In this document: positions 1 through 64,000 of the stretch, piece by piece
Position numbering within the stretch: the stretch's first letter is position 1
Layout of the letters: every line of letters begins with the position of its first letter
From: Leucothrix pacifica
GTDB taxonomy: Bacteria > Pseudomonadota > Gammaproteobacteria > Thiotrichales > Thiotrichaceae
Length of the DNA: 64,000 bases
Assembly (NCBI RefSeq): GCF_003172875.1
Contig: NZ_QGKM01000017.1
Span: 1-64,000 of the forward strand
Direction of reading: 5' to 3'
The notes under the pieces: generated by a model
The model's input: only the letters and a program-made list of their open reading frames with translations
Databases searched by the model: none
What the model was told of the DNA's origin: nothing
Made by a program: the position numbers and the translations under genes

Positions 1-165
1 GTAGTTCACCTGACGCTTACCGACTAAAAGCAAAAGACGCCCTTCAACTTTACCCAGAGTTTGCCAGCGCTGCTCACCACCTTCGATTCTATCAGGACGA
101 CTGTAAGCTAGCTGATCACTTTGAAATAAATAGGAATTTGACCCATCGTAAGCATCAATGAGTAC
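1..165 (-). pseudogene. BrnT-like toxin remnant (C-terminal part, runs off the window)
   Basis: An open frame of 55 codons on the minus strand runs off the left edge. It begins just after an in-frame TAG at 168-166 and has no ATG, GTG or TTG near that end. The translation contains EGGEQRWQTLG followed by a hydrophobic strand (GRLLLLVGK). This resembles the core of BrnT-family ribonuclease toxins, where an E-Q-R-W-x-x-x-G motif precedes a Val/Leu-rich strand. Without a start or the usual N-terminal W-D-x-x-K segment, it looks like a 5'-truncated remnant. It lies just downstream of the DarTG pair. The family call rests on one motif and is tentative. Confidence 0.35.
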
Positions 166-219
166 CTAATCTATAGCGTCAGATATTGCAACATCACGAT
201 AACGCTTTATTAAATCAAT

Positions 220-1272
220 CTAAGCAACTAACCAATCGTGCTCATTCAAGCGACGCCAAGCTGCCAAAATATGCGCGGGTTTCATCTGAGCTTTTCTTTT
301 GTTCCAGCGGTGAACTTGTGTAACTAGCTCATCTTTAGAAAATTCTTTACCTACTAGCTCTTTCGTCACAACCCAGTGTACCGTCGATAAAAGCTCCATA
401 CCATTTTGAGACTCAAAGCCCTCAATCAAACTAGCAACCTTCTCAAAGTGCTGCTTAGTCTCAGGATGTTGCTCCAAGTAGGCAAGTGCCTCTTTAGACG
501 CATCATCTTTCAACTCAATGGGTGTGTCAGGTTTATTTTGCCCGTCAGCATAGCCAGTAATAAAATGCCCTTCCATTCGGTTTAACACATGCCTCAAAAC
601 ATCCGCATAAGGACCATAGTGATGCTTCTGGAAAACAACTTTTTCCATAGGCTCACCCGCAACCACCAAAAAATATACCAACTTCTGTACTTCAAGGAGT
701 GATAAGCGATACCCAAATCCTGTAGACACATAGCGGTCAATTAAGCCAAGTACCGCCGCTCTACCTTTAGTCATGGCTGGTCGCGTCGTTTTGTTTGGCA
801 TTACTGGTGCATTGGGTGAAGTTTGTGGTGGGTAAATTCGCCACTCGACCTCAGGCAATTCAGCTAGGGATTCTTGGAGTATTTGCTCAACACTTTGCCA
901 TGGCAAACCGCCCAAACCGCTGCCCAGTGCGGGTATAGCAATAGATTTAAGCTCTAATCGTTTAACTTCCTTTTTGAGGCTTTCTAAGCCTTGCTCAACA
1001 TACTCAAGCTTCGAGTTAGCCTTCCAGTGTGCTTTGGTAGGAAAATTAATAATGTAAAAAGGCGCACTAATTGAATTAAGAGAGACAGGTAACACTTTAC
1101 CCGTCACGACAGACTTATTATCACATGCTTTTTTATAGACCTTAAAATTGTCAGGAAATGCCTTTTTAAATTGCAAGGCCAAGCCTTTACCCATCACTCC
1201 TACAGTATTGACTGTGTTGATGATGGCATCTGCCTGATCATGCAATATATTTCCTGTTTTATAAGTAATCAT
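220..1272 (-). CDS. darG: DarG macrodomain antitoxin, DNA ADP-ribosyl glycohydrolase
   Basis: This 350-residue protein starts at the ATG at 1272; an upstream in-frame start at 1293 would overlap darT, and an AGGAC ribosome-binding site precedes 1272. Residues 1-150 form a macrodomain, opening with MITYKTGNIL and the glycine-rich NTVGVMGKGLA loop typical of DarG/TARG1-like enzymes that remove ADP-ribose from DNA thymidine. Residues ~165-350 form a second helical domain, which in DarG proteins contacts the toxin. It lies 8 bases downstream of darT, the usual order. By family knowledge it both reverses and blocks the toxin. Its length is normal for DarG. Confidence 0.85.
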   Translation of the reverse strand: MITYKTGNILHDQADAIINTVNTVGVMGKGLALQFKKAFPDNFKVYKKACDNKSVVTGKVLPVSLNSISAPFYIINFPTKAHWKANSKLEYVEQGLESLKKEVKRLELKSIAIPALGSGLGGLPWQSVEQILQESLAELPEVEWRIYPPQTSPNAPVMPNKTTRPAMTKGRAAVLGLIDRYVSTGFGYRLSLLEVQKLVYFLVVAGEPMEKVVFQKHHYGPYADVLRHVLNRMEGHFITGYADGQNKPDTPIELKDDASKEALAYLEQHPETKQHFEKVASLIEGFESQNGMELLSTVHWVVTKELVGKEFSKDELVTQVHRWNKRKAQMKPAHILAAWRRLNEHDWLVA

Positions 1273-1280
1273 AATAAGTC

Positions 1281-1889
1281 CTAGTAATACCACTCCGGCT
1301 TCACAATAACCCTTGGTTTATGTGTCGCACTTTGGAGTAATGTATTAACCTCGTCAGCAACTTCTTGGGTTTTCACGCCTATCGTTTTGATAGACTGCCA
1401 CGCGACTGATTCAAAAGCGAGAAATTCAGCTTGTTTCTCTTCACTAAAGCTTTGCCAGTATCTCTCTTTTATGATTTTATTAAAATCTAACTCAGAGAGC
1501 CTATCAAAGTCGTCAATTTGTTCTGCAAAATCCAAGTCTGCATGAATATCAGTAAAGAAACAGTAGTCGTTAGTCAACTGGATAGTGTCAATGTCACTGA
1601 TCAAGTGTAACACGCGATCTTGTCCGCCTTGAAAGTCATCATGGCCTTTATGAATAACAAACAACATCACTGAGCGAGGACAAAAGTTAAAAGGTACATA
1701 TTGCCCAATAGTTCCTCCAGCAGCTACCGTCACAGGACGAACTAACCTACGTTGCTTGATATGGCTATAGCCAATGTTTTGGTTTACCAAGCCAAGCTCA
1801 AGACGCTTTGCGTCTGACCATAGGCAGCCATGACTGAGAATGCTCGTCAAGTTATCAATGTGTGTAATATGTGAGACCTTAACTGCCAT
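1281..1889 (-). CDS. darT: DarT toxin, ssDNA thymidine ADP-ribosyltransferase (DUF4433)
   Basis: This 202-residue protein begins with the conserved DarT opening (V-x-H-I-T-H-x-x-N-L, then a Gly-Cys-Leu segment near residue 21). It has the NAD-site arginine cluster IKQRRLVRP near 44-52, and KQAEFLAF at 152-159, where E155 matches the catalytic glutamate of the family. DarT proteins attach ADP-ribose to thymidine in single-stranded DNA, stalling replication. The length matches the family, and no key segment looks missing, so the toxin may be active. It is 35 bases after an unrecognised gene and immediately before darG. Its place in a restriction cluster fits the reported anti-phage role of DarTG. 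Confidence 0.85.
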   Translation of the reverse strand: MAVKVSHITHIDNLTSILSHGCLWSDAKRLELGLVNQNIGYSHIKQRRLVRPVTVAAGGTIGQYVPFNFCPRSVMLFVIHKGHDDFQGGQDRVLHLISDIDTIQLTNDYCFFTDIHADLDFAEQIDDFDRLSELDFNKIIKERYWQSFSEEKQAEFLAFESVAWQSIKTIGVKTQEVADEVNTLLQSATHKPRVIVKPEWYY

Positions 1890-1924
1890 CTAATCCGATG
1901 CCTATTTTATAGCTAGCACTCATA

Positions 1925-2551
1925 TTACTTGGACTTCGGCAAAACTGCATCACGGAAAGTAATAATCTTATCAACCAAGATTTCTACACTATCCTCACCC
2001 ATTAATTCCTCCATAGGTATTTCAAACCCAACACCATAGAACTGCTTATTATCATCTATACTTTTCAGTACTGGAGTGTCCGTACATTCAGGCCAATCAA
2101 CCTCACCCCAAACACTATGAAACCAGTCAACCTTGGACTTTTTATGTGGCGCGACTAAGTGACATCGTACAACACTCTGGGCTTCCTCTGCTGACACTGC
2201 AAAATCGAGCGCACTTTCCGACTCTTCATCTTCTACTGCTGTATCGGTAACAACATCAATGACAAGTAGCCAGTCACCAGGCCGCTGGGCTTTCTTTTCT
2301 GATCCATGTAAGAAAAAGTAAGAGGTAGCGACACCCGGCAACAAATCCCATGCCCAACAATCAAGCACATTAGAAAGTCGAGGGGCAGGCCTATGATAGA
2401 CCTTAGGCTCCCAAGAAAAATACTCCAGTTCAAGGCGTTCATCATGACTCATATCGCTCAGTAGTAGGTGGATACGTTGGTAATATGATGCGAGTAATCG
2501 GTGCCCCACTCTGACCTGACTTAAAAGTGCTTTCTTTGCTGCAATATCCAT
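1925..2551 (-). CDS. Unrecognised acidic protein in defence cluster
   Basis: I do not recognise this 208-residue protein. It is soluble-looking, with no signal peptide or membrane segment. It has a helical N-terminus with Tyr/His-rich stretches, a Trp-rich middle (CWAWDLLPG, then GDWLLVIDVVTD) and a strongly acidic region around residues 105-125. It sits 58 bases after the IS200-split nuclease-like gene and 35 bases before darT on the same strand, so it is probably cotranscribed with one or both. A partner role for the adjacent nuclease-like gene is possible, but only position suggests it. Confidence 0.6.
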   Translation of the reverse strand: MDIAAKKALLSQVRVGHRLLASYYQRIHLLLSDMSHDERLELEYFSWEPKVYHRPAPRLSNVLDCWAWDLLPGVATSYFFLHGSEKKAQRPGDWLLVIDVVTDTAVEDEESESALDFAVSAEEAQSVVRCHLVAPHKKSKVDWFHSVWGEVDWPECTDTPVLKSIDDNKQFYGVGFEIPMEELMGEDSVEILVDKIITFRDAVLPKSK

Positions 2552-2965
2552 AGTGATTGTTTCAGTATTTATTTGTTAATGCTGGAGAGTACGTAGTGTT
2601 TTCGTGAAACTAACTTGGCCACGCATCCATTACACTCAAACTCAGTGGCTGTTTGGCATAAAGTTTCGGTAATACATCCCACCGTAATTCCTGTGAGCGA
2701 ATACCGTATAACTCCAAAGATTCGAGCATGTCTTCTACTATCCGCTTATCCTGAGCATCTAAGTCATGAGAGAGAAGTAGTTTTCGAAGTTCATAAGCTA
2801 TGGGTTGCCACTCACGCGCATTGGCTAACTGAAATTGATCATGCTTGTCGCGTATTGCGTCAGTATCGAATTCGGCCAATATTTTTCCAACACGACCTAT
2901 TGCCAAGAACTCAACAACCACCAGCTAAAGCAGGTGGGTTAGCATAAAGGACTGAAAGTCCGGAT

Positions 2966-2984
2966 ACGGGTCAAGTAGACCCGT
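2966..2984 (-). terminator. Stem-loop just after tnpA
   Basis: ACGGGTC and GACCCGT pair around a five-base loop directly next to the tnpA stop codon. There is no long T-run after it, so it is a weak or structural terminator inside the IS right end. A second small stem (GGACT/AGTCC, 2949-2961) follows. Confidence 0.35.
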
Positions 2985-3413
2985 CTAATCTTCCGTTTTA
3001 AAATTATCGTCTCCTTTAGGCTCGAAGTGATGCTCAAGATACTCCTTAATCATTTCTTCCGTTAAATCACCAGAGGTTACACAAAAATAGCCTCGAGCCC
3101 AAAAGTGCCGTCCCCAAAAGCGCCTTTTTAAGTCGGGGAAGGACTCAAATAGTTTGGCTGAGCTCCGTCCTTTAATTCGCCGCATGATTTCACTGGGAGC
3201 CATTGTGGGTGGTGCTGAAACGAGTAAGTGAACATGATCCTTACTCACAACCCCTTTCAGAATTTCTATCTCAAAGACCTCGCATGTCTGACGCACTAAT
3301 TCACGAACTCTGATTCCCACATCACCTGTAAGTACTTGGTAACGATATTTTGTTACAAAAACAAAATGATACTGTATTTTGAAAACTGTGTGGCTGCCAT
3401 ACCGATACTCCAT
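2985..3413 (-). CDS. tnpA: IS200/IS605 family transposase TnpA (Y1 HUH)
   Basis: This 142-residue TnpA is full length for the family. It opens with the typical segment in which the protein first folds (VFKIQYHFVFVTKYRYQVL), carries the HUH metal-binding motif in DHVHLLVSAPP around residues 75-85, and has the nucleophilic tyrosine in the C-terminal helix EEMIKEYLEHHF. It would cut and rejoin single-stranded DNA at the hairpin ends described for the element. Two hairpins sit between the element's left end and the start codon; in IS200 such structures limit read-in transcription and translation. The reading frame is intact, so the element could be mobile. Confidence 0.92.
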   Translation of the reverse strand: MEYRYGSHTVFKIQYHFVFVTKYRYQVLTGDVGIRVRELVRQTCEVFEIEILKGVVSKDHVHLLVSAPPTMAPSEIMRRIKGRSSAKLFESFPDLKRRFWGRHFWARGYFCVTSGDLTEEMIKEYLEHHFEPKGDDNFKTED

Positions 3414-3910
3414 CTTAGCCTCTCCGCTGTAAACTTAGCTGAAAGGAAAAGTATCGCAGATAAATCTGACCGTCTAAAGACGGTGGTTTTAACCTTGAAG
3501 AGGACTAATAAAGAGGCTTTGTTTGAGATTCTTGGTCATAGTAGCCTTCTATTTCTAAGCGCCATTGCTCATGATATTGGTCGCCACCTTCAGGTGGTTT
3601 AACCTCAACTAAGAGATCACAATCAGCAAAGCGTAGTAACAAATCAGGCTCAACAAAGTTACGGCTTTTATGATTTGGCAGTTCATAACGCGGCCAATAA
3701 TCAATCCCTTTGAACTCTGTAAAATCTCCGCCACCCAGCCATTTTTTTAATAAGCGATGTTGCAACAAACCTGATAAATAGGTGAAGCGTGAGAAAAAGG
3801 CTGACGTTAAAAGGTCTTCGCGCTGTTGGTAAAGCTGACGCCAGCTAAGTGACGTTTTATCTATATCTTTGTCCACTTCAATGCGGCCAGCTTTACTGTG
3901 GATAATGGCA

Positions 3911-4849
3911 TTAAGCATTCTCGTAGCTCTTCAAAATCAACGCCTTAGCACGCTCTAGCTCATCAGCGCTACGCACATCCACCAACAAATCACCCGTTCC
4001 CCAATGCCCCTTGTTACTTCCGTCTTGCGTAAAACCATCGCTTGAATCTTCCCCAGGCAGCTTAAGCGTTAGTTGAACCCGTGGGTCTTTTTTCTGTGGT
4101 AATACAATGACACACACAAAGTTCTTAATAAGCTTGAAGGCCGTATAGAGCTTGAGTTCTTTGCGCTGTACTTCATCACCCAATTGCTCTGCATAGGTAC
4201 AGAGTGAGTCATACAAAGCCGTTAGCTCAGGACTCGCCACTGCAATGCGTTCTGCCTGCGTTTTATCTACATTGCGTTTGGCTTTGATAGGCGCTTCGGC
4301 TGTGTTTGGTTTGCTGATTTTAACGGGGGTGCTCGTGACATCGGCATCATGCGCATGAACCAGTTCTAAGGCGATTAAGTCTTCACCAAAATAACGGTAG
4401 CGCATGAGATCAATATTGCGCTCTATTTGTTGGACGGCGTATTCATCATAACGGTTGAAACCGCTCGCAATACACACCAAGCGTGTGCCAGCCCATTCAA
4501 TTTGCTCCGCGACTTCAGCGCCGAGTTTTTGCTGGGTGAGTAGTTGTATCTCTGCCTGATGATCCATGAGCCAATCGAGGTAAAACAAGCCCTGATTGAT
4601 CACGTTTTCATTTTGATGGCGCTTGTATTCAATAATTACAGGGGCGTTATTTTCATCGAGACCTAAGCTATCAATGCGGCCTTTGTGGGTTTTTCCTGTG
4701 GTGTATTCTCTGGCAAGAAAGCGCACCCCTAGAAAGGTTTCCATATTCGCTTCGATAAGGTTTTGCAGGTCTTTTTCAAGGTTAGCCGCCTGACCTTTGA
4801 GTTCATTGACCCTGTTGCCGTGAAGGCTGAAAAGTTTCAGGTCACTCAT
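3911..4849 (-). CDS. NucS-like PD-(D/E)XK protein with DUF5655 C-terminus
   Basis: This 312-residue protein has an N-terminal nuclease-like fold with GRIDSLGL (D60) and VIIEYKR (E74, K76), the D-x(13)-E-x-K pattern of NucS/DUF91-type endonucleases. A charged linker near 175-200 leads to a DUF5655-like C-terminal domain (~200-310) containing the Gly-His-Trp-Gly-Thr-Gly strand and the closing helix. Such proteins are common companions of restriction-modification and defence loci, though the exact activity is not established. It overlaps hsdS by 4 bases at 4846-4849 and the split nuclease-like gene by 8 bases, so it belongs to one transcript with hsdM-yhcG-hsdS. Confidence 0.75.
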   Translation of the reverse strand: MSDLKLFSLHGNRVNELKGQAANLEKDLQNLIEANMETFLGVRFLAREYTTGKTHKGRIDSLGLDENNAPVIIEYKRHQNENVINQGLFYLDWLMDHQAEIQLLTQQKLGAEVAEQIEWAGTRLVCIASGFNRYDEYAVQQIERNIDLMRYRYFGEDLIALELVHAHDADVTSTPVKISKPNTAEAPIKAKRNVDKTQAERIAVASPELTALYDSLCTYAEQLGDEVQRKELKLYTAFKLIKNFVCVIVLPQKKDPRVQLTLKLPGEDSSDGFTQDGSNKGHWGTGDLLVDVRSADELERAKALILKSYENA

Positions 4850-6228
4850 GCAACAACCTCTTCGGCTTCGTTACTAGCGGGCTTTGTAGGCTGCCAATTT
4901 CGGACGTCGATTTTGCCTGTGACTGCGGCGGAGATTAGGGCGGTGCGGCGTTCTTGCAATAGCTCTATAGCCTTATTTGATTGGCACTCCAACTCATCAA
5001 TACGGGCTGTAAGTTTTTTAATATGTTTTATTATTTCTGACCTTTCTTCTTCTGGTGGTAGTGCTAATTGAAAATTAACTAAAAAATCCGCAGGCACACG
5101 TTTAAGTCCACCAGCTCCAGTCATTGCGCCAGTCGCCATTTCCATAAAAACATCCTCTTGTAACCGATAATAGAGGAAATCGTTCAAGCCAGATTCTGGT
5201 ACACGCAAAACATATATTTCCGATGACCCAAAGCCAATCCCATTTACTAAACCTCTGGCAACAACCATATTTTTATTTTCAAAGCAGGGAGTCACCTTAG
5301 CTAGCAAAAGGTCCTCATCTCTAAAATATGTATACCCATCAAAGACATCAGAAATATTTTTAACCTCATCAAGTAGCAATAGGTCTTTTTTCAATTTTTC
5401 CATCGGAATAAAACTACATTGTTTGCGTTTATGAAGTTCTACTTCCGTTTTTTTTGGTGTTAATTCAGCCTTATATTTTACTTTTGTAACCACCCAATGC
5501 TCCGGCACTTCCCCCAACCACTCTACCCCAGAATCCCGCATAGTCACATCAGGATTAAGTCCTTTCGTCACCGCGTGACTAATCACCGCTTGGCGCTTTT
5601 CTTTTAGCAGCTTAATGAGCTGCTGTTGCTTTTCGATCAGCGTATCGATTTTGGCGGTTTCGTGGTCGAGGAAGTTGGCAATTGTTTCTTGTTCTACATA
5701 ATCTGGCGATGCATATGGGTAGTTAGCGAGTATTTCTGATGGAACACGCTTTAAGCCACCCGCTCCAGTCATCGCACCTATCGCCAAGTCCATAAATCCA
5801 TCTTCTTGCAGTCTGTAGAACAAGAATCTGTTATGGACTGTTTTAGTGGCTCTTATGGTATAAATTTCGGAGGAGCCGAAGCCAATTTCGTTGGTTAAAC
5901 CTTTCGCAATAGCAATATTTTTATTTTCAAAGCATGGCGTAACTTTTGCCATCAAAATGTCGTTTTCAGCGAAGTATGTATATCCATCGTAAACGGCATC
6001 AATTTGTCTAACTTCATCTAAAACAAGAGAGTCGGTTTTTAACTTTTCCATTGCAACAAAACTACAATTAAGACTTCGGTCAACAGAAGGCTTTCGGGGC
6101 GTTATTTCTGCAATGTACTTCACTCTGGTCAAATACCAATGAGACGGAATCGTTTTTAACCGCTCAACTCCAGATTCCTTATATAAGTGGTAAGCCTGAT
6201 ATTTCTTACTAGGGCCTATGATACTCAC
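4846..6228 (-). CDS. hsdS: Type I restriction-modification specificity subunit HsdS
   Basis: This 460-residue subunit has the usual two target-recognition domains (~20-175 and ~235-390), each followed by a coiled-coil spacer (about 180-220 and 395-440). Spacer one includes LIEKQQQLIKLLKEKRQAVISHAVTKGL, and the C-terminal spacer mirrors it with ELLQERRTALISAAVTGKID. The two recognition domains are strikingly alike: both carry SFVAMEKLK/SFIPMEKLK, DGYTYF, AKVTPCFENKN, GFGSSEIY and TGAGGLKRVP. That predicts a near-palindromic bipartite DNA target. It overlaps yhcG and the NucS-like gene by 4 bases each. It directs HsdM, and any HsdR, to its DNA site. Confidence 0.93.
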   Translation of the reverse strand: MSIIGPSKKYQAYHLYKESGVERLKTIPSHWYLTRVKYIAEITPRKPSVDRSLNCSFVAMEKLKTDSLVLDEVRQIDAVYDGYTYFAENDILMAKVTPCFENKNIAIAKGLTNEIGFGSSEIYTIRATKTVHNRFLFYRLQEDGFMDLAIGAMTGAGGLKRVPSEILANYPYASPDYVEQETIANFLDHETAKIDTLIEKQQQLIKLLKEKRQAVISHAVTKGLNPDVTMRDSGVEWLGEVPEHWVVTKVKYKAELTPKKTEVELHKRKQCSFIPMEKLKKDLLLLDEVKNISDVFDGYTYFRDEDLLLAKVTPCFENKNMVVARGLVNGIGFGSSEIYVLRVPESGLNDFLYYRLQEDVFMEMATGAMTGAGGLKRVPADFLVNFQLALPPEEERSEIIKHIKKLTARIDELECQSNKAIELLQERRTALISAAVTGKIDVRNWQPTKPASNEAEEVVA

Positions 6229-7274
6229 AGCTCGCCCTCCAGCTCACGCTCAATCTCCTCAATACTCGGCAAGCTAGATTTCAAATTATCGGGTAAAGAC
6301 TGTGTCAGCTGATACTCCGTCACACCCAACGGCTTTTGCACATCACTCAACGCATATTCCACAACCGTCTTATCTTTGCTTTTACACAAGAGAATCCCAA
6401 TCGTTGGTTGATCGCCTTCCTGACGAATTTGCTCATCCACTGCTTTAATATAAAAGTTAAGTTTGCCAACATGCTCAGGTTCAAAATCAACCACTTTAAG
6501 CTCAATCACCACGTGGCAATGGAGGCGAGTATGATAAAACAGTAAGTCTAAATAAAAGTCGCGCTCACCAACTTGTATCGCTACTTGCCGCCCCATGTAA
6601 GCGAAGCCAGAGCCAAGTTCTAATAAAAACTGTGTGATGTGTTCGATTAAGCCTTGTTCTAGCTCACGTTCGTTGTAGTCGTTGCGCAGTGTCAGAAAAT
6701 CAAAAATATACGGGTCTTTTAAGGTTTGCTGGGCAAGGTCGGACTGTATCGCGGGTAGTGTTGCGTCAAAGTTCGTTAGTGCGCCACCTTCGCGTTTGTA
6801 CAAACCGCTTTCAATTTGATGAACCAGTACGCTGCGACTCCACCCATGCGAGATGATTTGTGTCACATAATAGTGGGCCTCTTGCTGACTTTTGCACTTA
6901 CTAATGAGCTGAGCATTATGCCCCCAAGGAATACTTGTCAATTGCGCAACAAGCTGTTGCGCAATTGCAGCCTCTTCATGCCAATACAAATACCATTGCC
7001 TAATAACTTCAAGGTTACGCTGTGAAAACCCTTTGATTTCAGGGAACTCAGTCATTAGGTCTTGGCTAAGGCGCTTTAGAAAACCACTTCCCCATTCAGT
7101 ATTTTTCTGGCGCTCCACAATCTGTTCGCCAAGCTGCCAGTAGTATTGAAGCAATGTCTGATTGACCTGAATAGACGCTTGTATCTGTGTCTGTCTGAAC
7201 TCTTGTTTTAATGAGGTTAACCACTTTTTGTATGTTTCATCATTTTGTAAGGCTAAGTCTTTATTGTTAGGCAT
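6225..7274 (-). CDS. YhcG-family PD-(D/E)XK nuclease-domain protein (DUF1016)
   Basis: This 349-residue protein has the DUF1016 N-terminal helical domain (~10-170, with GFSQRNLEVIRQWY near 82-95) and a C-terminal PD-(D/E)XK domain. In the latter, D243 in FYLDLLFYH is followed by E258 and K260 in VVIELKV. YhcG proteins are often encoded within type I restriction operons, and this one lies between hsdM and hsdS with 1- and 4-base overlaps. Its biochemical role is not settled; a structure-specific nuclease or a defence accessory is plausible. All three catalytic-type residues are present and its length is normal. Confidence 0.85.
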   Translation of the reverse strand: MPNNKDLALQNDETYKKWLTSLKQEFRQTQIQASIQVNQTLLQYYWQLGEQIVERQKNTEWGSGFLKRLSQDLMTEFPEIKGFSQRNLEVIRQWYLYWHEEAAIAQQLVAQLTSIPWGHNAQLISKCKSQQEAHYYVTQIISHGWSRSVLVHQIESGLYKREGGALTNFDATLPAIQSDLAQQTLKDPYIFDFLTLRNDYNERELEQGLIEHITQFLLELGSGFAYMGRQVAIQVGERDFYLDLLFYHTRLHCHVVIELKVVDFEPEHVGKLNFYIKAVDEQIRQEGDQPTIGILLCKSKDKTVVEYALSDVQKPLGVTEYQLTQSLPDNLKSSLPSIEEIERELEGEL

Positions 7275-9646
7275 CAGGTGTGTACCTCCTTCAGAAGCGC
7301 CATAATCTCCGCACTCACCTTATCCAAATCCGCATCAATCTCCGCTAAATCCCGCGGTGGCTGGTACTGGTAAAAGTGTCGATTAAACGGAATCTCATAG
7401 CCCACAATCCCAATTTCCTCATCCAGAGCATCAGTCTTGCTAGCATCAATCCACGCATCGGGTACATGCGGTTGTACCTCTTTGGCAAAGTAAGCTTCGT
7501 TCACCTCATTCACGGGCTGCGAGGGGTCAAGGTTTACGTTTTCGTGGTCGCGTAGATTGCCGTCAGGTTTGTATTCTATCGTCTTACCGTCCACCTCAAA
7601 CAAGCCATATTGCGGATTCGCCTCGGTGTTTTTATGGACTTTCTTAATCACCTTTTCTGCGTCTGGGTTTATCCAACTCACCGCTGCCGTGATCTGCTTT
7701 TTCTCATACGCATCTAAGTTGATGTTCTGTGACTTACAGGCCGCTTTCACATCAGCATCGTAGTCATTCATATCATCGTGCTGGTAAGTGCCAATCGCGG
7801 TTTGTAGCTGCTTCGCTTTGAGTAAGGCTCGCTTCTGTTTTTCCCATGTCTCGACATTGAGCAGTTCTTTTATTTTGGCTTCTTTTAGCTCGCTAAAGTT
7901 AGCTTTAACATACTTACGAATCGCGGTTTCGTGTTGAGTTAATACACCATACGCTTCCAGCTCAAGGCCATACTTAGCAGAAGCCTCACCGACCATTTCA
8001 ACCTCTGGCGTTTCACTGCTGTCAGTCCAGTTTCCACCATAGGTCTCATACACCCATTTCATCACCGCATTCAGTGGCTTCGGGGCAAAGCGTAGTTCTG
8101 CGATTCGTTCATCACTAAACTGATAACTCTCACGTAACGGACGTTCGATAGTAATGCGACGATACCCAAACTCATGCGTATCAAAGATCTTGCTGGCGAA
8201 GGTTTTAGGTGCGTCGTTTTTAGGGTTCTCTGACTGGCGACCACGGTTGCTTTTTTGCTCGGCAGGCTTATCCAGCTCACGCGCCTCCACCACTTCAAAC
8301 TCACCAAAAGTACGCGTGATGGTGGCAATATCATCCGCGCTCATTTCATTGCGCTTACTGCCCAGTGACTTGCGCATTTTGCCGCAAAGGTTCACGCCAT
8401 TGATCAGCTGCACTTTGCCTTTGCGCTCGGCCGCTTTTTTATTCGACAACACCCACACATAAGTTGCGATACCGGTGTTGTAGAACATATCCGTTGGCAA
8501 CGCGACGATGGCTTCCAGTAAGTCAGCTTCTAAAATATAACGACGGATTTCCGATTCACCCGACCCCGCGCCGCCGGTAAACAGCGGGGAGCCATTGAGG
8601 ATAATGCCGATACGGCTGCCGCCTTCGCTGGCATCCCGCATCTTGCTAATCAGGTGCATCAGGAACAGCAAGGAGCCGTCTGAGACTCGCGGTAAGCCGG
8701 GGCCAAAACGTCCGTCAAAGCCTTTTTGCAAATGCTCTGTTTTGATGATATCGACGATCTTTTTCCAGTCCACACCAAATGGTGGGTTAGACAGCATGTA
8801 ATCAAACCGCACCCCAAAGAATTGATCGTTGGATAAGGTGTTGCCCAACTTGATGTTATTCACATCCTGCCCTTTGATGAGCATATCCGCTTTACAAATC
8901 GCGTAACTTTCAGGATTCAGCTCTTGGCCATAAGCACGGATCACCGCTTGCGGGTTGAGCTCGTGAACGTATTCCATCCCCGAGGAAAGGAAGCCGCCGG
9001 TTCCCGCTGTAAGGTCAAAGATAGTACGGACAATGCCTTCTTTAGTGAGGAGGTCATCGTCTTCAATAAACACCAACGCCGTGGTCAGGCGCACGATGTC
9101 ACGCGGGGTAAAGTGCTCTCCGGCGGTTTCGTTGGAGCTTTCAGCAAAGCGACGGATCAGCTCTTCAAACACTAAGCCCATATCGTGGTTGGAGATGACA
9201 TCGGGACTCAGATCCGTGGCTTTAACTCTCTCAACCACCTTGTACAGCAAGTCAGCGTCGTTTAACTGACCAATGAATTCGGCAAAGTTGAAGTACTCAA
9301 AGATCTGGCGTGCGTCTGGGGAGAAGTTTTGGATGTAGTTTTCCAGGTTCTCTTTAATACCGTTTTGCCCGAGCTTTGACAAGTCCATGGCTGAGGTGTT
9401 GTAAAAGCTGAGGCCGCTGGCTCTGAGTAAAAACTTTTCGTGAGCTTCTTCGGGCAACCCCGTGCCTTGAAGGCGCTTGGATTCCTCAAGCACTTTATCT
9501 TTGCTGTCTTGCAGCACGCACTCTAAACGACGCAGCAGCGTAAACGGCAGGATGATGCGACCGTATTGGCTTTGTTTGAAGTCACCGCGTAACAGATCAG
9601 CGATAGACCAGCAGTAAGCTGCCAGGTTGTTTGGGGTTTGTTCCAT
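7274..9646 (-). CDS. hsdM: Type I restriction-modification methyltransferase subunit HsdM
   Basis: This 790-residue N6-adenine methyltransferase subunit has an N-terminal helical HsdM domain (~8-150), the SAM-binding loop DLTAGTGGF at 211-219, and the catalytic NPPF motif at 287-290. Residues beyond about 480 form a long C-terminal extension, making it larger than classical ~500-residue HsdM but normal for the subgroup found with YhcG. It is the first gene of the leftward hsdM-yhcG-hsdS operon. With HsdS it would methylate adenines in the host target. No hsdR follows within the window, so restriction function cannot be confirmed. Confidence 0.93.
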
Positions 9647-9705
9647 GCGGGTAAGACTCCGTTCTTTTCAGGTTGGCTTATTTTATACCACTAGTTGTTA
9701 AATAG

Positions 9706-9927
9706 GCTAAAAAACTACGGGTTGGCTTCAAGATTTGTACTTATGAAGAGGTCGCTTTTAACCATGACGGTACTGAAAAATATCGTGCCGTCACTGCCAA
9801 ACAAGGATTCATATGGCCAAGTAGCAAACAACTTGCGTTTCTTATGCCGGGCTTGAATATCAGCCATTATGGAGAACCTAGCCAGATGTCAGTGAAGGAT
9901 TTGCTGTTTTATCAGGAGGAGTATTAA
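9706..9927 (+). pseudogene. 5'-truncated gene remnant beside tRNA-Pro
   Basis: A 73-codon open frame begins straight after a TAG at 9703 and lacks any usable start before an internal Met. Its translation looks like real protein (…FKICTYEEVAFNHDGTEKYR…, QLAFLMPGLNISHYGEPSQM, ending LLFYQEEY) rather than random sequence. I do not recognise the family. A good ribosome-binding site overlaps its end (AGGAGGAG, then TAATG), starting a second frame that stops after seven codons at 9947-9949. Both look like leftovers of a two-gene operon cut at the boundary between the defence island and tRNA-Pro. Confidence 0.45.
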
Positions 9928-9980
9928 TGTTGAGAGAGGTTCGTCCATGATGTGGACGGTGGACTAGATGAGACTATATA

Positions 9981-10079
9981 GGCTTCTGAAATGGTCGGGA
10001 TAGCAGGATTCGAACCTACGACCCCCACACCCCCAGTGTGGTGCGCTACCAGACTGCGCTATATCCCGATTCAGAAGCC
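9981..10079 (-). repeat. Inverted repeat enclosing tRNA-Pro
   Basis: GGCTTCTGAA at 9981-9990 and TTCAGAAGCC at 10069-10078 are complementary and flank the tRNA exactly. In the transcript they would extend the acceptor stem by about ten pairs, giving a processing stem on the precursor tRNA. Confidence 0.6.
9992..10068 (-). tRNA. tRNA-Pro (anticodon GGG)
   Basis: The 77-base gene folds as a full cloverleaf. The acceptor stem is CGGGATA pairing with TATCCCG, the D-arm is GCGC…GCGC, the anticodon stem CCACA/TGTGG encloses loop CTGGGGG (anticodon GGG), the T-arm carries GGTTCGAATCC, and CCA is encoded at the 3' end. The defence island lies just past its 3' end. Confidence 0.97.
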
Positions 10080-10247
10080 GCGTAGAATACCCGAACTTAT
10101 CAAAAAACTAAAGTAATAATCATCAGCAACCTCACTATCAGGCCGCCTATCTGATTCTATCCCGCTAATCCCTGTATCACGGGCTAAATGTTGTCATTCG
10201 TAGCATGATTATCAAAACTATAACTAACAAAAAAATGAGGCGAGAAC

Positions 10248-11120
10248 GTGATTTTCACCGTAGACGTAGAGGACTGGTCTCAGTCTGTACTCGACCGCAA
10301 TAACTCCGTCACCGAGCGGGTACTACGCAGTACTCACACCGTGATGGATGTATTATCCGAAAATGGCACCACAGCAACCTTCTTTACGCTTGGCAATGTG
10401 GCTGAGAAATTTCCCGAACTTATCCAACGCATGGTCAAAGAAGGTCATGAAGTGGCATCACACGGTTATTCTCATCAAAATATCTACAGCATGAGCCCGG
10501 TGCAAATGCAGGAAGATATTTCAAAGTCGGTAAAGATTCTGGAAGATGCCGGCGGCGAAAAAGTGATTGGATTCCGTGCGCCTAACTTCTCGATTCGTGA
10601 ACACCTATTCCATCCATTTTGTGAAGCACTACAGGCGAGTGGCATTCGCTATGACTCATCACTCTTTCCAATGAAGGTGCTGAAGTACGGGATCGAGAAA
10701 AAGTATGATCTCAGCGTGTTTCAGGAGTACGGCATTGACGAGTTCTATCTAAGTTACATCAAACTAGGCAAATATAAGCTGCCCTACTTTGGTGGTGGCT
10801 ACTTTCGCTTATCACCCTATGCCATGACAAATGCCCTGATCAAACCATTACCGGAATCAGCTGTTTTTTATATGCATCCTTATGAAGTTGATCACGAAGA
10901 ACTGAGCTTTGTTAAAGAGCAATACGGAAAGATACCCTTCAAATGGAGGCTAACCCAGTTTGTGGGACGTAAAGGGATTCAGGATAAATTAAGTCGTCTG
11001 ATAAAAGATCAGGATATGATGTCGTTCAGAGATGCGTATTATCCGGCAAACGTGTCACGCTCAGACCGAGCCAATAACTTAAGTTCCGAAGTAGGTAGTT
11101 TTTCGCAGCTCACGGCGTAA
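10248..11120 (+). CDS. Polysaccharide deacetylase, XrtA/DUF3473-type
   Basis: This 290-residue NodB-fold deacetylase starts at a GTG (10248) preceded by GAGG at good spacing. TVDVEDW near residues 4-10 provides the catalytic Asp and metal Asp, and SHGYSHQ near 73-79 the metal-binding His pair. RAPNFS around 104-109 and the closing MHPYEVD region match the exosortase-A-associated deacetylase group with a DUF3473 tail. It has no signal peptide, so it would act in the cytoplasm or on a lipid-linked precursor. No exosortase or capsule gene is nearby, so it is an orphan here. Its 3' end overlaps the convergent ligase gene by 42 bases. Confidence 0.82.
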   Translation: MIFTVDVEDWSQSVLDRNNSVTERVLRSTHTVMDVLSENGTTATFFTLGNVAEKFPELIQRMVKEGHEVASHGYSHQNIYSMSPVQMQEDISKSVKILEDAGGEKVIGFRAPNFSIREHLFHPFCEALQASGIRYDSSLFPMKVLKYGIEKKYDLSVFQEYGIDEFYLSYIKLGKYKLPYFGGGYFRLSPYAMTNALIKPLPESAVFYMHPYEVDHEELSFVKEQYGKIPFKWRLTQFVGRKGIQDKLSRLIKDQDMMSFRDAYYPANVSRSDRANNLSSEVGSFSQLTA

Positions 11121-12755
11121 TAAGCGACCAGACTTCAAACGAGGAATGCGCTCAACAAATTCAATATGCTTGGGGCACTTGTAACCACTAAGCTTGGATC
11201 TGCAAAAACCCAGTATTCCTTCCTCATCATGCTCCAGTGGATTAGCAGGCACGACAAATAACTTAACAGCCTCTCCGGAGCGATCATCCGGAGCGGCTAC
11301 GACTGCAGCATCTTTGACACTATCCAGCGACAGAACCAAACGCTCTACTTCACTTGGATAGACAACAAAGCCTGATACATTCACTATATCGCGGATACGG
11401 TCAATCACTTTAAGATAGCCCAGCTCGGAGATCACCGCAACATCGCCCGTGCGGAACCAACCTTCCTTATCCATGACTTGCCTGGTGGCATCAGCTTGTC
11501 GCCAATAGCCTTCCATGACCTGCGGGCCTTTTACCCATAGCTCGCCGGGAGTATCAATACCCAATTCATTACCACTAAGATCGCGAATGGAGACCTCTGT
11601 TGATGGCAGTGGTAAGCCGACAGTTCCATTATATTTGAGTATATGCAGCGGATTAATCGTGACTGCCGGGGACGTTTCTGTCATGCCGTAGCATTCGATA
11701 ATTGGCGTTCCGGTAACTTGTGACCAGTCCTTTACGACGGATGGGTGAACAGGCATACCGCCGGATAAGGACAGTTTTAACTCACCGAAATCCAGCGCTT
11801 CAAAGCCCTCGGTCCGTACCAATTCACGAAAATAGGTACTCACGCCAACCAACATGGAAAATTCATATTTCTCCAGCAGCTTGACGATTATTTCACAATC
11901 CCGGCCATCTGCGATTAATAAGTTGCGTGCGCCAATTTTAATCGGGAATAACAAGGTCGCGGCAAAACCAAAGATATGGCACAACGGCAGTGCTGATACG
12001 ACGGTTTCTTCACCCAGTCTCAAATCAATAGATGCCCAGCTAGCCGACTGCATCGTATTGGCAATCAGATTGCGATGCGACAACATGACACCTTTGGGGA
12101 CACCCTCAGTGCCACTCGTGTATTGGATGAGCGCCAGATCTTCCGGCTGGATAATTGGATCCGCATATAGCGACTTAGATTTGCGCAGTGTTTTGCTAAA
12201 GCAGACTGATTTTTTTAGTTGGTAGGTTGGTACGCGACTGGAAATCCACTTATGCTTAAAGTTGACGGCGGTCTTGCGTTTGATCCCTAATAAGTCTGCA
12301 AGCTGAGTTAAGATAACCGTCTCAACATCGGTATCACCCACAACATTTGATAGCTTACGGGCGCAGTCTTCTAAAGCAACAACACAACGGCAGCCTGAAT
12401 CTTTGAGTTGATAACGAAGTTCGCGTTGCGTACAAAGCGGATCAATATTAACGACCGTAAGGCCAGCACGCAGAGCTGCAAATACAGCGACAGGATATTG
12501 CAATAGATTGGGAATCATCAGCGCAATACGGTCACCCTGATACAGTCCTAACTCTTTGACCAGATAGGCGGCCATGCGCTTGCTGAGCACATCCAGATTG
12601 CGATAGCTTAATTCTTGGCCAAGACTAACAAACGCAACATGATCAGCATATCGTTCAGCACTACGCCGGAACAGATCCGCAAGGGAAGTATATTCCCTCA
12701 GATCAATTTCTGCAGCGATACCTTCCGGGTATTGCTTTAACCAGATCCTTTCCAA
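11079..12755 (-). CDS. AMP-forming long-chain acyl-CoA synthetase (FadD-like)
   Basis: This 558-residue adenylating enzyme carries the AMP-binding P-loop YTSGTEGVPKGVMLSHRN around residues 210-227, the YGMTETSP motif near 355, the hinge GWFRTGDVA near 430, and the C-terminal catalytic-lysine region (LKSGRLLRRELR). These are the standard A3-A10 motifs. It would convert a fatty or related carboxylic acid to its CoA ester. The sequence is closest in feel to FadD; substrate is not readable. It is convergent with and overlaps the deacetylase gene, and pmbA follows 72 bases away in the upstream direction of neither, so it is likely its own unit. Confidence 0.82.
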   Translation of the reverse strand: MERIWLKQYPEGIAAEIDLREYTSLADLFRRSAERYADHVAFVSLGQELSYRNLDVLSKRMAAYLVKELGLYQGDRIALMIPNLLQYPVAVFAALRAGLTVVNIDPLCTQRELRYQLKDSGCRCVVALEDCARKLSNVVGDTDVETVILTQLADLLGIKRKTAVNFKHKWISSRVPTYQLKKSVCFSKTLRKSKSLYADPIIQPEDLALIQYTSGTEGVPKGVMLSHRNLIANTMQSASWASIDLRLGEETVVSALPLCHIFGFAATLLFPIKIGARNLLIADGRDCEIIVKLLEKYEFSMLVGVSTYFRELVRTEGFEALDFGELKLSLSGGMPVHPSVVKDWSQVTGTPIIECYGMTETSPAVTINPLHILKYNGTVGLPLPSTEVSIRDLSGNELGIDTPGELWVKGPQVMEGYWRQADATRQVMDKEGWFRTGDVAVISELGYLKVIDRIRDIVNVSGFVVYPSEVERLVLSLDSVKDAAVVAAPDDRSGEAVKLFVVPANPLEHDEEGILGFCRSKLSGYKCPKHIEFVERIPRLKSGRLLRRELRKTTYFGT

Positions 12756-12827
12756 TCTATTCCCTATGTCCCTGATAAATCGCGATTAAGACCCTCAGCA
12801 TACTACGCTATTGTCTCAGGAATATCA

Positions 12828-14165
12828 CTACTCACCAGAGATCATCATTTGCTCAACTAAGATGGAACCTGTGCGAGTACCAATACGTCGATCCGTATCA
12901 TTTCCAATAGCCACAATCCCTCCCAGCATATCTTTTAAGTTACCCGCGATCGTGATTTCTTCAACAGGATATTGAATCACACCCTTTTCTACCCAGAACC
13001 CCGTCGCACCTCGAGAATAATCACCGGTAATACCATTAATGCCGCTACCAATCAATCCGGTCAGCAGCAGGCCGGTATCCATCAGTCTAAGCATTTCAGC
13101 AAAGCCTTGTCCGGTAGAATCAACCGTCAGATTGTGTAAGCCGCCTGAGTTTCCGGTGGACTGCAAGCCAAGCTTTCTGGCTGAGTAGCTACCCATGATA
13201 TAGGTCTGAACAATGCCGTCACGCACAATATCCTGCTCCCGGGTTGCCACGCCTTCAGAGTCATAACTCGCACTGCGCATGCCCTGCGGAATAAACGGGC
13301 GTTCATATAGATTCACAAAATCAGGAAAGACTTTACTGCCCACACTATCAAGTAAATAACTCGCTTTGCGATATTGAGCGCTACCGCCAATGGCTGATGT
13401 GAAGTGACCCAGTAGGCCACTCGCCAGGCGGGGAATGTAAAGTACCGGGCACTGGCGACTCGTCAACTTACGGGCATCCAAACGTGACAGAGTTTCTTCA
13501 GCGGCTTTTTGTCCGACGATTTCCGGACTGTCTAACTGGCTACCAATACGGGAACTGTCGTACCAGTAATCACGCTGCATACCATCACCATCTGCTTCAT
13601 TGGCAATGACTGAGCAACTCAGGGAATGTGAACTGCTGGCTCTGACAGCTGCAAAACCATGAGAATTAGCATAGGCACTAAGACCACTATAAGTACTGAC
13701 ACTCGCACCATCGGAGTTAGTGATTCGCGGGTCGAATTCTCGGGCAGCATTTTCACAAGCAATCGCTTTCTCAATAGCCTGCTCTGCAGTGATATCCCAC
13801 GGATGATACAAGTCCAGATCAGGAAATTCAGTGGCCATCAACTCAGCATCTGCCAGACCACGACATTCATCCTCAGAGGTATACTTAGCGATGTTACAGG
13901 CTGCACGCACGGTATCACTGATTGCCGCATCTGACAGATCACCAGTACTGGCTGTGCCCTGACGCTGTCCAAAATAGACGGTTACGCCCAGCCCCTGATC
14001 ACGGTGGTACTCCAACTTATCAATCTCTGCCATACGCACATCAACAGACAAACCATCGCCTGTACTAATACCGGCTGCGGCACTGGTCGCACCTTGTTTT
14101 TTAGCTTCGTCCAATACCTTTTGAGATAAGGTTAACAGGGCTTCTTTTTTTGCTTGAATTGTCAT
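12828..14165 (-). CDS. pmbA: PmbA/TldE metalloprotease subunit
   Basis: This 445-residue protein is full length for PmbA (TldE), the non-catalytic partner of TldD. The N-terminal region (LSVDVRMAEIDKLEYHRDQGLGVTV…) and the C-terminal GNLKDMLGGIVAIGND segment are typical. As expected for TldE it lacks the HExxxH zinc motif present in TldD. The TldD/TldE heterodimer degrades unfolded or leader peptides, and matures RiPPs in some bacteria. It follows tldD after 2 bases, so the two are translated from one message. Confidence 0.92.
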   Translation of the reverse strand: MTIQAKKEALLTLSQKVLDEAKKQGATSAAAGISTGDGLSVDVRMAEIDKLEYHRDQGLGVTVYFGQRQGTASTGDLSDAAISDTVRAACNIAKYTSEDECRGLADAELMATEFPDLDLYHPWDITAEQAIEKAIACENAAREFDPRITNSDGASVSTYSGLSAYANSHGFAAVRASSSHSLSCSVIANEADGDGMQRDYWYDSSRIGSQLDSPEIVGQKAAEETLSRLDARKLTSRQCPVLYIPRLASGLLGHFTSAIGGSAQYRKASYLLDSVGSKVFPDFVNLYERPFIPQGMRSASYDSEGVATREQDIVRDGIVQTYIMGSYSARKLGLQSTGNSGGLHNLTVDSTGQGFAEMLRLMDTGLLLTGLIGSGINGITGDYSRGATGFWVEKGVIQYPVEEITIAGNLKDMLGGIVAIGNDTDRRIGTRTGSILVEQMMISGE

Positions 14166-14167
14166 GA

Positions 14168-15610
14168 TTAACCCGCTGTTCCACCTACTGTTAAGCCATC
14201 AATTTTCAGTGTTGGCTGGCCAACACCAACCGGCACACTCTGTCCTGCTTTACCGCATACACCAACGCCTTTATCCAGTTCAAGGTCGTTTCCTATCATG
14301 CTGATTCGAGTCATTACCTCAGGGCCATTACCAATCAGTGTCGCGCCCTTCACCGGACTCGTCACTTTGCCGTCTTCAATTAAATAGGCTTCAGATGCAG
14401 AGAACACAAATTTTCCAGAGGTAATATCAACTTGCCCACCGCCAAAATTGACCGCGTAAAGCCCGTTCTTCACAGAAGCCAAAATCTCTTCCGGCTCGCG
14501 CTCACCCGCCAGCATATAGGTATTTGTCATACGAGGCATTGGCAAACTATCGTAAGACTCACGACGACCATTACCCGTTGATTGCACACCCATCAGACGC
14601 GCATTCATTTTATCCTGCATATACCCTTTGAGCACTCCATCTTCGATCAAGGTCGTGCATTGCGTCGGCACACCTTCATCATCAATGGTTAGTGAGCCCC
14701 GACGATCTTGCATCGTGCCATTATCAACCACGGTGACACCCTTCGCGGCGACTTGCTCACCAATGCGTCCACTAAATGCGGATGTGCCCTTACGATTAAA
14801 ATCACCTTCCAAACCATGTCCAACCGCTTCATGTAGCAATACACCCGGCCAGCCGTTACCCAGTACCACCACTTGCTCACCCATGGGTGCATCAACGGCT
14901 TCTATTTTAACCAAAGCCTGGCGAACCGCTTCGTCAACATAGCCCTTCACGCGATCAGCCTGTGCAAAAAAATCCATACCAAAACGGCCACCACCACCGC
15001 TGCCAGCACTTTCACGTTTACCATCTTTTTCGATAATGACGCTGACATTCATTCGCACCATGGGTCGTACATCCGCACTTAAGTGACCTTCTTGATCCGC
15101 CACTAAAATCACTTCATGGGTCGCGCCGATATTAGCAATCACTTGCTCAACGTAAGGACTGGCTGCTCTGGCAGTTGTGTCTGCCAGGCGCAATAATTCA
15201 ATCTTCTCTGCTTCTGTCAGAGTATCCAGCGGATTTTCATGAGTATATAGCAGAGGAACAGAGGGCTGACGTTGCCAGGCACTCACTCTGCCATTCTGCC
15301 CTGCCCGACTGATTGCCGAGGCTGACCTGGCAGACACTAACAAAGCATCCAGACTAATTTCATCGGAGTAAGCAAAGCCTGTTTTTTCACCGCTGACCGA
15401 ACGCACACCAACACCTTGACTGATACTGTAAGAGCCAGACTTGATCATGCTATCTTCCAGAGACCAGCCCTCTGCTCGTTTCGACTGAAAATACAGATCA
15501 GCCATATCGGTCTGTGGCCCGACTAGTTCATCAAATACCTTATCTAAGCGGGCGGTATCTAAGTCATAAGGTGTCAGCAAAGTTGCTTCAGCAACGTCTA
15601 TTAGATTCAT
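14168..15610 (-). CDS. tldD: TldD metalloprotease, catalytic subunit
   Basis: This 480-residue protein carries the zinc-binding motif HEAVGH at residues 260-265 in the context [20 protein letters not shown]. The late Cys-containing segment [19 protein letters not shown] is also diagnostic of TldD. Together with PmbA it forms a cytoplasmic heterodimeric protease. It lies 56 bases after rng and directly before pmbA, in a conserved gammaproteobacterial run. No RiPP precursor or maturation gene is near, so a housekeeping role is more likely. Confidence 0.94.
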
Positions 15611-15666
15611 ATAAGTGACCTGTCGTGCCGCAGCACATTGCTTTGTTCGTATTATTGACTATGGGG

Positions 15667-17154
15667 CTAAAGTAGCACGACATCAAACTGCTCTTGCGTG
15701 TACATGGCTTCCACCTGAAAACGGATTGGTTTAGCAACAAACTCCTGCAGCTCCGCCAGACTATCAGACTCCTCATCTAACAATAAATCAACCACATCCT
15801 GCGAAGCCAGTACCAGCAACTCACGGGCATCGAACTGTCTCGACTCTCGCGAGATTTCACGAAATAGCTCATAACACACAGTGACGGCCGTTTTGACAAA
15901 GCCCCTGCCACTACACACGGTGCAAGGCTCACACAAAGTCTGCAATAAGCTCTCACGGGTACGCTTACGCGTCATTTCAACCAGACCTAATGATGACACA
16001 CCACTGACCGCAGTCTTTGCAGTATCACGCTCCAGAGCTCGCTCTAGTGAAGATATGACCTGCTTCTTGTGATCCTCTGTCTTCATATCAATAAAGTCGA
16101 GGATGATAATACCGCCTAAATTTCGAAGTCGAACTTGCTTAGCAATTCCTTGAGCGGCCTCCAGATTCGTCTTAAAAATGGTTTCTTCCAGATTACGATG
16201 ACCGACATAACCACCGGTATTCACATCAATGGTAGTCATGGCCTCGGTCTGATCAATAATCAGATAACCACCCGATTTGAGCTGCACTTTTCGTTTCAGC
16301 GCTTTTTGAATATCATCCTCGACACCATAGAGATCGAAGATCGGACGCTCCCCGGGATAGTGCTCAACTTTATCTTTAAGCTCCGGAATGTAGGTCTGGC
16401 AAAACTCTTTCAGGCCAGAGGCCGTTTCTCTGGAATCGACCAGAATTTTTTTAATATCTTCACTGACGACATCACGAAGAATACGCTTGGATAATGGTAG
16501 CTCGGTGTAAAGCAGTGCTACTTTCTTTGATTGTTTGGCACGCTGCATGACCTTGGTCCAGACGCGATTCAAAAATCGCATATCTGCCCGTAATGCAGTT
16601 TCGCTAATGCCTTCCGTCACAGTACGAACAATAAAGCCGTAACTATAGTTTTCCTCTTCACGAATCTGATTCACCAGATTTTTCAGACGCAGACGCTCTT
16701 CTTCAGATTCAATCTTACTGGACACACCTATGGTCGGCGTATCAGGCATTAGCACAAGATAGCGAGATGGAATCGTCACATAAGTGGTCAGCCGTGCGCC
16801 CTTAGTACCGAGTGGGTCTTTCACCACCTGTACCATGACTTGGCTACCCTCGTGAAGGACCTGATTAATTTTGGGTGGAGGAATGTCTTCGGCAGGAATG
16901 GAATCGCCCATTAACACGCCTTTTTTCTGCATAGATAAGTCAGAAGCATGCAGGAAGGCTGCTTTATCCTGACCGATATCAATGAAGGCAGCTTCCATGC
17001 CCGGAAGCACACGGCTAACTTTGCCGTGGTAAATATTGCCAACAATACCTTGATGGGCGTTACGTTCCACCAATATTTCTTCAAGCGCACCATTGTTCGC
17101 TAAGGCTACGCGGCACTCCTGAGGAGTGATATTAATCAGGATTTCTGCACTCAC
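15667..17154 (-). CDS. rng: Ribonuclease G
   Basis: This 495-residue RNase E/G family enzyme is full length for RNase G. It has an S1 RNA-binding domain near 35-125, a 5'-sensor/RNase H-like region, and the catalytic Asp pair region with TIDVNTGGYVG and IIILDFIDMK. A zinc-link CEPCTVCSGRG lies near residue 400. RNase G matures the 5' end of 16S rRNA and takes part in mRNA decay. It lacks the long scaffold tail of RNase E. Upstream lies maf, 42 bases away, consistent with the usual maf-rng order. Confidence 0.95.
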   Translation of the reverse strand: MSAEILINITPQECRVALANNGALEEILVERNAHQGIVGNIYHGKVSRVLPGMEAAFIDIGQDKAAFLHASDLSMQKKGVLMGDSIPAEDIPPPKINQVLHEGSQVMVQVVKDPLGTKGARLTTYVTIPSRYLVLMPDTPTIGVSSKIESEEERLRLKNLVNQIREEENYSYGFIVRTVTEGISETALRADMRFLNRVWTKVMQRAKQSKKVALLYTELPLSKRILRDVVSEDIKKILVDSRETASGLKEFCQTYIPELKDKVEHYPGERPIFDLYGVEDDIQKALKRKVQLKSGGYLIIDQTEAMTTIDVNTGGYVGHRNLEETIFKTNLEAAQGIAKQVRLRNLGGIIILDFIDMKTEDHKKQVISSLERALERDTAKTAVSGVSSLGLVEMTRKRTRESLLQTLCEPCTVCSGRGFVKTAVTVCYELFREISRESRQFDARELLVLASQDVVDLLLDEESDSLAELQEFVAKPIRFQVEAMYTQEQFDVVLL

Positions 17155-17196
17155 AAAGACCGCCTATTATTCTAGTATTAATGGGCTATGCGCAAA

Positions 17197-17787
17197 TCAG
17201 GATTGTTTCAGTAAACCAGTTATTCCTGCTTGCTGTAATAGCTGTGATGTTTCAAATATGGGCAGACCCATAATACCGGAATATGAGCCTTCAATTCTTT
17301 CGATAAAGATCGCAGCGATACCTTGAACGGCATAAGCCCCGGCTTTATCGTGTGGTTCTCCGGTTTGCCAGTAATCGGCAATCTCATCCCGGCTGATTGC
17401 TCTGAATTTTACCCGGCTCACCGAGGTGGTGATGTGTGATACACCTTTATATACCAACGCAACGGATGTATGTATTTCATGCCACTGATTGGACATTTCG
17501 AGGAGCATACGCTCCGCATCTGCAAAGTCACGCGGTTTGAGTAGCACCTGTCCATTTAACAAACCAACGGTGTCTGAGCCTAACACCGGATATTGACCGT
17601 TCGTATCCAGTGCGCCCTGTTGAGCTTTTTGTTCGGCTAAGCGTAACACTAAGTCTGTCACAGACTCACCTTGTTGAGGCGTTTCGTCAATATCTACCGG
17701 ATGAACTAACGGTGTGATACCAATCTGTGTCAAGAGTTCCTGACGTCGTGGTGATGCTGACGCTAATACTAGCTGAAGTGCTGACAT
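17197..17787 (-). CDS. maf: Maf-family nucleotide pyrophosphatase (7-methyl-GTP/dTTP/UTP type)
   Basis: The protein is 196 residues from the ATG at 17787. A longer frame starting at 17856 would overlap rlmH by about 70 bases, and Maf proteins begin right at LVLASASPRRQELL, so the short start is preferred. The phosphate-binding S-x-S-P-R-R motif is at the N-terminus, with GSDTVG and the conserved DKAGAYAVQGIAA segment further on. Maf proteins hydrolyse non-canonical or methylated nucleoside triphosphates. The start lies one base past the rlmH stop. Confidence 0.92.
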   Translation of the reverse strand: MSALQLVLASASPRRQELLTQIGITPLVHPVDIDETPQQGESVTDLVLRLAEQKAQQGALDTNGQYPVLGSDTVGLLNGQVLLKPRDFADAERMLLEMSNQWHEIHTSVALVYKGVSHITTSVSRVKFRAISRDEIADYWQTGEPHDKAGAYAVQGIAAIFIERIEGSYSGIMGLPIFETSQLLQQAGITGLLKQS

Positions 17788-17788
17788 G

Positions 17789-18262
17789 CTAGCCCGCCCT
17801 GTGGTAAGGATGGTTTTCCGTGATGGTCCAGGCCCGATAAAGCTGCTCGGCCACAATCACGCGAACCATTGGGTGCGGAAAGGTCAGGTTTGACAGTGAC
17901 CAATGCTCATCAACCTGCTTAATAAAATCACGAGTCAAGCCATCTGGCCCACCGATAATCAATGCGATATCCGGCCCTTGCATCATCCAGTCTTCCAGAC
18001 GTTCAGCCAGCTTCTCAGTACTCCAGATTTTACCTAATCCGTCTAGCGCCACAATACGACAATTGGGCGGTAGCGCCTGTCGAATTTTCTCTGCTTCTTT
18101 TTGCTGAATATCACTGGCATTGACATTTTTTCCGCGCTTTTCAGGGGGTATTTCTTTGAGTATCAGCCTGCAATGCGGTGGCATGCGATTCGCATACTCC
18201 TCATAGCCCTGCTTTACCCATGCCGGCATTTTATTGCCAACGGCCAGTAGATGAATCTGCAC
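17789..18262 (-). CDS. rlmH: 23S rRNA (pseudouridine1915-N3)-methyltransferase RlmH
   Basis: This 157-residue SPOUT methyltransferase carries the SAM-binding knot segments LDGLGKIWSTE, LIIGGPDGL and the C-terminal MVRVIVAEQLYRAWTITENHPYHR, which is nearly invariant in RlmH. It methylates pseudouridine 1915 in helix 69 of 23S rRNA on assembled ribosomes. It follows rsfS by 9 bases, the standard gene order. Confidence 0.96.
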   Translation of the reverse strand: MQIHLLAVGNKMPAWVKQGYEEYANRMPPHCRLILKEIPPEKRGKNVNASDIQQKEAEKIRQALPPNCRIVALDGLGKIWSTEKLAERLEDWMMQGPDIALIIGGPDGLTRDFIKQVDEHWSLSNLTFPHPMVRVIVAEQLYRAWTITENHPYHRAG

Positions 18263-18271
18263 CTCGAAGAA

Positions 18272-18631
18272 TTACTCGTCTTCAGCAGTTGCTACTTTCT
18301 CGATGACTTCCGGGCGTTCCCAGATTTTCTCAAGCTTATAGAAGTCACGAACAGCCGGTAGCATAACGTGTACAACCACATCATTCAGATCAACCAAGAC
18401 CCACTCACCTTCCAGCTCACCTTCAGAGCCCAACGGCTCAATGCCGGCATCTTTAGCGCTGACCTGAACCGCATTGGCTAACGATTTTACATGGCGAGTG
18501 GAGGTTCCACTGGCCAAAACGATGGTATCAGTCATTGATGATTTACCCTGAATATCAATAACCTGAATATCTTCTGCCTTCATATCATCCAATGAGGTAC
18601 GGACGAGTTCTACTAGTTGTGCTAATTCCAT
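18272..18631 (-). CDS. rsfS: Ribosomal silencing factor RsfS
   Basis: This 119-residue protein has the family fold signatures DIQVIDIQGKSSMTDTIVLASGTS and WVLVDLNDVVVHVMLPAVRDFYKLEKIW. RsfS binds ribosomal protein L14 and blocks subunit joining when nutrients are scarce. Its start overlaps the end of nadD by one base and rlmH follows closely, forming the conserved nadD-rsfS-rlmH unit. The tail after the Trp is short and acidic. Confidence 0.95.
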   Translation of the reverse strand: MELAQLVELVRTSLDDMKAEDIQVIDIQGKSSMTDTIVLASGTSTRHVKSLANAVQVSAKDAGIEPLGSEGELEGEWVLVDLNDVVVHVMLPAVRDFYKLEKIWERPEVIEKVATAEDE

Positions 18632-19281
18632 TATGGTGTTCTATATAAGTGTTTTTGCTGAATATAATCATACACAGCATCGGGGACGAGATAACGAATA
18701 CTTCGTCCTTCGGCTTGCTGATGTCTAATATCGGTCGCTGAAATAGACAGCGCGGTGGTCTCTACAAAAAAGAGTTTGCCAGCCGGTTGCGCATGAAGAT
18801 CCAGCGTATTTTCTGTTTGCAGGGCTTGTGCCCACGCTTGCAAAGGTTGCGCAGTATAGTCCGGTCTGGACGTAACTACCAGATGCGCGAGTGTAATGAT
18901 AGTTTTCCATTTGTGCCAAGTGGTAAAACTTAGGAAGGCGTCCATGCCAATTATCAGGCAAATCGAACACTCATTTCCGACATCCTTACGCAAGGATCGC
19001 AAGGTATCCACGGTATAAGAAGCCCCATCTCGCTGCAACTCACGGTCATCCGGCACAAACAAATCGTTATTTTGTGTTGCCAGCCGAACCATTTCTAAAC
19101 GTTGCTCAGCCGAAGCCAGCGTTTGGGGACGATGTGGCGGTATATTGCCAGGAATCAAATGAATCCGCTGAAGCGATGAGTCAGCAGTTCCATTCGCTGA
19201 TAATGCTTCAGCAACTTCCTGAGTAGCCCGAAGATGGCCGATGTGAATCGGGTCAAACGTGCCGCCACGAACACCGATCAT
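18631..19281 (-). CDS. nadD: Nicotinate-nucleotide adenylyltransferase NadD
   Basis: This 216-residue nucleotidyltransferase has the [11 protein letters not shown] motif at residues 6-16 and the C-terminal ISATDIR motif, both needed for ATP binding and adenylyl transfer. It converts nicotinate mononucleotide to deamido-NAD in NAD synthesis. It overlaps proA by 4 bases and rsfS by one base, indicating coupled translation in one operon. Confidence 0.95.
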
Positions 19282-20543
19282 TGGCGGATGTGACCATCAC
19301 CTAACACAACATACTTGAGGGAAGTCAGTCCTTCCAAGCCGACCGGTCCGCGGGCATGTAACTTATCCGTACTAATACCAATTTCTGCACCCAAGCCATA
19401 TTCAAAGCCATCTGCAAAGCGTGTTGAGGCATTCACCATCACAGAGGAAGAGTCCACTTCACGAAGGAAACGACGTGCTTTGGTGTAATTCTCGGTCACA
19501 ATACTGTCAGTATGCTGAGAGCTGTAGGTATTGATATGGACAATTGCAGCATCCATGTCGTCTACCACGCGAATCGCGAGTATCGGTGCCAGATATTCCG
19601 TGTTCCAGTCTTCTTCGGTAGCGGCGACACAACCCGGTAAAATATCACGGGTACGATCACAACCTCGTAACTCTACCTCATGAGATGCATACGCTTCTGC
19701 CAACTTCGGTAAAATTGATTCCGCTATAGGCGCAGCCACTAACAAGGTTTCCATCGTATTGCAGGTACCGTAGCGTTGGGTCTTTGAATTCAATGCGACG
19801 CTGATAGCTTTTTCTTCGTCTGCCTGCTCATCAATAAACACGTGGCAAATACCATCCAAGTGTTTGATGACAGGAATCAGAGAATCCGCACTGACTCGCT
19901 CAATCAGACCTTTACCGCCACGAGGAATAATGACATCTACACTGTCTTTTAAGCGCAGCAATTCACCCACCGCTTCACGGTCAGTTGTCTCAACCACCTG
20001 CACACACTCGCCGGGTAAGTTAGCTTCCTGTAAGCCTTGCTGAATACACTCGGCAATTGCTTTGTTGGAATGAATCGCCTCGGAGCCACCACGCAAAATA
20101 GTCGCATTACCGGACTTCAAACAAAGCGCCGCAGCATCTGCCGTTACATTTGGGCGAGACTCATAAATAATACCGATAACACCCAAGGGAACACGCATTT
20201 TACCGATCTGAATTCCACTGGGGCGATACGCCATATCGGAAATTTCCCCCACAGGATCAGCCAATGCAGCAATCTGGCGTATACCTTCCGCCATGGTTGC
20301 GATATTTGCATCGGTGAGTGCCAGACGATCTAACAGGGCTGCATCCAAGCCTTTCGCCACACCGGATTCAAGGTCTTTAGCATTCTCTGTTTTTAAGTAA
20401 TCGCCTTTTGCTTCTAACAAATCGGCGATTACCAGCAGTGCTTTGTTCTTGGTAGCCGCTTCAGCAGCGGCCAGAACGGTAGAGGCACTACGAGCATGTC
20501 GTCCGACTTGTTGCATGTATTCGGCAATGTTTGCGTTATTCAT
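19278..20543 (-). CDS. proA: Gamma-glutamyl phosphate reductase ProA
   Basis: This 421-residue aldehyde-dehydrogenase-fold enzyme is full length. The catalytic cysteine lies in [12 protein letters not shown] (near residue 257), and the NADPH-binding and oligomerisation segments ([26 protein letters not shown] and [10 protein letters not shown]) are intact. It reduces gamma-glutamyl phosphate to the semialdehyde in proline synthesis. It is the first gene of the leftward run ending with pmbA. No proB is next to it. The 138 bases upstream are AT-rich and could hold the operon promoter, but no clear sites can be assigned. Confidence 0.96.
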
Positions 20544-20681
20544 GGTTTCCTTGGTTTTTTAAAGATCGCATCACTGCGACTCAACATTAAGAATACCTAG
20601 TATATAAAAAATCTGACAAACCCACGACTATTTCAAACACGCATTGCACGATTTAATAGTTACTAAGTAAAACCAGCTAAC

Positions 20682-21722
20682 TCAGCGATACAGAAAGTGC
20701 TCTTGCTGTAACCGTTCAACATTTAATGAAAGGGGATAATAACGCTCGTCATCACGATATTTATTGTTAGGGTAGTCAAAACAATAGCGCTCAACCTCCT
20801 CTTCCTGCTTTTTAATATCGGCCTCAGACGTTCTCATAAATGGATGCTCCAAATCAGCTAAGATAACCTTACTCACATCGCAATATTCCGAACGAATCCA
20901 GTTCTGGCGCGCCTTAACTTGAGCATCGCCATCCAGTGAATCGTCACAATAACGTTCCACTTCAAAGGCAACTTCTTTTGTCTTTCTTGCCACTTCGGAC
21001 GCACTTAAATAACGTTTTTTCTGCCGATAGAAACCCTCAACACCCCAGGCAACGCGAAGCTCGCCTTTTTCATCGTAATAATACTGAAAACCTTTTTCCT
21101 GCAACACGGCCAGGTGTCTGCGATTATCCCGACACAAAGATTTTTTGAAATTGGTAATCGCTTTGCTTTTGGGTGGTTTAGTCGCGTGTGTTTGCTCCTG
21201 AATCCTTTCCAGATCATAAAACGTAGCATCCAAACTGCTGAGAAGCAGATGTGCGGATTGCGCGGTGACCGCAGTTGCAGCGACTGACTTAGTTTTAGGC
21301 GCAGCTCTCTCAGTCCTACGCTTAGGCGTTACTTTTCTCTTAGGTGCTGACCGGGTAATTTGTCGGGTCTTGCTTCCCCGAACGATCTTCGCCATACGTA
21401 ATTGTTGCTTGGGGCGTGTCACACGTTTTTTGCGTGGCTTGGTCTTTTGTACTGCGCTCTTTGATTTTCGTAGTTTTCTTTTAGTGGACGACACCTTGCG
21501 TTTAACAGGCCTACTAACTGGTCTTTGCTTTTTAAGCACCTTGCGTTTAGTGGTCTTCGCTTTTTTCGCAGCAGGCTTAGCTTTATGACGTGCAGACTTG
21601 GGTGGCTGATCACTAAAATGCGTTTCGCCTTTAGCATCTACCCACCGGTAAACCTGAGCGGAAGCGATTGATGAATAAAACAACGCCAATAGCGTCAAAA
21701 CCACAGTAAACAGTCGCTTCAT
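20682..21722 (-). CDS. DUF4124-domain periplasmic protein with Lys/Arg-rich linker
   Basis: The 346-residue protein is read from the second ATG (21722), because MKRLFTVVLTLLALFYSSIASAQ forms a clean signal peptide. Residues ~22-42 (VYRWVDAKGETHFSDQPP) are the start of a DUF4124 domain. A very basic stretch follows (~43-150) with many KxK and RxK motifs, then a folded part with several cysteines (~200-340) and Trp/Tyr-rich segments. DUF4124 proteins are envelope proteins of unknown function; the basic stretch might bind nucleic acid, peptidoglycan or acidic polysaccharide. It stands alone, 138 bases past proA. Confidence 0.7.
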   Translation of the reverse strand: MKRLFTVVLTLLALFYSSIASAQVYRWVDAKGETHFSDQPPKSARHKAKPAAKKAKTTKRKVLKKQRPVSRPVKRKVSSTKRKLRKSKSAVQKTKPRKKRVTRPKQQLRMAKIVRGSKTRQITRSAPKRKVTPKRRTERAAPKTKSVAATAVTAQSAHLLLSSLDATFYDLERIQEQTHATKPPKSKAITNFKKSLCRDNRRHLAVLQEKGFQYYYDEKGELRVAWGVEGFYRQKKRYLSASEVARKTKEVAFEVERYCDDSLDGDAQVKARQNWIRSEYCDVSKVILADLEHPFMRTSEADIKKQEEEVERYCFDYPNNKYRDDERYYPLSLNVERLQQEHFLYR

Positions 21723-21959
21723 GTGCATAGCAATCCCTTTGCAATTGATCAGTCAGATCATCAGGTCAAGCTAGGCTTAACCCATCCATGCGCTATGAAT
21801 ATCATACTCATTAACGATAGTTCACGATTGAGCGGTGTTCTCCGGTTGTTCGGTTGTAACTAGCAGATATGCTCACAATGTAAACGGGGAAATTCTTGTG
21901 TATGCAGTCATAAAGTCGGGAATTGGTTCGCTCGTAATGTGCTCTGAACTCAAACCATA

Positions 21960-23135
21960 CTAACGACTCAACTCCGTCATCGCCTCTTCTAGCCCCTTGG
22001 CGGTTAAGGGGTACATCCGGTCTTCCATCATACGACGAATAATGCCAATCGATTGTGTGAAGTCCCAATATTCAAACCGGGTCGGATTAATCCAGACCGT
22101 TTTATCAAAGCTACCCATTAAGCGCTGCATCCACGCTTGGCCGGACTCTGAATTATTATGCTCGATACTGCCGCCGGCATAACTAATTTCCCAAGGCGAC
22201 ATCGATGCATCACCAATGAAAATCACTTTGTAGTCTTTGCTGTAACGGTTGAGAATATCCAATACAGGAATGCGCTCATTATGCCGACGCCGGTTGTCTT
22301 TCCACACGGACTCATAGATGAAATTGTGGAAGTAATAATACTCCATGTGCTTGAATTCAGTTCGTGCTGCAGAGAATAAGGTTTCACAAAGCTGTACGTA
22401 TTCATCCATCGAACCACCGACATCAAAAAACAGTAGAACTTTAACGGCATTATGCCTTTCCGGTACCATTTTAATATCCAGCAACCCTGCATTATTAGCA
22501 GTGCTGCGAATGGTGTCATCGAGATCTAGCTTATCCGCTGCCCCTTCACGGGCAAATTTGCGCAAGCGTCGTAACGACACTTTCATATTGCGTGGGCTCA
22601 AATCACTGGAATCGTCCAGGTTTTTAAACTCACGTTTCTCCCAGACCTTCACGGCACTTCGGTTGCCACCCGGACCACCGATACGAATCCCCGCCGGATT
22701 GTAACCACCATGCCCAAATGGGGAAGTCCCCCCGGTTCCAATCCATTTATTACCGCCTTCATGACGTTCTTTTTGTTCTTCCAGACGTTCTTTAAATTGC
22801 TTTATCAGCTCATCCAAACCACCCAGACTTTTGACTTTTGCCTTATCTTCGTCGCTCAGTTGTTTAATGAATTCATTGCGCAACCAATCATCCGGAATCA
22901 AAGCCTCAACCAGACCTTCCAGTGATTCCAAGCCGCTCATAAACGCCTGAAAGCCTTTATCATACTTATCAAAATGCTTTTCATCTTTGACCAGCAGGAT
23001 TCGGGCGAGGTAATAAAATTCCTCTGTATCAGCCAGCACTAAATTCGCATCCAGTGCTGCCAGTAAATCCAGATGTTCACGTATCGAGACCGGCACACCA
23101 TGAGCTTTAAGTGTATAAAACAGATTCGTCAGCAT
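21960..23135 (-). CDS. VWA/CoxE-like protein, partner of MoxR ATPase
   Basis: This 391-residue protein has a helical N-terminus that resembles CoxE/YehP-type proteins, a Gly-rich middle (~125-155), and a C-terminal von Willebrand A domain. The domain opens with VLLFFDVGGSMDEYV, which supplies a DxGxS metal-site motif. It is paired with moxR 3 bases upstream, the standard arrangement in which the MoxR ATPase and VWA protein act as a chaperone pair that inserts cofactors or remodels partners. The client protein is not identifiable from this neighbourhood. Confidence 0.8.
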   Translation of the reverse strand: MLTNLFYTLKAHGVPVSIREHLDLLAALDANLVLADTEEFYYLARILLVKDEKHFDKYDKGFQAFMSGLESLEGLVEALIPDDWLRNEFIKQLSDEDKAKVKSLGGLDELIKQFKERLEEQKERHEGGNKWIGTGGTSPFGHGGYNPAGIRIGGPGGNRSAVKVWEKREFKNLDDSSDLSPRNMKVSLRRLRKFAREGAADKLDLDDTIRSTANNAGLLDIKMVPERHNAVKVLLFFDVGGSMDEYVQLCETLFSAARTEFKHMEYYYFHNFIYESVWKDNRRRHNERIPVLDILNRYSKDYKVIFIGDASMSPWEISYAGGSIEHNNSESGQAWMQRLMGSFDKTVWINPTRFEYWDFTQSIGIIRRMMEDRMYPLTAKGLEEAMTELSR

Positions 23136-23138
23136 GAC

Positions 23139-23990
23139 TTAACGTGTTTCACGTCGATGCATAAAGGCCAAACGCTCCAACAGCGACACATCTTGCTCAT
23201 TCTTTAACAGCGCGCCATATAGCGGAGGAATCGCTTTGCTTTGATCGCGGTTGCTCAGTACATCTTCCGGAATATCATCTGACATTAACAGCTTTAACCA
23301 GTCGATTAACTCACTGGTTGAGGGGCGCTTTTTTAGCCCCGGCACCGTGCGTAACTCGAAGAATATCTCCAGTGCTTGGTTAACCAGTTTTTTCTGAATC
23401 TCCGGGTAATGCACCGAAATAATATCGCGCATCGTGTCACGATCCGGGAAGTTAATGAAATGGAAGAAACAACGACGCAAAAAGGCATCCGGCAGCTCTT
23501 TTTCATTATTACTGGTGATGATAATAATCGGACGATGTTTGGCCTTTATGGTCTCACCAGTTTCATAAACAAAGAACTCCATCTTATCCAACTCTTGTAG
23601 TAGGTCATTGGGGAATTCAATATCCGCTTTGTCAATTTCATCAATTAATAACACCACTTGCTCGTCAGAGGCGAAGGCTTCCCATAGCTTTCCCTGTCGA
23701 ATGTAGTTACTGATATTACTGACATCCACATCACCGGTATTCAACTGTGAATCACGTAAGCGAGACACTGCATCGTACTCATACAAGCCTTGCTGCGCCT
23801 TTGTTGTGGATTTAATGTGCCATTGCACGAGACGCTTTCCCAGAGAGCCAGCTACCTGCTCAGCCAACATTGTTTTTCCGGTGCCAGGCTCACCTTTGAT
23901 AAGTAGTGGGCGCTGTAGAGAAATCGCTGCGTTAACCGCAATTTGTAAATCATCGGTGGCAATATATTCATTCGTGCCTTGGAATTTCAT
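23139..23990 (-). CDS. MoxR-family AAA+ ATPase
   Basis: This 283-residue ATPase has Walker A GEPGTGKT at residues 33-40, Walker B VVLLIDEIDKAD near 110-121, a sensor-1 region IIITSNNEKELPDAFLRRC and a C-terminal lid. These match the MoxR/RavA branch. It would act in the cytoplasm with the downstream VWA protein. It is divergent from the GGDEF gene at 24203, with a 212-base AT-rich spacer between that should hold both promoters. Confidence 0.9.
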   Translation of the reverse strand: MKFQGTNEYIATDDLQIAVNAAISLQRPLLIKGEPGTGKTMLAEQVAGSLGKRLVQWHIKSTTKAQQGLYEYDAVSRLRDSQLNTGDVDVSNISNYIRQGKLWEAFASDEQVVLLIDEIDKADIEFPNDLLQELDKMEFFVYETGETIKAKHRPIIIITSNNEKELPDAFLRRCFFHFINFPDRDTMRDIISVHYPEIQKKLVNQALEIFFELRTVPGLKKRPSTSELIDWLKLLMSDDIPEDVLSNRDQSKAIPPLYGALLKNEQDVSLLERLAFMHRRETR

Positions 23991-24202
23991 AACATTTCCG
24001 GATTGGTTATTTAGCCACTGATCTTAACAACAAAAATTTGTCTGATACATAACAAATATCGCCTTATGTCGGAGTATCGTCCATCGTATTTTCAGGCGAC
24101 ATTTATAGGTATGATTTATCATTGAACTGTTGATATAGATCTTAAAAAGAACTCAGCATATGCTACAATTGATTAAATTTAATACATTAAAATAAACTAT
24201 CT

Positions 24203-25309
24203 ATGAGCAATACTCCCACCCACAGTATTGAACGAATTGGTCGATCAATATACCCCCTTAGAGTATTTGGCTTTATTCTGTTTGGCATCAGTATTCTATT
24301 GTCACACTCTAAAACGGAATCTCCCATGGATACCTGGAGTATTCTTGGGCTGATTACTTGCGTCGTTTATCCGCACCTTGCGTACTTAAGTTACCTCCGC
24401 AATGAACTACGCGAGACAGAAATCAGACACATGCAGGTCGACATGGCGCTCATTGGTGCTATCTCAGCATTGATCCACTTTACTCCGGCCATCGTGTTAC
24501 CTTATCTGATTGCAAACTCCGCTGCGAATTACGCGCTGCGCGGCATGCAACAAGTGGTCAAAGGTTTGGCACTGGCCTTTGTATCTGCACTATTGGTAGG
24601 ACTATTCTTAAATCAAACTATCGTTCATGAAACACAGCCAGTTGAATTATTGGGACCATTCTTTTATCTGATCATTGTCACTCATTACATGGGGCACTTA
24701 GCCTATACCCGTGGTATTTCGTTGCTAAAGCGTAAGGAAGAGGCTGAGAAGATGGCTCATCTTGACTTTTTAACTGGACTGATCAACCGCCGCTCACTGT
24801 TTCAACAAATTCGGCAAAACGATACGCAGACAGACGCTGAAACACCTGATACCACTACCATCATCATGGTAGATTTAGATTACTTCAAACAAGTCAATGA
24901 CACTCATGGTCATGACCATGGCGATGCCGTGTTGGTACAAGTCAGCCGACTATTGAAAAACAGCCTTCGTGATACCGATCTGGTTGCCCGTTGGGGTGGT
25001 GAAGAGTTTTTGGTCCTGCTTCCCAAGACTAATCACAAACAAGGAATGATGGTTGCTGAGGGACTGAGAGAGAAAGTAGCTAATGGCGTATTTTCTCATG
25101 ATGGGATTGATCATAAGATCACACTAACTCTGGGTGTTGCCTCATATACCTGTGAGTCTGACTTTCAACAAACCATTCAACTCGCTGATAAGGCGTTATA
25201 CGAAGGAAAACAGTTTGGGCGCAATCGCGTTGTATCTGCCGATGATGGCTCCTCTGTCAGAGAGACACTACCCTGTAAGTCCAAAGCTAAGGATGCCACA
25301 CCCGCCTGA
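24203..25309 (+). CDS. MASE2-GGDEF membrane diguanylate cyclase
   Basis: This 368-residue protein has an N-terminal MASE2-type membrane sensor (~10-180), beginning with the R-x-x-Y-P-L-R segment and containing several hydrophobic helices. The C-terminal GGDEF domain (~190-345) has an intact GGEEF active site in RWGGEEFLVLLP and the RxxD inhibitory site (RDTD) five residues before it. It should therefore make cyclic di-GMP and be product-inhibited. The tail past residue 345 is short and variable. It is a single gene divergent from moxR. Confidence 0.9.
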   Translation: MSNTPTHSIERIGRSIYPLRVFGFILFGISILLSHSKTESPMDTWSILGLITCVVYPHLAYLSYLRNELRETEIRHMQVDMALIGAISALIHFTPAIVLPYLIANSAANYALRGMQQVVKGLALAFVSALLVGLFLNQTIVHETQPVELLGPFFYLIIVTHYMGHLAYTRGISLLKRKEEAEKMAHLDFLTGLINRRSLFQQIRQNDTQTDAETPDTTTIIMVDLDYFKQVNDTHGHDHGDAVLVQVSRLLKNSLRDTDLVARWGGEEFLVLLPKTNHKQGMMVAEGLREKVANGVFSHDGIDHKITLTLGVASYTCESDFQQTIQLADKALYEGKQFGRNRVVSADDGSSVRETLPCKSKAKDATPA

Positions 25310-25433
25310 TACTCCCGAATAGCGCATTGACTGTGTAGTACGCTTCACCACCGATAGTGACTTTGTCTAACCCACGCAAAGCGTTATAATTTGACGTCAG
25401 TTAACGATCTAAACTTGTCGCTCGGAGTGTCAC

Positions 25434-25805
25434 ATCAAAGAATGTAATTCATGTGGAAAGTGTTGTATCAAATACAGCAACGGCCAGCTCTCAGCGTCAC
25501 AAGACGAGATTGAATACTGGGAAGTTTTCAGGCCCGAAATTGCCGAGTATGTCAACAATGGCAAAATCTGGACAGACCCAAAAACCCGTGAACCTATCGA
25601 ATTATGTCCATGGCTTACTAAACAGCCGGATAGTCATGTTTATACCTGCGATATCTACTTTGACCGTCCGGATGATTGTCGCTATTACCCCGTCACCATC
25701 GCAGAAATGATCAAGGATGAGTGTGAGATGCTGCAACAGCATGATATTGATAATCCTGGGATCGCTCAGGAAGCACTTGATAGGATAATGGCTGATAGTC
25801 GCTAG
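25434..25805 (+). CDS. YkgJ-family cysteine-cluster protein with apparent ATC start
   Basis: This 123-residue protein has the YkgJ zinc/iron-chelating pattern. C-x-x-C-x-x-x-C-C falls within residues 4-12 (ECNSCGKCC), and later cysteines occur at CPWL, YTCDIY and DDCRYYP. The frame has no ATG, GTG or TTG between an upstream in-frame TAA (25408-25410) and the first cysteines. Family members begin at or close to this point, and a CGGAG site sits before ATC at 25434, so ATC is the best start. Alternatively the start codon was mutated and the gene is silent. A terminator follows at 25877. Confidence 0.65.
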   Translation: MKECNSCGKCCIKYSNGQLSASQDEIEYWEVFRPEIAEYVNNGKIWTDPKTREPIELCPWLTKQPDSHVYTCDIYFDRPDDCRYYPVTIAEMIKDECEMLQQHDIDNPGIAQEALDRIMADSR

Positions 25806-25876
25806 TTAGCTCAATATTGGTTGATGAGATTTCATTTGCCTACATTCAGAAACTGTAGCCCAGCGTTTGCCATACG

Positions 25877-25907
25877 AAATCCACCCCAGTTTAATCAGGG
25901 TGGATTT
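25877..25907 (+). terminator. Rho-independent terminator after the YkgJ-like gene, shared with yejF end
   Basis: AAATCCACC and GGTGGATTT form a stem around a loop, followed on the plus strand by a run of T. It ends at the yejF stop codon, so the stem can also stop leftward transcription, though with a poorer T-tract. Confidence 0.8.
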
Positions 25908-25908
25908 T

Positions 25909-27609
25909 TTATAACTTCGCAGCACTCAACAACTCTTTGGTATAGTCTTCTTTCGGAGTATCAAAAATCACCTGCGTACTCCCCTGCTCGACAACCTTCC
26001 CTTTGCGCATCACCAAAATATTGTGGCACATCGCTTGCACAATCATCAGATCATGAGTAATGAAAATATAAGTCAGCCCCTTTTGCCGCTGCAGCTTCAA
26101 TAATAAATCCACAACCTGTAATTGTATGGTGCGATCCAGTGCAGAGGTCGGCTCATCCAAAATCACCAGCTTAGGCTCCATAATCAAGGCGCGAGCAATC
26201 GCTATACGCTGCCGTTGGCCACCAGAAAATTCATTGGGATAGCGATTCTTCCAAGCCGGATCAAGCTCTACCAGCTCCATGGTTTCAATGACTTTAGCCG
26301 CACGTGACTCAGCCGTTCCGATATTATGAATATCGAGTCCTTCACCAATGATTTCCTCAATTGACATCCGTGGACTCAGACTTCCGTATGGATCTTGAAA
26401 GATCAACTGCATAGACTGTCGATAAGGGCGCATCGCATTATTATCAAGCCCGGCCATAGCGTTGCCTTCAAAACGATAGTCGCCTTCACTTTTGACTAAC
26501 TTGAGTAAGGCATGCGCTAGAGTTGTCTTTCCGGAACCACTTTCGCCAACAATGCCCAGAGACTCGCCCTGCTTTAAGCTAAATGAGATCCCATCAACCG
26601 CTTTGACATGTCCCACCGTTCTTCTAAACAGCCCTTTCTGAATAGGGAACCACACCTTGAGGTCATTAACCTGCATTAACTCTGGCGCATTATCAGGAAT
26701 CGTATCTTCACGTCGCACATGTAAAGTCTGCAGCAACTCCTGAGTGTAAGGATGTTTCGGGGCTGCAAAAATTGCTTCAGTATCCCCTTGCTCCATCACC
26801 TCACCGCTTTTCATTACAACCACACGATCTGAAAATCGTTTAACGATGGCCAGATCATGCGTTATGAACAGCACCGACATACCCAGTTCTTGCTTAAGAT
26901 CATTAATCAGATCAAGAATCTGCGCTTGTATCGTCACATCCAAAGCGGTGGTGGGCTCGTCCGCAATCAATAGCTCCGGCTCATTCACCAGCGCCATGGC
27001 AATCATGACACGTTGTTGCTGACCACCTGAAAGCTGATGCGGATAACTGTTTATTTTCTCCTTCGGACTCTCAATACCAACACGCTCAAGCCACTTCAAA
27101 ATCAATGGCTCGGCTTTGATCATCGACAAGCCTTTGTGGATTTTCAATACTTCAGCGATTTGCTTGCCCACGGTATGCAGCGGGTTGAGTGACATCATGG
27201 GTTCCTGAAATATCACACCCACTTTATAGCCGCGCATCGCTCGTAATTTGCTCTCACTCAGCGCTAAAACATTTTCTCCCTGATAGCGGATTTCACCAGA
27301 CGGCCATTGTGCCGGCGGTGATGGCAATAGCTTTAAAATCGACATGGCTGTGACGGTTTTACCAGAGCCACTCTCACCTACAATCGCAAGCGTTTCACCG
27401 CGATGCACGTCCAGACTAACGCCTTTGACGACCTCATTAACCTCATCGCCCATTTTGAATTGTACGGTGAGCTTGTCGATCTCAACCAACTTCTCGATTT
27501 GTGTCGTTTGCTCAGCCGACACGCCTTGTTCGTTGTTGCTGGTGCCTGAGTCAAGAGGCGCTTTTGATTGTGCTTGCGGTGCAGATGTCATCTCATTTAC
27601 CGTCATCAA
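25909..27609 (-). CDS. yejF: YejF, dual ATP-binding subunit of peptide ABC importer
   Basis: This 566-residue protein contains two ABC ATPase domains: Walker A GESGSGKT near 79-86 and 367-374, signature LSGGQQQR and FSGGQRQR, and Walker B LIADEPTTALD and VILDEPTSALD. The acidic/Ser-rich first 40 residues precede domain one. The fused arrangement is typical of YejF of the oligopeptide/microcin-C type importer. It is the last gene of the yejABEF operon, overlapping yejE by 4 bases. Confidence 0.92.
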   Translation of the reverse strand: MMTVNEMTSAPQAQSKAPLDSGTSNNEQGVSAEQTTQIEKLVEIDKLTVQFKMGDEVNEVVKGVSLDVHRGETLAIVGESGSGKTVTAMSILKLLPSPPAQWPSGEIRYQGENVLALSESKLRAMRGYKVGVIFQEPMMSLNPLHTVGKQIAEVLKIHKGLSMIKAEPLILKWLERVGIESPKEKINSYPHQLSGGQQQRVMIAMALVNEPELLIADEPTTALDVTIQAQILDLINDLKQELGMSVLFITHDLAIVKRFSDRVVVMKSGEVMEQGDTEAIFAAPKHPYTQELLQTLHVRREDTIPDNAPELMQVNDLKVWFPIQKGLFRRTVGHVKAVDGISFSLKQGESLGIVGESGSGKTTLAHALLKLVKSEGDYRFEGNAMAGLDNNAMRPYRQSMQLIFQDPYGSLSPRMSIEEIIGEGLDIHNIGTAESRAAKVIETMELVELDPAWKNRYPNEFSGGQRQRIAIARALIMEPKLVILDEPTSALDRTIQLQVVDLLLKLQRQKGLTYIFITHDLMIVQAMCHNILVMRKGKVVEQGSTQVIFDTPKEDYTKELLSAAKL

Positions 27610-28628
27610 TACGTCTTCCTTGGATCAAATGCATCACGAATACCTTCCCCGATAAACACCAGTAGCACCGTCATGATACCGACAGCGGCAAAGGCCGACA
27701 GACCTAACCAAGGGGCTTGCAGGTTATTTTTACCTTGCGCTAACACCTCACCTAAGCTCGCAGAACCTGGTGGCAAACCAAACCCAAGGAAATCTAGTCC
27801 GGTCAATGCCGTAATAGATCCACTTAACACCAGTGGCATAAAAGTCATCGTCGCCACCATCGCATTAGGTAGTATGTGCTTAAACATAATGCGCCGGTCA
27901 CTCATGCCCATTACTTTGGCTGCTTTCACATAATCAAAATTACGCGCACGAAAAAACTCTGCTCGCACCACCCCCACAAAACCCATCCAACTAAACAGCA
28001 ACATAAACACCAGCAATATCCAAAAACTGGGCTGCACCACACTGGAGAGAATGATCAGAATATACAGCTGCGGCATACTCCCCCACACCTCCATAAAGCG
28101 CTGAAAGGTGAGGTCTAACCAACCGCCATAATAACCTTGTACTGCACCGGCAGCGACACCAATAATGGCTGATGCAATGGTCAGACTGAAACCAAATAAC
28201 ACGGACAACCGGAAGCCATATAAAATCCGCGCAAACAGGTCACGCCCCTGCTCATCCGTACCAAACCAATTTTCCTTTGTAGGGCCAGAAGGAGCCGGTC
28301 CTGGTAAATCGTTAATCACAGTCTGGTGGTCATAACCAACTAATGGAAACAGAATCCAGCCTTTCTCATTAATCAAATCTTGCACAAAGGGGTCGGTGTA
28401 TTCTGTTTCCGTTTCAAACTCACCACCAAATGTGGTTTCCGGGTAAGATTTGAAAACAGGGAAATACAATTCGCTGTCGTATGAGACCACCAGTGGCTTG
28501 TCGTTTGCCACGAACTCAGCAAACAAGCTGATAATGAATAGGAACGTAAATATCCAAAATGACCAAACGGCTTTCCGGTTCGATTTGAAGCGCTCAAAAC
28601 GACGCTGGTTGATAGTCGATAACGTCAT
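27606..28628 (-). CDS. yejE: YejE, inner-membrane permease of peptide ABC importer
   Basis: This 340-residue permease has an N-terminal membrane helix after a basic start ([19 protein letters not shown]), a periplasmic insert (~40-120) and further helices in the DppC-type core. The EAA-like coupling loop is in [24 protein letters not shown]. It overlaps yejB and yejF by 4 bases each, so translation is coupled. With YejB it forms the channel. Confidence 0.92.
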
Positions 28629-29722
28629 CCACGTGCCTCAAAGTCTATTCGTGGATCAACCACGGTATACATCAAATCACCAATCAGCCCCATGATTAAC
28701 CCGATAAAAGTGAACACGTAAAGCGTCGCAAACATAATCGGGTAATCCCGCTGAATGACCGCTTCAAAACCTAATAAACCCAGACCTTCCAGTGAGAAAA
28801 TCACTTCAATTAATAAAGACCCTGCAAATAAAATACCGATAAAGGCCGCGGGGAATCCGGCAATTATGATCAGCATGGCATTGCGGAACACATGGCGATA
28901 CATCACCTGACGCTCGGTATTTCCTTTCGCACGTGCCGTCATCACATATTGCTTACTAATTTCATCCAGAAAGGAGTTTTTAGTCAGCAGGGTAAGCCCT
29001 AGGAAGCCACCGATAGTGAGCGCAATTGTTGGTAAAACCATGTGCCAGAGGTAGTCAGTAATCTTGTGGAACCAATCCAGCTCATCCCAATTATCAGACA
29101 CCAGCCCTCTCAACGGGAACCAATCCAGATAGTTGCCACCGGCAAAAATAATCACCAATAAAACGGCAAACAGAAATCCGGGAATAGCACTTAGCGTAAT
29201 CAATAATGTGGTGGTTCCGGTATCAAAGCGTGCGCCGTGATGACGTGCCTTGTAAATACCAAGTGGAATGCTGATCATGTAAATAATCAGCGTACTCCAC
29301 AATCCCAGCGAAATAGACACCGGCATTCGTTCCACCACCAACTCCATGACTGAGGCGCCCTTGAAGAAGCTATCACCAAAGTCAAAGGTCAGGTATGACT
29401 TCAACATCATCCAGTAACGCTCCATCAATGGCTTGTCAAAGCCGAAGCGTTTCTCTATCTCAGCGACTATTGCAGGGTCAAGACCTCGCGCCCCCAGATA
29501 GTCAGTAGTGGCGTCATCACTTTTGACAGAACTGTCCTGCAAATCGTTTTGATTAGCACCACTCACACGATCCAGCACCGAATCATCAATGCCCTGCATA
29601 ATCGCCATCTGCTGCTCAACAGGGCCACCCGGTGCAATCTGGATAATGAAAAAGTTAAGCGTGATGATCGCCCACAATGTGGGGATCATCAGCAACAACC
29701 GTCGTAGAATATAAGCTGTCAT
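28625..29722 (-). CDS. yejB: YejB, inner-membrane permease of peptide ABC importer
   Basis: This 365-residue DppB-type permease starts with the usual helix ([20 protein letters not shown]). It has the long periplasmic segment after helix 1 found in YejB and a coupling loop in [25 protein letters not shown]. It lies 18 bases after yejA and overlaps yejE. The extra Ser/Asp-rich stretch around 45-70 is somewhat longer than usual. Confidence 0.92.
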
Positions 29723-29740
29723 ACCCGCTCCTTATGAACG

Positions 29741-32134
29741 TTATTTCGCTTCAAGTGCTGCCGCTTTTTCCTGATCAATCCACCATGCGCCATCACCCAA
29801 GGCATAACGGGGTGTCGTTTCAGGCTTGCCAAATTTATCCCAGTTGGCGACACGGAACTTACTGATGTTCCACTGTGGAATCATGATGTAACTGTGCATC
29901 AGAACACGATCAATCGCCTGCCCTAAAGGAATCAGCTTGTCTTCATCTTCTTGAACCTTCAGCATCTCTTCCATCAGGTAATCCACGGCTTTGTCCGTTA
30001 AATTGGCGGGGTTATAGCTAGATTTTACACTGTCAGAATGGAACTGCTGATCCATGCGTGGGCTTGGGTATGGAAACGGCCCATAGCCACCAATAATCAT
30101 GTCGTAATCATGCTCAGTACGGCGATTCATATACTGACTGCTATCTACCGTGCGGATATTCATTTTGATTCCTGCTCGCTCCAGATTACTACGGAATGGC
30201 AACGCCACTTTTTCCATACTTGGACTGACCAGTAACAATTCAAACTCAAACTGTTTTCCAGTGTTGTCATTGATTAGCTTCTGGTTCTTGACCGACCAAC
30301 CTGCTTGCTTAAACAAGCGAAGTGCCTGCCGCAAGTTACTACGAATATTTCCAGAACCATTCGTTTTAGGCAACTCAAACACATCAGTAAACACACTGGC
30401 AGGAATCTGATCTTTGATTGGCTCTAAAATTTTCAGCTCTTCTTCAGATGGTAAGCCCTCGGCATAGTATTCCGTGTTCATAAAGAAACTGGTGACACGC
30501 TGATATTGACTGTAGAACAGATTTTTATTCATCCACTCAAAGTCCATCAGGTAAGTCATCGCCTTTCGTACGCGCAAATCAGTAAACTGTGGCTTTTTGA
30601 GGTTAAAGACAAAACCTTGTGCACGCAGTGGTATGTTGTGCTTGATGTCAGATTTGATCACGCGTCCATCTTTAACCGCAGGGAAGTCATACCCCGTCGC
30701 CCAACGCTTTGCCGTGTTCTCATTCCATTTATCAATATGCCCTGCTTTGAACGCTTCAAAGGCAACCGTTTCATCGCGGTAATAGTCGTACTTGATTTCG
30801 GCTTCGTTGAGCAGACCTTTCATCGCTGGCAGGTCTTTTGCCCAGTAATCTTCAAGGCGCTCATATTTGACGTATTTACCGAACTTATAATCTGAGATTT
30901 TATAGGCACTACTACCAACAGGTGGCACTTTTAGTGGTTCATTCAATTTATGATCTTTCCAAAAATGCTCAGGGAAAACGGTGAATGAACACAAGGCCAT
31001 CATGCGCGACTTGTCTTTGGTCTTGAGGTGAAATTTGACCCGATAATCATCAAGTAATTCGATTTTTTCAACAAAACTATAATACGCTTTTAGACCGGGC
31101 AGGCCTTCTTCGGTGAGTTTTTCAAAGGAGAACTTAATATCACTGGGTTTAATCCGCTCGCCATCATGGAACACAGCACGCTTGTCGATGTGGAAAGTGA
31201 TAGCTGAGAAATCGCTGTGGTAACTGATTTTCTCTGCGATTAGTGGGTAATAGGCACTTAGGTCATCATCGGAACTTGCCATGATGTCATCATTCAGATT
31301 GCCCGAGCCTTTTGCTGCATCGCCTCGTTGCGAGTAAGGATTGAAGTTATCAAAGGTTCCCATCGCCCAATCGTTGATGGTACCACCCAGAGGTGCGTCC
31401 GCATTCACATAGTCAAAGTTGGTGAAGTCTGGTGCATAGTGAGGTTTGCCACGAAGCGCAATAGTGGTTGCTTCGATAATGGTGACGCCATCGCTGGTCG
31501 TTTCTGCCTCGGTGTTGTTTTGGGCTGTGGTCTCGGTACTGGCTGATTCTGAGTCTTCTGATGCAGCCTCAGTTTTGGCTTCAGCTTTATCGGCTTGTTC
31601 TACTTTCTCTTCCGTTGCAACCTCAGCGGCTTTATCGGTGCTCTCTTCAACGTTAGCCTTAACAGAACTGGTCTCAGCGGTTTTTTCTGCACTGTCCTCA
31701 ACTTTTTCCTCAGCTGAACTGGCTTCAGTGACTTCTTTCTTCACCTCAACGGCCGCTTCTGGTTTAGTCATTTTGTCGCTGGAGGTGTCGGCTTGAGTAG
31801 TCTGACTTGTATCTGATGTGTCCATCTTTTCTGCTGATTTATCTTTACCAGCGGTTTCTGGTTCATCATTTTTGACTGCAGAATCAGTGGATTTATCATC
31901 ATCGGCTTCAGGCTGGTCTGCTACTGGCTTCTTCTCCTCAGCTTCAGCGACGTTAACTTTTTCCTCAGCTGCTTTAACTTTGTCCTCAGCAGCAGCCTTA
32001 GATGCCTTCATCGCAGCTTCAATCTGCGCGACGGCATCATCGACTTTTAAGGCACCTTTATCAGTCTTGGAATCCTCAGCATACACACCACTACTCAGCA
32101 GTCCCATTGCCAACAAGCTTACTACCAACCTCAT
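29741..32134 (-). CDS. yejA: YejA-like solute-binding protein with long acidic linker
   Basis: The start at 32134 is chosen because MRLVVSLLAMGLLSSGVYA is a good signal peptide; the longer frame from 32161 only adds a short polar leader. The product is 797 residues, about 190 more than typical YejA. The excess is an Ala/Glu/Lys/Ser/Thr-rich region (~25-215) between the signal peptide and the SBP_bac_5 fold. That fold starts near HYAPDFTNFDYVNADAPLGG and ends near the AN-W-D-K-F segment. The core is complete. It would deliver oligopeptides or microcin-like compounds to YejBEF. The linker is probably disordered. Confidence 0.88.
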   Translation of the reverse strand: MRLVVSLLAMGLLSSGVYAEDSKTDKGALKVDDAVAQIEAAMKASKAAAEDKVKAAEEKVNVAEAEEKKPVADQPEADDDKSTDSAVKNDEPETAGKDKSAEKMDTSDTSQTTQADTSSDKMTKPEAAVEVKKEVTEASSAEEKVEDSAEKTAETSSVKANVEESTDKAAEVATEEKVEQADKAEAKTEAASEDSESASTETTAQNNTEAETTSDGVTIIEATTIALRGKPHYAPDFTNFDYVNADAPLGGTINDWAMGTFDNFNPYSQRGDAAKGSGNLNDDIMASSDDDLSAYYPLIAEKISYHSDFSAITFHIDKRAVFHDGERIKPSDIKFSFEKLTEEGLPGLKAYYSFVEKIELLDDYRVKFHLKTKDKSRMMALCSFTVFPEHFWKDHKLNEPLKVPPVGSSAYKISDYKFGKYVKYERLEDYWAKDLPAMKGLLNEAEIKYDYYRDETVAFEAFKAGHIDKWNENTAKRWATGYDFPAVKDGRVIKSDIKHNIPLRAQGFVFNLKKPQFTDLRVRKAMTYLMDFEWMNKNLFYSQYQRVTSFFMNTEYYAEGLPSEEELKILEPIKDQIPASVFTDVFELPKTNGSGNIRSNLRQALRLFKQAGWSVKNQKLINDNTGKQFEFELLLVSPSMEKVALPFRSNLERAGIKMNIRTVDSSQYMNRRTEHDYDMIIGGYGPFPYPSPRMDQQFHSDSVKSSYNPANLTDKAVDYLMEEMLKVQEDEDKLIPLGQAIDRVLMHSYIMIPQWNISKFRVANWDKFGKPETTPRYALGDGAWWIDQEKAAALEAK

Positions 32135-32204
32135 AATCTCTCCCTTTGGTGTTTTAATCATTAGTCAGGCAAGATTTTGGATTATTAGCGATAAGCCCCG
32201 TTAA

Positions 32205-32990
32205 TCATTGCCAAGATGTCTTTTGTTTGGTCAACCAGTTTGTAACATGGTTCAACAGTGCGTCTTCTTCTCCATCAAAGAAGTGATCCGCACCCTCTTC
32301 TACTACTTGTTCATACGCTGCATTATGCGATTGAGATTCCTTGCGTGCCAATGAAGATTTCGTCACGCTCTCCAGATCGTCAGAACCAAACAGATCCAAC
32401 ATAGGCATATCAATCTTCTTAAGGTGTTCCAGAGTATTACGCTCTGGCGCAGATCCGCCACCCCCCATACCAATAGCAACAAAACCGTCAACCTCAGGTT
32501 TATTCAGACTCAGATGATAAGCGGTCATAGATGAACCCAGACTGTGCGCAATTAAAACAACCCGTTTAACATCCATTTCTTCTTTGAGGTATTTAATAGC
32601 GGCATCAATACGCGCAGGTACTTCCGGAAACACCTCGGTATATTCATCGTGCGTTGCATCGTTTGCCAACACCGGCATCTGAATCGAAATAGTATGCCAT
32701 CCCTGTTCAGTCAGGCCCACCCTTAGAGGCTGAACAATTGTCGACCAATTAGGATGCACACCCGAGCCATGCATGACAACAGCACCGTAAGGCGTATCAC
32801 CTTCAGCATTCTCAGTCACCAGCGATAAAAAATCACTTTTACCATCATTCAGGTAATGTTCTTCGCCATCCATTAACGCATCGACGACTTGGTCAGCCCA
32901 ACGCTTCTCTTTTTCCAAATCTGAGGCTAACACCTCATGACCCATCAATATCGATACACTCAGTAAACAGCCTACTATTTGTTTACGCAT
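32205..32990 (-). CDS. Exported alpha/beta hydrolase, DUF3530-like
   Basis: This 261-residue protein has a signal peptide (~1-22, cut after VLAS) and an alpha/beta-hydrolase fold. The nucleophile elbow is AHSLGSS near 149-155 and the oxyanion region is VVMHGSGVHPNW near 70. A likely catalytic Asp lies in LDLFGSDDLES and a His in GADHFFDGEE. It resembles DUF3530 proteins, whose substrates are unknown. It lies downstream of the DUF3050 gene by 21 bases on the same strand, so the two may be cotranscribed. Confidence 0.75.
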   Translation of the reverse strand: MRKQIVGCLLSVSILMGHEVLASDLEKEKRWADQVVDALMDGEEHYLNDGKSDFLSLVTENAEGDTPYGAVVMHGSGVHPNWSTIVQPLRVGLTEQGWHTISIQMPVLANDATHDEYTEVFPEVPARIDAAIKYLKEEMDVKRVVLIAHSLGSSMTAYHLSLNKPEVDGFVAIGMGGGGSAPERNTLEHLKKIDMPMLDLFGSDDLESVTKSSLARKESQSHNAAYEQVVEEGADHFFDGEEDALLNHVTNWLTKQKTSWQ

Positions 32991-33011
32991 CTTTGACTCC
33001 TCCAGTTACGC

Positions 33012-33779
33012 TTAGCGTTTAGTTTCAATCGCCCCCAGCACACCATCCCAGAATTCCACTCTGGCATTGACCGCAACTCGTGCGGCTTCGATGGCCTCTT
33101 CAATCTTAACGGGGTCACCAGCACACAAACCGTTTAACAGGCGTAACGATAAGGGTGCATGAAAATCCTGATCTAAATGAATATGCCTATTGAGATAGAA
33201 ATGAAAAATAGGTGCTTGCTGATCAGTCACACCGATACGCCTCAAAATAGAACGAAACATCATGGGAATGATATGTTCACGCCCCAGCGCTAAAGCAGCC
33301 GCTACCTCATGAGGTCTGTTTTTTTCGATAAATCCGAATGTTGTTTGTGTAAATCGTCGCGATGGCAGCGGCACCTCAGGCATCTCCAAAGCACCCTGAA
33401 TACCACCATCCAGCAATGTTTGGATAAACGTTTCAATACCTGTGGTATTCGCACCGACCTCTTTCATAGCGAGTTGATATAGCTCGAAGTGGCTGGAAAA
33501 CTCACCCGTAATATGGGTTTCGTCCGATTCTTCCTCAAGTACTAACTCATTGATAAAACGCCTGACACTAGCGTCTCCCAGAGGAGTCCAGGGGTATTGA
33601 GTCGGAGCGACTACTGACTGCAGATACTTAATCAGTGACATAAAGTCCCATACCGAATAGACATGATGCTGCATGAAGCATTGTAAGTCTTCGATGGTGG
33701 CAACCGCTTGGTAGATGGGGTGGTTGTCCAGCGTTTGGTTGAATGACTGGATAACTTCAATCGTAATTTCTCTCGGCAA
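33012..33779 (-). CDS. DUF3050-family protein (haem-oxygenase-like fold)
   Basis: This 255-residue helical protein starts at TTG (33779), with GAGG six bases before it. The segments FMQHHVYSVWDFMSLIKYLQ near 31-50, FINELVLEEESDETH near 91-105 and HFYLNRHIHLDQD near 197-209 have the His/Glu-rich spacing of the DUF3050 family, which is related to haem-oxygenase-like di-iron proteins. The His and Glu residues could bind metal. Function is not known. It is probably first in a two-gene unit with the hydrolase. Confidence 0.75.
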   Translation of the reverse strand: MPREITIEVIQSFNQTLDNHPIYQAVATIEDLQCFMQHHVYSVWDFMSLIKYLQSVVAPTQYPWTPLGDASVRRFINELVLEEESDETHITGEFSSHFELYQLAMKEVGANTTGIETFIQTLLDGGIQGALEMPEVPLPSRRFTQTTFGFIEKNRPHEVAAALALGREHIIPMMFRSILRRIGVTDQQAPIFHFYLNRHIHLDQDFHAPLSLRLLNGLCAGDPVKIEEAIEAARVAVNARVEFWDGVLGAIETKR

Positions 33780-33994
33780 AATAGCCTCTCTCTCATTAAA
33801 TAATATGGCTGCAATGAACTCAAATTTATCAAGTCAGATTGAGTGTCTCAAATAGCCCTACAGAATTACTCTGGAAATTAAGAGATATATTCGTATATTC
33901 AGGGACTTACTCAGCCAAAAAATTGCGTTTTATCAATGCAAGATCAACTGCACTAAAAGTATTCTTACAGCATTAATCACCCGGAGAATACACC

Positions 33995-34423
33995 ATGAAA
34001 TTGACTCAATTAATCACTACATCATTACTCGCTGCGAGCTTTGCATTCCCGGTCGCAAGCTTTGCTGATAATCGTGAACTGTCCGCGCCAGTCATAGAAC
34101 TAATGCCACACCTCAAGAAATTACGCACCGAACTAAAATTAGATGATGCACAGAATCAGGTGATCGATAACTGGCTAGCCGAAGCCCCAATTAAACGCAA
34201 AGAACTGGAAGCACAAACACTGGAAGTCCGTGCGAAGCTCAGGGATGCTTTATTAAATCGCGATGAGCGTATGGTCAGAGACCGCCTGAAAAAAGAGCTG
34301 CAAGAAATGAATACGCGACTGATTGAAATGCGTAGCCTCTGTGCAAGAATGTTACATGACACACTCACCGATGAGCAATACAAAAAAGTAGCTGACAGTT
34401 ACCGTGCTGAAACAGGCCTGTAA
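33995..34423 (+). CDS. Spy/CpxP-like periplasmic helical protein
   Basis: This 142-residue protein has a signal peptide (1-24, AxA site FADN) and then four amphipathic helices rich in Arg, Lys, Glu and Leu. LTDEQYKKVADSY near the end is the LTxxQ-type motif of Spy/CpxP and periplasmic metal-sensor families. Such proteins buffer unfolded periplasmic proteins or sense envelope stress. A clear GGAG site (CCGGAGAATACACC) precedes the start. It stands alone between oppositely oriented genes. Confidence 0.65.
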   Translation: MKLTQLITTSLLAASFAFPVASFADNRELSAPVIELMPHLKKLRTELKLDDAQNQVIDNWLAEAPIKRKELEAQTLEVRAKLRDALLNRDERMVRDRLKKELQEMNTRLIEMRSLCARMLHDTLTDEQYKKVADSYRAETGL

Positions 34424-34481
34424 CAAGCGCAGATAACTGACTGTATACAAACCTGTGTGGTTAGGGATGACCGCTCTAAAT

Positions 34482-35264
34482 TTACGCCAGGCGACCATAA
34501 AAGGTCATTCGGGCAGACTCCGATAACGTGATGCCCGGCTGACCATTGTATGCCAACACCACCAACATACGGGTTTTACCTCCCTCGGTTGGTGTGACCC
34601 GATGCATGGAATTTCGTCCACGAAACAGCGCCAGAGAACCTTCATTGATTTCAAGCGAGGAAACCTCAGTCTCACCTTTCAATACCGCATCGACAGCTTC
34701 AAAATTCATCTCACCACGATCAGCATCCCGCACGTTTTTGACATATTCAAAAGCACCACCGCCCTCAGGCTTCTGAATCAACAAGGTAATCGCGAATGAA
34801 GAGTTATCAAAATGCCAACCTAACTCCTGCCCTTCCCCGGCAAAATGAACGTTAATCGATGACAAATCATCGGCATATTGGTAAAGCGCGTCTTCACCCA
34901 ATACAAAGCACAGAAATGCTTTAAACACCTCAGAATCATATAAGGTTCTAAGTGGTGAATCCGCTGAGAGCTGATCATCAGTGATGCAGCCTTTGCTGGA
35001 ATCTACTTCGCGGTTACGGGGATGAGTCAGTGGATAATCCGAATCCGGCGGAGTCAAAAATACATTATGTTTTTGCTGACAAAACCAAGCCTGATCCTGC
35101 TTAGCCTCACCCTCTGTTTTAACCTGCTGGATTGCTGCTTCAGAGAAAAAATTGTGAAGTACTAAAGCCCCATGCTGGTCAAATTCCGCTTTGCAACGAG
35201 CCTGAAAATCACGATCAGAAATAGGGTTTGAGGATAGATTTATCACATCACTCAGATTATTCAT
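34482..35264 (-). CDS. 2-oxoglutarate/Fe(II)-dependent oxygenase
   Basis: This 260-residue protein has the iron-binding triad of this superfamily. H-x-D falls in LGWHFDNSSFAITLLIQ (near 155-157) and the distal His in SMHRVTP near 216, with the 2-oxoglutarate Arg in TRMLVVLAYN. Overall it resembles the HalD/ArpA-type amino-acid or phytanoyl-like hydroxylases, but the substrate cannot be read. It is flanked by an aldo/keto reductase gene on the same strand 79 bases upstream, so joint function in a small metabolite pathway is possible but unproved. Confidence 0.75.
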   Translation of the reverse strand: MNNLSDVINLSSNPISDRDFQARCKAEFDQHGALVLHNFFSEAAIQQVKTEGEAKQDQAWFCQQKHNVFLTPPDSDYPLTHPRNREVDSSKGCITDDQLSADSPLRTLYDSEVFKAFLCFVLGEDALYQYADDLSSINVHFAGEGQELGWHFDNSSFAITLLIQKPEGGGAFEYVKNVRDADRGEMNFEAVDAVLKGETEVSSLEINEGSLALFRGRNSMHRVTPTEGGKTRMLVVLAYNGQPGITLSESARMTFYGRLA

Positions 35265-35343
35265 TATTGCTTCTCCGCATTACCAAGGCACGGCTAATTA
35301 TCCAAGCTCAACGCTCTTCATCCGACTGATCCAGAAGAACCAA

Positions 35344-36360
35344 TCATTGAACCCGGTCTTTTTCAGAGTCAGCGCCCGCCATTAACTCGTCAGTATATCG
35401 TCGCCCGGTCACAGTACTTTCATTAATCAACTCATCAAGCTCGGCCATCGTTTCATCATCAAGCGTGATCTCATGAGCCTGTGCATTTTCCTGCATGTAT
35501 TCAATATGCTTGGTTCCGGGAATCGGCACCATGGTTTGCTGTCCGGCACTATTCTTTTGATTTAGCAGCCAAGCCAGCGCTAGTTGCGCCATGCTACACC
35601 CCACACGCTCAGCAATTTCACAGTAAGGCACGAGTAATTGATTATTCTTGGCGAATGCCTCCGGCTCAAATCGCGGTCTGGCAATAGTACAGCGCAAATC
35701 AGCATCGCTCAGTTGTGATACATCCTGGGACTTACCCGTCAAAAACTGTCTGGCCAGTGGTGAAAAGGGTACAAAGGTCACACCAAGCTCTTCACAGGTT
35801 TCCAACATGCCGAACTCGGGTGTGCGTGACCATAAAGAATATTCTGACTGAACAGCAGCCACCGGATATTCTGCATGAGCACGGCGCAAGGTATCACTGG
35901 AGATTTCAGAAAGGCCGATTTCTCTTAACTTACCCTCTTTGACCAAATCGCCCAACGTCCCTGCACTTTCCTCAATCGGCACATTTTTATCCAAACGATG
36001 CAGGTAATACAAGTCGATCACATCCGTTTGCAGACGCTTAAGACTAGCTTCACATTGCTTTCTCAGCGTTTCAGGACGCCCGTCGATTTTACCAACGCCG
36101 TTTTCATCCTTATACAACGCACATTTACTAGCCAGTACAAACTCGTGCCGACGACGCTTAAGTGCTTCACCAATCAAAGCCTCATTGTGCCCACCGCCAT
36201 ACATAGTGGCAGTGTCTAAGAAACGATATCCGGCATCAATCGCTTGGTTGAGTAACTTAGTTGAAACCACGTCATCAGCAGGTCCATAGCCCATCGACAT
36301 ATTCATACAGCCTAAGCCTATTGCCGAGACTTCAAGCGAGCCAATTTTACGTGTATGCAT
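35344..36360 (-). CDS. Aldo/keto reductase
   Basis: This 338-residue (alpha/beta)8 enzyme has the AKR catalytic tetrad: D near 49 (FLDTATMYGGGHNE) with Y54, K79 (ASKCALYK) and H120 (DLYYLHRLDK). The family signature GxxxxxxxGLxExS appears as KLREIGLSEIS. It would use NADPH to reduce aldehydes or ketones, acting in the cytoplasm. Closest in feel to the YajO/AKR11-13 groups. Its C-terminus (~310-338) extends slightly past the core. Confidence 0.9.
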   Translation of the reverse strand: MHTRKIGSLEVSAIGLGCMNMSMGYGPADDVVSTKLLNQAIDAGYRFLDTATMYGGGHNEALIGEALKRRRHEFVLASKCALYKDENGVGKIDGRPETLRKQCEASLKRLQTDVIDLYYLHRLDKNVPIEESAGTLGDLVKEGKLREIGLSEISSDTLRRAHAEYPVAAVQSEYSLWSRTPEFGMLETCEELGVTFVPFSPLARQFLTGKSQDVSQLSDADLRCTIARPRFEPEAFAKNNQLLVPYCEIAERVGCSMAQLALAWLLNQKNSAGQQTMVPIPGTKHIEYMQENAQAHEITLDDETMAELDELINESTVTGRRYTDELMAGADSEKDRVQ

Positions 36361-36437
36361 GAGGGAGAAGCTCCTGAAAAAGGATCAATATAACGGAGTT
36401 TTGGCGATGAGGGCAACCGTCTGAATAAAGGTTACTG

Positions 36438-38465
36438 CTAAAGTGTTTTTATTGGAAAAGTCACGCTGAATGCCGCACCGGGTTTACGGTTCTCTACCGC
36501 TACGGTTCCCCCCATACTAGTCACCATTTGTTGCACCAATGACAGACCGATACCAGTACCGGTAGTTTCGCGGGTCAGCTCATTCTCTGTGCGGTAAAAC
36601 AGCTTAAAGATCTGTTTCAACTGCGCCTTATCAATCCCCGGACCAAAGTCACGAATCGTGAAACTCACTTGATGATTCGCCATACCCTGACAGCTCAACT
36701 CTACTTTTTTCATCTCAGAGTCAGCAGAAAACTTGATGGCATTATCCACCAAATTAATCATGATCTGAGTTAGCCAGTCAGTATCTACCTCAATTGTCGC
36801 GGCTTTGGTCGACTCATCACAAAACAGATCCAGCGTGTAATCAGCCCGCTCCAGCTGCACCGTAATTTTGGACTGAATGTCGCGGAGCAAGCTGGCCACT
36901 TCACACTCGGATAGTTCAGCCTGTTGCTCGTTTCTCGTCATTCTTGCCAATTGCAGCACATTATTTATCAGGCGGGATAAGCGCTCACTTTCATCAAAAA
37001 TAAAGTCGTAATAGCTACGCTTTTTATCCTCACTCGCCCAGCCTTCGCGCAGCATTTCTCCATACATACGAATCGATGTCAGTGGTGTTTTCAATTCATG
37101 ACTGACGGCCGATACAAAGTTCTGCTGCTGATTCACCAGATCAATTTGCCGTACACCCAGCCGATACATTAGGTAAACGCCTCCGAGCAAGACTGACGCC
37201 AGCACGATTCCCAACCACACAATGACTTGGCCACCTGCCCCCATAGGAAGCTGGATAATACTGTAGATCAATTGTAGGTCGCTTAAAGGATCTGACAAAC
37301 GCATCTGATACAACTGCTCACCCATTAACTCACGGCGATCCGTCAGATAGCCGGAGTTGGAGCGACCGGAGAATGCTGCTAATACATCGGACTTATAGGC
37401 AACCAGCAAATTACTCATATCAGACAAGCCGGTGCTACTAAAAGCTTGTTTCACCGAGGCATCGAGAAATTCATTTTGTTTGATCAACATGCCCTGAATA
37501 TAACGCTGCTCGTTGAGCCAGACTTTGCGAAACAACATGAAGTGCCCGCTTTCCAGTAGCTGCAGCTCAAACGGATCAATCTCACTTTCAAAGGTTTTCA
37601 CACGCAGCTTGTCACGCTCAACGGGTGCATCCGCCGCAGAATCATTTTGCAGTGATGAGGAATAAAAGTCCCGACTAGCCTCAGGTAAGACATTCTGTTC
37701 AAAACGCGGAGCAGGCGCACTTTTACTTATCTGAACTTTACTTTGTCTACTCACAAGCTCAGGCTCTGTGGACTTGAGCTTGGCGACAATAGACTCTTTT
37801 TTTTGATAGGTCTGCTGGAGTTGTAAATCTTCAACCTTGCCCAGACTCACCTTTTTTCTAGCCGCCGACTGTGCCACAGGTGCTGATTCCAGAGCGTCAC
37901 TCACTAAGCGCTCTTCAACAGCCTCCGCCAGCACTTCCATATCATTTAACGCTACATCTGGTGCTCGGATACGATTATTTTGGGCAGCCAAAATACCCTG
38001 TATTTGATTTTGCAGGCTCAAGCGCTGATCCAGCTCTTTGGCATTAATGCCGTAGCTTTCTGACTGTGATAAAGATTGGTCATCCGGCACCAGCGGCGTA
38101 TTTAACACACCACTGGCATCCACCTGAAAGTAACCCAACAAACCGGGAATCTCTGACTCCGGAGGAAAATTTGATAAGGGTGAGCGCTGTAAAAAGCCCG
38201 CGCTGGCATCACCGGCAATGTTTAAAAAGGCATAATCGGTAAAAGGGCGCTGATTTTCCTTTTCTAATAAGTCACCCAAGCTGGAATCAATCCGCTCCGA
38301 TAACTCCTCAGCCATGCGTTGATGCTGGTGAAACGTCTCCCACTTTAAGCGTGTGTAAGACTGCTGAACCAGCAAAGCACCAGGAATAAACAAAGTGATA
38401 AAGAATACGCCCAACCAACGGCGCAGCTTTTGTTTATCCAGTGTTTTTAAGCTATTTTTTATCAT
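36438..38465 (-). CDS. Sensor histidine kinase with large periplasmic domain, no HAMP
   Basis: This 675-residue kinase has transmembrane helices near 17-34 and 412-436, bracketing about 375 periplasmic residues. The middle of that domain (~170-290) is polar and looks disordered; both ends look folded. No HAMP domain lies between TM2 and the kinase. The phosphoacceptor is H456 in VSAVSHELKTPLTS; the N-box is MINLVDNAIKFS and the G-boxes are DFGPGIDK and GTGIGLSLV. It overlaps its response regulator by one base. The ligand is unknown. A divergent exported VWA gene lies beyond the regulator and is the natural candidate partner or target. Confidence 0.9.
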   Translation of the reverse strand: MIKNSLKTLDKQKLRRWLGVFFITLFIPGALLVQQSYTRLKWETFHQHQRMAEELSERIDSSLGDLLEKENQRPFTDYAFLNIAGDASAGFLQRSPLSNFPPESEIPGLLGYFQVDASGVLNTPLVPDDQSLSQSESYGINAKELDQRLSLQNQIQGILAAQNNRIRAPDVALNDMEVLAEAVEERLVSDALESAPVAQSAARKKVSLGKVEDLQLQQTYQKKESIVAKLKSTEPELVSRQSKVQISKSAPAPRFEQNVLPEASRDFYSSSLQNDSAADAPVERDKLRVKTFESEIDPFELQLLESGHFMLFRKVWLNEQRYIQGMLIKQNEFLDASVKQAFSSTGLSDMSNLLVAYKSDVLAAFSGRSNSGYLTDRRELMGEQLYQMRLSDPLSDLQLIYSIIQLPMGAGGQVIVWLGIVLASVLLGGVYLMYRLGVRQIDLVNQQQNFVSAVSHELKTPLTSIRMYGEMLREGWASEDKKRSYYDFIFDESERLSRLINNVLQLARMTRNEQQAELSECEVASLLRDIQSKITVQLERADYTLDLFCDESTKAATIEVDTDWLTQIMINLVDNAIKFSADSEMKKVELSCQGMANHQVSFTIRDFGPGIDKAQLKQIFKLFYRTENELTRETTGTGIGLSLVQQMVTSMGGTVAVENRKPGAAFSVTFPIKTL

Positions 38466-39193
38466 TATTTAAGGGGTGAAGGCGGCTGTATTTCAAGCTT
38501 ATAACCCGCGCCACGTACCGTGGTCAGGAATACTGGCGAAGCAGAATCAGCCTCTATTTTGCGGCGTAATTTGGCGATATGAATATCGACCGTGCGGGTT
38601 TCTAACTCCAGGTCATCCGCATAACCCCAAACCTTATGCAGCAGCTCATCACGCGATACCGGACGCTCTGAATTCGCCTGTAAATACTGTAGTAAATCAA
38701 TTTCACGTCGCGTAAATGACAAGACTTTATCACCCGCCTTTCCCGATAAGTTCTGGCAATCAATCATAGTATCCTCAGATAACTCAATGCATGTCACGGC
38801 TTCGTTACTGCCAACCACCCGACGCAATACTGCCTGCACCCGCAACACTAACTGAGCCACTGAAAACGGCTTCGACACATAATCATCAGCACCGAGTGAT
38901 AAGCCCTGAATGATATCCTCATCGTTACTTTTGGCGGTCAGCATAATAATCGCCTGATCACGACTTTGTTCACGAATCCGGTTACAAATCTCAAAGCCAT
39001 CCATCCCCGGCAACATGACATCCAGCAGAATTAAATCAAACTCACCACTCAAGCCTTTCGCCAAACCGTCATTGCCATTGTCAGCAAAATCAACTTCATA
39101 ACCGTGATAAACAAACACATCAATCAAGCCCATACGGATGGCTGGCTCATCTTCGACAATCAGAATTTTGTGGGTTTGAGACATGTCATTCAC
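38465..39193 (-). CDS. OmpR-family response regulator
   Basis: This 242-residue regulator has a receiver domain (~9-122) with phosphoacceptor D58 in LILLDVMLPGMDG and the conserved Lys in DYVSKPFSVAQL. The C-terminal winged helix (~140-235) ends with ETRTVDIHIAKLRRKIE…TVRGAGYKL, typical of OmpR/PhoB. It is first in a two-gene operon with the kinase. Repeats about 45-85 bases upstream (39238-39278) may be its own binding sites and are shared with the divergent VWA gene. Confidence 0.95.
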   Translation of the reverse strand: MNDMSQTHKILIVEDEPAIRMGLIDVFVYHGYEVDFADNGNDGLAKGLSGEFDLILLDVMLPGMDGFEICNRIREQSRDQAIIMLTAKSNDEDIIQGLSLGADDYVSKPFSVAQLVLRVQAVLRRVVGSNEAVTCIELSEDTMIDCQNLSGKAGDKVLSFTRREIDLLQYLQANSERPVSRDELLHKVWGYADDLELETRTVDIHIAKLRRKIEADSASPVFLTTVRGAGYKLEIQPPSPLK

Positions 39194-39237
39194 CTATTCA
39201 TTTTCTTATCATAGCCTAACAAGGCGGCTCATCAGTA

Positions 39238-39278
39238 TTGTAACTTTTTTGTAAAACACGCTGCCCAATGTTTTACAT
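39238..39278. promoter_or_regulatory. Candidate regulator-binding repeats between the two-component operon and the VWA gene
   Basis: GTAAC (39240) and GTAAA (39251) repeat with an 11-base period in TTGTAACTTTTTTGTAAAAC, the tandem spacing that OmpR-family dimers use. GTAAAACA (39251-39258) also forms an inverted repeat with TGTTTTAC (39270-39277). The site lies between the divergent genes at 39193 and 39435. Assignment is inferred. Confidence 0.45.
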
Positions 39279-39434
39279 AGATGTGTCTATTCCAACAATC
39301 GGTGTCTGCCTACACTGGCTTCATTATCACTGCTTAGCCTTGCGCAGCTCAACACTGCACAGCACTGAACCACACGCTGTAACGCTAAGCCTTCAAAACG
39401 AAATGACTTAGATCATGCAAAACAGGAAGCCATT

Positions 39435-40682
39435 ATGAACAAGCAACTATTAGCCCTTAGTATCGCCGCCATCCTTAGTTCAACGAGTTCTTTGCTCACG
39501 CAAACTACATTAGCAGAAACTGTGATTAAATCGACAACCACGACAACAATCAGCACTGATCCGCTGCTTAGCAATACGACAGATATGTCCCGGATTAACA
39601 GGATCGCTAACCAACAACCAAAAATTGAAGTCGTGTTTGTACTGGACACCACCGGCAGCATGAGCGGTTTGATTAAAGCGGCTAAAGAAAAAATCTGGTC
39701 AATCGCTAGTACAATGGCTCAGGCGCAAACTGCACCGGAAATCAAGATGGGTCTGGTGGGCTATCGCGACCGTGGCGATGCTTATGTCACTAAGACAATC
39801 GATTTATCGGAAGATCTGGATTCCATGTATTCCACATTGATGGATTTTCAGGCGCAAGGTGGTGGTGACACCCCCGAAAGTGTCAATCAAGCCTTGTATG
39901 ATGCTGTTCACAAAATGTCATGGAATCAGGATCAATCGACTTATAAGGTAGTATTTTTAGTCGGCGATGCACCAGCGCATATGGATTATCAGGATGAGGT
40001 TCAATACCCCGAAACCATTCGCATTGCGCAAGACAAAGGCATCATTATTAATGCGATTCAAAGTGGTCATCACCGCCAAACCACCCGCAACTGGCAGCGA
40101 ATCGCCAAGCTTGGCCAGGGAGATTACTTTCAGGTCGGCCAGTCGGGTAATGCCATTGCCATCGCGACGCCGTATGATGATGAGCTAGCCCAACTCTCCA
40201 AAGACCTCGACAAAACCCGCGTTTATTACGGCACCGTACAAGAAAAACGCAAGCAGGAAGCAAAGATCGCGGCCAGTAGCAAACTGCACCGTGAATCCAG
40301 CAAACAATCTCAGGCACGCCGTGCCGCGTTTAATACCTCCGCCAGTGGTAAAAGCAATTTTCTGGGTGAGAAGGAGTTAGTGGAGGAAGTCGTGCGTGGT
40401 GATGTCGAGCTATCAGCGATTGCGACCGAACAATTACCGGAAGAAATGAAAGCCATGAAGCCATCGGCGCAGCTGGGTTATATCAAACAGAAGGCGGCTA
40501 AGCGACGGGAGCTTCAGGTGTCGATCAAACAATTGGCAGCTAAACGAGATGCTTTCCTCAAACAAAAAGTTGCAGAGTCAGGCATGGAGAAGGACTCATT
40601 GGATGCTCAGATCTTCGATGCCATTAGCGAGCAATCCGCTAAAAAAGGTCTGGTTTATGATAAGAAAGATATGAAGTATTGA
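39435..40682 (+). CDS. Exported von Willebrand A domain protein
   Basis: This 415-residue protein has a signal peptide (~1-27, AETV). The VWA domain (~63-250) opens with VVFVLDTTGSMSGLI, where D71, S75 and S77 form the DxxxSxS metal site. Residues ~255-415 are a Lys/Glu/Ala-rich helical tail that looks like coiled coil. There is no obvious C-terminal sorting signal or second membrane helix, so it is probably periplasmic or secreted. It is divergent from the two-component pair with a 241-base spacer bearing paired repeats. Function is unknown; adhesion or stress sensing is possible. Confidence 0.78.
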   Translation: MNKQLLALSIAAILSSTSSLLTQTTLAETVIKSTTTTTISTDPLLSNTTDMSRINRIANQQPKIEVVFVLDTTGSMSGLIKAAKEKIWSIASTMAQAQTAPEIKMGLVGYRDRGDAYVTKTIDLSEDLDSMYSTLMDFQAQGGGDTPESVNQALYDAVHKMSWNQDQSTYKVVFLVGDAPAHMDYQDEVQYPETIRIAQDKGIIINAIQSGHHRQTTRNWQRIAKLGQGDYFQVGQSGNAIAIATPYDDELAQLSKDLDKTRVYYGTVQEKRKQEAKIAASSKLHRESSKQSQARRAAFNTSASGKSNFLGEKELVEEVVRGDVELSAIATEQLPEEMKAMKPSAQLGYIKQKAAKRRELQVSIKQLAAKRDAFLKQKVAESGMEKDSLDAQIFDAISEQSAKKGLVYDKKDMKY

Positions 40683-40764
40683 TAGCAATCACCTGCTACT
40701 GGGCTACAAAGAGCCACTAAGCATCCGTCTAACAGACTCGCGTACACATCAGCTAAGCACTAAT

Positions 40765-40792
40765 GCGACCACTGGTAACCTACTAGTGGTTG
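40765..40792 (+). terminator. Stem-loop after the VWA gene
   Basis: GCGACCACT and AGTGGTTGC pair (one G-T) around an 11-base loop. No T-run follows directly, so termination is uncertain. A second short stem (TATAC/GTATA) lies just past it. Confidence 0.4.
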
Positions 40793-40875
40793 CTTATACC
40801 ACTAAGTATAGGCAGATCGTCCTCGGCACCCTACTTTAGGAGGTATGATTTCCTAATGACAGAATACCAGCGCTA

Positions 40876-41469
40876 ATGAAGACTTTGATCACAGTTGTAC
40901 TGATTGCCTTTGTATGTGGAGCCTTGTTTGCATGGGTGGCTAATCTGCAAACGGATGACATTGATGCACCCATTCAACCATCATTTAAGGAAGCAGAAAT
41001 TGGTGAAATCAAGCTAACCGATCACGATAATCAAACACTAAACCTGAAGTCATTTCTGGGTAAGACGGTGGTGCTGAGCTTTATGTTTAACGGCTGTAGT
41101 CCGGTGCAAACCGTTGGTTTACGTCGCGTGTTTCTGGATCATGAATTAAACAGCAAAGATAAAGGCATTGTGTTCTTATCAATCTCCGTTGCCCCCGAAA
41201 CAGATACCCCTGCGCTTTTGAAAAGCTTCGCTACGCGCTACGGCATAGATGCTGATAACTGGCGTCTTGGCATTACCAACCGTAGATCGCTAGATCGCTT
41301 ACTCCAGACGTTTAACGCTGGGAAAACCATTGAAAGCGACCCAAATGCTCACCTAAACACGGTCTTTTTAATAAACCCAACAGGCCATAAAGAGAAGGTT
41401 TATAAAGGATTTCCGATCAGCCCAAGTAGGGTTTATGCAGATCTGGAGGACTATATGACCGGGCGCTAA
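40876..41469 (+). CDS. SCO1/SenC-like thioredoxin-fold protein with degenerate Cu site
   Basis: This 197-residue protein has an N-terminal membrane anchor (~3-23) and a periplasmic thioredoxin fold. In SCO proteins the strand-loop carries C-x-x-x-C. Here it reads GCSPVQ, so C74 is kept but the second Cys is Gln78. The downstream His (NAHLNTVFLINPTG, near 156) is kept. SCO proteins deliver copper to cytochrome oxidase CuA; with one Cys missing, a thiol-redox or peroxiredoxin-like role is as likely. No cytochrome oxidase gene is nearby. Confidence 0.7.
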   Translation: MKTLITVVLIAFVCGALFAWVANLQTDDIDAPIQPSFKEAEIGEIKLTDHDNQTLNLKSFLGKTVVLSFMFNGCSPVQTVGLRRVFLDHELNSKDKGIVFLSISVAPETDTPALLKSFATRYGIDADNWRLGITNRRSLDRLLQTFNAGKTIESDPNAHLNTVFLINPTGHKEKVYKGFPISPSRVYADLEDYMTGR

Positions 41470-41569
41470 AATCAGCCCTCTTCTGGTACAACACCATGTA
41501 CTCCAAATTGCACCTCATGCCGGGAAATAACAGCTTCGATACATCATTTGCGGCACCCAAGGCTGCATG

Positions 41570-41590
41570 GTATTGTTTTTAAAACAATAC
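41570..41590. promoter_or_regulatory. Perfect 21-base palindrome before the PhaE-like gene
   Basis: GTATTGTTTT and AAAACAATAC are exact inverted repeats around a single T, ending 16 bases before the start codon at 41607. It has the size and place of a repressor operator. The cognate regulator is unknown. Confidence 0.5.
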
Positions 41591-41606
41591 TTTGTCGAGG
41601 CAAGCT

Positions 41607-42506
41607 ATGAATTTCAATGATTGGTCTGAAGAAATAAGCAAAAATCTTAAACAAGCTCAGGAGCAATACTGGAAAAATATGGCAGAGTTACACGCCAAAA
41701 TTTCAGGCTCTGCGCCTCCGGAAACACCAAATATGACGGAAGGACTTGAGCGCCTCTGGTCATTAATCAGCCCACAAATGCCTAAGCAAGCCGATGACAT
41801 GATGAAGCAAGTTTTCGGAATGGGTAAAGGTCGGGATCAGTTCGCTGATAATTTCACTGCATGGAAAGATGTGGTTGATTCTTTGGTGGAGTCACAATTG
41901 CACTCATTTGGGATTCCGACCAAAAAGGCTCAGGAAGAGTTGGTAAATCAGGTGGAAGCTTTGACTCTTGAGAATGAAACACTTAAGACACGGATAAAAG
42001 AGCTGGAAGCGGAATTAGCAAAGCAAGACAAAGCAGCTTCTAAAAAAAGTAGTACAGGCACTGGCTCGAAAACCAAGAAAATATCGACACCCGCAAGTGT
42101 GAAAAAAATGCCAAAGTCCAAAGCGAAAGCAAAACCGCTTTCAAAAGCAAAAACCACTAAAGCGCCCTCCTCAACCACGGATACAGCACCACCAAAAAAG
42201 GCAGCAAAAACTACCCCAAAGACAACGCCGAAGACAACCGCCAAAAAGCCTGTCACTAAAAAGCCAGCAAGCACGAAGAAAAGCACTGCAAAGGCAAAAC
42301 CGGATGACTTGAGTCAGGTAAAAGGTATAGGCCCGGTTATTCAAAAGAAACTCATTGCCGCAGGCATTACCAGCTTTGCACAGCTGGCAGCCCTCTCGCC
42401 GGATCAAGCGCAGAAGCTGGATGAACAACTCAATTTACAAGGCCGCATGGCTCGTGAGAACTGGGTCAGTCAAGCTGCAAAACTCGCGACGGGTGATGCC
42501 ACATAA
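41607..42506 (+). CDS. PhaE-like protein with histone-H1-like linker and helix-hairpin-helix end
   Basis: This 299-residue protein is read from ATG 41607, which has GAGG at good spacing; a TTG frame start 15 bases earlier is less likely. Residues ~1-150 resemble the class III PHA synthase subunit PhaE/phasin group (a helical, amphipathic region ending in a coiled coil LTLENETLKTRIKELEAEL). Residues ~155-235 are Lys/Ala/Thr/Pro-rich, like histone H1 or the PhaF tail. Residues ~238-299 contain DLSQVKGIGPVIQKKLIAAGITSF, a helix-hairpin-helix found in nucleic-acid binding domains. It may tie PHA granules to DNA. No phaC is nearby. Confidence 0.6.
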   Translation: MNFNDWSEEISKNLKQAQEQYWKNMAELHAKISGSAPPETPNMTEGLERLWSLISPQMPKQADDMMKQVFGMGKGRDQFADNFTAWKDVVDSLVESQLHSFGIPTKKAQEELVNQVEALTLENETLKTRIKELEAELAKQDKAASKKSSTGTGSKTKKISTPASVKKMPKSKAKAKPLSKAKTTKAPSSTTDTAPPKKAAKTTPKTTPKTTAKKPVTKKPASTKKSTAKAKPDDLSQVKGIGPVIQKKLIAAGITSFAQLAALSPDQAQKLDEQLNLQGRMARENWVSQAAKLATGDAT

Positions 42507-42545
42507 AACCTTAAAAAATGGTAATTTTCTGACTTATTCAGCCCC

Positions 42546-42573
42546 TTGAAATTCCATTTCTAATTCATAAAAT
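42546..42573 (+). promoter_or_regulatory. Possible sigma-70 promoter of the gliding-type ABC operon
   Basis: TTGAAA (42546-42551) and TAAAAT (42568-42573) are separated by 16 bases and lie about 80 bases before the ABC ATPase start. Both boxes are near consensus, but the prediction rests on sequence alone. Confidence 0.3.
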
Positions 42574-42655
42574 ATTTCCGGTTTGCGCTGCATAATAGCA
42601 GACATACCCGCAAATCAGCTAATAAAACAAACAATTAGAAATCTGAGGAACGTCA

Positions 42656-43636
42656 ATGATTCAGGTCAGTCAACTGTGTCGCCACTACGGCGACTTCAAA
42701 GCCGTTGATGATGTCTCATTTGAGATTCAACCCGGCGAGGTGGTAGGACTACTCGGCCATAATGGCGCAGGTAAAACCACCATTATGAAAATGATAACCG
42801 GCTTTTTAGAGCCCACATCCGGCAGCATTCGTGTCGATGATCTGGAAGTCGGAAAACACACCCAAGCGATTCAAAAACGCATCGGCTACTTACCGGAAAA
42901 CTGCCCGGTATGGCCCGAGATGACGGTTATCGACTATCTGGAGTATCAGGCCAGTTTACACGGTGTCAGTAAAGCGAATCAATCCGCCGCAGTCGCCAAA
43001 GCCATTCGCCGTACCGCACTTCAGCACAAAGCTACCGACAGCATTCAAACCCTGTCACGCGGTTTACGCCAGCGGGTTGGCGTGGCACAAGCCATACTGC
43101 ATGACCCCGACATTATTATTCTTGATGAGCCAACCAATGGTTTAGACCCGACCCAAATTCACCAGATGCGCGAACTTATCGCGGAGCTGTCACAAAGCGC
43201 TACCGTCATTATTTCCACGCATATTTTGCAGGAAGTACAGGCGGTGTGTGAGCGGGTGTTGATTATGCGCTCGGGGAAGCTAGCAGTAGATTCGCGGTTG
43301 GATGAGTTGCAAACCGGACATCATTTATTGCTGGCCGTGGATAACGATAAAGCCTCGGATTACCTGAAAAAAGTATCAGGTGTAGCAGGCGTAAAACGTG
43401 CTGATAGTGATCTTGCTGAAGGTGCCGGCAGTGCACAAACCACTAGTGAAGCTAAAGAGTCTGGAAAGCAATCCGCTGATGCACCGGTCAATTACATCTT
43501 AGAAGCCGATGCTAATACCGCGCCGGATGTGGCTGCCGCCGTGCATGCCGCGGGTGACAAACTGTATTACTTGCAAGCCGAAAAACGCAATCTGGACAGT
43601 GTATTCGCCGAGGTGAATGCGCAGGCACAAGGCTAA
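42656..43636 (+). CDS. GldA-type ABC transporter ATP-binding protein
   Basis: This 326-residue ATPase has Walker A GHNGAGKTT near 34-42, an ABC signature LSRGLRQRVG near 134-143, Walker B ILDEPTNGLD near 157-166 and the H-loop His in ISTHIL. The C-terminal region past ~225 includes a Ser/Ala/Glu-rich insert before a final small domain. Together with the following fused permease and DUF4340 gene it makes the gliding-type (GldAFG-like) ABC exporter found outside true gliding bacteria. Its last 20 bases overlap the longer, less likely start of the permease gene. Confidence 0.88.
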   Translation: MIQVSQLCRHYGDFKAVDDVSFEIQPGEVVGLLGHNGAGKTTIMKMITGFLEPTSGSIRVDDLEVGKHTQAIQKRIGYLPENCPVWPEMTVIDYLEYQASLHGVSKANQSAAVAKAIRRTALQHKATDSIQTLSRGLRQRVGVAQAILHDPDIIILDEPTNGLDPTQIHQMRELIAELSQSATVIISTHILQEVQAVCERVLIMRSGKLAVDSRLDELQTGHHLLLAVDNDKASDYLKKVSGVAGVKRADSDLAEGAGSAQTTSEAKESGKQSADAPVNYILEADANTAPDVAAAVHAAGDKLYYLQAEKRNLDSVFAEVNAQAQG

Positions 43637-43646
43637 GGGAGAAGTC

Positions 43647-46565
43647 ATGTTTCAGGTATTTAAAAAAGAATTTAACAGCTTCTTTGCATCACCTGCCGCC
43701 TGGTTGTTTATGGGTGCATTTTTGCTGGTCACATTATTTATTTTCTTCTGGGCAGAAGCGTTTTTTGCCCGCAACATTGCTGATTTAAAACCACTGTTTC
43801 GCTGGATGCCAATCCTGCTGATTTTCCTCGTTGCCGCGCTAACTATGCGCAGTTGGTCGGAGGAACGACGCTCCGGCACGCTGGAAAGTTTGCTCACCAG
43901 TCCGGTATCTCCGACGCGTCTGGTTTTCGGCAAGTTCTTCGCCAGCCTTGCCTTGGTAGCACTCGCACTGGTACTAACCCTTCCTTTACCAGTCACGGTG
44001 TCCATGATGGGGCCGCTGGATTGGGGACCGGTGATTGGTGGTTATCTGGCGAGCTTATTCCTAGCTGCGGCCTATATTGCCATTGGTTTATATATGAGCG
44101 CGCGCACGGATAATCCGGTTGTCGCACTCATTCTGACCACCGCCGTTGCCGGTTTTTTCTATCTGCTAGGTTCCAATACACTCACCGGGTTAGTCGGTCA
44201 CGAAATCGCCGGATTTATGTCGCTACTGGGCACGGGTTCGCGGTTTGATTCAATCACTCGCGGCGTGTTGGATGTACGTGATTTGTACTATTACCTCTCC
44301 ATTGTCGGTATTTTCCTGACGCTGAATATCTTCTCATTGGAACGCTTCCGCTGGGCCGGTAATCCGGTGTCATCTCGTCATAAGCAGTGGGGTATGATTG
44401 TTGCTCTGGCTATTCTGAATTTTATTTTAATGAATGTCTGGCTGAGTCCGATTGGTAAAGCGCGTGTGGACTTAACCGAAGGCAAAATCTATTCACTGTC
44501 AGAATCCACCCGAGGTTATTTGCAGCAATTGCAGGAACCACTACTGATTCGCGGTTACTTCTCATCAAAAAGTCATCCGCTGCTGGAGCCTCTCACTCCA
44601 CAAATCAAAGACCTGCTGGAAGAGTATCAAGTCGTTGGGGGCGAACGGGTACGCGTGGAGTTTGTTGACCCACACACCGATCAGTCGCTGGAGGAAGAAG
44701 CTGCGGATAAATACGGCATTCGTCCGGTACCTTTCCGCATGGCCAGCCGCTATGAGGCGGGCGTGGTGAACTCCTATTTTGATCTGGTGGTGGCTTATGG
44801 TGATCAGTACGAAACTTTGTCCTTTAATGATTTGATTGAAGTCAAAGGTGGCGGCGATGGTGAGCCGGAAGTACTGTTAAAAAATCCGGAATACGCCATT
44901 ACCCGCGCGGTGAAAAAGATCGCTAATACCTATCAGGCTGGCGGCAATATCTTTGCCTCCCTGCAAAAGCCAGTGGCATTTCAGGCCTATATTTCAGCAG
45001 ATAATAAACTGCCGGAATCCTTGGCAGAGCTGCGCAAATCACTGGATGAAATCATTACGGATCTGAAAACCGAGGCCGGCGATAAACTCACTGTGAGTTT
45101 TGAAGACCCGGATGCTAATCGTGAATTGGCTAACCGCTTACAGCAGGATTACGGCTTTGGCCCACAAATCGCCAACATCTTTGATCCCAAACCATTCTGG
45201 TTCTATATGTTGCTGCAAGGTGATGGCGAGCTGGTACAGGTTCCGCTGCCTGCAGATCTAGATAAAAGCACGCTCAAGCAGTCCATTACCGCAGCCGTAC
45301 AGCGTATGGCACCGGGTTATTTGAAGACGGTTGCTTTAGTCACGCCTGAGCCTGCTGCACCTGCGAATCCGTATATGCCACAGCCGCCTGCTGGTAAAAG
45401 CTACGACGGTTTGCAGCAAGTCTTGGGTGAAAACGTGCGTATGATTAATACCGACCTAAAGGACGGTCAGGTGCCAACCAATGCCGATATGCTGGTTTTG
45501 CTGGGGCCGGATAATCTGGATGAAAAGCAGCTATTTGCGGTGGATCAATTCCTAATGCAAGGCGGCACTGTGATGCTAGCAACCTCCCCTTATGATGTGG
45601 CAATCACCAATACACTGGAAGCTAAGAATCACAGCTCGGGCATGGATGAATGGCTACAACATCACGGTCTGACGCTGGAAAAAACCATGGTGCTTGATCC
45701 TAAAAATGCCTCATTGGCTGTGCCAGTACGTCGTCGTTTAGGCAGTTTATCGCTTAATGAAATTAAGATGATGCCCTACCCGCACTTCCCTGATTTACGC
45801 GGTGATACGCTGAATGGTGACAATCCAACCACCTCTGGTTTGGGCCAAATGACACTGAACTGGGCCTCGCCTATTGACGTGGATGCGGATAAAAACAAGC
45901 AGCGCACCGTCACTGAGTTAATGCGCTCCTCCGATGATAGTTGGGTCGCTGATTCGCTGAATGTGATGCCGGACTATCAGCAATATCCATCGACCGGTTT
46001 TACCGTGCCTGCTGAGCGTGGTGCCGAAGTGCTGGCGGTGAGTGTCGATGGTCAGTTTGAGTCCTGGTTTAAGGGTAAAGACTCACCACTGATCGAAGCG
46101 CCGGAAAAACCCGAATCACCTCTGGCACTGGCGGATGAGATTAATAATGGTGCACCAGCGGAAGCCGCTACCACTCAGGATGCGGAAGAAAAGAAAACTG
46201 TGGTAAGCAGTGTTATTTCACGCTCCTCGGATTCAGCACGCATCATTCTCATCGGTAGTAACACCTTTGCCAGTGATCAGGTGCTAAACCTTGCGTCACA
46301 GGCACAAGGCACGTTCTACACGCAGCCGCTGGAGTTCATCCAAAATGCCATTGACTGGTCGCTGGATGATCAGGCTCTGCTCAGTATTCGTAGCCGTGCG
46401 CAATTTGCCCGCACACTAGAACCTATGCAGCAGTCATCGCGCTTCTTCTGGGAATACCTCAACTATGCACTGGCTTTAGGTGGTCTGGGCTTGGTTTGGG
46501 TATGGCGACGTGCGCGTAAAGCCAGTAAGCAAAAACATTATGAATCGCTATTAGCGGAGGTATAA
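43647..46565 (+). CDS. Fused ABC-2 permease/GldG-like protein
   Basis: Starting at 43647 (GGGAGAAG before it), the product is 972 residues. An upstream ATG at 43617 would overlap the ATPase gene by 20 bases and lacks support. Residues ~1-250 form an ABC-2 permease with six helices, and another helix near 255-275 anchors a large outside domain (~285-930) like GldG, with the C-terminal helix near 935-955. GldF and GldG are separate in Bacteroidetes but fused here. An acidic Ala/Glu-rich loop near 840-870 precedes the last folded piece. It may export or remodel an envelope component. Confidence 0.85.
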   Translation: MFQVFKKEFNSFFASPAAWLFMGAFLLVTLFIFFWAEAFFARNIADLKPLFRWMPILLIFLVAALTMRSWSEERRSGTLESLLTSPVSPTRLVFGKFFASLALVALALVLTLPLPVTVSMMGPLDWGPVIGGYLASLFLAAAYIAIGLYMSARTDNPVVALILTTAVAGFFYLLGSNTLTGLVGHEIAGFMSLLGTGSRFDSITRGVLDVRDLYYYLSIVGIFLTLNIFSLERFRWAGNPVSSRHKQWGMIVALAILNFILMNVWLSPIGKARVDLTEGKIYSLSESTRGYLQQLQEPLLIRGYFSSKSHPLLEPLTPQIKDLLEEYQVVGGERVRVEFVDPHTDQSLEEEAADKYGIRPVPFRMASRYEAGVVNSYFDLVVAYGDQYETLSFNDLIEVKGGGDGEPEVLLKNPEYAITRAVKKIANTYQAGGNIFASLQKPVAFQAYISADNKLPESLAELRKSLDEIITDLKTEAGDKLTVSFEDPDANRELANRLQQDYGFGPQIANIFDPKPFWFYMLLQGDGELVQVPLPADLDKSTLKQSITAAVQRMAPGYLKTVALVTPEPAAPANPYMPQPPAGKSYDGLQQVLGENVRMINTDLKDGQVPTNADMLVLLGPDNLDEKQLFAVDQFLMQGGTVMLATSPYDVAITNTLEAKNHSSGMDEWLQHHGLTLEKTMVLDPKNASLAVPVRRRLGSLSLNEIKMMPYPHFPDLRGDTLNGDNPTTSGLGQMTLNWASPIDVDADKNKQRTVTELMRSSDDSWVADSLNVMPDYQQYPSTGFTVPAERGAEVLAVSVDGQFESWFKGKDSPLIEAPEKPESPLALADEINNGAPAEAATTQDAEEKKTVVSSVISRSSDSARIILIGSNTFASDQVLNLASQAQGTFYTQPLEFIQNAIDWSLDDQALLSIRSRAQFARTLEPMQQSSRFFWEYLNYALALGGLGLVWVWRRARKASKQKHYESLLAEV

Positions 46566-46568
46566 ATC

Positions 46569-47750
46569 ATGAAAACAATGATCTCAATACTGGCCGTGGT
46601 CGCGGTCTTACAAGTTGGTTTGGCAGTGTGGGCGTTTTCCGGAAAAACGCAACTCAGTGGTCAGGCCGCCTCATCCACCTTGCTGAACTTTGACAAAGCG
46701 CAGATCGATCAGGTCAGCATTAATGGTAATGACACCACCCTCGAACTCAGCAAACAGGATGGCAAATGGCAAACTGCTGAGGCCTTTCCGCTAGAGGCCG
46801 GAAAAATGGACGCACTACTGGAGAAATTGGCAGGGCTGAAATTTGGTCTGCCAGTGGCTACCTCTGAGGCTGCATTGAAGCGATTTAAAGTTGCTGACGA
46901 TGCGTTTGAACGTCGTGTGTTACTAAAAAAATCGGGTAATACGGTCGCTGAATTGTTTCTGGGAACCGGCTCTGGTGTGCGTAAAAGTCACCTGAGAAAT
47001 GCCGATCAGGAAGCAGTCTACGTGGCAGAAATTGGTAGCTATGACGTACCGATTGCGGTGGATGAGTGGCAGAATAAGACTTTGCTGCAAGTTGCTAAAG
47101 ACGATGTGATTGGTATAAAGCTCGGTGATTTAAATCTGAGTTTAATGGAAGAGAAGCCGGATACTCCAGTGGCAGCGGCAAAGGAATCAGCAACTTCGAC
47201 GTCACCAAAACCAAAGCTCTGGAAAGCAGACTCTCTAGCTGAAGGTCAGCAATTAGATCAGTCAGCGATAAATCAGGCCTTATCTTCGTTTGATAGCTTG
47301 CGCATCAGTAAAGTATTGGGTAAAGAGGCCAAGCCGGAGTATCAGCTGGATAAACCTGAAGTCACTGTTAGCCTGACATTTAAAGATGGTGAGCGTGGCT
47401 ATCAGCTGGCTAAAATAAAAGACTCTGAAGAGTATGTGGTGAAAGCGACGGACCGCGAGGAGTATTTTGAGCTGTCCAGCTTTACAGGGAAGACGTTGGT
47501 TGAGCGGGTTTCACGTGAGGCTTGGGTGAGTGAGCCGGAGCAAGAGGAATCTGCTGATTCTGAGATGAAATCAGAAGCTGTAGTTGAGCCTGAAGTGACG
47601 GTTGAAGACAAGCCTGATAGTACAATAAACACTCCGGCTAATACCGCAACCGCAAGAAAACCTGTGGAGGCGAAAGAACCGGAAGCCAGAGATGAAGCAG
47701 CTGTTGATTCAGCAGAAGAAAAGCTTACGGAGAGTACTGAGAAAGAATAA
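46569..47750 (+). CDS. DUF4340 protein of the gliding-type ABC operon
   Basis: This 393-residue protein has an N-terminal membrane helix (~4-24) and a periplasmic DUF4340 domain (~35-320). It shows the repeating W-x-K/L-x-x-G-x-W pattern (GKWQTAEAFPLEAGKMDALLEKLAGLK) usual for the family. Residues ~325-393 are Glu/Ala/Ser/Thr-rich and likely disordered. It is 4 bases after the GldFG fusion, forming a three-gene operon, and a terminator follows. DUF4340 proteins are regular companions of GldG-type exporters; their role is unknown. Confidence 0.88.
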   Translation: MKTMISILAVVAVLQVGLAVWAFSGKTQLSGQAASSTLLNFDKAQIDQVSINGNDTTLELSKQDGKWQTAEAFPLEAGKMDALLEKLAGLKFGLPVATSEAALKRFKVADDAFERRVLLKKSGNTVAELFLGTGSGVRKSHLRNADQEAVYVAEIGSYDVPIAVDEWQNKTLLQVAKDDVIGIKLGDLNLSLMEEKPDTPVAAAKESATSTSPKPKLWKADSLAEGQQLDQSAINQALSSFDSLRISKVLGKEAKPEYQLDKPEVTVSLTFKDGERGYQLAKIKDSEEYVVKATDREEYFELSSFTGKTLVERVSREAWVSEPEQEESADSEMKSEAVVEPEVTVEDKPDSTINTPANTATARKPVEAKEPEARDEAAVDSAEEKLTESTEKE

Positions 47751-47783
47751 ATTTCGAAGAACTTAACAGAGCTGGACGCAAAT

Positions 47784-47815
47784 GCGCCTCAGTAGACATA
47801 CTGGGGCGCTTTTAT
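47784..47815 (+). terminator. Rho-independent terminator after DUF4340 operon
   Basis: GCGCCTCAGTA pairs with TACTGGGGCGC around GACA, followed by TTTTAT, about 34 bases after the DUF4340 stop codon. Confidence 0.85.
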
Positions 47816-47825
47816 AATCATTTTA

Positions 47826-47902
47826 CCGGAAACTATCCGTACAACTTGCCACTCTAAGTTCAAAGAACTATAGTTCACTATATCCGGAATATTTCCGTAC
47901 AA
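47826..47902. promoter_or_regulatory. Direct-repeat operator of the TacAT module
   Basis: CCGGAA-N4-TCCGTACAA occurs at 47826-47844 and again at 47884-47902, exactly 58 bases apart, with the perfect palindrome GAACTATAGTTC (47865-47876) between. The set lies directly before the antitoxin start at 47916, where TacA-type antitoxins bind to repress their own operon. Confidence 0.65.
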
Positions 47903-47915
47903 TTAGAGGTACACC

Positions 47916-48185
47916 ATGGCAACCGCACGTTTAGATATTCGGCTTGATGAAGAAATCAAGTCCAAAGCAGAGAAGGCATCCGCATTGTTAGGCCTAAAGA
48001 GCCTAACTGAGTATGTTGTGCGTTTAATGGACGAAGACTCCACACAAGTAATATCGGAGCATGAAACCATCACCTTAAAAGATGATGTTTTTGATGAGTT
48101 CATGGCTGCTTGTGAAAAAGCAAAAGCACCAAATCAGGCATTACTTGATGCTGTCGCCTTCAGCGATGAGCAGGGCTTTAAATGA
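47916..48185 (+). CDS. tacA: TacA-like antitoxin (DUF1778, ribbon-helix-helix)
   Basis: This 89-residue protein has an N-terminal ribbon-helix-helix (TARLDIRLDEEIKSKAEKASALLGLKSLTEYVV) and an extended C-terminal toxin-binding region. These are the parts of DUF1778 antitoxins. It overlaps the toxin gene by 4 bases (ATGA), so the two are coupled. AGAGG precedes the start. It should repress transcription through the direct-repeat operator just upstream. Confidence 0.9.
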   Translation: MATARLDIRLDEEIKSKAEKASALLGLKSLTEYVVRLMDEDSTQVISEHETITLKDDVFDEFMAACEKAKAPNQALLDAVAFSDEQGFK

Positions 48186-48724
48186 GCTGGGCAAAATCGT
48201 TTGAAGAACTGAACAAAATCACTCATGACCGCGATTCTTTTGACTGCGGAGAAACCGAGTTAAATACGTTTATCAAAACTCAGGCAGCGAAACACATGCA
48301 GGCAGGAATAAGTCGCACGATGGTACTGCCTGGCACAGAGCCTTTGCCTAATCAAAAGTATCCTATCTGTTCATTTTACAGCATCGCACCAAGCTCGATT
48401 GATCGTGAGAGCCTACCGCCTAAACTGGCAAAAAAATTACCACGCTATCCTGTTCCGGTTTTTCTATTAGCTCAACTTGCTGTCCATAAGGAATTTCACG
48501 GTAGTGGCTTGGGTAAAGTTAGTCTTAGTAGAGCTCTAAAGTATCTATGGGAAGTTAATGCGCATATGCGGGCATACGCTATTGTGGTTGATTGCCTTAC
48601 AGAATCAGCACAAAGTTTTTATACAAAATATGGCTTTGAAGTTTTGTGTGAACACAACGGGCGCGTTCGGCTATTTCTCCCTATGAAAACGGTCGAACTA
48701 TTGTTTTCTACCTCTGACAAGTAG
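48182..48724 (+). CDS. tacT: TacT-like GNAT acetyltransferase toxin
   Basis: This 180-residue GNAT protein has the acetyl-CoA loop QLAVHKEFHGSGLGKVS near 98-114 and the C-terminal YTKYGFEVL strand containing the catalytic-type Tyr. The N-terminus FDCGETELNTFIKTQA is typical of the toxin group that acetylates aminoacyl-tRNA. The frame is complete and immediately follows its antitoxin, making a standard TacAT pair. There is no sign of truncation. Confidence 0.9.
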   Translation: MSWAKSFEELNKITHDRDSFDCGETELNTFIKTQAAKHMQAGISRTMVLPGTEPLPNQKYPICSFYSIAPSSIDRESLPPKLAKKLPRYPVPVFLLAQLAVHKEFHGSGLGKVSLSRALKYLWEVNAHMRAYAIVVDCLTESAQSFYTKYGFEVLCEHNGRVRLFLPMKTVELLFSTSDK

Positions 48725-48816
48725 AATTGCAGTGGTTAGTTTACGAACACTCATTAAAGACCTATCAAGCCTACTAAATAATAAAACCCAACCCCATGGC
48801 CGCAAACTTACCAGCA

Positions 48817-49884
48817 CTAATCAGGATTAGTATCAGCACGCAAGTCTAGCACCCGACCCACTGTTCGATTCCAGTTAGCGGTACACTCAGGCCCACAACG
48901 CTCAACCCAGCGAGGCAAAATCACCTCACGCGCCACGGTATCACGAATAGCCAGGTCCGCTTCAGAAGGTTCCACCAAAGTTATATTGCCAACCTCGCCA
49001 ATACTGCACGGCCCTGTCGATAAACAGGCCAATGCAATCGCATCTTCAGTCGCAGTCTCACGCCACATTTGCTCAGTCAGCTTTGCCATTTCGTCATTCA
49101 GTGTCTTTTGTAGCGGACTACTTAACAGCTTCCACTTCTCCATATTCATGGCACCAAATGCCAGGCCCCAACCGACCCGCAAGGTAAACCCATAAGGAGC
49201 AACTTTGTGCAATTGACTGGTATATGCTGACATCGTCCCCGTAATGGCGCAGTCCAAAGAGCCATCAGACAATGCTTTTATCACATCCTTAAACGGTGCA
49301 TTAACAGGTATCGCACCCACCCCATCAACAAAGTCCCCCAAGGTACTTAAATAAACACGAATCCGCTTTCCTTTCAGATCATCAATACCGCGAATCAAGC
49401 TACTGCACCAAATCATCTGGCTAGGAAAGGGGTATAGCGTCATTAACTTGGCGTTGTACTTTTCTTTGAATGCTTGCGCTAAGGTCGGGAAGTAGGCTTC
49501 TGACACCTGCTTTTGTACTGCCAGATTTTGTGTCAGTGAGGACAGATCTGCCCCTTCAAAGATAGCGCTTTCACGGTTCACATAACCGGGCAAGCCAAAG
49601 GCAAAATCAAACACACCCTGTTTTACGAGGCGCATAATCTCGGAGCCGGGCAAATCCAGTTCGGTTTGCGGCTTTATCTCACCAATAATTTGCTTATCAG
49701 TGACTTGAGCGATTCGCTTATTCCAAAACGGCCCTTCGTGCTTTTGGTAATTTGTAAAATATCCCCATGTGCCAACCGCCTTTATAATGACAGTATCATT
49801 CGCCCATGACGGATTATGCAGGCAGAACAGGAGGCTTACAGTAGACGATACAACACATATGTATTTATTGATCACTGCTGACAA
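48817..49884 (-). CDS. Second TRAP transporter solute-binding protein (DctP family)
   Basis: This 355-residue protein has a signal peptide (~5-28, WAND) and a DctP-type fold; the DLKGKRIRVY segment near 160-170 and Arg-containing strand fit the family's carboxylate pocket. It begins at TTG 49884 or GTG 49875; no ATG is available. The TTG sits right after a terminator-like hairpin whose descending arm contains GGAG, so expression may be limited. It lies downstream of dctM on the same strand, giving this system two different binding proteins; this one has unusual Cys pairs (CLSTGPC, CGPEC) near its C-terminus. Confidence 0.8.
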   Translation of the reverse strand: MSAVINKYICVVSSTVSLLFCLHNPSWANDTVIIKAVGTWGYFTNYQKHEGPFWNKRIAQVTDKQIIGEIKPQTELDLPGSEIMRLVKQGVFDFAFGLPGYVNRESAIFEGADLSSLTQNLAVQKQVSEAYFPTLAQAFKEKYNAKLMTLYPFPSQMIWCSSLIRGIDDLKGKRIRVYLSTLGDFVDGVGAIPVNAPFKDVIKALSDGSLDCAITGTMSAYTSQLHKVAPYGFTLRVGWGLAFGAMNMEKWKLLSSPLQKTLNDEMAKLTEQMWRETATEDAIALACLSTGPCSIGEVGNITLVEPSEADLAIRDTVAREVILPRWVERCGPECTANWNRTVGRVLDLRADTNPD

Positions 49885-49923
49885 AAAACAAGATACTCCG
49901 AGTAAACTGACACTCAGAGTATC
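49884..49923 (-). terminator. Terminator hairpin between dctM and the second dctP
   Basis: GATACTCTGAGT and ACTCGGAGTATC pair around an eight-base loop, followed on the minus strand by TTGTTTTTTG. It stops most transcription after dctM. The Shine-Dalgarno-like GGAG for the next gene lies in its second arm. Confidence 0.8.
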
Positions 49924-49948
49924 CTGATTTTCACAAACAGACCAGCCC

Positions 49949-51253
49949 CTATGAGGACATCAATGTTGGCAGATAGAGAACCAGCGATGGAAAGATGGTG
50001 ATTATGATAATGGCACTGGCGATGATAAAGAAAAACGGCAAAGCAGCTTTCGCCACGTAGAGTATGTTTTTCCCGGTTAAGGCTTGAATAACAAATAGGT
50101 TAAAGCCCACAGGCGGCGTAATCTGCGACATTTCAACCACCAGTACCAGAAAAATACCAAACCAGATAAGGTCAATATTCGCCTGAGTCACCATTGGTAA
50201 CACCACTGAAGTGGTTAACACGATGACCGAGATACCATCAAGGAAGCAGCCCATAATCACAAAAAAGATGGTCAGGTAAAAGATCAGACCCAGTGGCGAA
50301 AGTCCTAATGATGCAATCCATTCCGCCAGGGCATTGGGGATTCCAATAAAACCCATGGCCAAGGTCAGGAAGTGCGCACCAACCAAAATCAAGCCCAGCA
50401 TGCAGGAGTTTTTAACCGCCCCGACAATACTGTCACCCAAACTGGCCCAGCTGAAACTCCCCAGTACCGCTGACAAGAGCAATGCACCGGCCACACCAAG
50501 CGCCGCAGCCTCGGTAGGTGTTGCAAATCCTTTGTAAATAGACCCCAATACACCACCGATCAGTAACACAATCGGAATCAACTTCTTTAGTGCCTGAATC
50601 TTTTGTTTAAAGCTGTAGCTGATGTCATCAGATACCGTGTCAGCATCTTTATTGAGCATCGTCCACACAACGGTATAGAGCATAAACAAGACAATCAGCA
50701 CTAGACCCGGCAACGCGCCCGCAAGAAACAAGCGTGCAATCGATACTTCCGCTGACACACCATAAACAATCAGAATGATTGATGGTGGGATTAATAAACC
50801 CAAAGTACCAGAGCCTGCCAGCGTCCCAATGGCCATTTTTTCGCTGTAACCACGCTTAGCAAGTTCTGGCAGTGTCATACGACCAATCGTTGCTGCAGTC
50901 GCCGCTGATGAGCCTGAAACCGCTGCAAAAATACCGCAACTCAGGATATTGACATGCAGTAGCTTGCCCGGCAGTTTTGATAGCCAAGGTGCTAAACCCT
51001 CAAACAAATCCTGCGACAAACGCGTTCTAAATAAAATCTCCCCCATCCAGATAAATAATGGCAAAGCAGTTAATGACCAGCTAGTCATTGCGCTCCAGGA
51101 GGATGTGCCAAGTAATAAACCGATACTGTTATTTTCAATTAACAGCAGCCCAATAATCGATACGCCCGTTAGTGTTAAAGCCACCCAGATTCCGGAAGTC
51201 AGCATCAGTATCAAACTGGCGAATAAAATAAATCCAATTAGTGTTGAGTCCAT
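49949..51253 (-). CDS. dctM: TRAP transporter large permease DctM
   Basis: This 434-residue protein has about 12 hydrophobic helices and the DctM signatures FAAVSGSSAATAATIGRMTLPEL, GTLGLLIPPSIILIVYG and SQITPPVGFNLFVIQ. It forms the sodium-coupled channel with DctQ and receives substrate from the DctP proteins. It lies 3 bases past dctQ. Substrate is probably a C4-dicarboxylate or another carboxylate, inferred only from the family. Confidence 0.93.
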   Translation of the reverse strand: MDSTLIGFILFASLILMLTSGIWVALTLTGVSIIGLLLIENNSIGLLLGTSSWSAMTSWSLTALPLFIWMGEILFRTRLSQDLFEGLAPWLSKLPGKLLHVNILSCGIFAAVSGSSAATAATIGRMTLPELAKRGYSEKMAIGTLAGSGTLGLLIPPSIILIVYGVSAEVSIARLFLAGALPGLVLIVLFMLYTVVWTMLNKDADTVSDDISYSFKQKIQALKKLIPIVLLIGGVLGSIYKGFATPTEAAALGVAGALLLSAVLGSFSWASLGDSIVGAVKNSCMLGLILVGAHFLTLAMGFIGIPNALAEWIASLGLSPLGLIFYLTIFFVIMGCFLDGISVIVLTTSVVLPMVTQANIDLIWFGIFLVLVVEMSQITPPVGFNLFVIQALTGKNILYVAKAALPFFFIIASAIIIITIFPSLVLYLPTLMSS

Positions 51254-51256
51254 GAT

Positions 51257-51778
51257 TTACTCCATACTCCCCAGTTCGTCTTCATGAGCCAGATACTCGG
51301 GAGTACCACCCTTAATTGCCGTAACAAAATTATCCAACACGGCGATCATCAAAAACAACGACCCCAGCGCCATAGGCAACTGCACTAATCCCAGCGGCAC
51401 GGCTAAATAAGTATCGGTGACTTCCTCATAGCTAAACGAGTCGTAAACCGTAAAAAGGGTGTAGTAGGCCAAGTATGTGCAGATCAACAAGCCCACGAAT
51501 AAATTAAACAACTCAAAATAGCGTCGCACTGAGGCAGGTAAACGAATTAGCAAGATTGACACGCGAATATGCCCACCATTGTTAAACGTATAGGCGAGCC
51601 CGAAAAAGACAGTGGCTGACAATAGCCAGCCTGCAAAATCTTCTGATGATGGTATGACGATACCTAGAGATCTCGCCACAATTTGTGACAGGATCAACAA
51701 CGTCATCACAACAAGACAACCTCCCGAGAGTATCAGGGAGGTTTTATAGAAATAGTGTTTGAATGTCTGCATAGCCAT
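51257..51778 (-). CDS. dctQ: TRAP transporter small permease DctQ
   Basis: This 173-residue protein has four membrane helices and the Trp-containing DctQ motif EDFAGWLLSATVFFGLAYTF. It is between the first dctP and dctM, the usual order dctP-dctQ-dctM. A long charged C-terminal tail (KGGTPEYLAHEDELGSME) reaches the cytoplasm. Confidence 0.9.
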   Translation of the reverse strand: MAMQTFKHYFYKTSLILSGGCLVVMTLLILSQIVARSLGIVIPSSEDFAGWLLSATVFFGLAYTFNNGGHIRVSILLIRLPASVRRYFELFNLFVGLLICTYLAYYTLFTVYDSFSYEEVTDTYLAVPLGLVQLPMALGSLFLMIAVLDNFVTAIKGGTPEYLAHEDELGSME

Positions 51779-51858
51779 TATCCGGTAACTGATGAAAAGC
51801 GACCCGAAGCAATGGGATTAACCCTGCCCCGAACCGCTACAGTGGTGACTTGTTCGCT

Positions 51859-52842
51859 TTACTGAGCTTTGTAAGCATCAATAATTGCCTTACCAGTCTC
51901 ACCCGACTCTTCCAGCCAGTCAGCAAGCATCACCTCACCAATAGCACGCATTTCAGATTGCAGCGTGTCGCTTGGCTCAATAACTGTCATGCCATTTTTC
52001 TTCAGTGTTTCAGTATCTTCAACCGCCAGTTTACGGCCTAGCTCCCAGCCTTTTTTCTCAGCAGTTTCCGCAGCCGCCAGAATCACCTTTTGTGTTTCTT
52101 CGTCCAGACGGTCAAATACTTTTTTATTCACGAACGTCATGTTCTTAGGAATCCACGCATGAATCGTGGTGAAGTGTGAGATGTAATCCCAGCTTTGGCC
52201 ATTTACACCGGTGCTTGGAGACGTCACCATCGCGTCAACAGCATTGGTTGTGAAGGCCTGCGCCACATCACTAAATGGGATATTCACCGGCGTAGTCCCC
52301 ATCAGGTCAGCCAAACGAGATGTTGACGGGCTGTAGGAGCGCATTTTTAAGCCCTTTAGGTCAGCAAGACTAGTCACCGACTTATTCGAGTAAAGATCTT
52401 GTGCAGGCCATGGCGCAGCATAAAGCAACATCAGATTGTCTTTTGCCAGCGCTTTCTGCAGCTCTTCTTTTGACGCTTTATAGAGTTTCTCAGCACTATC
52501 AAAGTCAGTCGCTAAGAATGGGATATTATCCAACTTAAAAATAGGGTCTGTATTACCCAAACGGCCAATAAACACCTCACCCAACTGTACCTGACGTGAT
52601 TTGACCGCACGGTGAATTTCAGGGTGCTTGATTAAAGAACCACCTGAGTGAACCTTGATAGTCAGTTCACCTTTCGAGTTTGCCGTTACCTCTTCAGCAA
52701 AGGCACGTGCAACCTGTGTATGGTGCGTACCATCACCATAAGGCGTTGGCATATCCCAACGGTCTGCTGCGGTTGCTGTGAATGTTACGGCCGCTAACGC
52801 TGAGATACATAAGGTCGTGATATTACGAGTCAAAGATTTCAT
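51859..52842 (-). CDS. dctP: TRAP transporter solute-binding protein DctP
   Basis: The start at 52842 gives 327 residues and a clean signal peptide (MKSLTRNITTLCISALAAVTF…ATAAD), with GAGG before it; the longer frame from 52893 would begin near the predicted transcription start. The body has the DctP signatures (KSRQVQLGEVFIGRLG, DLKGLKMRSYSPS with its substrate Arg, and ATNAVDAMVTSPS). It is the first gene of the TRAP operon, preceded by a perfect sigma-54 promoter and paired palindromes, so its expression should depend on the DctBD pair upstream. Confidence 0.93.
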   Translation of the reverse strand: MKSLTRNITTLCISALAAVTFTATAADRWDMPTPYGDGTHHTQVARAFAEEVTANSKGELTIKVHSGGSLIKHPEIHRAVKSRQVQLGEVFIGRLGNTDPIFKLDNIPFLATDFDSAEKLYKASKEELQKALAKDNLMLLYAAPWPAQDLYSNKSVTSLADLKGLKMRSYSPSTSRLADLMGTTPVNIPFSDVAQAFTTNAVDAMVTSPSTGVNGQSWDYISHFTTIHAWIPKNMTFVNKKVFDRLDEETQKVILAAAETAEKKGWELGRKLAVEDTETLKKNGMTVIEPSDTLQSEMRAIGEVMLADWLEESGETGKAIIDAYKAQ

Positions 52843-52903
52843 GTTATTCCTCAAAGTCCAAAGTTTGGAGTAGTGCAAAAAAACATTACTCAATAAATGC
52901 TAT

Positions 52904-52919
52904 AGCAACAGTTATGCCA
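52904..52919 (-). promoter_or_regulatory. Sigma-54 (-24/-12) promoter of the TRAP operon
   Basis: TGGCATAACTGTTGCT on the minus strand matches the consensus TGGCAYR-N4-TTGCW at every position, with GG and GC ten bases apart. Transcription should begin near 52893, giving a leader of about 50 bases to the dctP ATG at 52842. Confidence 0.88.
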
Positions 52920-52995
52920 ACTTTGAAGAGACTTAAATAACACGTCGCGAGGGAGCGACAGGCCTGTAAAGTGACCGCGGGGAAAATAAAGCATG

Positions 52996-53039
52996 TCAAT
53001 ATTGACTCATTAAGAGCCCTACCAATGAGTCAATATTAA
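52996..53039. promoter_or_regulatory. Paired palindromes, likely enhancer sites for the DctD-like activator
   Basis: TCAATATTGA (52996-53005, perfect palindrome) and TCAATATTAA (53030-53039) are 34 bases apart centre to centre, and the wider segments form a 16-of-17 inverted repeat. They lie about 105 and 140 bases upstream of the sigma-54 start, the position used by NtrC-type activators. The pair could also form a hairpin after the dctD stop codon. Confidence 0.65.
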
Positions 53040-53040
53040 C

Positions 53041-54393
53041 TCAGTCACACAGAAAGTCGTCTCGTTCCAGACCATACTTTTTCATGCGTAGGTAAAGCTT
53101 CTTTCGGGGAATGCATAGTGCCTGAGCGGTGTTCTCAATATGACCTTTGTGTTTACTCAGTGCGGCGCTAATGACAGCACGTTCATAGTTCGCCACGTTA
53201 TCATCCAGGCTGTCTGTTTCAGAAATGGATGCAAACGCCTGATCAATATTCAGCGGCAAGCCTATAAACCAACGCTCCGCAGCATTCCGTAATTCACGTA
53301 TATTGCCTGACCAAGCTGTCTGACTTAACTGAAACAACAGGGTACCTGGAATCAGTGCCGCTTTTCGCCCGGCACGCTGACTAGCTTGATCCACGAAGTG
53401 CTTAAATAATAAAGGAATATCTTCTTTTCGCTGATCCAGAGTAGGAATATCAATGCTGGCCACATTGAGCCGGTAGTAAAGATCCTCTCTAAACTCGCCT
53501 TCATCCGCAGCCTCCCGCAAACTCACCTTACTGGCTGCCAACACCCTGATGTCTACATTGATTTCGCTATTGCCACCCAAGCGTTGCAAGGTACGCTCCT
53601 GAAGCACTCGTAACATTTGTACTTGCAGGGAGGCAGGCATGCTCTCGATTTCATCCAAAAACAAGGTTCCACCATTAGCGTATTCAATCTTACCAATACG
53701 ACGTTTTAGCGCTCCGGTAAATGCGCCAGCCTCATGACCAAATAATTCACTCTCAATAATCGACTCTGACAAGGCACCACAGTTAAGTGCAACAAAAGGC
53801 TTATCAGCCCGACTACTAAAGTCATGCAGACACTTAGCCACCACTTCTTTTCCCGTACCTGTCGCACCATTAATAATCAGGTCAACATCGACCTCAGCCA
53901 GCTGAAGTACTGATTCACGTAAGCGTTGCGTTAGAACACTTTGACCGATTAAACGCGTTTCAATGATATGTTGGCCATCGATGGCTTGGCGTAGCCTACG
54001 GTTTTCCAACACTAACTGGCGTTTTTTGCTGGCACGGTTGATCGTATTAATTTGATGTTCGGGGTCGTTGGTCTTTTCCAAAAAATCATACGCGCCTAAA
54101 CGTATCGCCTGAATCGCAACGGCAATATCTGCATGTGCACTAAACATGATCACAGGGATTTCATGGTCAATATCCAAAATGTGTTTCAACACATCCAAAC
54201 CACCCATGATTTCCATGCGAACGTCACAAATTACTACTCCAGGCCACGACATTGAACAATGTGCAAACGCCTCTCTCGGATCTTCAAAAGCCCTCGCCTG
54301 AAAGCCTTCCAGCTCCAGTGTTTGCAGCATGGCATCACGGACAATCGCTTCATCATCAATAATGATAATCTGGTTATTATTCTGGTCGTTCAT
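53041..54393 (-). CDS. dctD: DctD-like sigma-54-dependent response regulator
   Basis: The start at 54393 (AAGGAAAG before it) gives 450 residues; a longer frame lies inside the kinase gene. The receiver domain (~8-125) has D57 in VVICDVRM. The AAA+ domain (~150-385) has Walker A GATGTGKE and the sigma-54 contact motif GAFTGA, and the C-terminal Fis-type helix-turn-helix ends NTAQALCIPRKKLYLRMKKYGL. It is therefore a complete NtrC-class activator. It overlaps the kinase gene by 17 bases and lies directly upstream of the TRAP operon it likely drives through the paired palindromes. Confidence 0.93.
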   Translation of the reverse strand: MNDQNNNQIIIIDDEAIVRDAMLQTLELEGFQARAFEDPREAFAHCSMSWPGVVICDVRMEIMGGLDVLKHILDIDHEIPVIMFSAHADIAVAIQAIRLGAYDFLEKTNDPEHQINTINRASKKRQLVLENRRLRQAIDGQHIIETRLIGQSVLTQRLRESVLQLAEVDVDLIINGATGTGKEVVAKCLHDFSSRADKPFVALNCGALSESIIESELFGHEAGAFTGALKRRIGKIEYANGGTLFLDEIESMPASLQVQMLRVLQERTLQRLGGNSEINVDIRVLAASKVSLREAADEGEFREDLYYRLNVASIDIPTLDQRKEDIPLLFKHFVDQASQRAGRKAALIPGTLLFQLSQTAWSGNIRELRNAAERWFIGLPLNIDQAFASISETDSLDDNVANYERAVISAALSKHKGHIENTAQALCIPRKKLYLRMKKYGLERDDFLCD

Positions 54394-56296
54394 GCTTTCC
54401 TTGTTTGTATCGGGGAAGTTGAATACAGAATGAAGCACCAATTTCCACGCCTTCATCAATCGTCAATTTTCCACCAAATCCTTTGACTAAGTTATAGGCA
54501 ATGGATAAGCCTAACCCGAGATTTAAGCCCCGTTTTTTGGTGGTAAAGAAAGGGTCTAAGATTTGTTTTCTTAACGCCTTGGGAATACCCAGGCCATTAT
54601 CAGACACTTTGATTTCGACGTGGTCATCATCGCCCTGACAATTCACTCGAATCGTTTTATGGACATTGTCAGATACTGCATCCAGCGCATTGGTAATCAG
54701 GTTTCGAATAACCTGCTCTAACTGATTAGGGTCTGCATAAACCTGTGTTTCCCCCTCCGGTAGATCAATCACTAAATGCGTGTCAGCCAGTACTTTATCA
54801 CCACTGAGCATCAACATAGCATTGTCAATAGCCTTCTTTACATCAACCATTTGCAAGTTACTTGGCTGGCCCTTAGCCATCGATTTGAGCTGACTAATCG
54901 TGGTAATAATTCGCTTTGTCAGCAGGTTAATATGGGTTAGGTTCTCTTCTGCTTCTTTAATCCTTCCCAACTGAATCAGACGTGTGCTGTTACGGGTATA
55001 GTGTCGAATCGCTGACAATGGCTGGTTTATCTCATGAGCAATGCCTGCAGACAACTGCCCTACTGCGGCAAGTCTGCCTGACTGGACTAACTCCTCTTGT
55101 AAGGTACTAAGCTGGTCACGGAAGCTACGAAGCGATAGAGCCATTGCACCGATTTCATCGTGACCATTAATCTGTATTTCAGTGTCCAGATCACCACTGG
55201 CAATCGAGCGCATAGAAGCATTTAAGCTAGTGATACGCGCTACAATATTGTGCCCGATATACAACCAAACAATCAGTACCAAAAACAGCAAACTGCCACC
55301 GACTAAAAAGATCGCCCAAATACGCCCCTGCTTAATCGTCGCCTGTACATTTTGCGCAGCCTCTTGAGCCGCTAGCTCAGCATTATTGGCTTGTTTACTT
55401 AATAATTGATTAAGACCAGATAATTCATGACGAACCGCTTCAAGCAACACCTGACTCTTTTCTACCAGATTACGTTCTTGTCGGCGAATCGAGAATATAT
55501 TGTTGTGGCCTTTTGCCAATAGCGTGAGATCTAACACCGCTTGCTTGATTGCCAAATAATCTTGAGAAGTACTCAACAAACTTAGGTCATTACCAAGACT
55601 TTCCACCACCTCATTGGAGTGAATGTTGATTGCAATGAGCGAACTTAAATCTGGCAGATGTTGCACACGGTCAACTAAGTTGGTCAATAAATTAACGTCA
55701 GCTTTAATGCGATAAAGTGCGCGCAAGTCACCGTTAAAAGCTTGTTGTTCGTTGTCACTAAGTCTTTCAGAACTTTGAGTAACACTGTCTATATCATTTA
55801 AAAAGGTTGATGCAAGCCATCGTAGTTTTTGGCTAAAAGCCATTTTCTCAGCTTCAGTCTGAAGTTGTCTGGCCACATTCTTATTCAGTTTTTCCAGAAC
55901 ATCATTTAATGTATTAATTTGTGCAATCAGGGTCGTTGCTGGTGTAACGAGACGATGTTGTTTCGTGTCTTCGGACAGTAAATTCAACATGGCTTCTACA
56001 TCGAGATTGACCTCACGCTGTATTTGTTGATGAGTTATCTCATCTTTCGCCGTTAGCAATGTCGGCGCTCTCACAGTAATGCTAGTACCATATTCTTTGA
56101 GGTTAGCCATCAACTGCAGGGAGTTCATATTCACTTGTACCACGCGGTCAAGCTCGTCGCCTATCCGATTATAAGATACCCAGCCAACAAGACTTGCCAA
56201 TAGAGTAAATAACGTGAGTACAGCAAACGCGAGGAATGAACGGCTCCGAATTCCCATCCACTTTGCACTTGTTATGCTTTTATCTAGTCGCATCAT
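54377..56296 (-). CDS. DctB-like sensor histidine kinase with helical sensor and HAMP
   Basis: This 639-residue kinase has transmembrane helices near 20-42 and 325-347 enclosing about 280 periplasmic residues that read as long amphipathic helices, like TorS, rather than the double-Cache fold of classical DctB. A HAMP domain (~348-400) follows, then the H-box with H421 (SAGIAHEINQPLSAIRHY, the DctB/NtrB-type motif), and the ATPase domain with VIRNLITNALDA and the G-boxes. It is cotranscribed with dctD. The sensor may read substrate through the binding protein rather than directly. Confidence 0.9.
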   Translation of the reverse strand: MMRLDKSITSAKWMGIRSRSFLAFAVLTLFTLLASLVGWVSYNRIGDELDRVVQVNMNSLQLMANLKEYGTSITVRAPTLLTAKDEITHQQIQREVNLDVEAMLNLLSEDTKQHRLVTPATTLIAQINTLNDVLEKLNKNVARQLQTEAEKMAFSQKLRWLASTFLNDIDSVTQSSERLSDNEQQAFNGDLRALYRIKADVNLLTNLVDRVQHLPDLSSLIAINIHSNEVVESLGNDLSLLSTSQDYLAIKQAVLDLTLLAKGHNNIFSIRRQERNLVEKSQVLLEAVRHELSGLNQLLSKQANNAELAAQEAAQNVQATIKQGRIWAIFLVGGSLLFLVLIVWLYIGHNIVARITSLNASMRSIASGDLDTEIQINGHDEIGAMALSLRSFRDQLSTLQEELVQSGRLAAVGQLSAGIAHEINQPLSAIRHYTRNSTRLIQLGRIKEAEENLTHINLLTKRIITTISQLKSMAKGQPSNLQMVDVKKAIDNAMLMLSGDKVLADTHLVIDLPEGETQVYADPNQLEQVIRNLITNALDAVSDNVHKTIRVNCQGDDDHVEIKVSDNGLGIPKALRKQILDPFFTTKKRGLNLGLGLSIAYNLVKGFGGKLTIDEGVEIGASFCIQLPRYKQGKHERPE

Positions 56297-56370
56297 TATG
56301 ACGATTATATAGCAAAGTATCTGTACTGAAGTGGCAAACTAAGCGTATTCATATCGGTGAGCTGTACGGG

Positions 56371-56775
56371 TCATAACTCAATCCGCGTTTTCATCCTTTG
56401 TATCCGCTGATACTTCATAATCAATGCCGGCCATTCCGACTCCACAGCTAATCCCACAAACGGTCTGCGTAGTGGGTCTAACAACGCGTCTTGCCAGCGT
56501 TTTGGCTTGTTTAATTGATTCACAATCTGCTGTGCTAACCAACTCTCATCAAAACCAGACCATTGCCTGGCAAAACCTTTTTGCATCAGCGTTGGGGCAA
56601 TCTCACTATCACAGATCACTCTTAGTTCATTAAGCGAGTAACCGCTATCCACCATTATCTGTGCAATTTTTTCCAAGTCGTTATCGTTGAGCTGATTGCC
56701 CACCCATAACCTCGAGAGCGCAAACCAAACAGGTGTGCGTTGTTCAATTTCAGTCGTGGTGAGTTGATCCGGCAT
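56371..56775 (-). CDS. DUF7079-family protein
   Basis: From ATG 56775 the product is 134 residues. An open frame extends to 56922, but its first 49 residues are hydrophobic, unlike the soluble family, and the conserved part opens with TPVWFALSRLWVGNQLNDNDLEKIAQIMVDSGYSLNELRVI. The C-terminus (FVGLAVESEWPALIMKYQRIQR) is also typical. This family often appears as small regulatory or immunity-like neighbours, but function is unknown. It is a stand-alone gene with no clear partner. Confidence 0.65.
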   Translation of the reverse strand: MPDQLTTTEIEQRTPVWFALSRLWVGNQLNDNDLEKIAQIMVDSGYSLNELRVICDSEIAPTLMQKGFARQWSGFDESWLAQQIVNQLNKPKRWQDALLDPLRRPFVGLAVESEWPALIMKYQRIQRMKTRIEL

Positions 56776-57062
56776 ATGATTTGAACTCAGGTCTTTTGTG
56801 TACCTACAATTACTTAATAATATACCTTTCTCCATTACAAACAATAAGGCGTTCAACCGGGAGAAACTTAATGAGCTTAACCAAGACACGAGCGGCTTGA
56901 AAAAGCCAATAAGAAACAGCACATGAAATAAGGTGCAACTGGCGATTCAAAGGCTCACAATGCAGCTGCTATGTGAATTAGCAACATGATAAAATCATAC
57001 GTCGGGAGCAGCAAAGATGTTGTCATCGCCAAATCGACTTACCAAATCATCAATCGAAACCT

Positions 57063-58229
57063 ATGAAAACGTTTAAATGTACTTGTGAAGATCAGCAAAT
57101 CTTATTTTTTGAAAGCAACCATTGTGTAGCATGTAACAGAACGGTGGGGCTGGATGATTGGTTCGATAAGGTTGAACCGTATGATTTAGATGAAACAACC
57201 GGTCACTACTATAAGGCTGACAAACCAGAAGTACATTTTCAAAAGTGCGATAACAATGCCAAATACCAAGTCTGTAATGGCATGGTTAATCTCAACACTT
57301 ACGATGGTGATGAAGGAGATGAAGTTTTATGCGCGGGATGTCAGTTTAACGAAACTATCCCTGATCTGACTGTGGTTGAGCACATTCCGTTATGGAAGAA
57401 AATGGAAACAGCAAAACGTCGGGCGATATACACACTCAAGGCATTTAGTTTACCCGTACGCAACTTAAGTGAAGACCCGAAGAATGGTTTGAGCTTTTCG
57501 TTTACTACTGACCGCGACGTAACTGATCACTTTGCCAGCCGTTTGGAAGATAAGGAGCCAGTACTGACCGGCCATAGTTTTGGCCACATCACAATTAACC
57601 TTGCAGAAGCGAATGAGGTTGCCCGTTCCCACACGAAGCTGGCGATGGGTGAACGCTACCGAACACTTCTGGGACATTTTCGTCATGAGTTGGGACACTA
57701 TTATTTCGACCAGTTGATCTTTGGCTCGCCGGAGAAACATGAGTTGTGTAAGCACTATTTTGGCGATGACCAGCTTAGCTATCAGGATGCCTTAGACAGG
57801 CACTACAAAGAGGGCGCACCTGCAAACTGGAGTGAGAATTTCATCAGTCAATATGCCACCATGCATGCCTATGAAGACTGGGCAGAAACCTGGGCGCACT
57901 ATATGCATATTATGGATACGCTCGAGACGGCCAAGAATTTTTCTATTACCGGCTCGACCTCCTCCAACTCAGTTGAAACGGAAGATGTTGATGATTTAAG
58001 TCTCCCTCAGGATGCCTATTTTTTCTCAGGCCAAACTTCAATTACGACCATACTGGAAACCTGGATAGACTTCTCGGTCATTCTTAATTCTTTGAATCGT
58101 AGCATGGGGCTGAATGATGCCTACCCGTTTATTCTAACGAAACCAGTCCGCGCCAAACTGTCGTTTATTCATCACGCTATTCATAATCGCTTACATGAAA
58201 TGCCGGAATATCCTGAGATGGTTGAGTAA
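57063..58229 (+). CDS. Putative zinc-binding metallopeptidase (zinc-ribbon + Mx-type)
   Basis: This 388-residue protein begins with a zinc-ribbon (C6, C8, C21, C24), and a second Cys pair around 90-93. The metallopeptidase core carries HELGH at residues 208-212 (HFRHELGHYYFDQL), then an Asp/Glu-rich third-ligand region (YATMHAYEDWAETWAHYMH). This is the pattern of the large family of putative zinc-binding metallopeptidases with N-terminal zinc ribbon. It has no signal peptide. The sulfotransferase-like gene follows 21 bases later, so the two may share a transcript. Confidence 0.85.
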   Translation: MKTFKCTCEDQQILFFESNHCVACNRTVGLDDWFDKVEPYDLDETTGHYYKADKPEVHFQKCDNNAKYQVCNGMVNLNTYDGDEGDEVLCAGCQFNETIPDLTVVEHIPLWKKMETAKRRAIYTLKAFSLPVRNLSEDPKNGLSFSFTTDRDVTDHFASRLEDKEPVLTGHSFGHITINLAEANEVARSHTKLAMGERYRTLLGHFRHELGHYYFDQLIFGSPEKHELCKHYFGDDQLSYQDALDRHYKEGAPANWSENFISQYATMHAYEDWAETWAHYMHIMDTLETAKNFSITGSTSSNSVETEDVDDLSLPQDAYFFSGQTSITTILETWIDFSVILNSLNRSMGLNDAYPFILTKPVRAKLSFIHHAIHNRLHEMPEYPEMVE

Positions 58230-58250
58230 ACGACTAATGTCTGCAATCCA

Positions 58251-59204
58251 ATGGCTATAGCAGGAAGTCCTGGCAGCGAGTTCACCCGCGAAATCGCTGC
58301 CCTACTGGAATCGTGTGAGCGCGAGACTGCTGATCACTCAGGTGATCGACAACTCAAGCTGGTTATTCATGCCGGGACTCCAAAAACAGGTACCACCAGT
58401 CTGCAAACTTACCTCGACAAAAAGCAGCGTAAGCTCAGAGGCAAAGGCATTCTCTACCCTCATAATATCCGGGGATTGCAAAACCCAACTGCACCAAGGC
58501 ATCAGTGGTTTGAGAAGAACCTGATCACCACACATGTGGATCGTTTTTTAGAAAACTTCAGGAATATTATCGCGCAAGTCAAAGCGGATACGCACACCAT
58601 TATTATATCATCTGAGGGCATTTATAATTATTGGTGGGATTTCCCAGAGCAGTCACACGACTTGTTACGAGCGTTGGGCAAGCTTTTTAAAGTAGAAATT
58701 TGGGTATGGTTTCGAGATCCATTGAGCTTTATTGAAAGCTATTACAAACAGTGTATTCGCAACCCGCAGCTTGGGAACAATCCCTGTTATGGCAAAGACT
58801 TATCCTTTGCTGACATGCTGGATATTCCTTGGTTTGCAAAGCATTTGGATTATCAGGGTTTCGTAAAAGACTGCCAGTTGCTGTTTGGTGAGCACTCAGT
58901 CTCAGCGTTTGAGTATAAAGGTGATGTGGTGAGGGAGGTGATCCAAACACTAGGCCTTGCTACTGCACATGACAATCCCACACCAAGACAGAACCAGAGT
59001 CTGAACAATGCCTCCGTAGCGCTACTGAGAACGTTAAATCGTTATGACCTGTCAGCAAAAGATAAAGAATCTTTGACGACTCATCTGAAAGCGATGAATA
59101 GCACACTTGACGCCTATGCAAGCGACTGCTTGATTGATGAGACATCAGCAAAAAAAGTATTGGCCATGACGACCACCATGTTCAAGCGAGCTGATCGGCA
59201 CTAA
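58251..59204 (+). CDS. Sulfotransferase-like protein
   Basis: This 317-residue protein has the PAPS-binding P-loop GTPKTGTTSLQ near 42-52, and the second PAPS segment (WVWFRDPLSFIESYYKQ near 158-174) with the conserved Arg and Ser. These define the sulfotransferase fold. Acceptor unknown; bacterial members often modify surface glycans. It follows the zinc peptidase gene closely. No capsule genes are adjacent. Confidence 0.75.
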   Translation: MAIAGSPGSEFTREIAALLESCERETADHSGDRQLKLVIHAGTPKTGTTSLQTYLDKKQRKLRGKGILYPHNIRGLQNPTAPRHQWFEKNLITTHVDRFLENFRNIIAQVKADTHTIIISSEGIYNYWWDFPEQSHDLLRALGKLFKVEIWVWFRDPLSFIESYYKQCIRNPQLGNNPCYGKDLSFADMLDIPWFAKHLDYQGFVKDCQLLFGEHSVSAFEYKGDVVREVIQTLGLATAHDNPTPRQNQSLNNASVALLRTLNRYDLSAKDKESLTTHLKAMNSTLDAYASDCLIDETSAKKVLAMTTTMFKRADRH

Positions 59205-59238
59205 CTCATCAGCCCGCCTTTAATGAAGTTATCTGCGT

Positions 59239-60153
59239 TTAAGCAAACAAATCTTCGATGGATAAGTAACGCTCACCCGTGTCGTAACTAAAGATCAGTA
59301 CTTTACTACCCTTCGGTAGCTCTGACTCTTTCGCTTTTACTGCCGCTAAACTAGCGCCTGAAGAAATACCCACGAAGATACCCTCTTCAGTAGCACAACG
59401 GCGCGTCATTTCAAAGGCATCTTCATCTTCAACCAATACGGTACCATCCAAAATCTCGGTGTTCAGAACCTGAGGAATAAAGCCTGCGCCAATTCCTTGC
59501 AAACGATGTAATCCTTTTTCACCACCACTAATCACTGGTGATTTACTAGGCTCCACTGCAAACACTTTCAGGTTTGGCATCGCTGGCTTTAGTACTTCAG
59601 CACAACCAGTAATGTGACCTCCGGTACCCACACCAGTAATCATGTAATCCAAGCCTTCTGGGAAGTCAGCCAGAATTTCCTGGGCAGTTGTGTCACGGTG
59701 TACTTGTGCATTGGCCTGATTATTAAACTGCTGTGGAATCCAGCTGTTAGCGGTCTCTTCAGCAAGCTCAGAGGCCTTAGCAATCGCACCACCCATGCCA
59801 TTTTCTTTAGGCGTCAACACTAGCTCCGCACCAAGTGCTGCCAGTAAGCGACGACGCTCAATAGACATAGACTCAGGCATGGTCAGAATCAGACGGTAGC
59901 CTTTGACAGCGGCCGCCTGTGCCAAACCAATACCGGTGTTACCGGAGGTCGGCTCGATGATGACAGTGCCCTCTTTTAAAACACCTGCTTTTTCAGCATC
60001 TTCAATCATTGCCAGACCGATACGGTCTTTAATGCTACCACCCGGATTAAAGCGTTCAACTTTCATCCATACTTCAAGGTCATCACGAAACAACTTGTTA
60101 ATACGAACATGTGGTGTGTTGCCAATAGTTTCTAAAATGTTGTTGTACTTCAT
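59239..60153 (-). CDS. cysK: Cysteine synthase A (O-acetylserine sulfhydrylase)
   Basis: This 304-residue PLP enzyme has the cofactor lysine K42 in NPGGSIKDR, the [11 protein letters not shown] phosphate loop near 68-78 and [10 protein letters not shown] near 173-182. The C-terminal substrate-binding [16 protein letters not shown] is intact. It makes cysteine from O-acetylserine and sulfide. An inverted repeat, GTGTATAA-N11-TTATACAC (60185-60211), sits 32 bases before its start and may be an operator. Confidence 0.95.
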
Positions 60154-60184
60154 AGTCTCATGCAGCTTTCGCTACACATCTCCT

Positions 60185-60211
60185 GTGTATAATTATGCGG
60201 TAGTTATACAC
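60185..60211. promoter_or_regulatory. Inverted repeat upstream of cysK
   Basis: GTGTATAA (60185-60192) and TTATACAC (60204-60211) are exact inverted repeats with an 11-base spacer, placed 32 bases before the cysK start. The form and place suggest a repressor operator; it is not a known CysB box. Confidence 0.45.
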
Positions 60212-60282
60212 TAGCCGCGTTGTCACAAATAATTATTAATCGTGTGTTTATATCATAAATATTGATATTAAATCATTTGTTA

Positions 60283-61572
60283 TCAATGCAACTTCATTTT
60301 AGGCTTAACGGTATTGCCGATTTTGTGTGCTAACCAGACTGCTGCTCCACCAAACCAGCCGTGTATCGCAATCTGATGCATACGATATAAGGAGACATAC
60401 ACGATGCGCGCCAAGTGCCCCTCAATGAACATAGAGCCCTTTGCCAAATTACCCATTAAGCTACCGACGGTACTGTAGGTACTGAGGTTAACCAATGAGC
60501 CATGGTCTTTATACAAATACTCTTTGAGAGGTTTATCGCTGCGCTGTTGTAAAATATTCTTGTAAACCAGTGACGCCATCTGATGAGCTGATTGAGCACG
60601 CGGTGGCACCCAACTCCCGTCCGGTTGCTCACAGGCACAGCAGTCACCAATCACGAATACCTGATCATCATTAGTACTTTGCAAGGTTGGCTTGACGATA
60701 ATCTGTCCGCTGCGGTTCGTCTCAAATATACCCATTTCATGAATGAAGTCAGGGGCTTTTACGCCCGCTGCCCACACACTGATGTGCGCATCGATTCGCT
60801 GATCACCTTCTGTGGTAAAACCATTTTCATCGGCCGCAGTGACGCGTGTATTTACCTTGACTGTCACACCGAGTTTTTCCAGCTCACGACGTGCTGATGC
60901 TGCGATCTTCTCCGGCAGAGCCGGTAATATTCGTGGACCCGCTTCAATTAGGGTGATCTCTGGTGGCTGTGGTGTTGCATTTGACAGGTCATACATCTTT
61001 AACAAGTCAGCCACGTGATATAGCTCAGCGGACAACTCAACGCCTGTCGCACCACCGCCAACGATCGCCAGTTTTAACTGACCTTCTGCCGCCGGTTGAT
61101 AGACACGCATAAACTGATCCAGCATAGACTGATGAAAACGTTCTGCCTGCTTATGTGAATCCAGAAAATAGCAGTTCTCCTCAACGCCCGGCGTACCAAA
61201 ATCATTACTCACACTACCCACCGCCATCACCAAGGTGTCGTAAGGAACCTTGCGCTCCGGCAGAATCAGCTTTCCTTTGTCGGAGTACAGAGCATTCAGC
61301 TCAATGACTTTTTCGTCTGCATCCATGCCAATCATGGTGCCCAGCTGGAATTGATAGTGATGGCGCGCAGCATGAGCGTGATATACCACGCCATCCGTAC
61401 TACGATCTAGCGCACCTGTTGCCAGTTCATGCAGCAATGGCTTCCAGATATGAGTGCGATTTTTATCCACCAGAATGATTCTGGCTTTCTTGCGTTTACC
61501 GAGTTTATTTCCAAGACTAGTGGCCAGTTCAAGGCCGCCAGCGCCACCTCCTACGATAACTATGGTTTGCAT
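60283..61572 (-). CDS. ndh: Type II NADH dehydrogenase
   Basis: This 429-residue flavoprotein has an FAD loop IVIVGGGAGGLE near 4-15, a second dinucleotide loop LAIVGGGATGVELSAEL near 168-184, and the quinone-end segment VFVIGDCCA. A C-terminal amphipathic membrane-anchoring region (IVYVSLYRMHQIAIHGWFGG) is present. It oxidises NADH without proton pumping. It is 20 bases after the FAD-dependent oxidoreductase gene, so they may be cotranscribed. Confidence 0.92.
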   Translation of the reverse strand: MQTIVIVGGGAGGLELATSLGNKLGKRKKARIILVDKNRTHIWKPLLHELATGALDRSTDGVVYHAHAARHHYQFQLGTMIGMDADEKVIELNALYSDKGKLILPERKVPYDTLVMAVGSVSNDFGTPGVEENCYFLDSHKQAERFHQSMLDQFMRVYQPAAEGQLKLAIVGGGATGVELSAELYHVADLLKMYDLSNATPQPPEITLIEAGPRILPALPEKIAASARRELEKLGVTVKVNTRVTAADENGFTTEGDQRIDAHISVWAAGVKAPDFIHEMGIFETNRSGQIIVKPTLQSTNDDQVFVIGDCCACEQPDGSWVPPRAQSAHQMASLVYKNILQQRSDKPLKEYLYKDHGSLVNLSTYSTVGSLMGNLAKGSMFIEGHLARIVYVSLYRMHQIAIHGWFGGAAVWLAHKIGNTVKPKMKLH

Positions 61573-61592
61573 AACGTGAATTACTCATAAAT

Positions 61593-63197
61593 TTAAAATT
61601 CTTTATTGATACTAAGCGCCATCGCTTCAGCAATTTTAATACCATCAATCGCTGCAGACATAATACCACCTGCATAACCTGCACCCTCACCTGCCGGAAA
61701 CAAGCCCTTAGTATTAATGCTTTGAAAGTCATCACCACGTTTGATGTTGATTGGTGCTGAGGTGCGGGTTTCAACGCCTGTTAGGATGGCATCGTCCAAG
61801 GCAAAGCCGTTAATTTTTCGGTTAAAGGCAGGAATGGCTTCGCGGATTGCCTCGATGCAAAAGTCCGGGAGCGCTTTGGACAGGTCGGTTAGTTTAATCC
61901 CCGGTGTATAAGATGGTGTAACCGATCCCAGATTTTCAGAAGGCTTACCTTTCAAAAAATCACCCACACGTTGTGCTGGGGCATCGTAGTTTTCACCACC
62001 CAGCACATAGGCCTGACTCTCTAACTCGCGCTGAAAATCTAAACCTGCCAGAGGCCCACCGGGATAGTCAGATGGATCAATTCCCACTACCACGGCACTG
62101 TTAGCATTCCGCTCATTCCTTGAGTATTGACTCATACCATTGGTCACAACACGCCCTTCTTCTGAGGTTGCAGCAACCACCGTGCCACCAGGACACATAC
62201 AGAAACTATACACGGAACGCCCGTTTTTGCAGTGATGTACCAGCTTGTAATCTGCAGCACCTAAAATAGGATTCCCCGCATTACGACCAAAACGCGCTTT
62301 ATCAATAGTGGATTGCTGATGCTCAATTCTGAAGCCAACAGAGAATGGCTTGGCTTCGATATGTACGCCATTATCAAGCAGTAGCTGAAAGGTGTCACGA
62401 GCACTGTGACCAATCGCCACGGCAATGTGCCTGGATTGGATTTTTTCACCGGTAGACAATGTTACGCCGCGTATCTGTCCGTTTTTGATATCCACACCAT
62501 CAACACGAGAGCTAAATCGAATCTCGCCACCCAGTTCGATGATCTTGGCGCGCATTTTCTCCACCATCGACACCAAACGGAACGTACCAATATGCGGCTT
62601 ACTGACAAATAAGATTTCATCCGGTGCACCGGCTTCCACAAATTCATTGAGCACTTTGCGTGAGTAATGTTTGGGATCTTTCACCTGACTGTACAGTTTT
62701 CCGTCAGAGAACGTACCGGCACCACCTTCGCCAAATTGCACATTGGATTCGGTATTTAACACTTTTTTACGCCAAAAACCGAAGGTGTCTTTGGTGCGCT
62801 CACGTACCTCTTTACCACGCTCCAGAATCAGTGGCTTGTACCCCATCTGTGCCAAGACCAAACCAGCTAATAAACCACAGGGACCAAACCCAATTACCAC
62901 AGGACGCTCGGATAAGTTCTCAGGGGCTTGTGCCACAAACTTATATTCCATATCTGGCGTCGCTTTTACCAACTGATCCGCAATGAACTTCTCCAACAAG
63001 AAATCATCTTGTCGAGTGCTTGCATCCAGGGTGTAAATGAGGTTGATGCTATTTTTTTTACGCGCGTCATAGCCACGGCGAAACACAGTAAAGTCGATGA
63101 GCTGATCCGCGGTGATTTCCAGTTTTTTTAAGATAGCATCGCTGAGTGCTTGTTCATCGTGATCAAGCGGCAATTGGATATTGGTAAGACGGATCAT
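61593..63197 (-). CDS. FAD-dependent oxidoreductase (NAD(P)/FAD-dependent dehydrogenase family)
   Basis: This 534-residue protein has an N-terminal ferredoxin-like domain (~1-90, RLTNIQLPLDHDEQ), an FAD loop VIGFGPCGLLAGLVLAQMG near 105-123, and an internal segment with YSFCMCPGGTVVAATSEEG near 330-350. These match the widely conserved family of uncharacterised FAD-dependent dehydrogenases. Its substrate is not known. It overlaps the DUF3144 gene by 4 bases and lies upstream of ndh, all on the minus strand. Confidence 0.85.
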   Translation of the reverse strand: MIRLTNIQLPLDHDEQALSDAILKKLEITADQLIDFTVFRRGYDARKKNSINLIYTLDASTRQDDFLLEKFIADQLVKATPDMEYKFVAQAPENLSERPVVIGFGPCGLLAGLVLAQMGYKPLILERGKEVRERTKDTFGFWRKKVLNTESNVQFGEGGAGTFSDGKLYSQVKDPKHYSRKVLNEFVEAGAPDEILFVSKPHIGTFRLVSMVEKMRAKIIELGGEIRFSSRVDGVDIKNGQIRGVTLSTGEKIQSRHIAVAIGHSARDTFQLLLDNGVHIEAKPFSVGFRIEHQQSTIDKARFGRNAGNPILGAADYKLVHHCKNGRSVYSFCMCPGGTVVAATSEEGRVVTNGMSQYSRNERNANSAVVVGIDPSDYPGGPLAGLDFQRELESQAYVLGGENYDAPAQRVGDFLKGKPSENLGSVTPSYTPGIKLTDLSKALPDFCIEAIREAIPAFNRKINGFALDDAILTGVETRTSAPINIKRGDDFQSINTKGLFPAGEGAGYAGGIMSAAIDGIKIAEAMALSINKEF

Positions 63198-63502
63198 TCG
63201 CTTTCTCGTTTCCCCATGTACTTATCAAAGTTCTCAATATACTCATCCATATTTTGCTCCAACATGGACTTGTACTCCGACACAAAATACTCAATCGCAT
63301 CTTCTTTACTGTCCAGCATCTGGATCACATTGCCGCAGTTCGCTGCAGTCACCCACGCGTTAAAACGTGCCACTGAAAACATCATCGATGCGCTCACTTT
63401 TCCGGGATTCACTTCTTCGGTGATTTGATCATTCGACAAGCTGATATGTTCGTCAGCACGTTTAAAAAAGGCACTATCGGGAACTTCTGTCTTCTCTGTC
63501 AT
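63194..63502 (-). CDS. DUF3144 family protein
   Basis: This 102-residue acidic helical protein carries the family segments FFKRADEHISLSN and SASMMFSVARFNAWVTA. No catalytic residues are evident. It overlaps the FAD-dependent oxidoreductase gene by 4 bases, so the two are probably coupled, and it is the first gene of the three-gene leftward unit with ndh. Confidence 0.85.
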   Translation of the reverse strand: MTEKTEVPDSAFFKRADEHISLSNDQITEEVNPGKVSASMMFSVARFNAWVTAANCGNVIQMLDSKEDAIEYFVSEYKSMLEQNMDEYIENFDKYMGKRESE

Positions 63503-63631
63503 GTGATGCTCTCTGAGTATAATTAGGAAACTAGTGGGAGATTATACCGATGTTCCGATGATTAAAACCAAACTTTCATCACTGTGAGCCTGTTTCTTCA
63601 CTACAACAAATATCACTGGAAATATCACTGG

Positions 63632-64000
63632 CTACGCTGACACTAAACCTTCCATAGAAATCAGATAATTATTTTTTCCTGATTTTTTAACCCGATACAT
63701 CATCTCATCAGCTTTAAGCCGCAAACCTCCAGAGCTTTTGGCACAATGCGGGTAACTTGCCGCACCAATGCTAACCCCAACAGTCAATTCAGCATTATGA
63801 TATGTCATGGGAGACCCGATCGTGTTGATAAGCCGCTGACAAAGTTTTTCTATATCCCGACGATCTGCAATCTTTTCAACAATCACCAAAAACTCATCAC
63901 CACCGATACGACACGCTATATCATTTGATCGCAGCGCCGATGAAATTCGCCTCGCGACCCTCTTCAAAACCTCATCACCAGCTGCATGGCCATAGGTATC
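63632..64000 (-). CDS. GGDEF domain protein, C-terminal part (runs off window)
   Basis: The frame is open to the right edge, so only the last 122 residues are visible. They form most of a GGDEF domain: HAAGDEVLKRVARRI, the active site RIGGDEFLVIVEK, and the RxxD inhibitory-type motif (RSND) five residues before it. The domain should make cyclic di-GMP if the rest is intact. The sensor half is outside the window. It is read toward DUF3144 with a 129-base gap. Confidence 0.9.
   Translation of the reverse strand, partial: DTYGHAAGDEVLKRVARRISSALRSNDIACRIGGDEFLVIVEKIADRRDIEKLCQRLINTIGSPMTYHNAELTVGVSIGAASYPHCAKSSGGLRLKADEMMYRVKKSGKNNYLISMEGLVSA

Follow-up and report, generated by a model that had tools for sequence, protein, structure and literature searches.

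A core-less PhaE protein with a basic linker and a helix-hairpin-helix end in Leucothrix pacifica, a candidate tether between PHA granules and the nucleoid

The analysed 64,000-nucleotide stretch of Leucothrix pacifica DNA (in the following, the window) encodes a protein in which an N-terminal region related to PhaE, a putative leucine-zipper coiled coil, a basic linker and a helix-hairpin-helix (HHH) domain follow one another. In our view it probably derives from a PhaE with an HHH tail (PhaE-HHH), has lost the PhaE core and persists as a tether between PHA granules and the nucleoid. The first-pass annotation had already described the N-terminal region, the linker and the HHH end, and this architecture stands; the loss of the PhaE core had been overlooked. 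The features are as follows.

41548 to 41576, plus strand: putative promoter-like element read by eye, TTGCGG (41548-41553), 17-nt spacer, extended -10 TGG-TATTGT (41568-41576)
41570 to 41590, no strand: perfect 21-bp palindrome GTATTGTTTT-T-AAAACAATAC, from an inverted-repeat scan
41597 to 41600, plus strand: GAGG, likely ribosome-binding site 6 nt before the ATG, read by eye
41607 to 42506, plus strand: coding sequence of the core-less PhaE with basic linker and HHH domain, 299 residues, open-frame translation
41607 to 41861, plus strand: residues 1-85, PhaE N-terminal region, predicted helical, from blastp and alignment with the PhaE-HHH of genome G046
41862 to 42026, plus strand: residues 86-140, putative leucine-zipper coiled coil, from TIGR01837, the C-terminus of the G042 PhaE and a predicted helix
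42027 to 42296, plus strand: residues 141-230, Lys/Ala/Pro/Thr-rich basic linker, predicted disordered, from composition and pLDDT
42297 to 42503, plus strand: residues 231-299, HHH domain with the hairpin KGIGP, from PF14520, NF045508 and a structure model

The frame starts with the ATG at 41607 and its stop codon ends at 42506. An alternative in-frame start, TTG at 41592, would extend the protein to 304 residues; the ATG is preferred because the single ortholog likewise begins with MNFNDWSEEI. This ortholog, in genome G031 (L049:1455-2150), comprises 231 residues and misses 45 further residues near the N-terminus.

The PhaE-like part proposed earlier is borne out by blastp searches, the E-values of which refer to a small database of ORFs from the fetched loci: residues 1-85 share 41% identity with the PhaE of the sister-genus genome G046 (E 2.6e-20), and residues 1-140 retrieve the G031 ortholog (36%, E 1.6e-21), followed by the PhaE-type proteins of G046, G043 and G040 and by plain PhaE of genus g8 (33-36%, from E 3.8e-10). 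Among 369 genomes of the class, residues 1-140 reach four genomes besides their own (28-29% identity, E 3.2e-7 to 2.6e-4), and all four places overlap matches to the PhaE model TIGR01834, the one in G077 aligning with residues 37-136; TIGR01834 itself matches in 66 of the 369, most of which are not reached by residues 1-140. The score of the window protein against TIGR01834 is 18.3 bits (E 0.0013) and thus below the curated cut-off of 154.95 bits. PF09712 has no match in the own genome, and its control likewise matched nowhere. A comparison of one PhaE with the PDB sequences gave no convincing relative (best E 0.85), and residues 1-85 are modelled with low confidence from the single sequence. 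These alignments give good support to a PhaE ancestry of the N-terminus, which would have escaped notice with the family model as sole evidence. Matches to the window protein occur in 52 of 63 genomes of the same family, most of those listed being to linker and HHH only, and a scan of named genomes gave one locus, in a Saprospiraceae record, matching query residues 176-297 only.

The missing core becomes evident in the alignment with PhaE sequences. Residues up to 82 of the window protein align, followed by a single gap at which the G046 protein has 182 residues (83-264) and nine PhaE rows hold 141-191 residues; behind it the window protein resumes with zipper, linker and HHH. The conserved PhaE stretch LRELYDLWV...VYGxxVN is absent from the window protein in this alignment. 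That the core region does shrink follows from the PhaE-HHH proteins of G040 and G042, members of other genera than that of the window, in which the middle is shortened to 141 and 148 residues and the conserved stretch is kept wholly or mostly. Between the window protein and the G031 ortholog, identity amounts to 56% over the 160 codons of the folded parts with dN = 0.33, the Nei-Gojobori dS not being computable as at saturation; for this one pair, the value would fit constraint on the protein. G029 and G030, two genomes of the same genus, both carry a class I PhaC; the window protein finds no match in G030 and a single weak one (E 9e-4) in G029, so that PHA in the genus does not depend on this gene.

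The segment behind the gap resembles the C-terminal end of PhaE as well as that of PHA_granule_1 (PhaF/PhaI) proteins. Residues 72-126 match TIGR01837 (PHA_granule_1) with E 5.8e-4, the zipper matches the C-terminus of the G042 PhaE with E 3.9e-4, and a long helix is predicted for residues 105-149 in a single-sequence model. The 90 residues of the linker include 27 Lys, 18 Thr, 14 Ala and 10 Pro and two acidic residues (pI 10.9), in line with the Lys/Ala/Pro-rich linker noted at first sight, and pLDDT is below 50 across most of residues 149-231. The full-length single-sequence structure is poor (mean pLDDT 59.3); the HHH domain reaches a mean pLDDT of 76.6. The HHH end recognized in the first reading is found by PF14520 (HHH_5) with 27.3 bits at a cut-off of 27 and by the PhaH model NF045508 with E 2.6e-17, the latter match being confined to residues 195-295.

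The kinship of the HHH domain points in the same direction as that of the N-terminus. It shares 58-62% identity with the HHH domains of the G046, G043 and G040 PhaE-HHH proteins (62% with G046 and G043), and in a tree of 35 rows the nearest ones by path, after the ortholog, are the PhaE of G043, G046 and G040. Support is weak for the branch that unites the two window-type rows (78/86) and for the forks beside them; the PhaE rows are not gathered in a single group, those of G018, G104 and G244 standing apart on weak forks. The HHH rows of PhaC lie apart in a set of 14 together with nine other rows (100/97).

Five PhaE proteins of the family end in the same HHH domain, those of G046, G043, G040, G042 and G018 (TIGR01834 E 1.8e-52 to 5.6e-30); the G018 protein exceeds the curated TIGR01834 cut-off and the other four lie below it, with nearly the whole model matched in G046 and G043 (E 1e-38 and 1.5e-35). 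Some of these proteins have a basic linker, and all five genes adjoin a class III PhaC scoring above cut-off. They represent 5 of 26 distinct ORFs found in the family with a home-made PhaE profile, counted from 27 matching rows, two of which are the same G040 ORF; the loci of G028, G001 and G012 gave no ORF with this profile and were left out of the count. Outside the family, HHH tails occur in 2 of 40 PhaE, both from one genus (G104, above the PhaE cut-off, and G244). The 40 consist of one ORF each from 40 of the 64 PhaE genomes which remain in the class sample when the two belonging to the family are set aside, and were taken as the 30 best-scoring ones plus 10 chosen among long frames; in one of them, from G386, the contig ends before the C-terminus. 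Several PhaE outside the family, e.g. that of G074 (L178:1565-3214), have Lys/Arg/Ala-rich tails without HHH. No published name for PhaE-HHH was found in the open-licence literature, where most subscription journals are missing.

Linker-plus-HHH tails are also present on class I PhaC. In the family they were found in 4 of 15 proteins examined (G001, G012, G018 and G009, the last with its start missing at a contig end), which had been picked partly for long frames; second copies and 13 more family genomes, in which PhaC_N is matched at E <= 1e-60, lie outside this count. Outside the family the number is 1 of 38 (G206), obtained from 42 PhaC rows after removal of three family members and one repeat, with 107 of the 369 class genomes matching TIGR01838. 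The proteins of G001, G018 and G206 score above the class I cut-off. The PhaC of the archaeon Haloferax mediterranei bears a disordered tail and an HHH domain, and this domain is stated to be absent from bacterial PhaC in a 2025 article (PMC12028471); the bacterial sequences described here say otherwise.

As to the genome of L. pacifica itself, the phaC which the first-pass annotation recommended looking for is present as a class I PhaC of 708 residues on another contig (TIGR01838, 780 bits), the one PhaC_N match of the genome; TIGR01838 has a second match in this genome. Two acetoacetyl-CoA reductases score above cut-off (the family gives sub-threshold matches in 12 of 14 control genomes), and two Phasin_2 proteins are encoded as well. 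PHA genes (PhaC, reductases, Phasin_2) and PhaE kinship, the lack of which had been named as fatal to the first reading, are hence found. A PhaE is not matched by TIGR01834 in the own genome, the same search finding PhaE in 29 of 63 family genomes, and a class III PhaC was not detected there. With a class I synthase and neither PhaE nor class III PhaC detected, a class III role is not to be expected of the window protein. None of the six neighbours scanned (sensor kinase, response regulator, VWA, SCO1, ABC ATPase and ABC membrane/auxiliary protein) is a PHA gene or, in particular, a class III phaC. In G028, of the same genus, a 258-residue PhaE-like protein is followed by a 453-residue ORF with a PhaC_N match (L101:6656-8796), and a Phasin_2 protein is encoded ca. 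3 kb away. The own class I PhaC (L001:1192-3318, G000:C99) ends in a lysine-rich Lys/Ala/Pro tail of about 110 residues which weakly resembles the histone H1-like HC2, and the PhaC of G029 and G030 carry similar tails; through this tail the synthase itself may be in touch with DNA.

On this basis we propose the following scenario. The ancestor would have been the PhaE subunit of a class III PHA synthase which already carried a basic linker and, as its tail, an HHH of the PhaH type, a descent well supported by the alignments. A deletion presumably removed the PhaE core (residues 83-264 in G046 numbering) including the LRELYDLWV...VYGxxVN stretch, and would have left the N-terminal helical region joined to the C-terminal zipper, the linker and the HHH domain. 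In the present protein the N-terminal helices might coat or dock on PHA granules, or on PhaC, the zipper might serve for oligomerisation, and the lysine-rich linker together with the HHH domain might, through non-specific contacts with DNA, keep the granule at the nucleoid. We infer granule-nucleoid tethering as the most sensible function. Against this proposal count the six scanned neighbours, none of them a PHA gene, the link between zipper and PhaE, weak when taken alone (E 3.9e-4 at best), the absence of clear matches in G029 and G030, the weak forks of the HHH tree with its scattered PhaE rows, and the ambiguity of the HHH domain discussed below.

The zipper could instead originate from a PhaF-like phasin, and the whole protein would then be a modular fusion of a PhaE N-terminus with the zipper, linker and HHH of a PhaF/PhaH-like phasin rather than the product of a deletion. 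The 19.9 bits obtained for residues 72-126 with PHA_granule_1, slightly above the 18.3 bits of the whole protein against PhaE, would suit such an origin; however, the PhaE-HHH proteins are the nearest relatives at both ends, and the G018 PhaE itself matches PHA_granule_1 by its C-terminal part (268-323), which makes a fusion appear rather unlikely. Similarly doubtful is a role as a PhaM-like activator, in which PhaE N-terminus and zipper would bind the class I PhaC to initiate or activate the synthesis of granules on the nucleoid, with tethering as a secondary effect. In the class III synthase, PhaE partners PhaC as a subunit (PMC9049629), and activator and synthase, the latter with its lysine-rich tail, could meet on DNA; yet the conserved PhaE core is gone, and no PhaM model is among the NCBIfam matches listed (25 of 37). 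That the gene is a decaying, functionless remnant of a lost class III system we regard as hardly credible. The lost core, the 45 residues further missing in G031 and the patchy presence in the genus would be expected of decay, but the frame is open, dN is 0.33 in the folded parts (dS not computable), and the conservation of the upstream stretch described below argues for maintenance.

The chief caution on the tether reading concerns the HHH domain, which may be a protein- or RNA-binding module. The same module is present on many other ORFs of the family and, in solved complexes, on chains named reaction-centre protein O and complex I subunit, so that an HHH domain is no proof of DNA contact; the C-terminal parts of the NuoE, L21 and S2 models of NCBIfam also match this tail. 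Of three other HHH proteins inspected in the own genome, two begin with a hydrophobic segment. One of these (L051:5519-8890, G000:C81; 1123 residues) continues with a long Ala/Glu-rich stretch and six HHH domains and could be a membrane-nucleoid link; the other (L053:3827-5572, G000:C35; 581 residues) has two HHH domains, as does the third protein (L052:6669-7319, G000:C122; 216 residues). In G014, a 598-residue ORF with SMC-like stretches ends in the same HHH (L010:1486-3282). A Foldseek search with the HHH model gave no match at E <= 0.001; the top row, not significant, is a mitochondrial ribosome protein, and further, equally non-significant rows include RadA, Hel308 and DNA polymerase iota. 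A granule scaffold joining another HHH-binding partner would accommodate the other HHH carriers and the ribosomal row, but is set against the strongly basic linker, the DNA-related Foldseek rows and the HHH of PhaH, reported as its DNA-binding end in PMC13052382; we judge it distinctly improbable. Core-less PhaE as a granule-nucleoid tether remains our preferred reading.

The region in front of the gene carries the exact 21-base palindrome noted by the first-pass annotation, consisting of two perfect 10-bp arms around one base. Two perfect inverted repeats (arms >= 10, spacer <= 3) occur in the window, compared with two altogether in 15 dinucleotide shuffles (mean 0.13), which places the palindrome above background, not at an extreme. 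The second such repeat, at 6939-6967, has 13-bp arms around three bases (CAATTGCGCAACA / TGTTGCGCAATTG). An RNA hairpin was rejected, as folding was no better than in shuffles (z -0.38). The -10 of the promoter-like element, which the consensus promoter scan did not list, sits inside the left arm; a genuine promoter at this place would have its transcription start within the palindrome, which makes a DNA operator the more plausible interpretation. The same layout is seen in G031 (TTGCGA-17-TGC-TATTGT), both orthologs having, by eye, TTGCG and, 17 bases on, an extended -10 TGnTATTGT. The 62 and 66 bases preceding the two orthologs align with a score of 15 versus at most 3 in 2000 single-base shuffles, and are conserved although the neighbouring genes differ. 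Of the palindrome, 8 of 10 arm pairs are kept in G031 around a 2-base centre, where neither the 3-mismatch pattern search nor the inverted-repeat scan reported it. No further copy within three mismatches exists in the 5.02-Mb genome, which argues against a regulon, and no regulator was identified. The dedicated control suggested by the first reading is thereby weakly supported: the promoter overlap and the kept arm pairs favour it, the uniqueness of the palindrome does not, and an operator over the promoter is possible from the sequence pattern.

Compared with known systems, the window protein shows the same order of parts as PhaF, PhaM and PhaH, drawn from other sources. According to PMC13052382, all three attach to the granule with their N-terminal end and, non-specifically, to DNA with their C-terminal end, which in PhaH is an HHH domain, and PhaH of Caulobacter crescentus is an HHH phasin distributing granules along the nucleoid; it is attributed to Salinas et al. 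2023 as cited there and in PMC12028471. The earlier remark that an HHH end is unusual for phasins is therefore out of date. The window protein and PhaH share the HHH C-terminus after a basic linker and the proposed granule-nucleoid link; the window protein is nevertheless not PhaH, since its tail alone matches the PhaH model, with 63.8 bits against an equivalog cut-off of 250. For PhaF, PMC9049629 describes oligomerisation by a leucine zipper and a histone-like tail, and for PhaM a granule-binding N-terminus and a histone-like C-terminus with lysines in PAKKA motifs. A zipper-like stretch recalls PhaF/PhaI; the scores for that family are far below the cut-offs (TIGR01837, 19.9 versus 94.7 bits; PF05597, 14 versus 28.8). 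With PhaM of Cupriavidus necator the window protein would share a granule-binding N-terminus and does share a lysine-rich C-terminal part, but it differs by the HHH end. PhaF is not known to carry an HHH domain. The PhaE-HHH proteins of the sister genera agree in N-terminal region, zipper, HHH and, in some, the basic linker, and differ by the retained core and the adjacent class III phaC. The H. mediterranei PhaC also places a disordered linker and an HHH on a PHA-synthase component, but is an archaeal catalytic subunit, the window protein being without a PhaC part.

An HHH phasin (PhaH) and, in principle, the tether were already known; new are the core-less PhaE and the HHH tails across bacterial PHA-synthase components. 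How granules are placed and shared out has been established in a handful of model species, each of which uses a different protein. The protein described here suggests a possible origin route for a tether, in which the synthase part is lost from a subunit that carries a DNA-binding-type tail. Since bacterial class I PhaC and class III PhaE can carry HHH tails, synthesis itself may be DNA-anchored. More broadly, and with less confidence than for the single protein, we venture that linker-plus-HHH tails might have been grafted in bacteria onto class I PhaC, class III PhaE and core-less PhaE, that polymer synthesis would thereby be anchored to the nucleoid, and that in the lineage of the window a class III subunit might have become a free-standing tether for a class I synthase.
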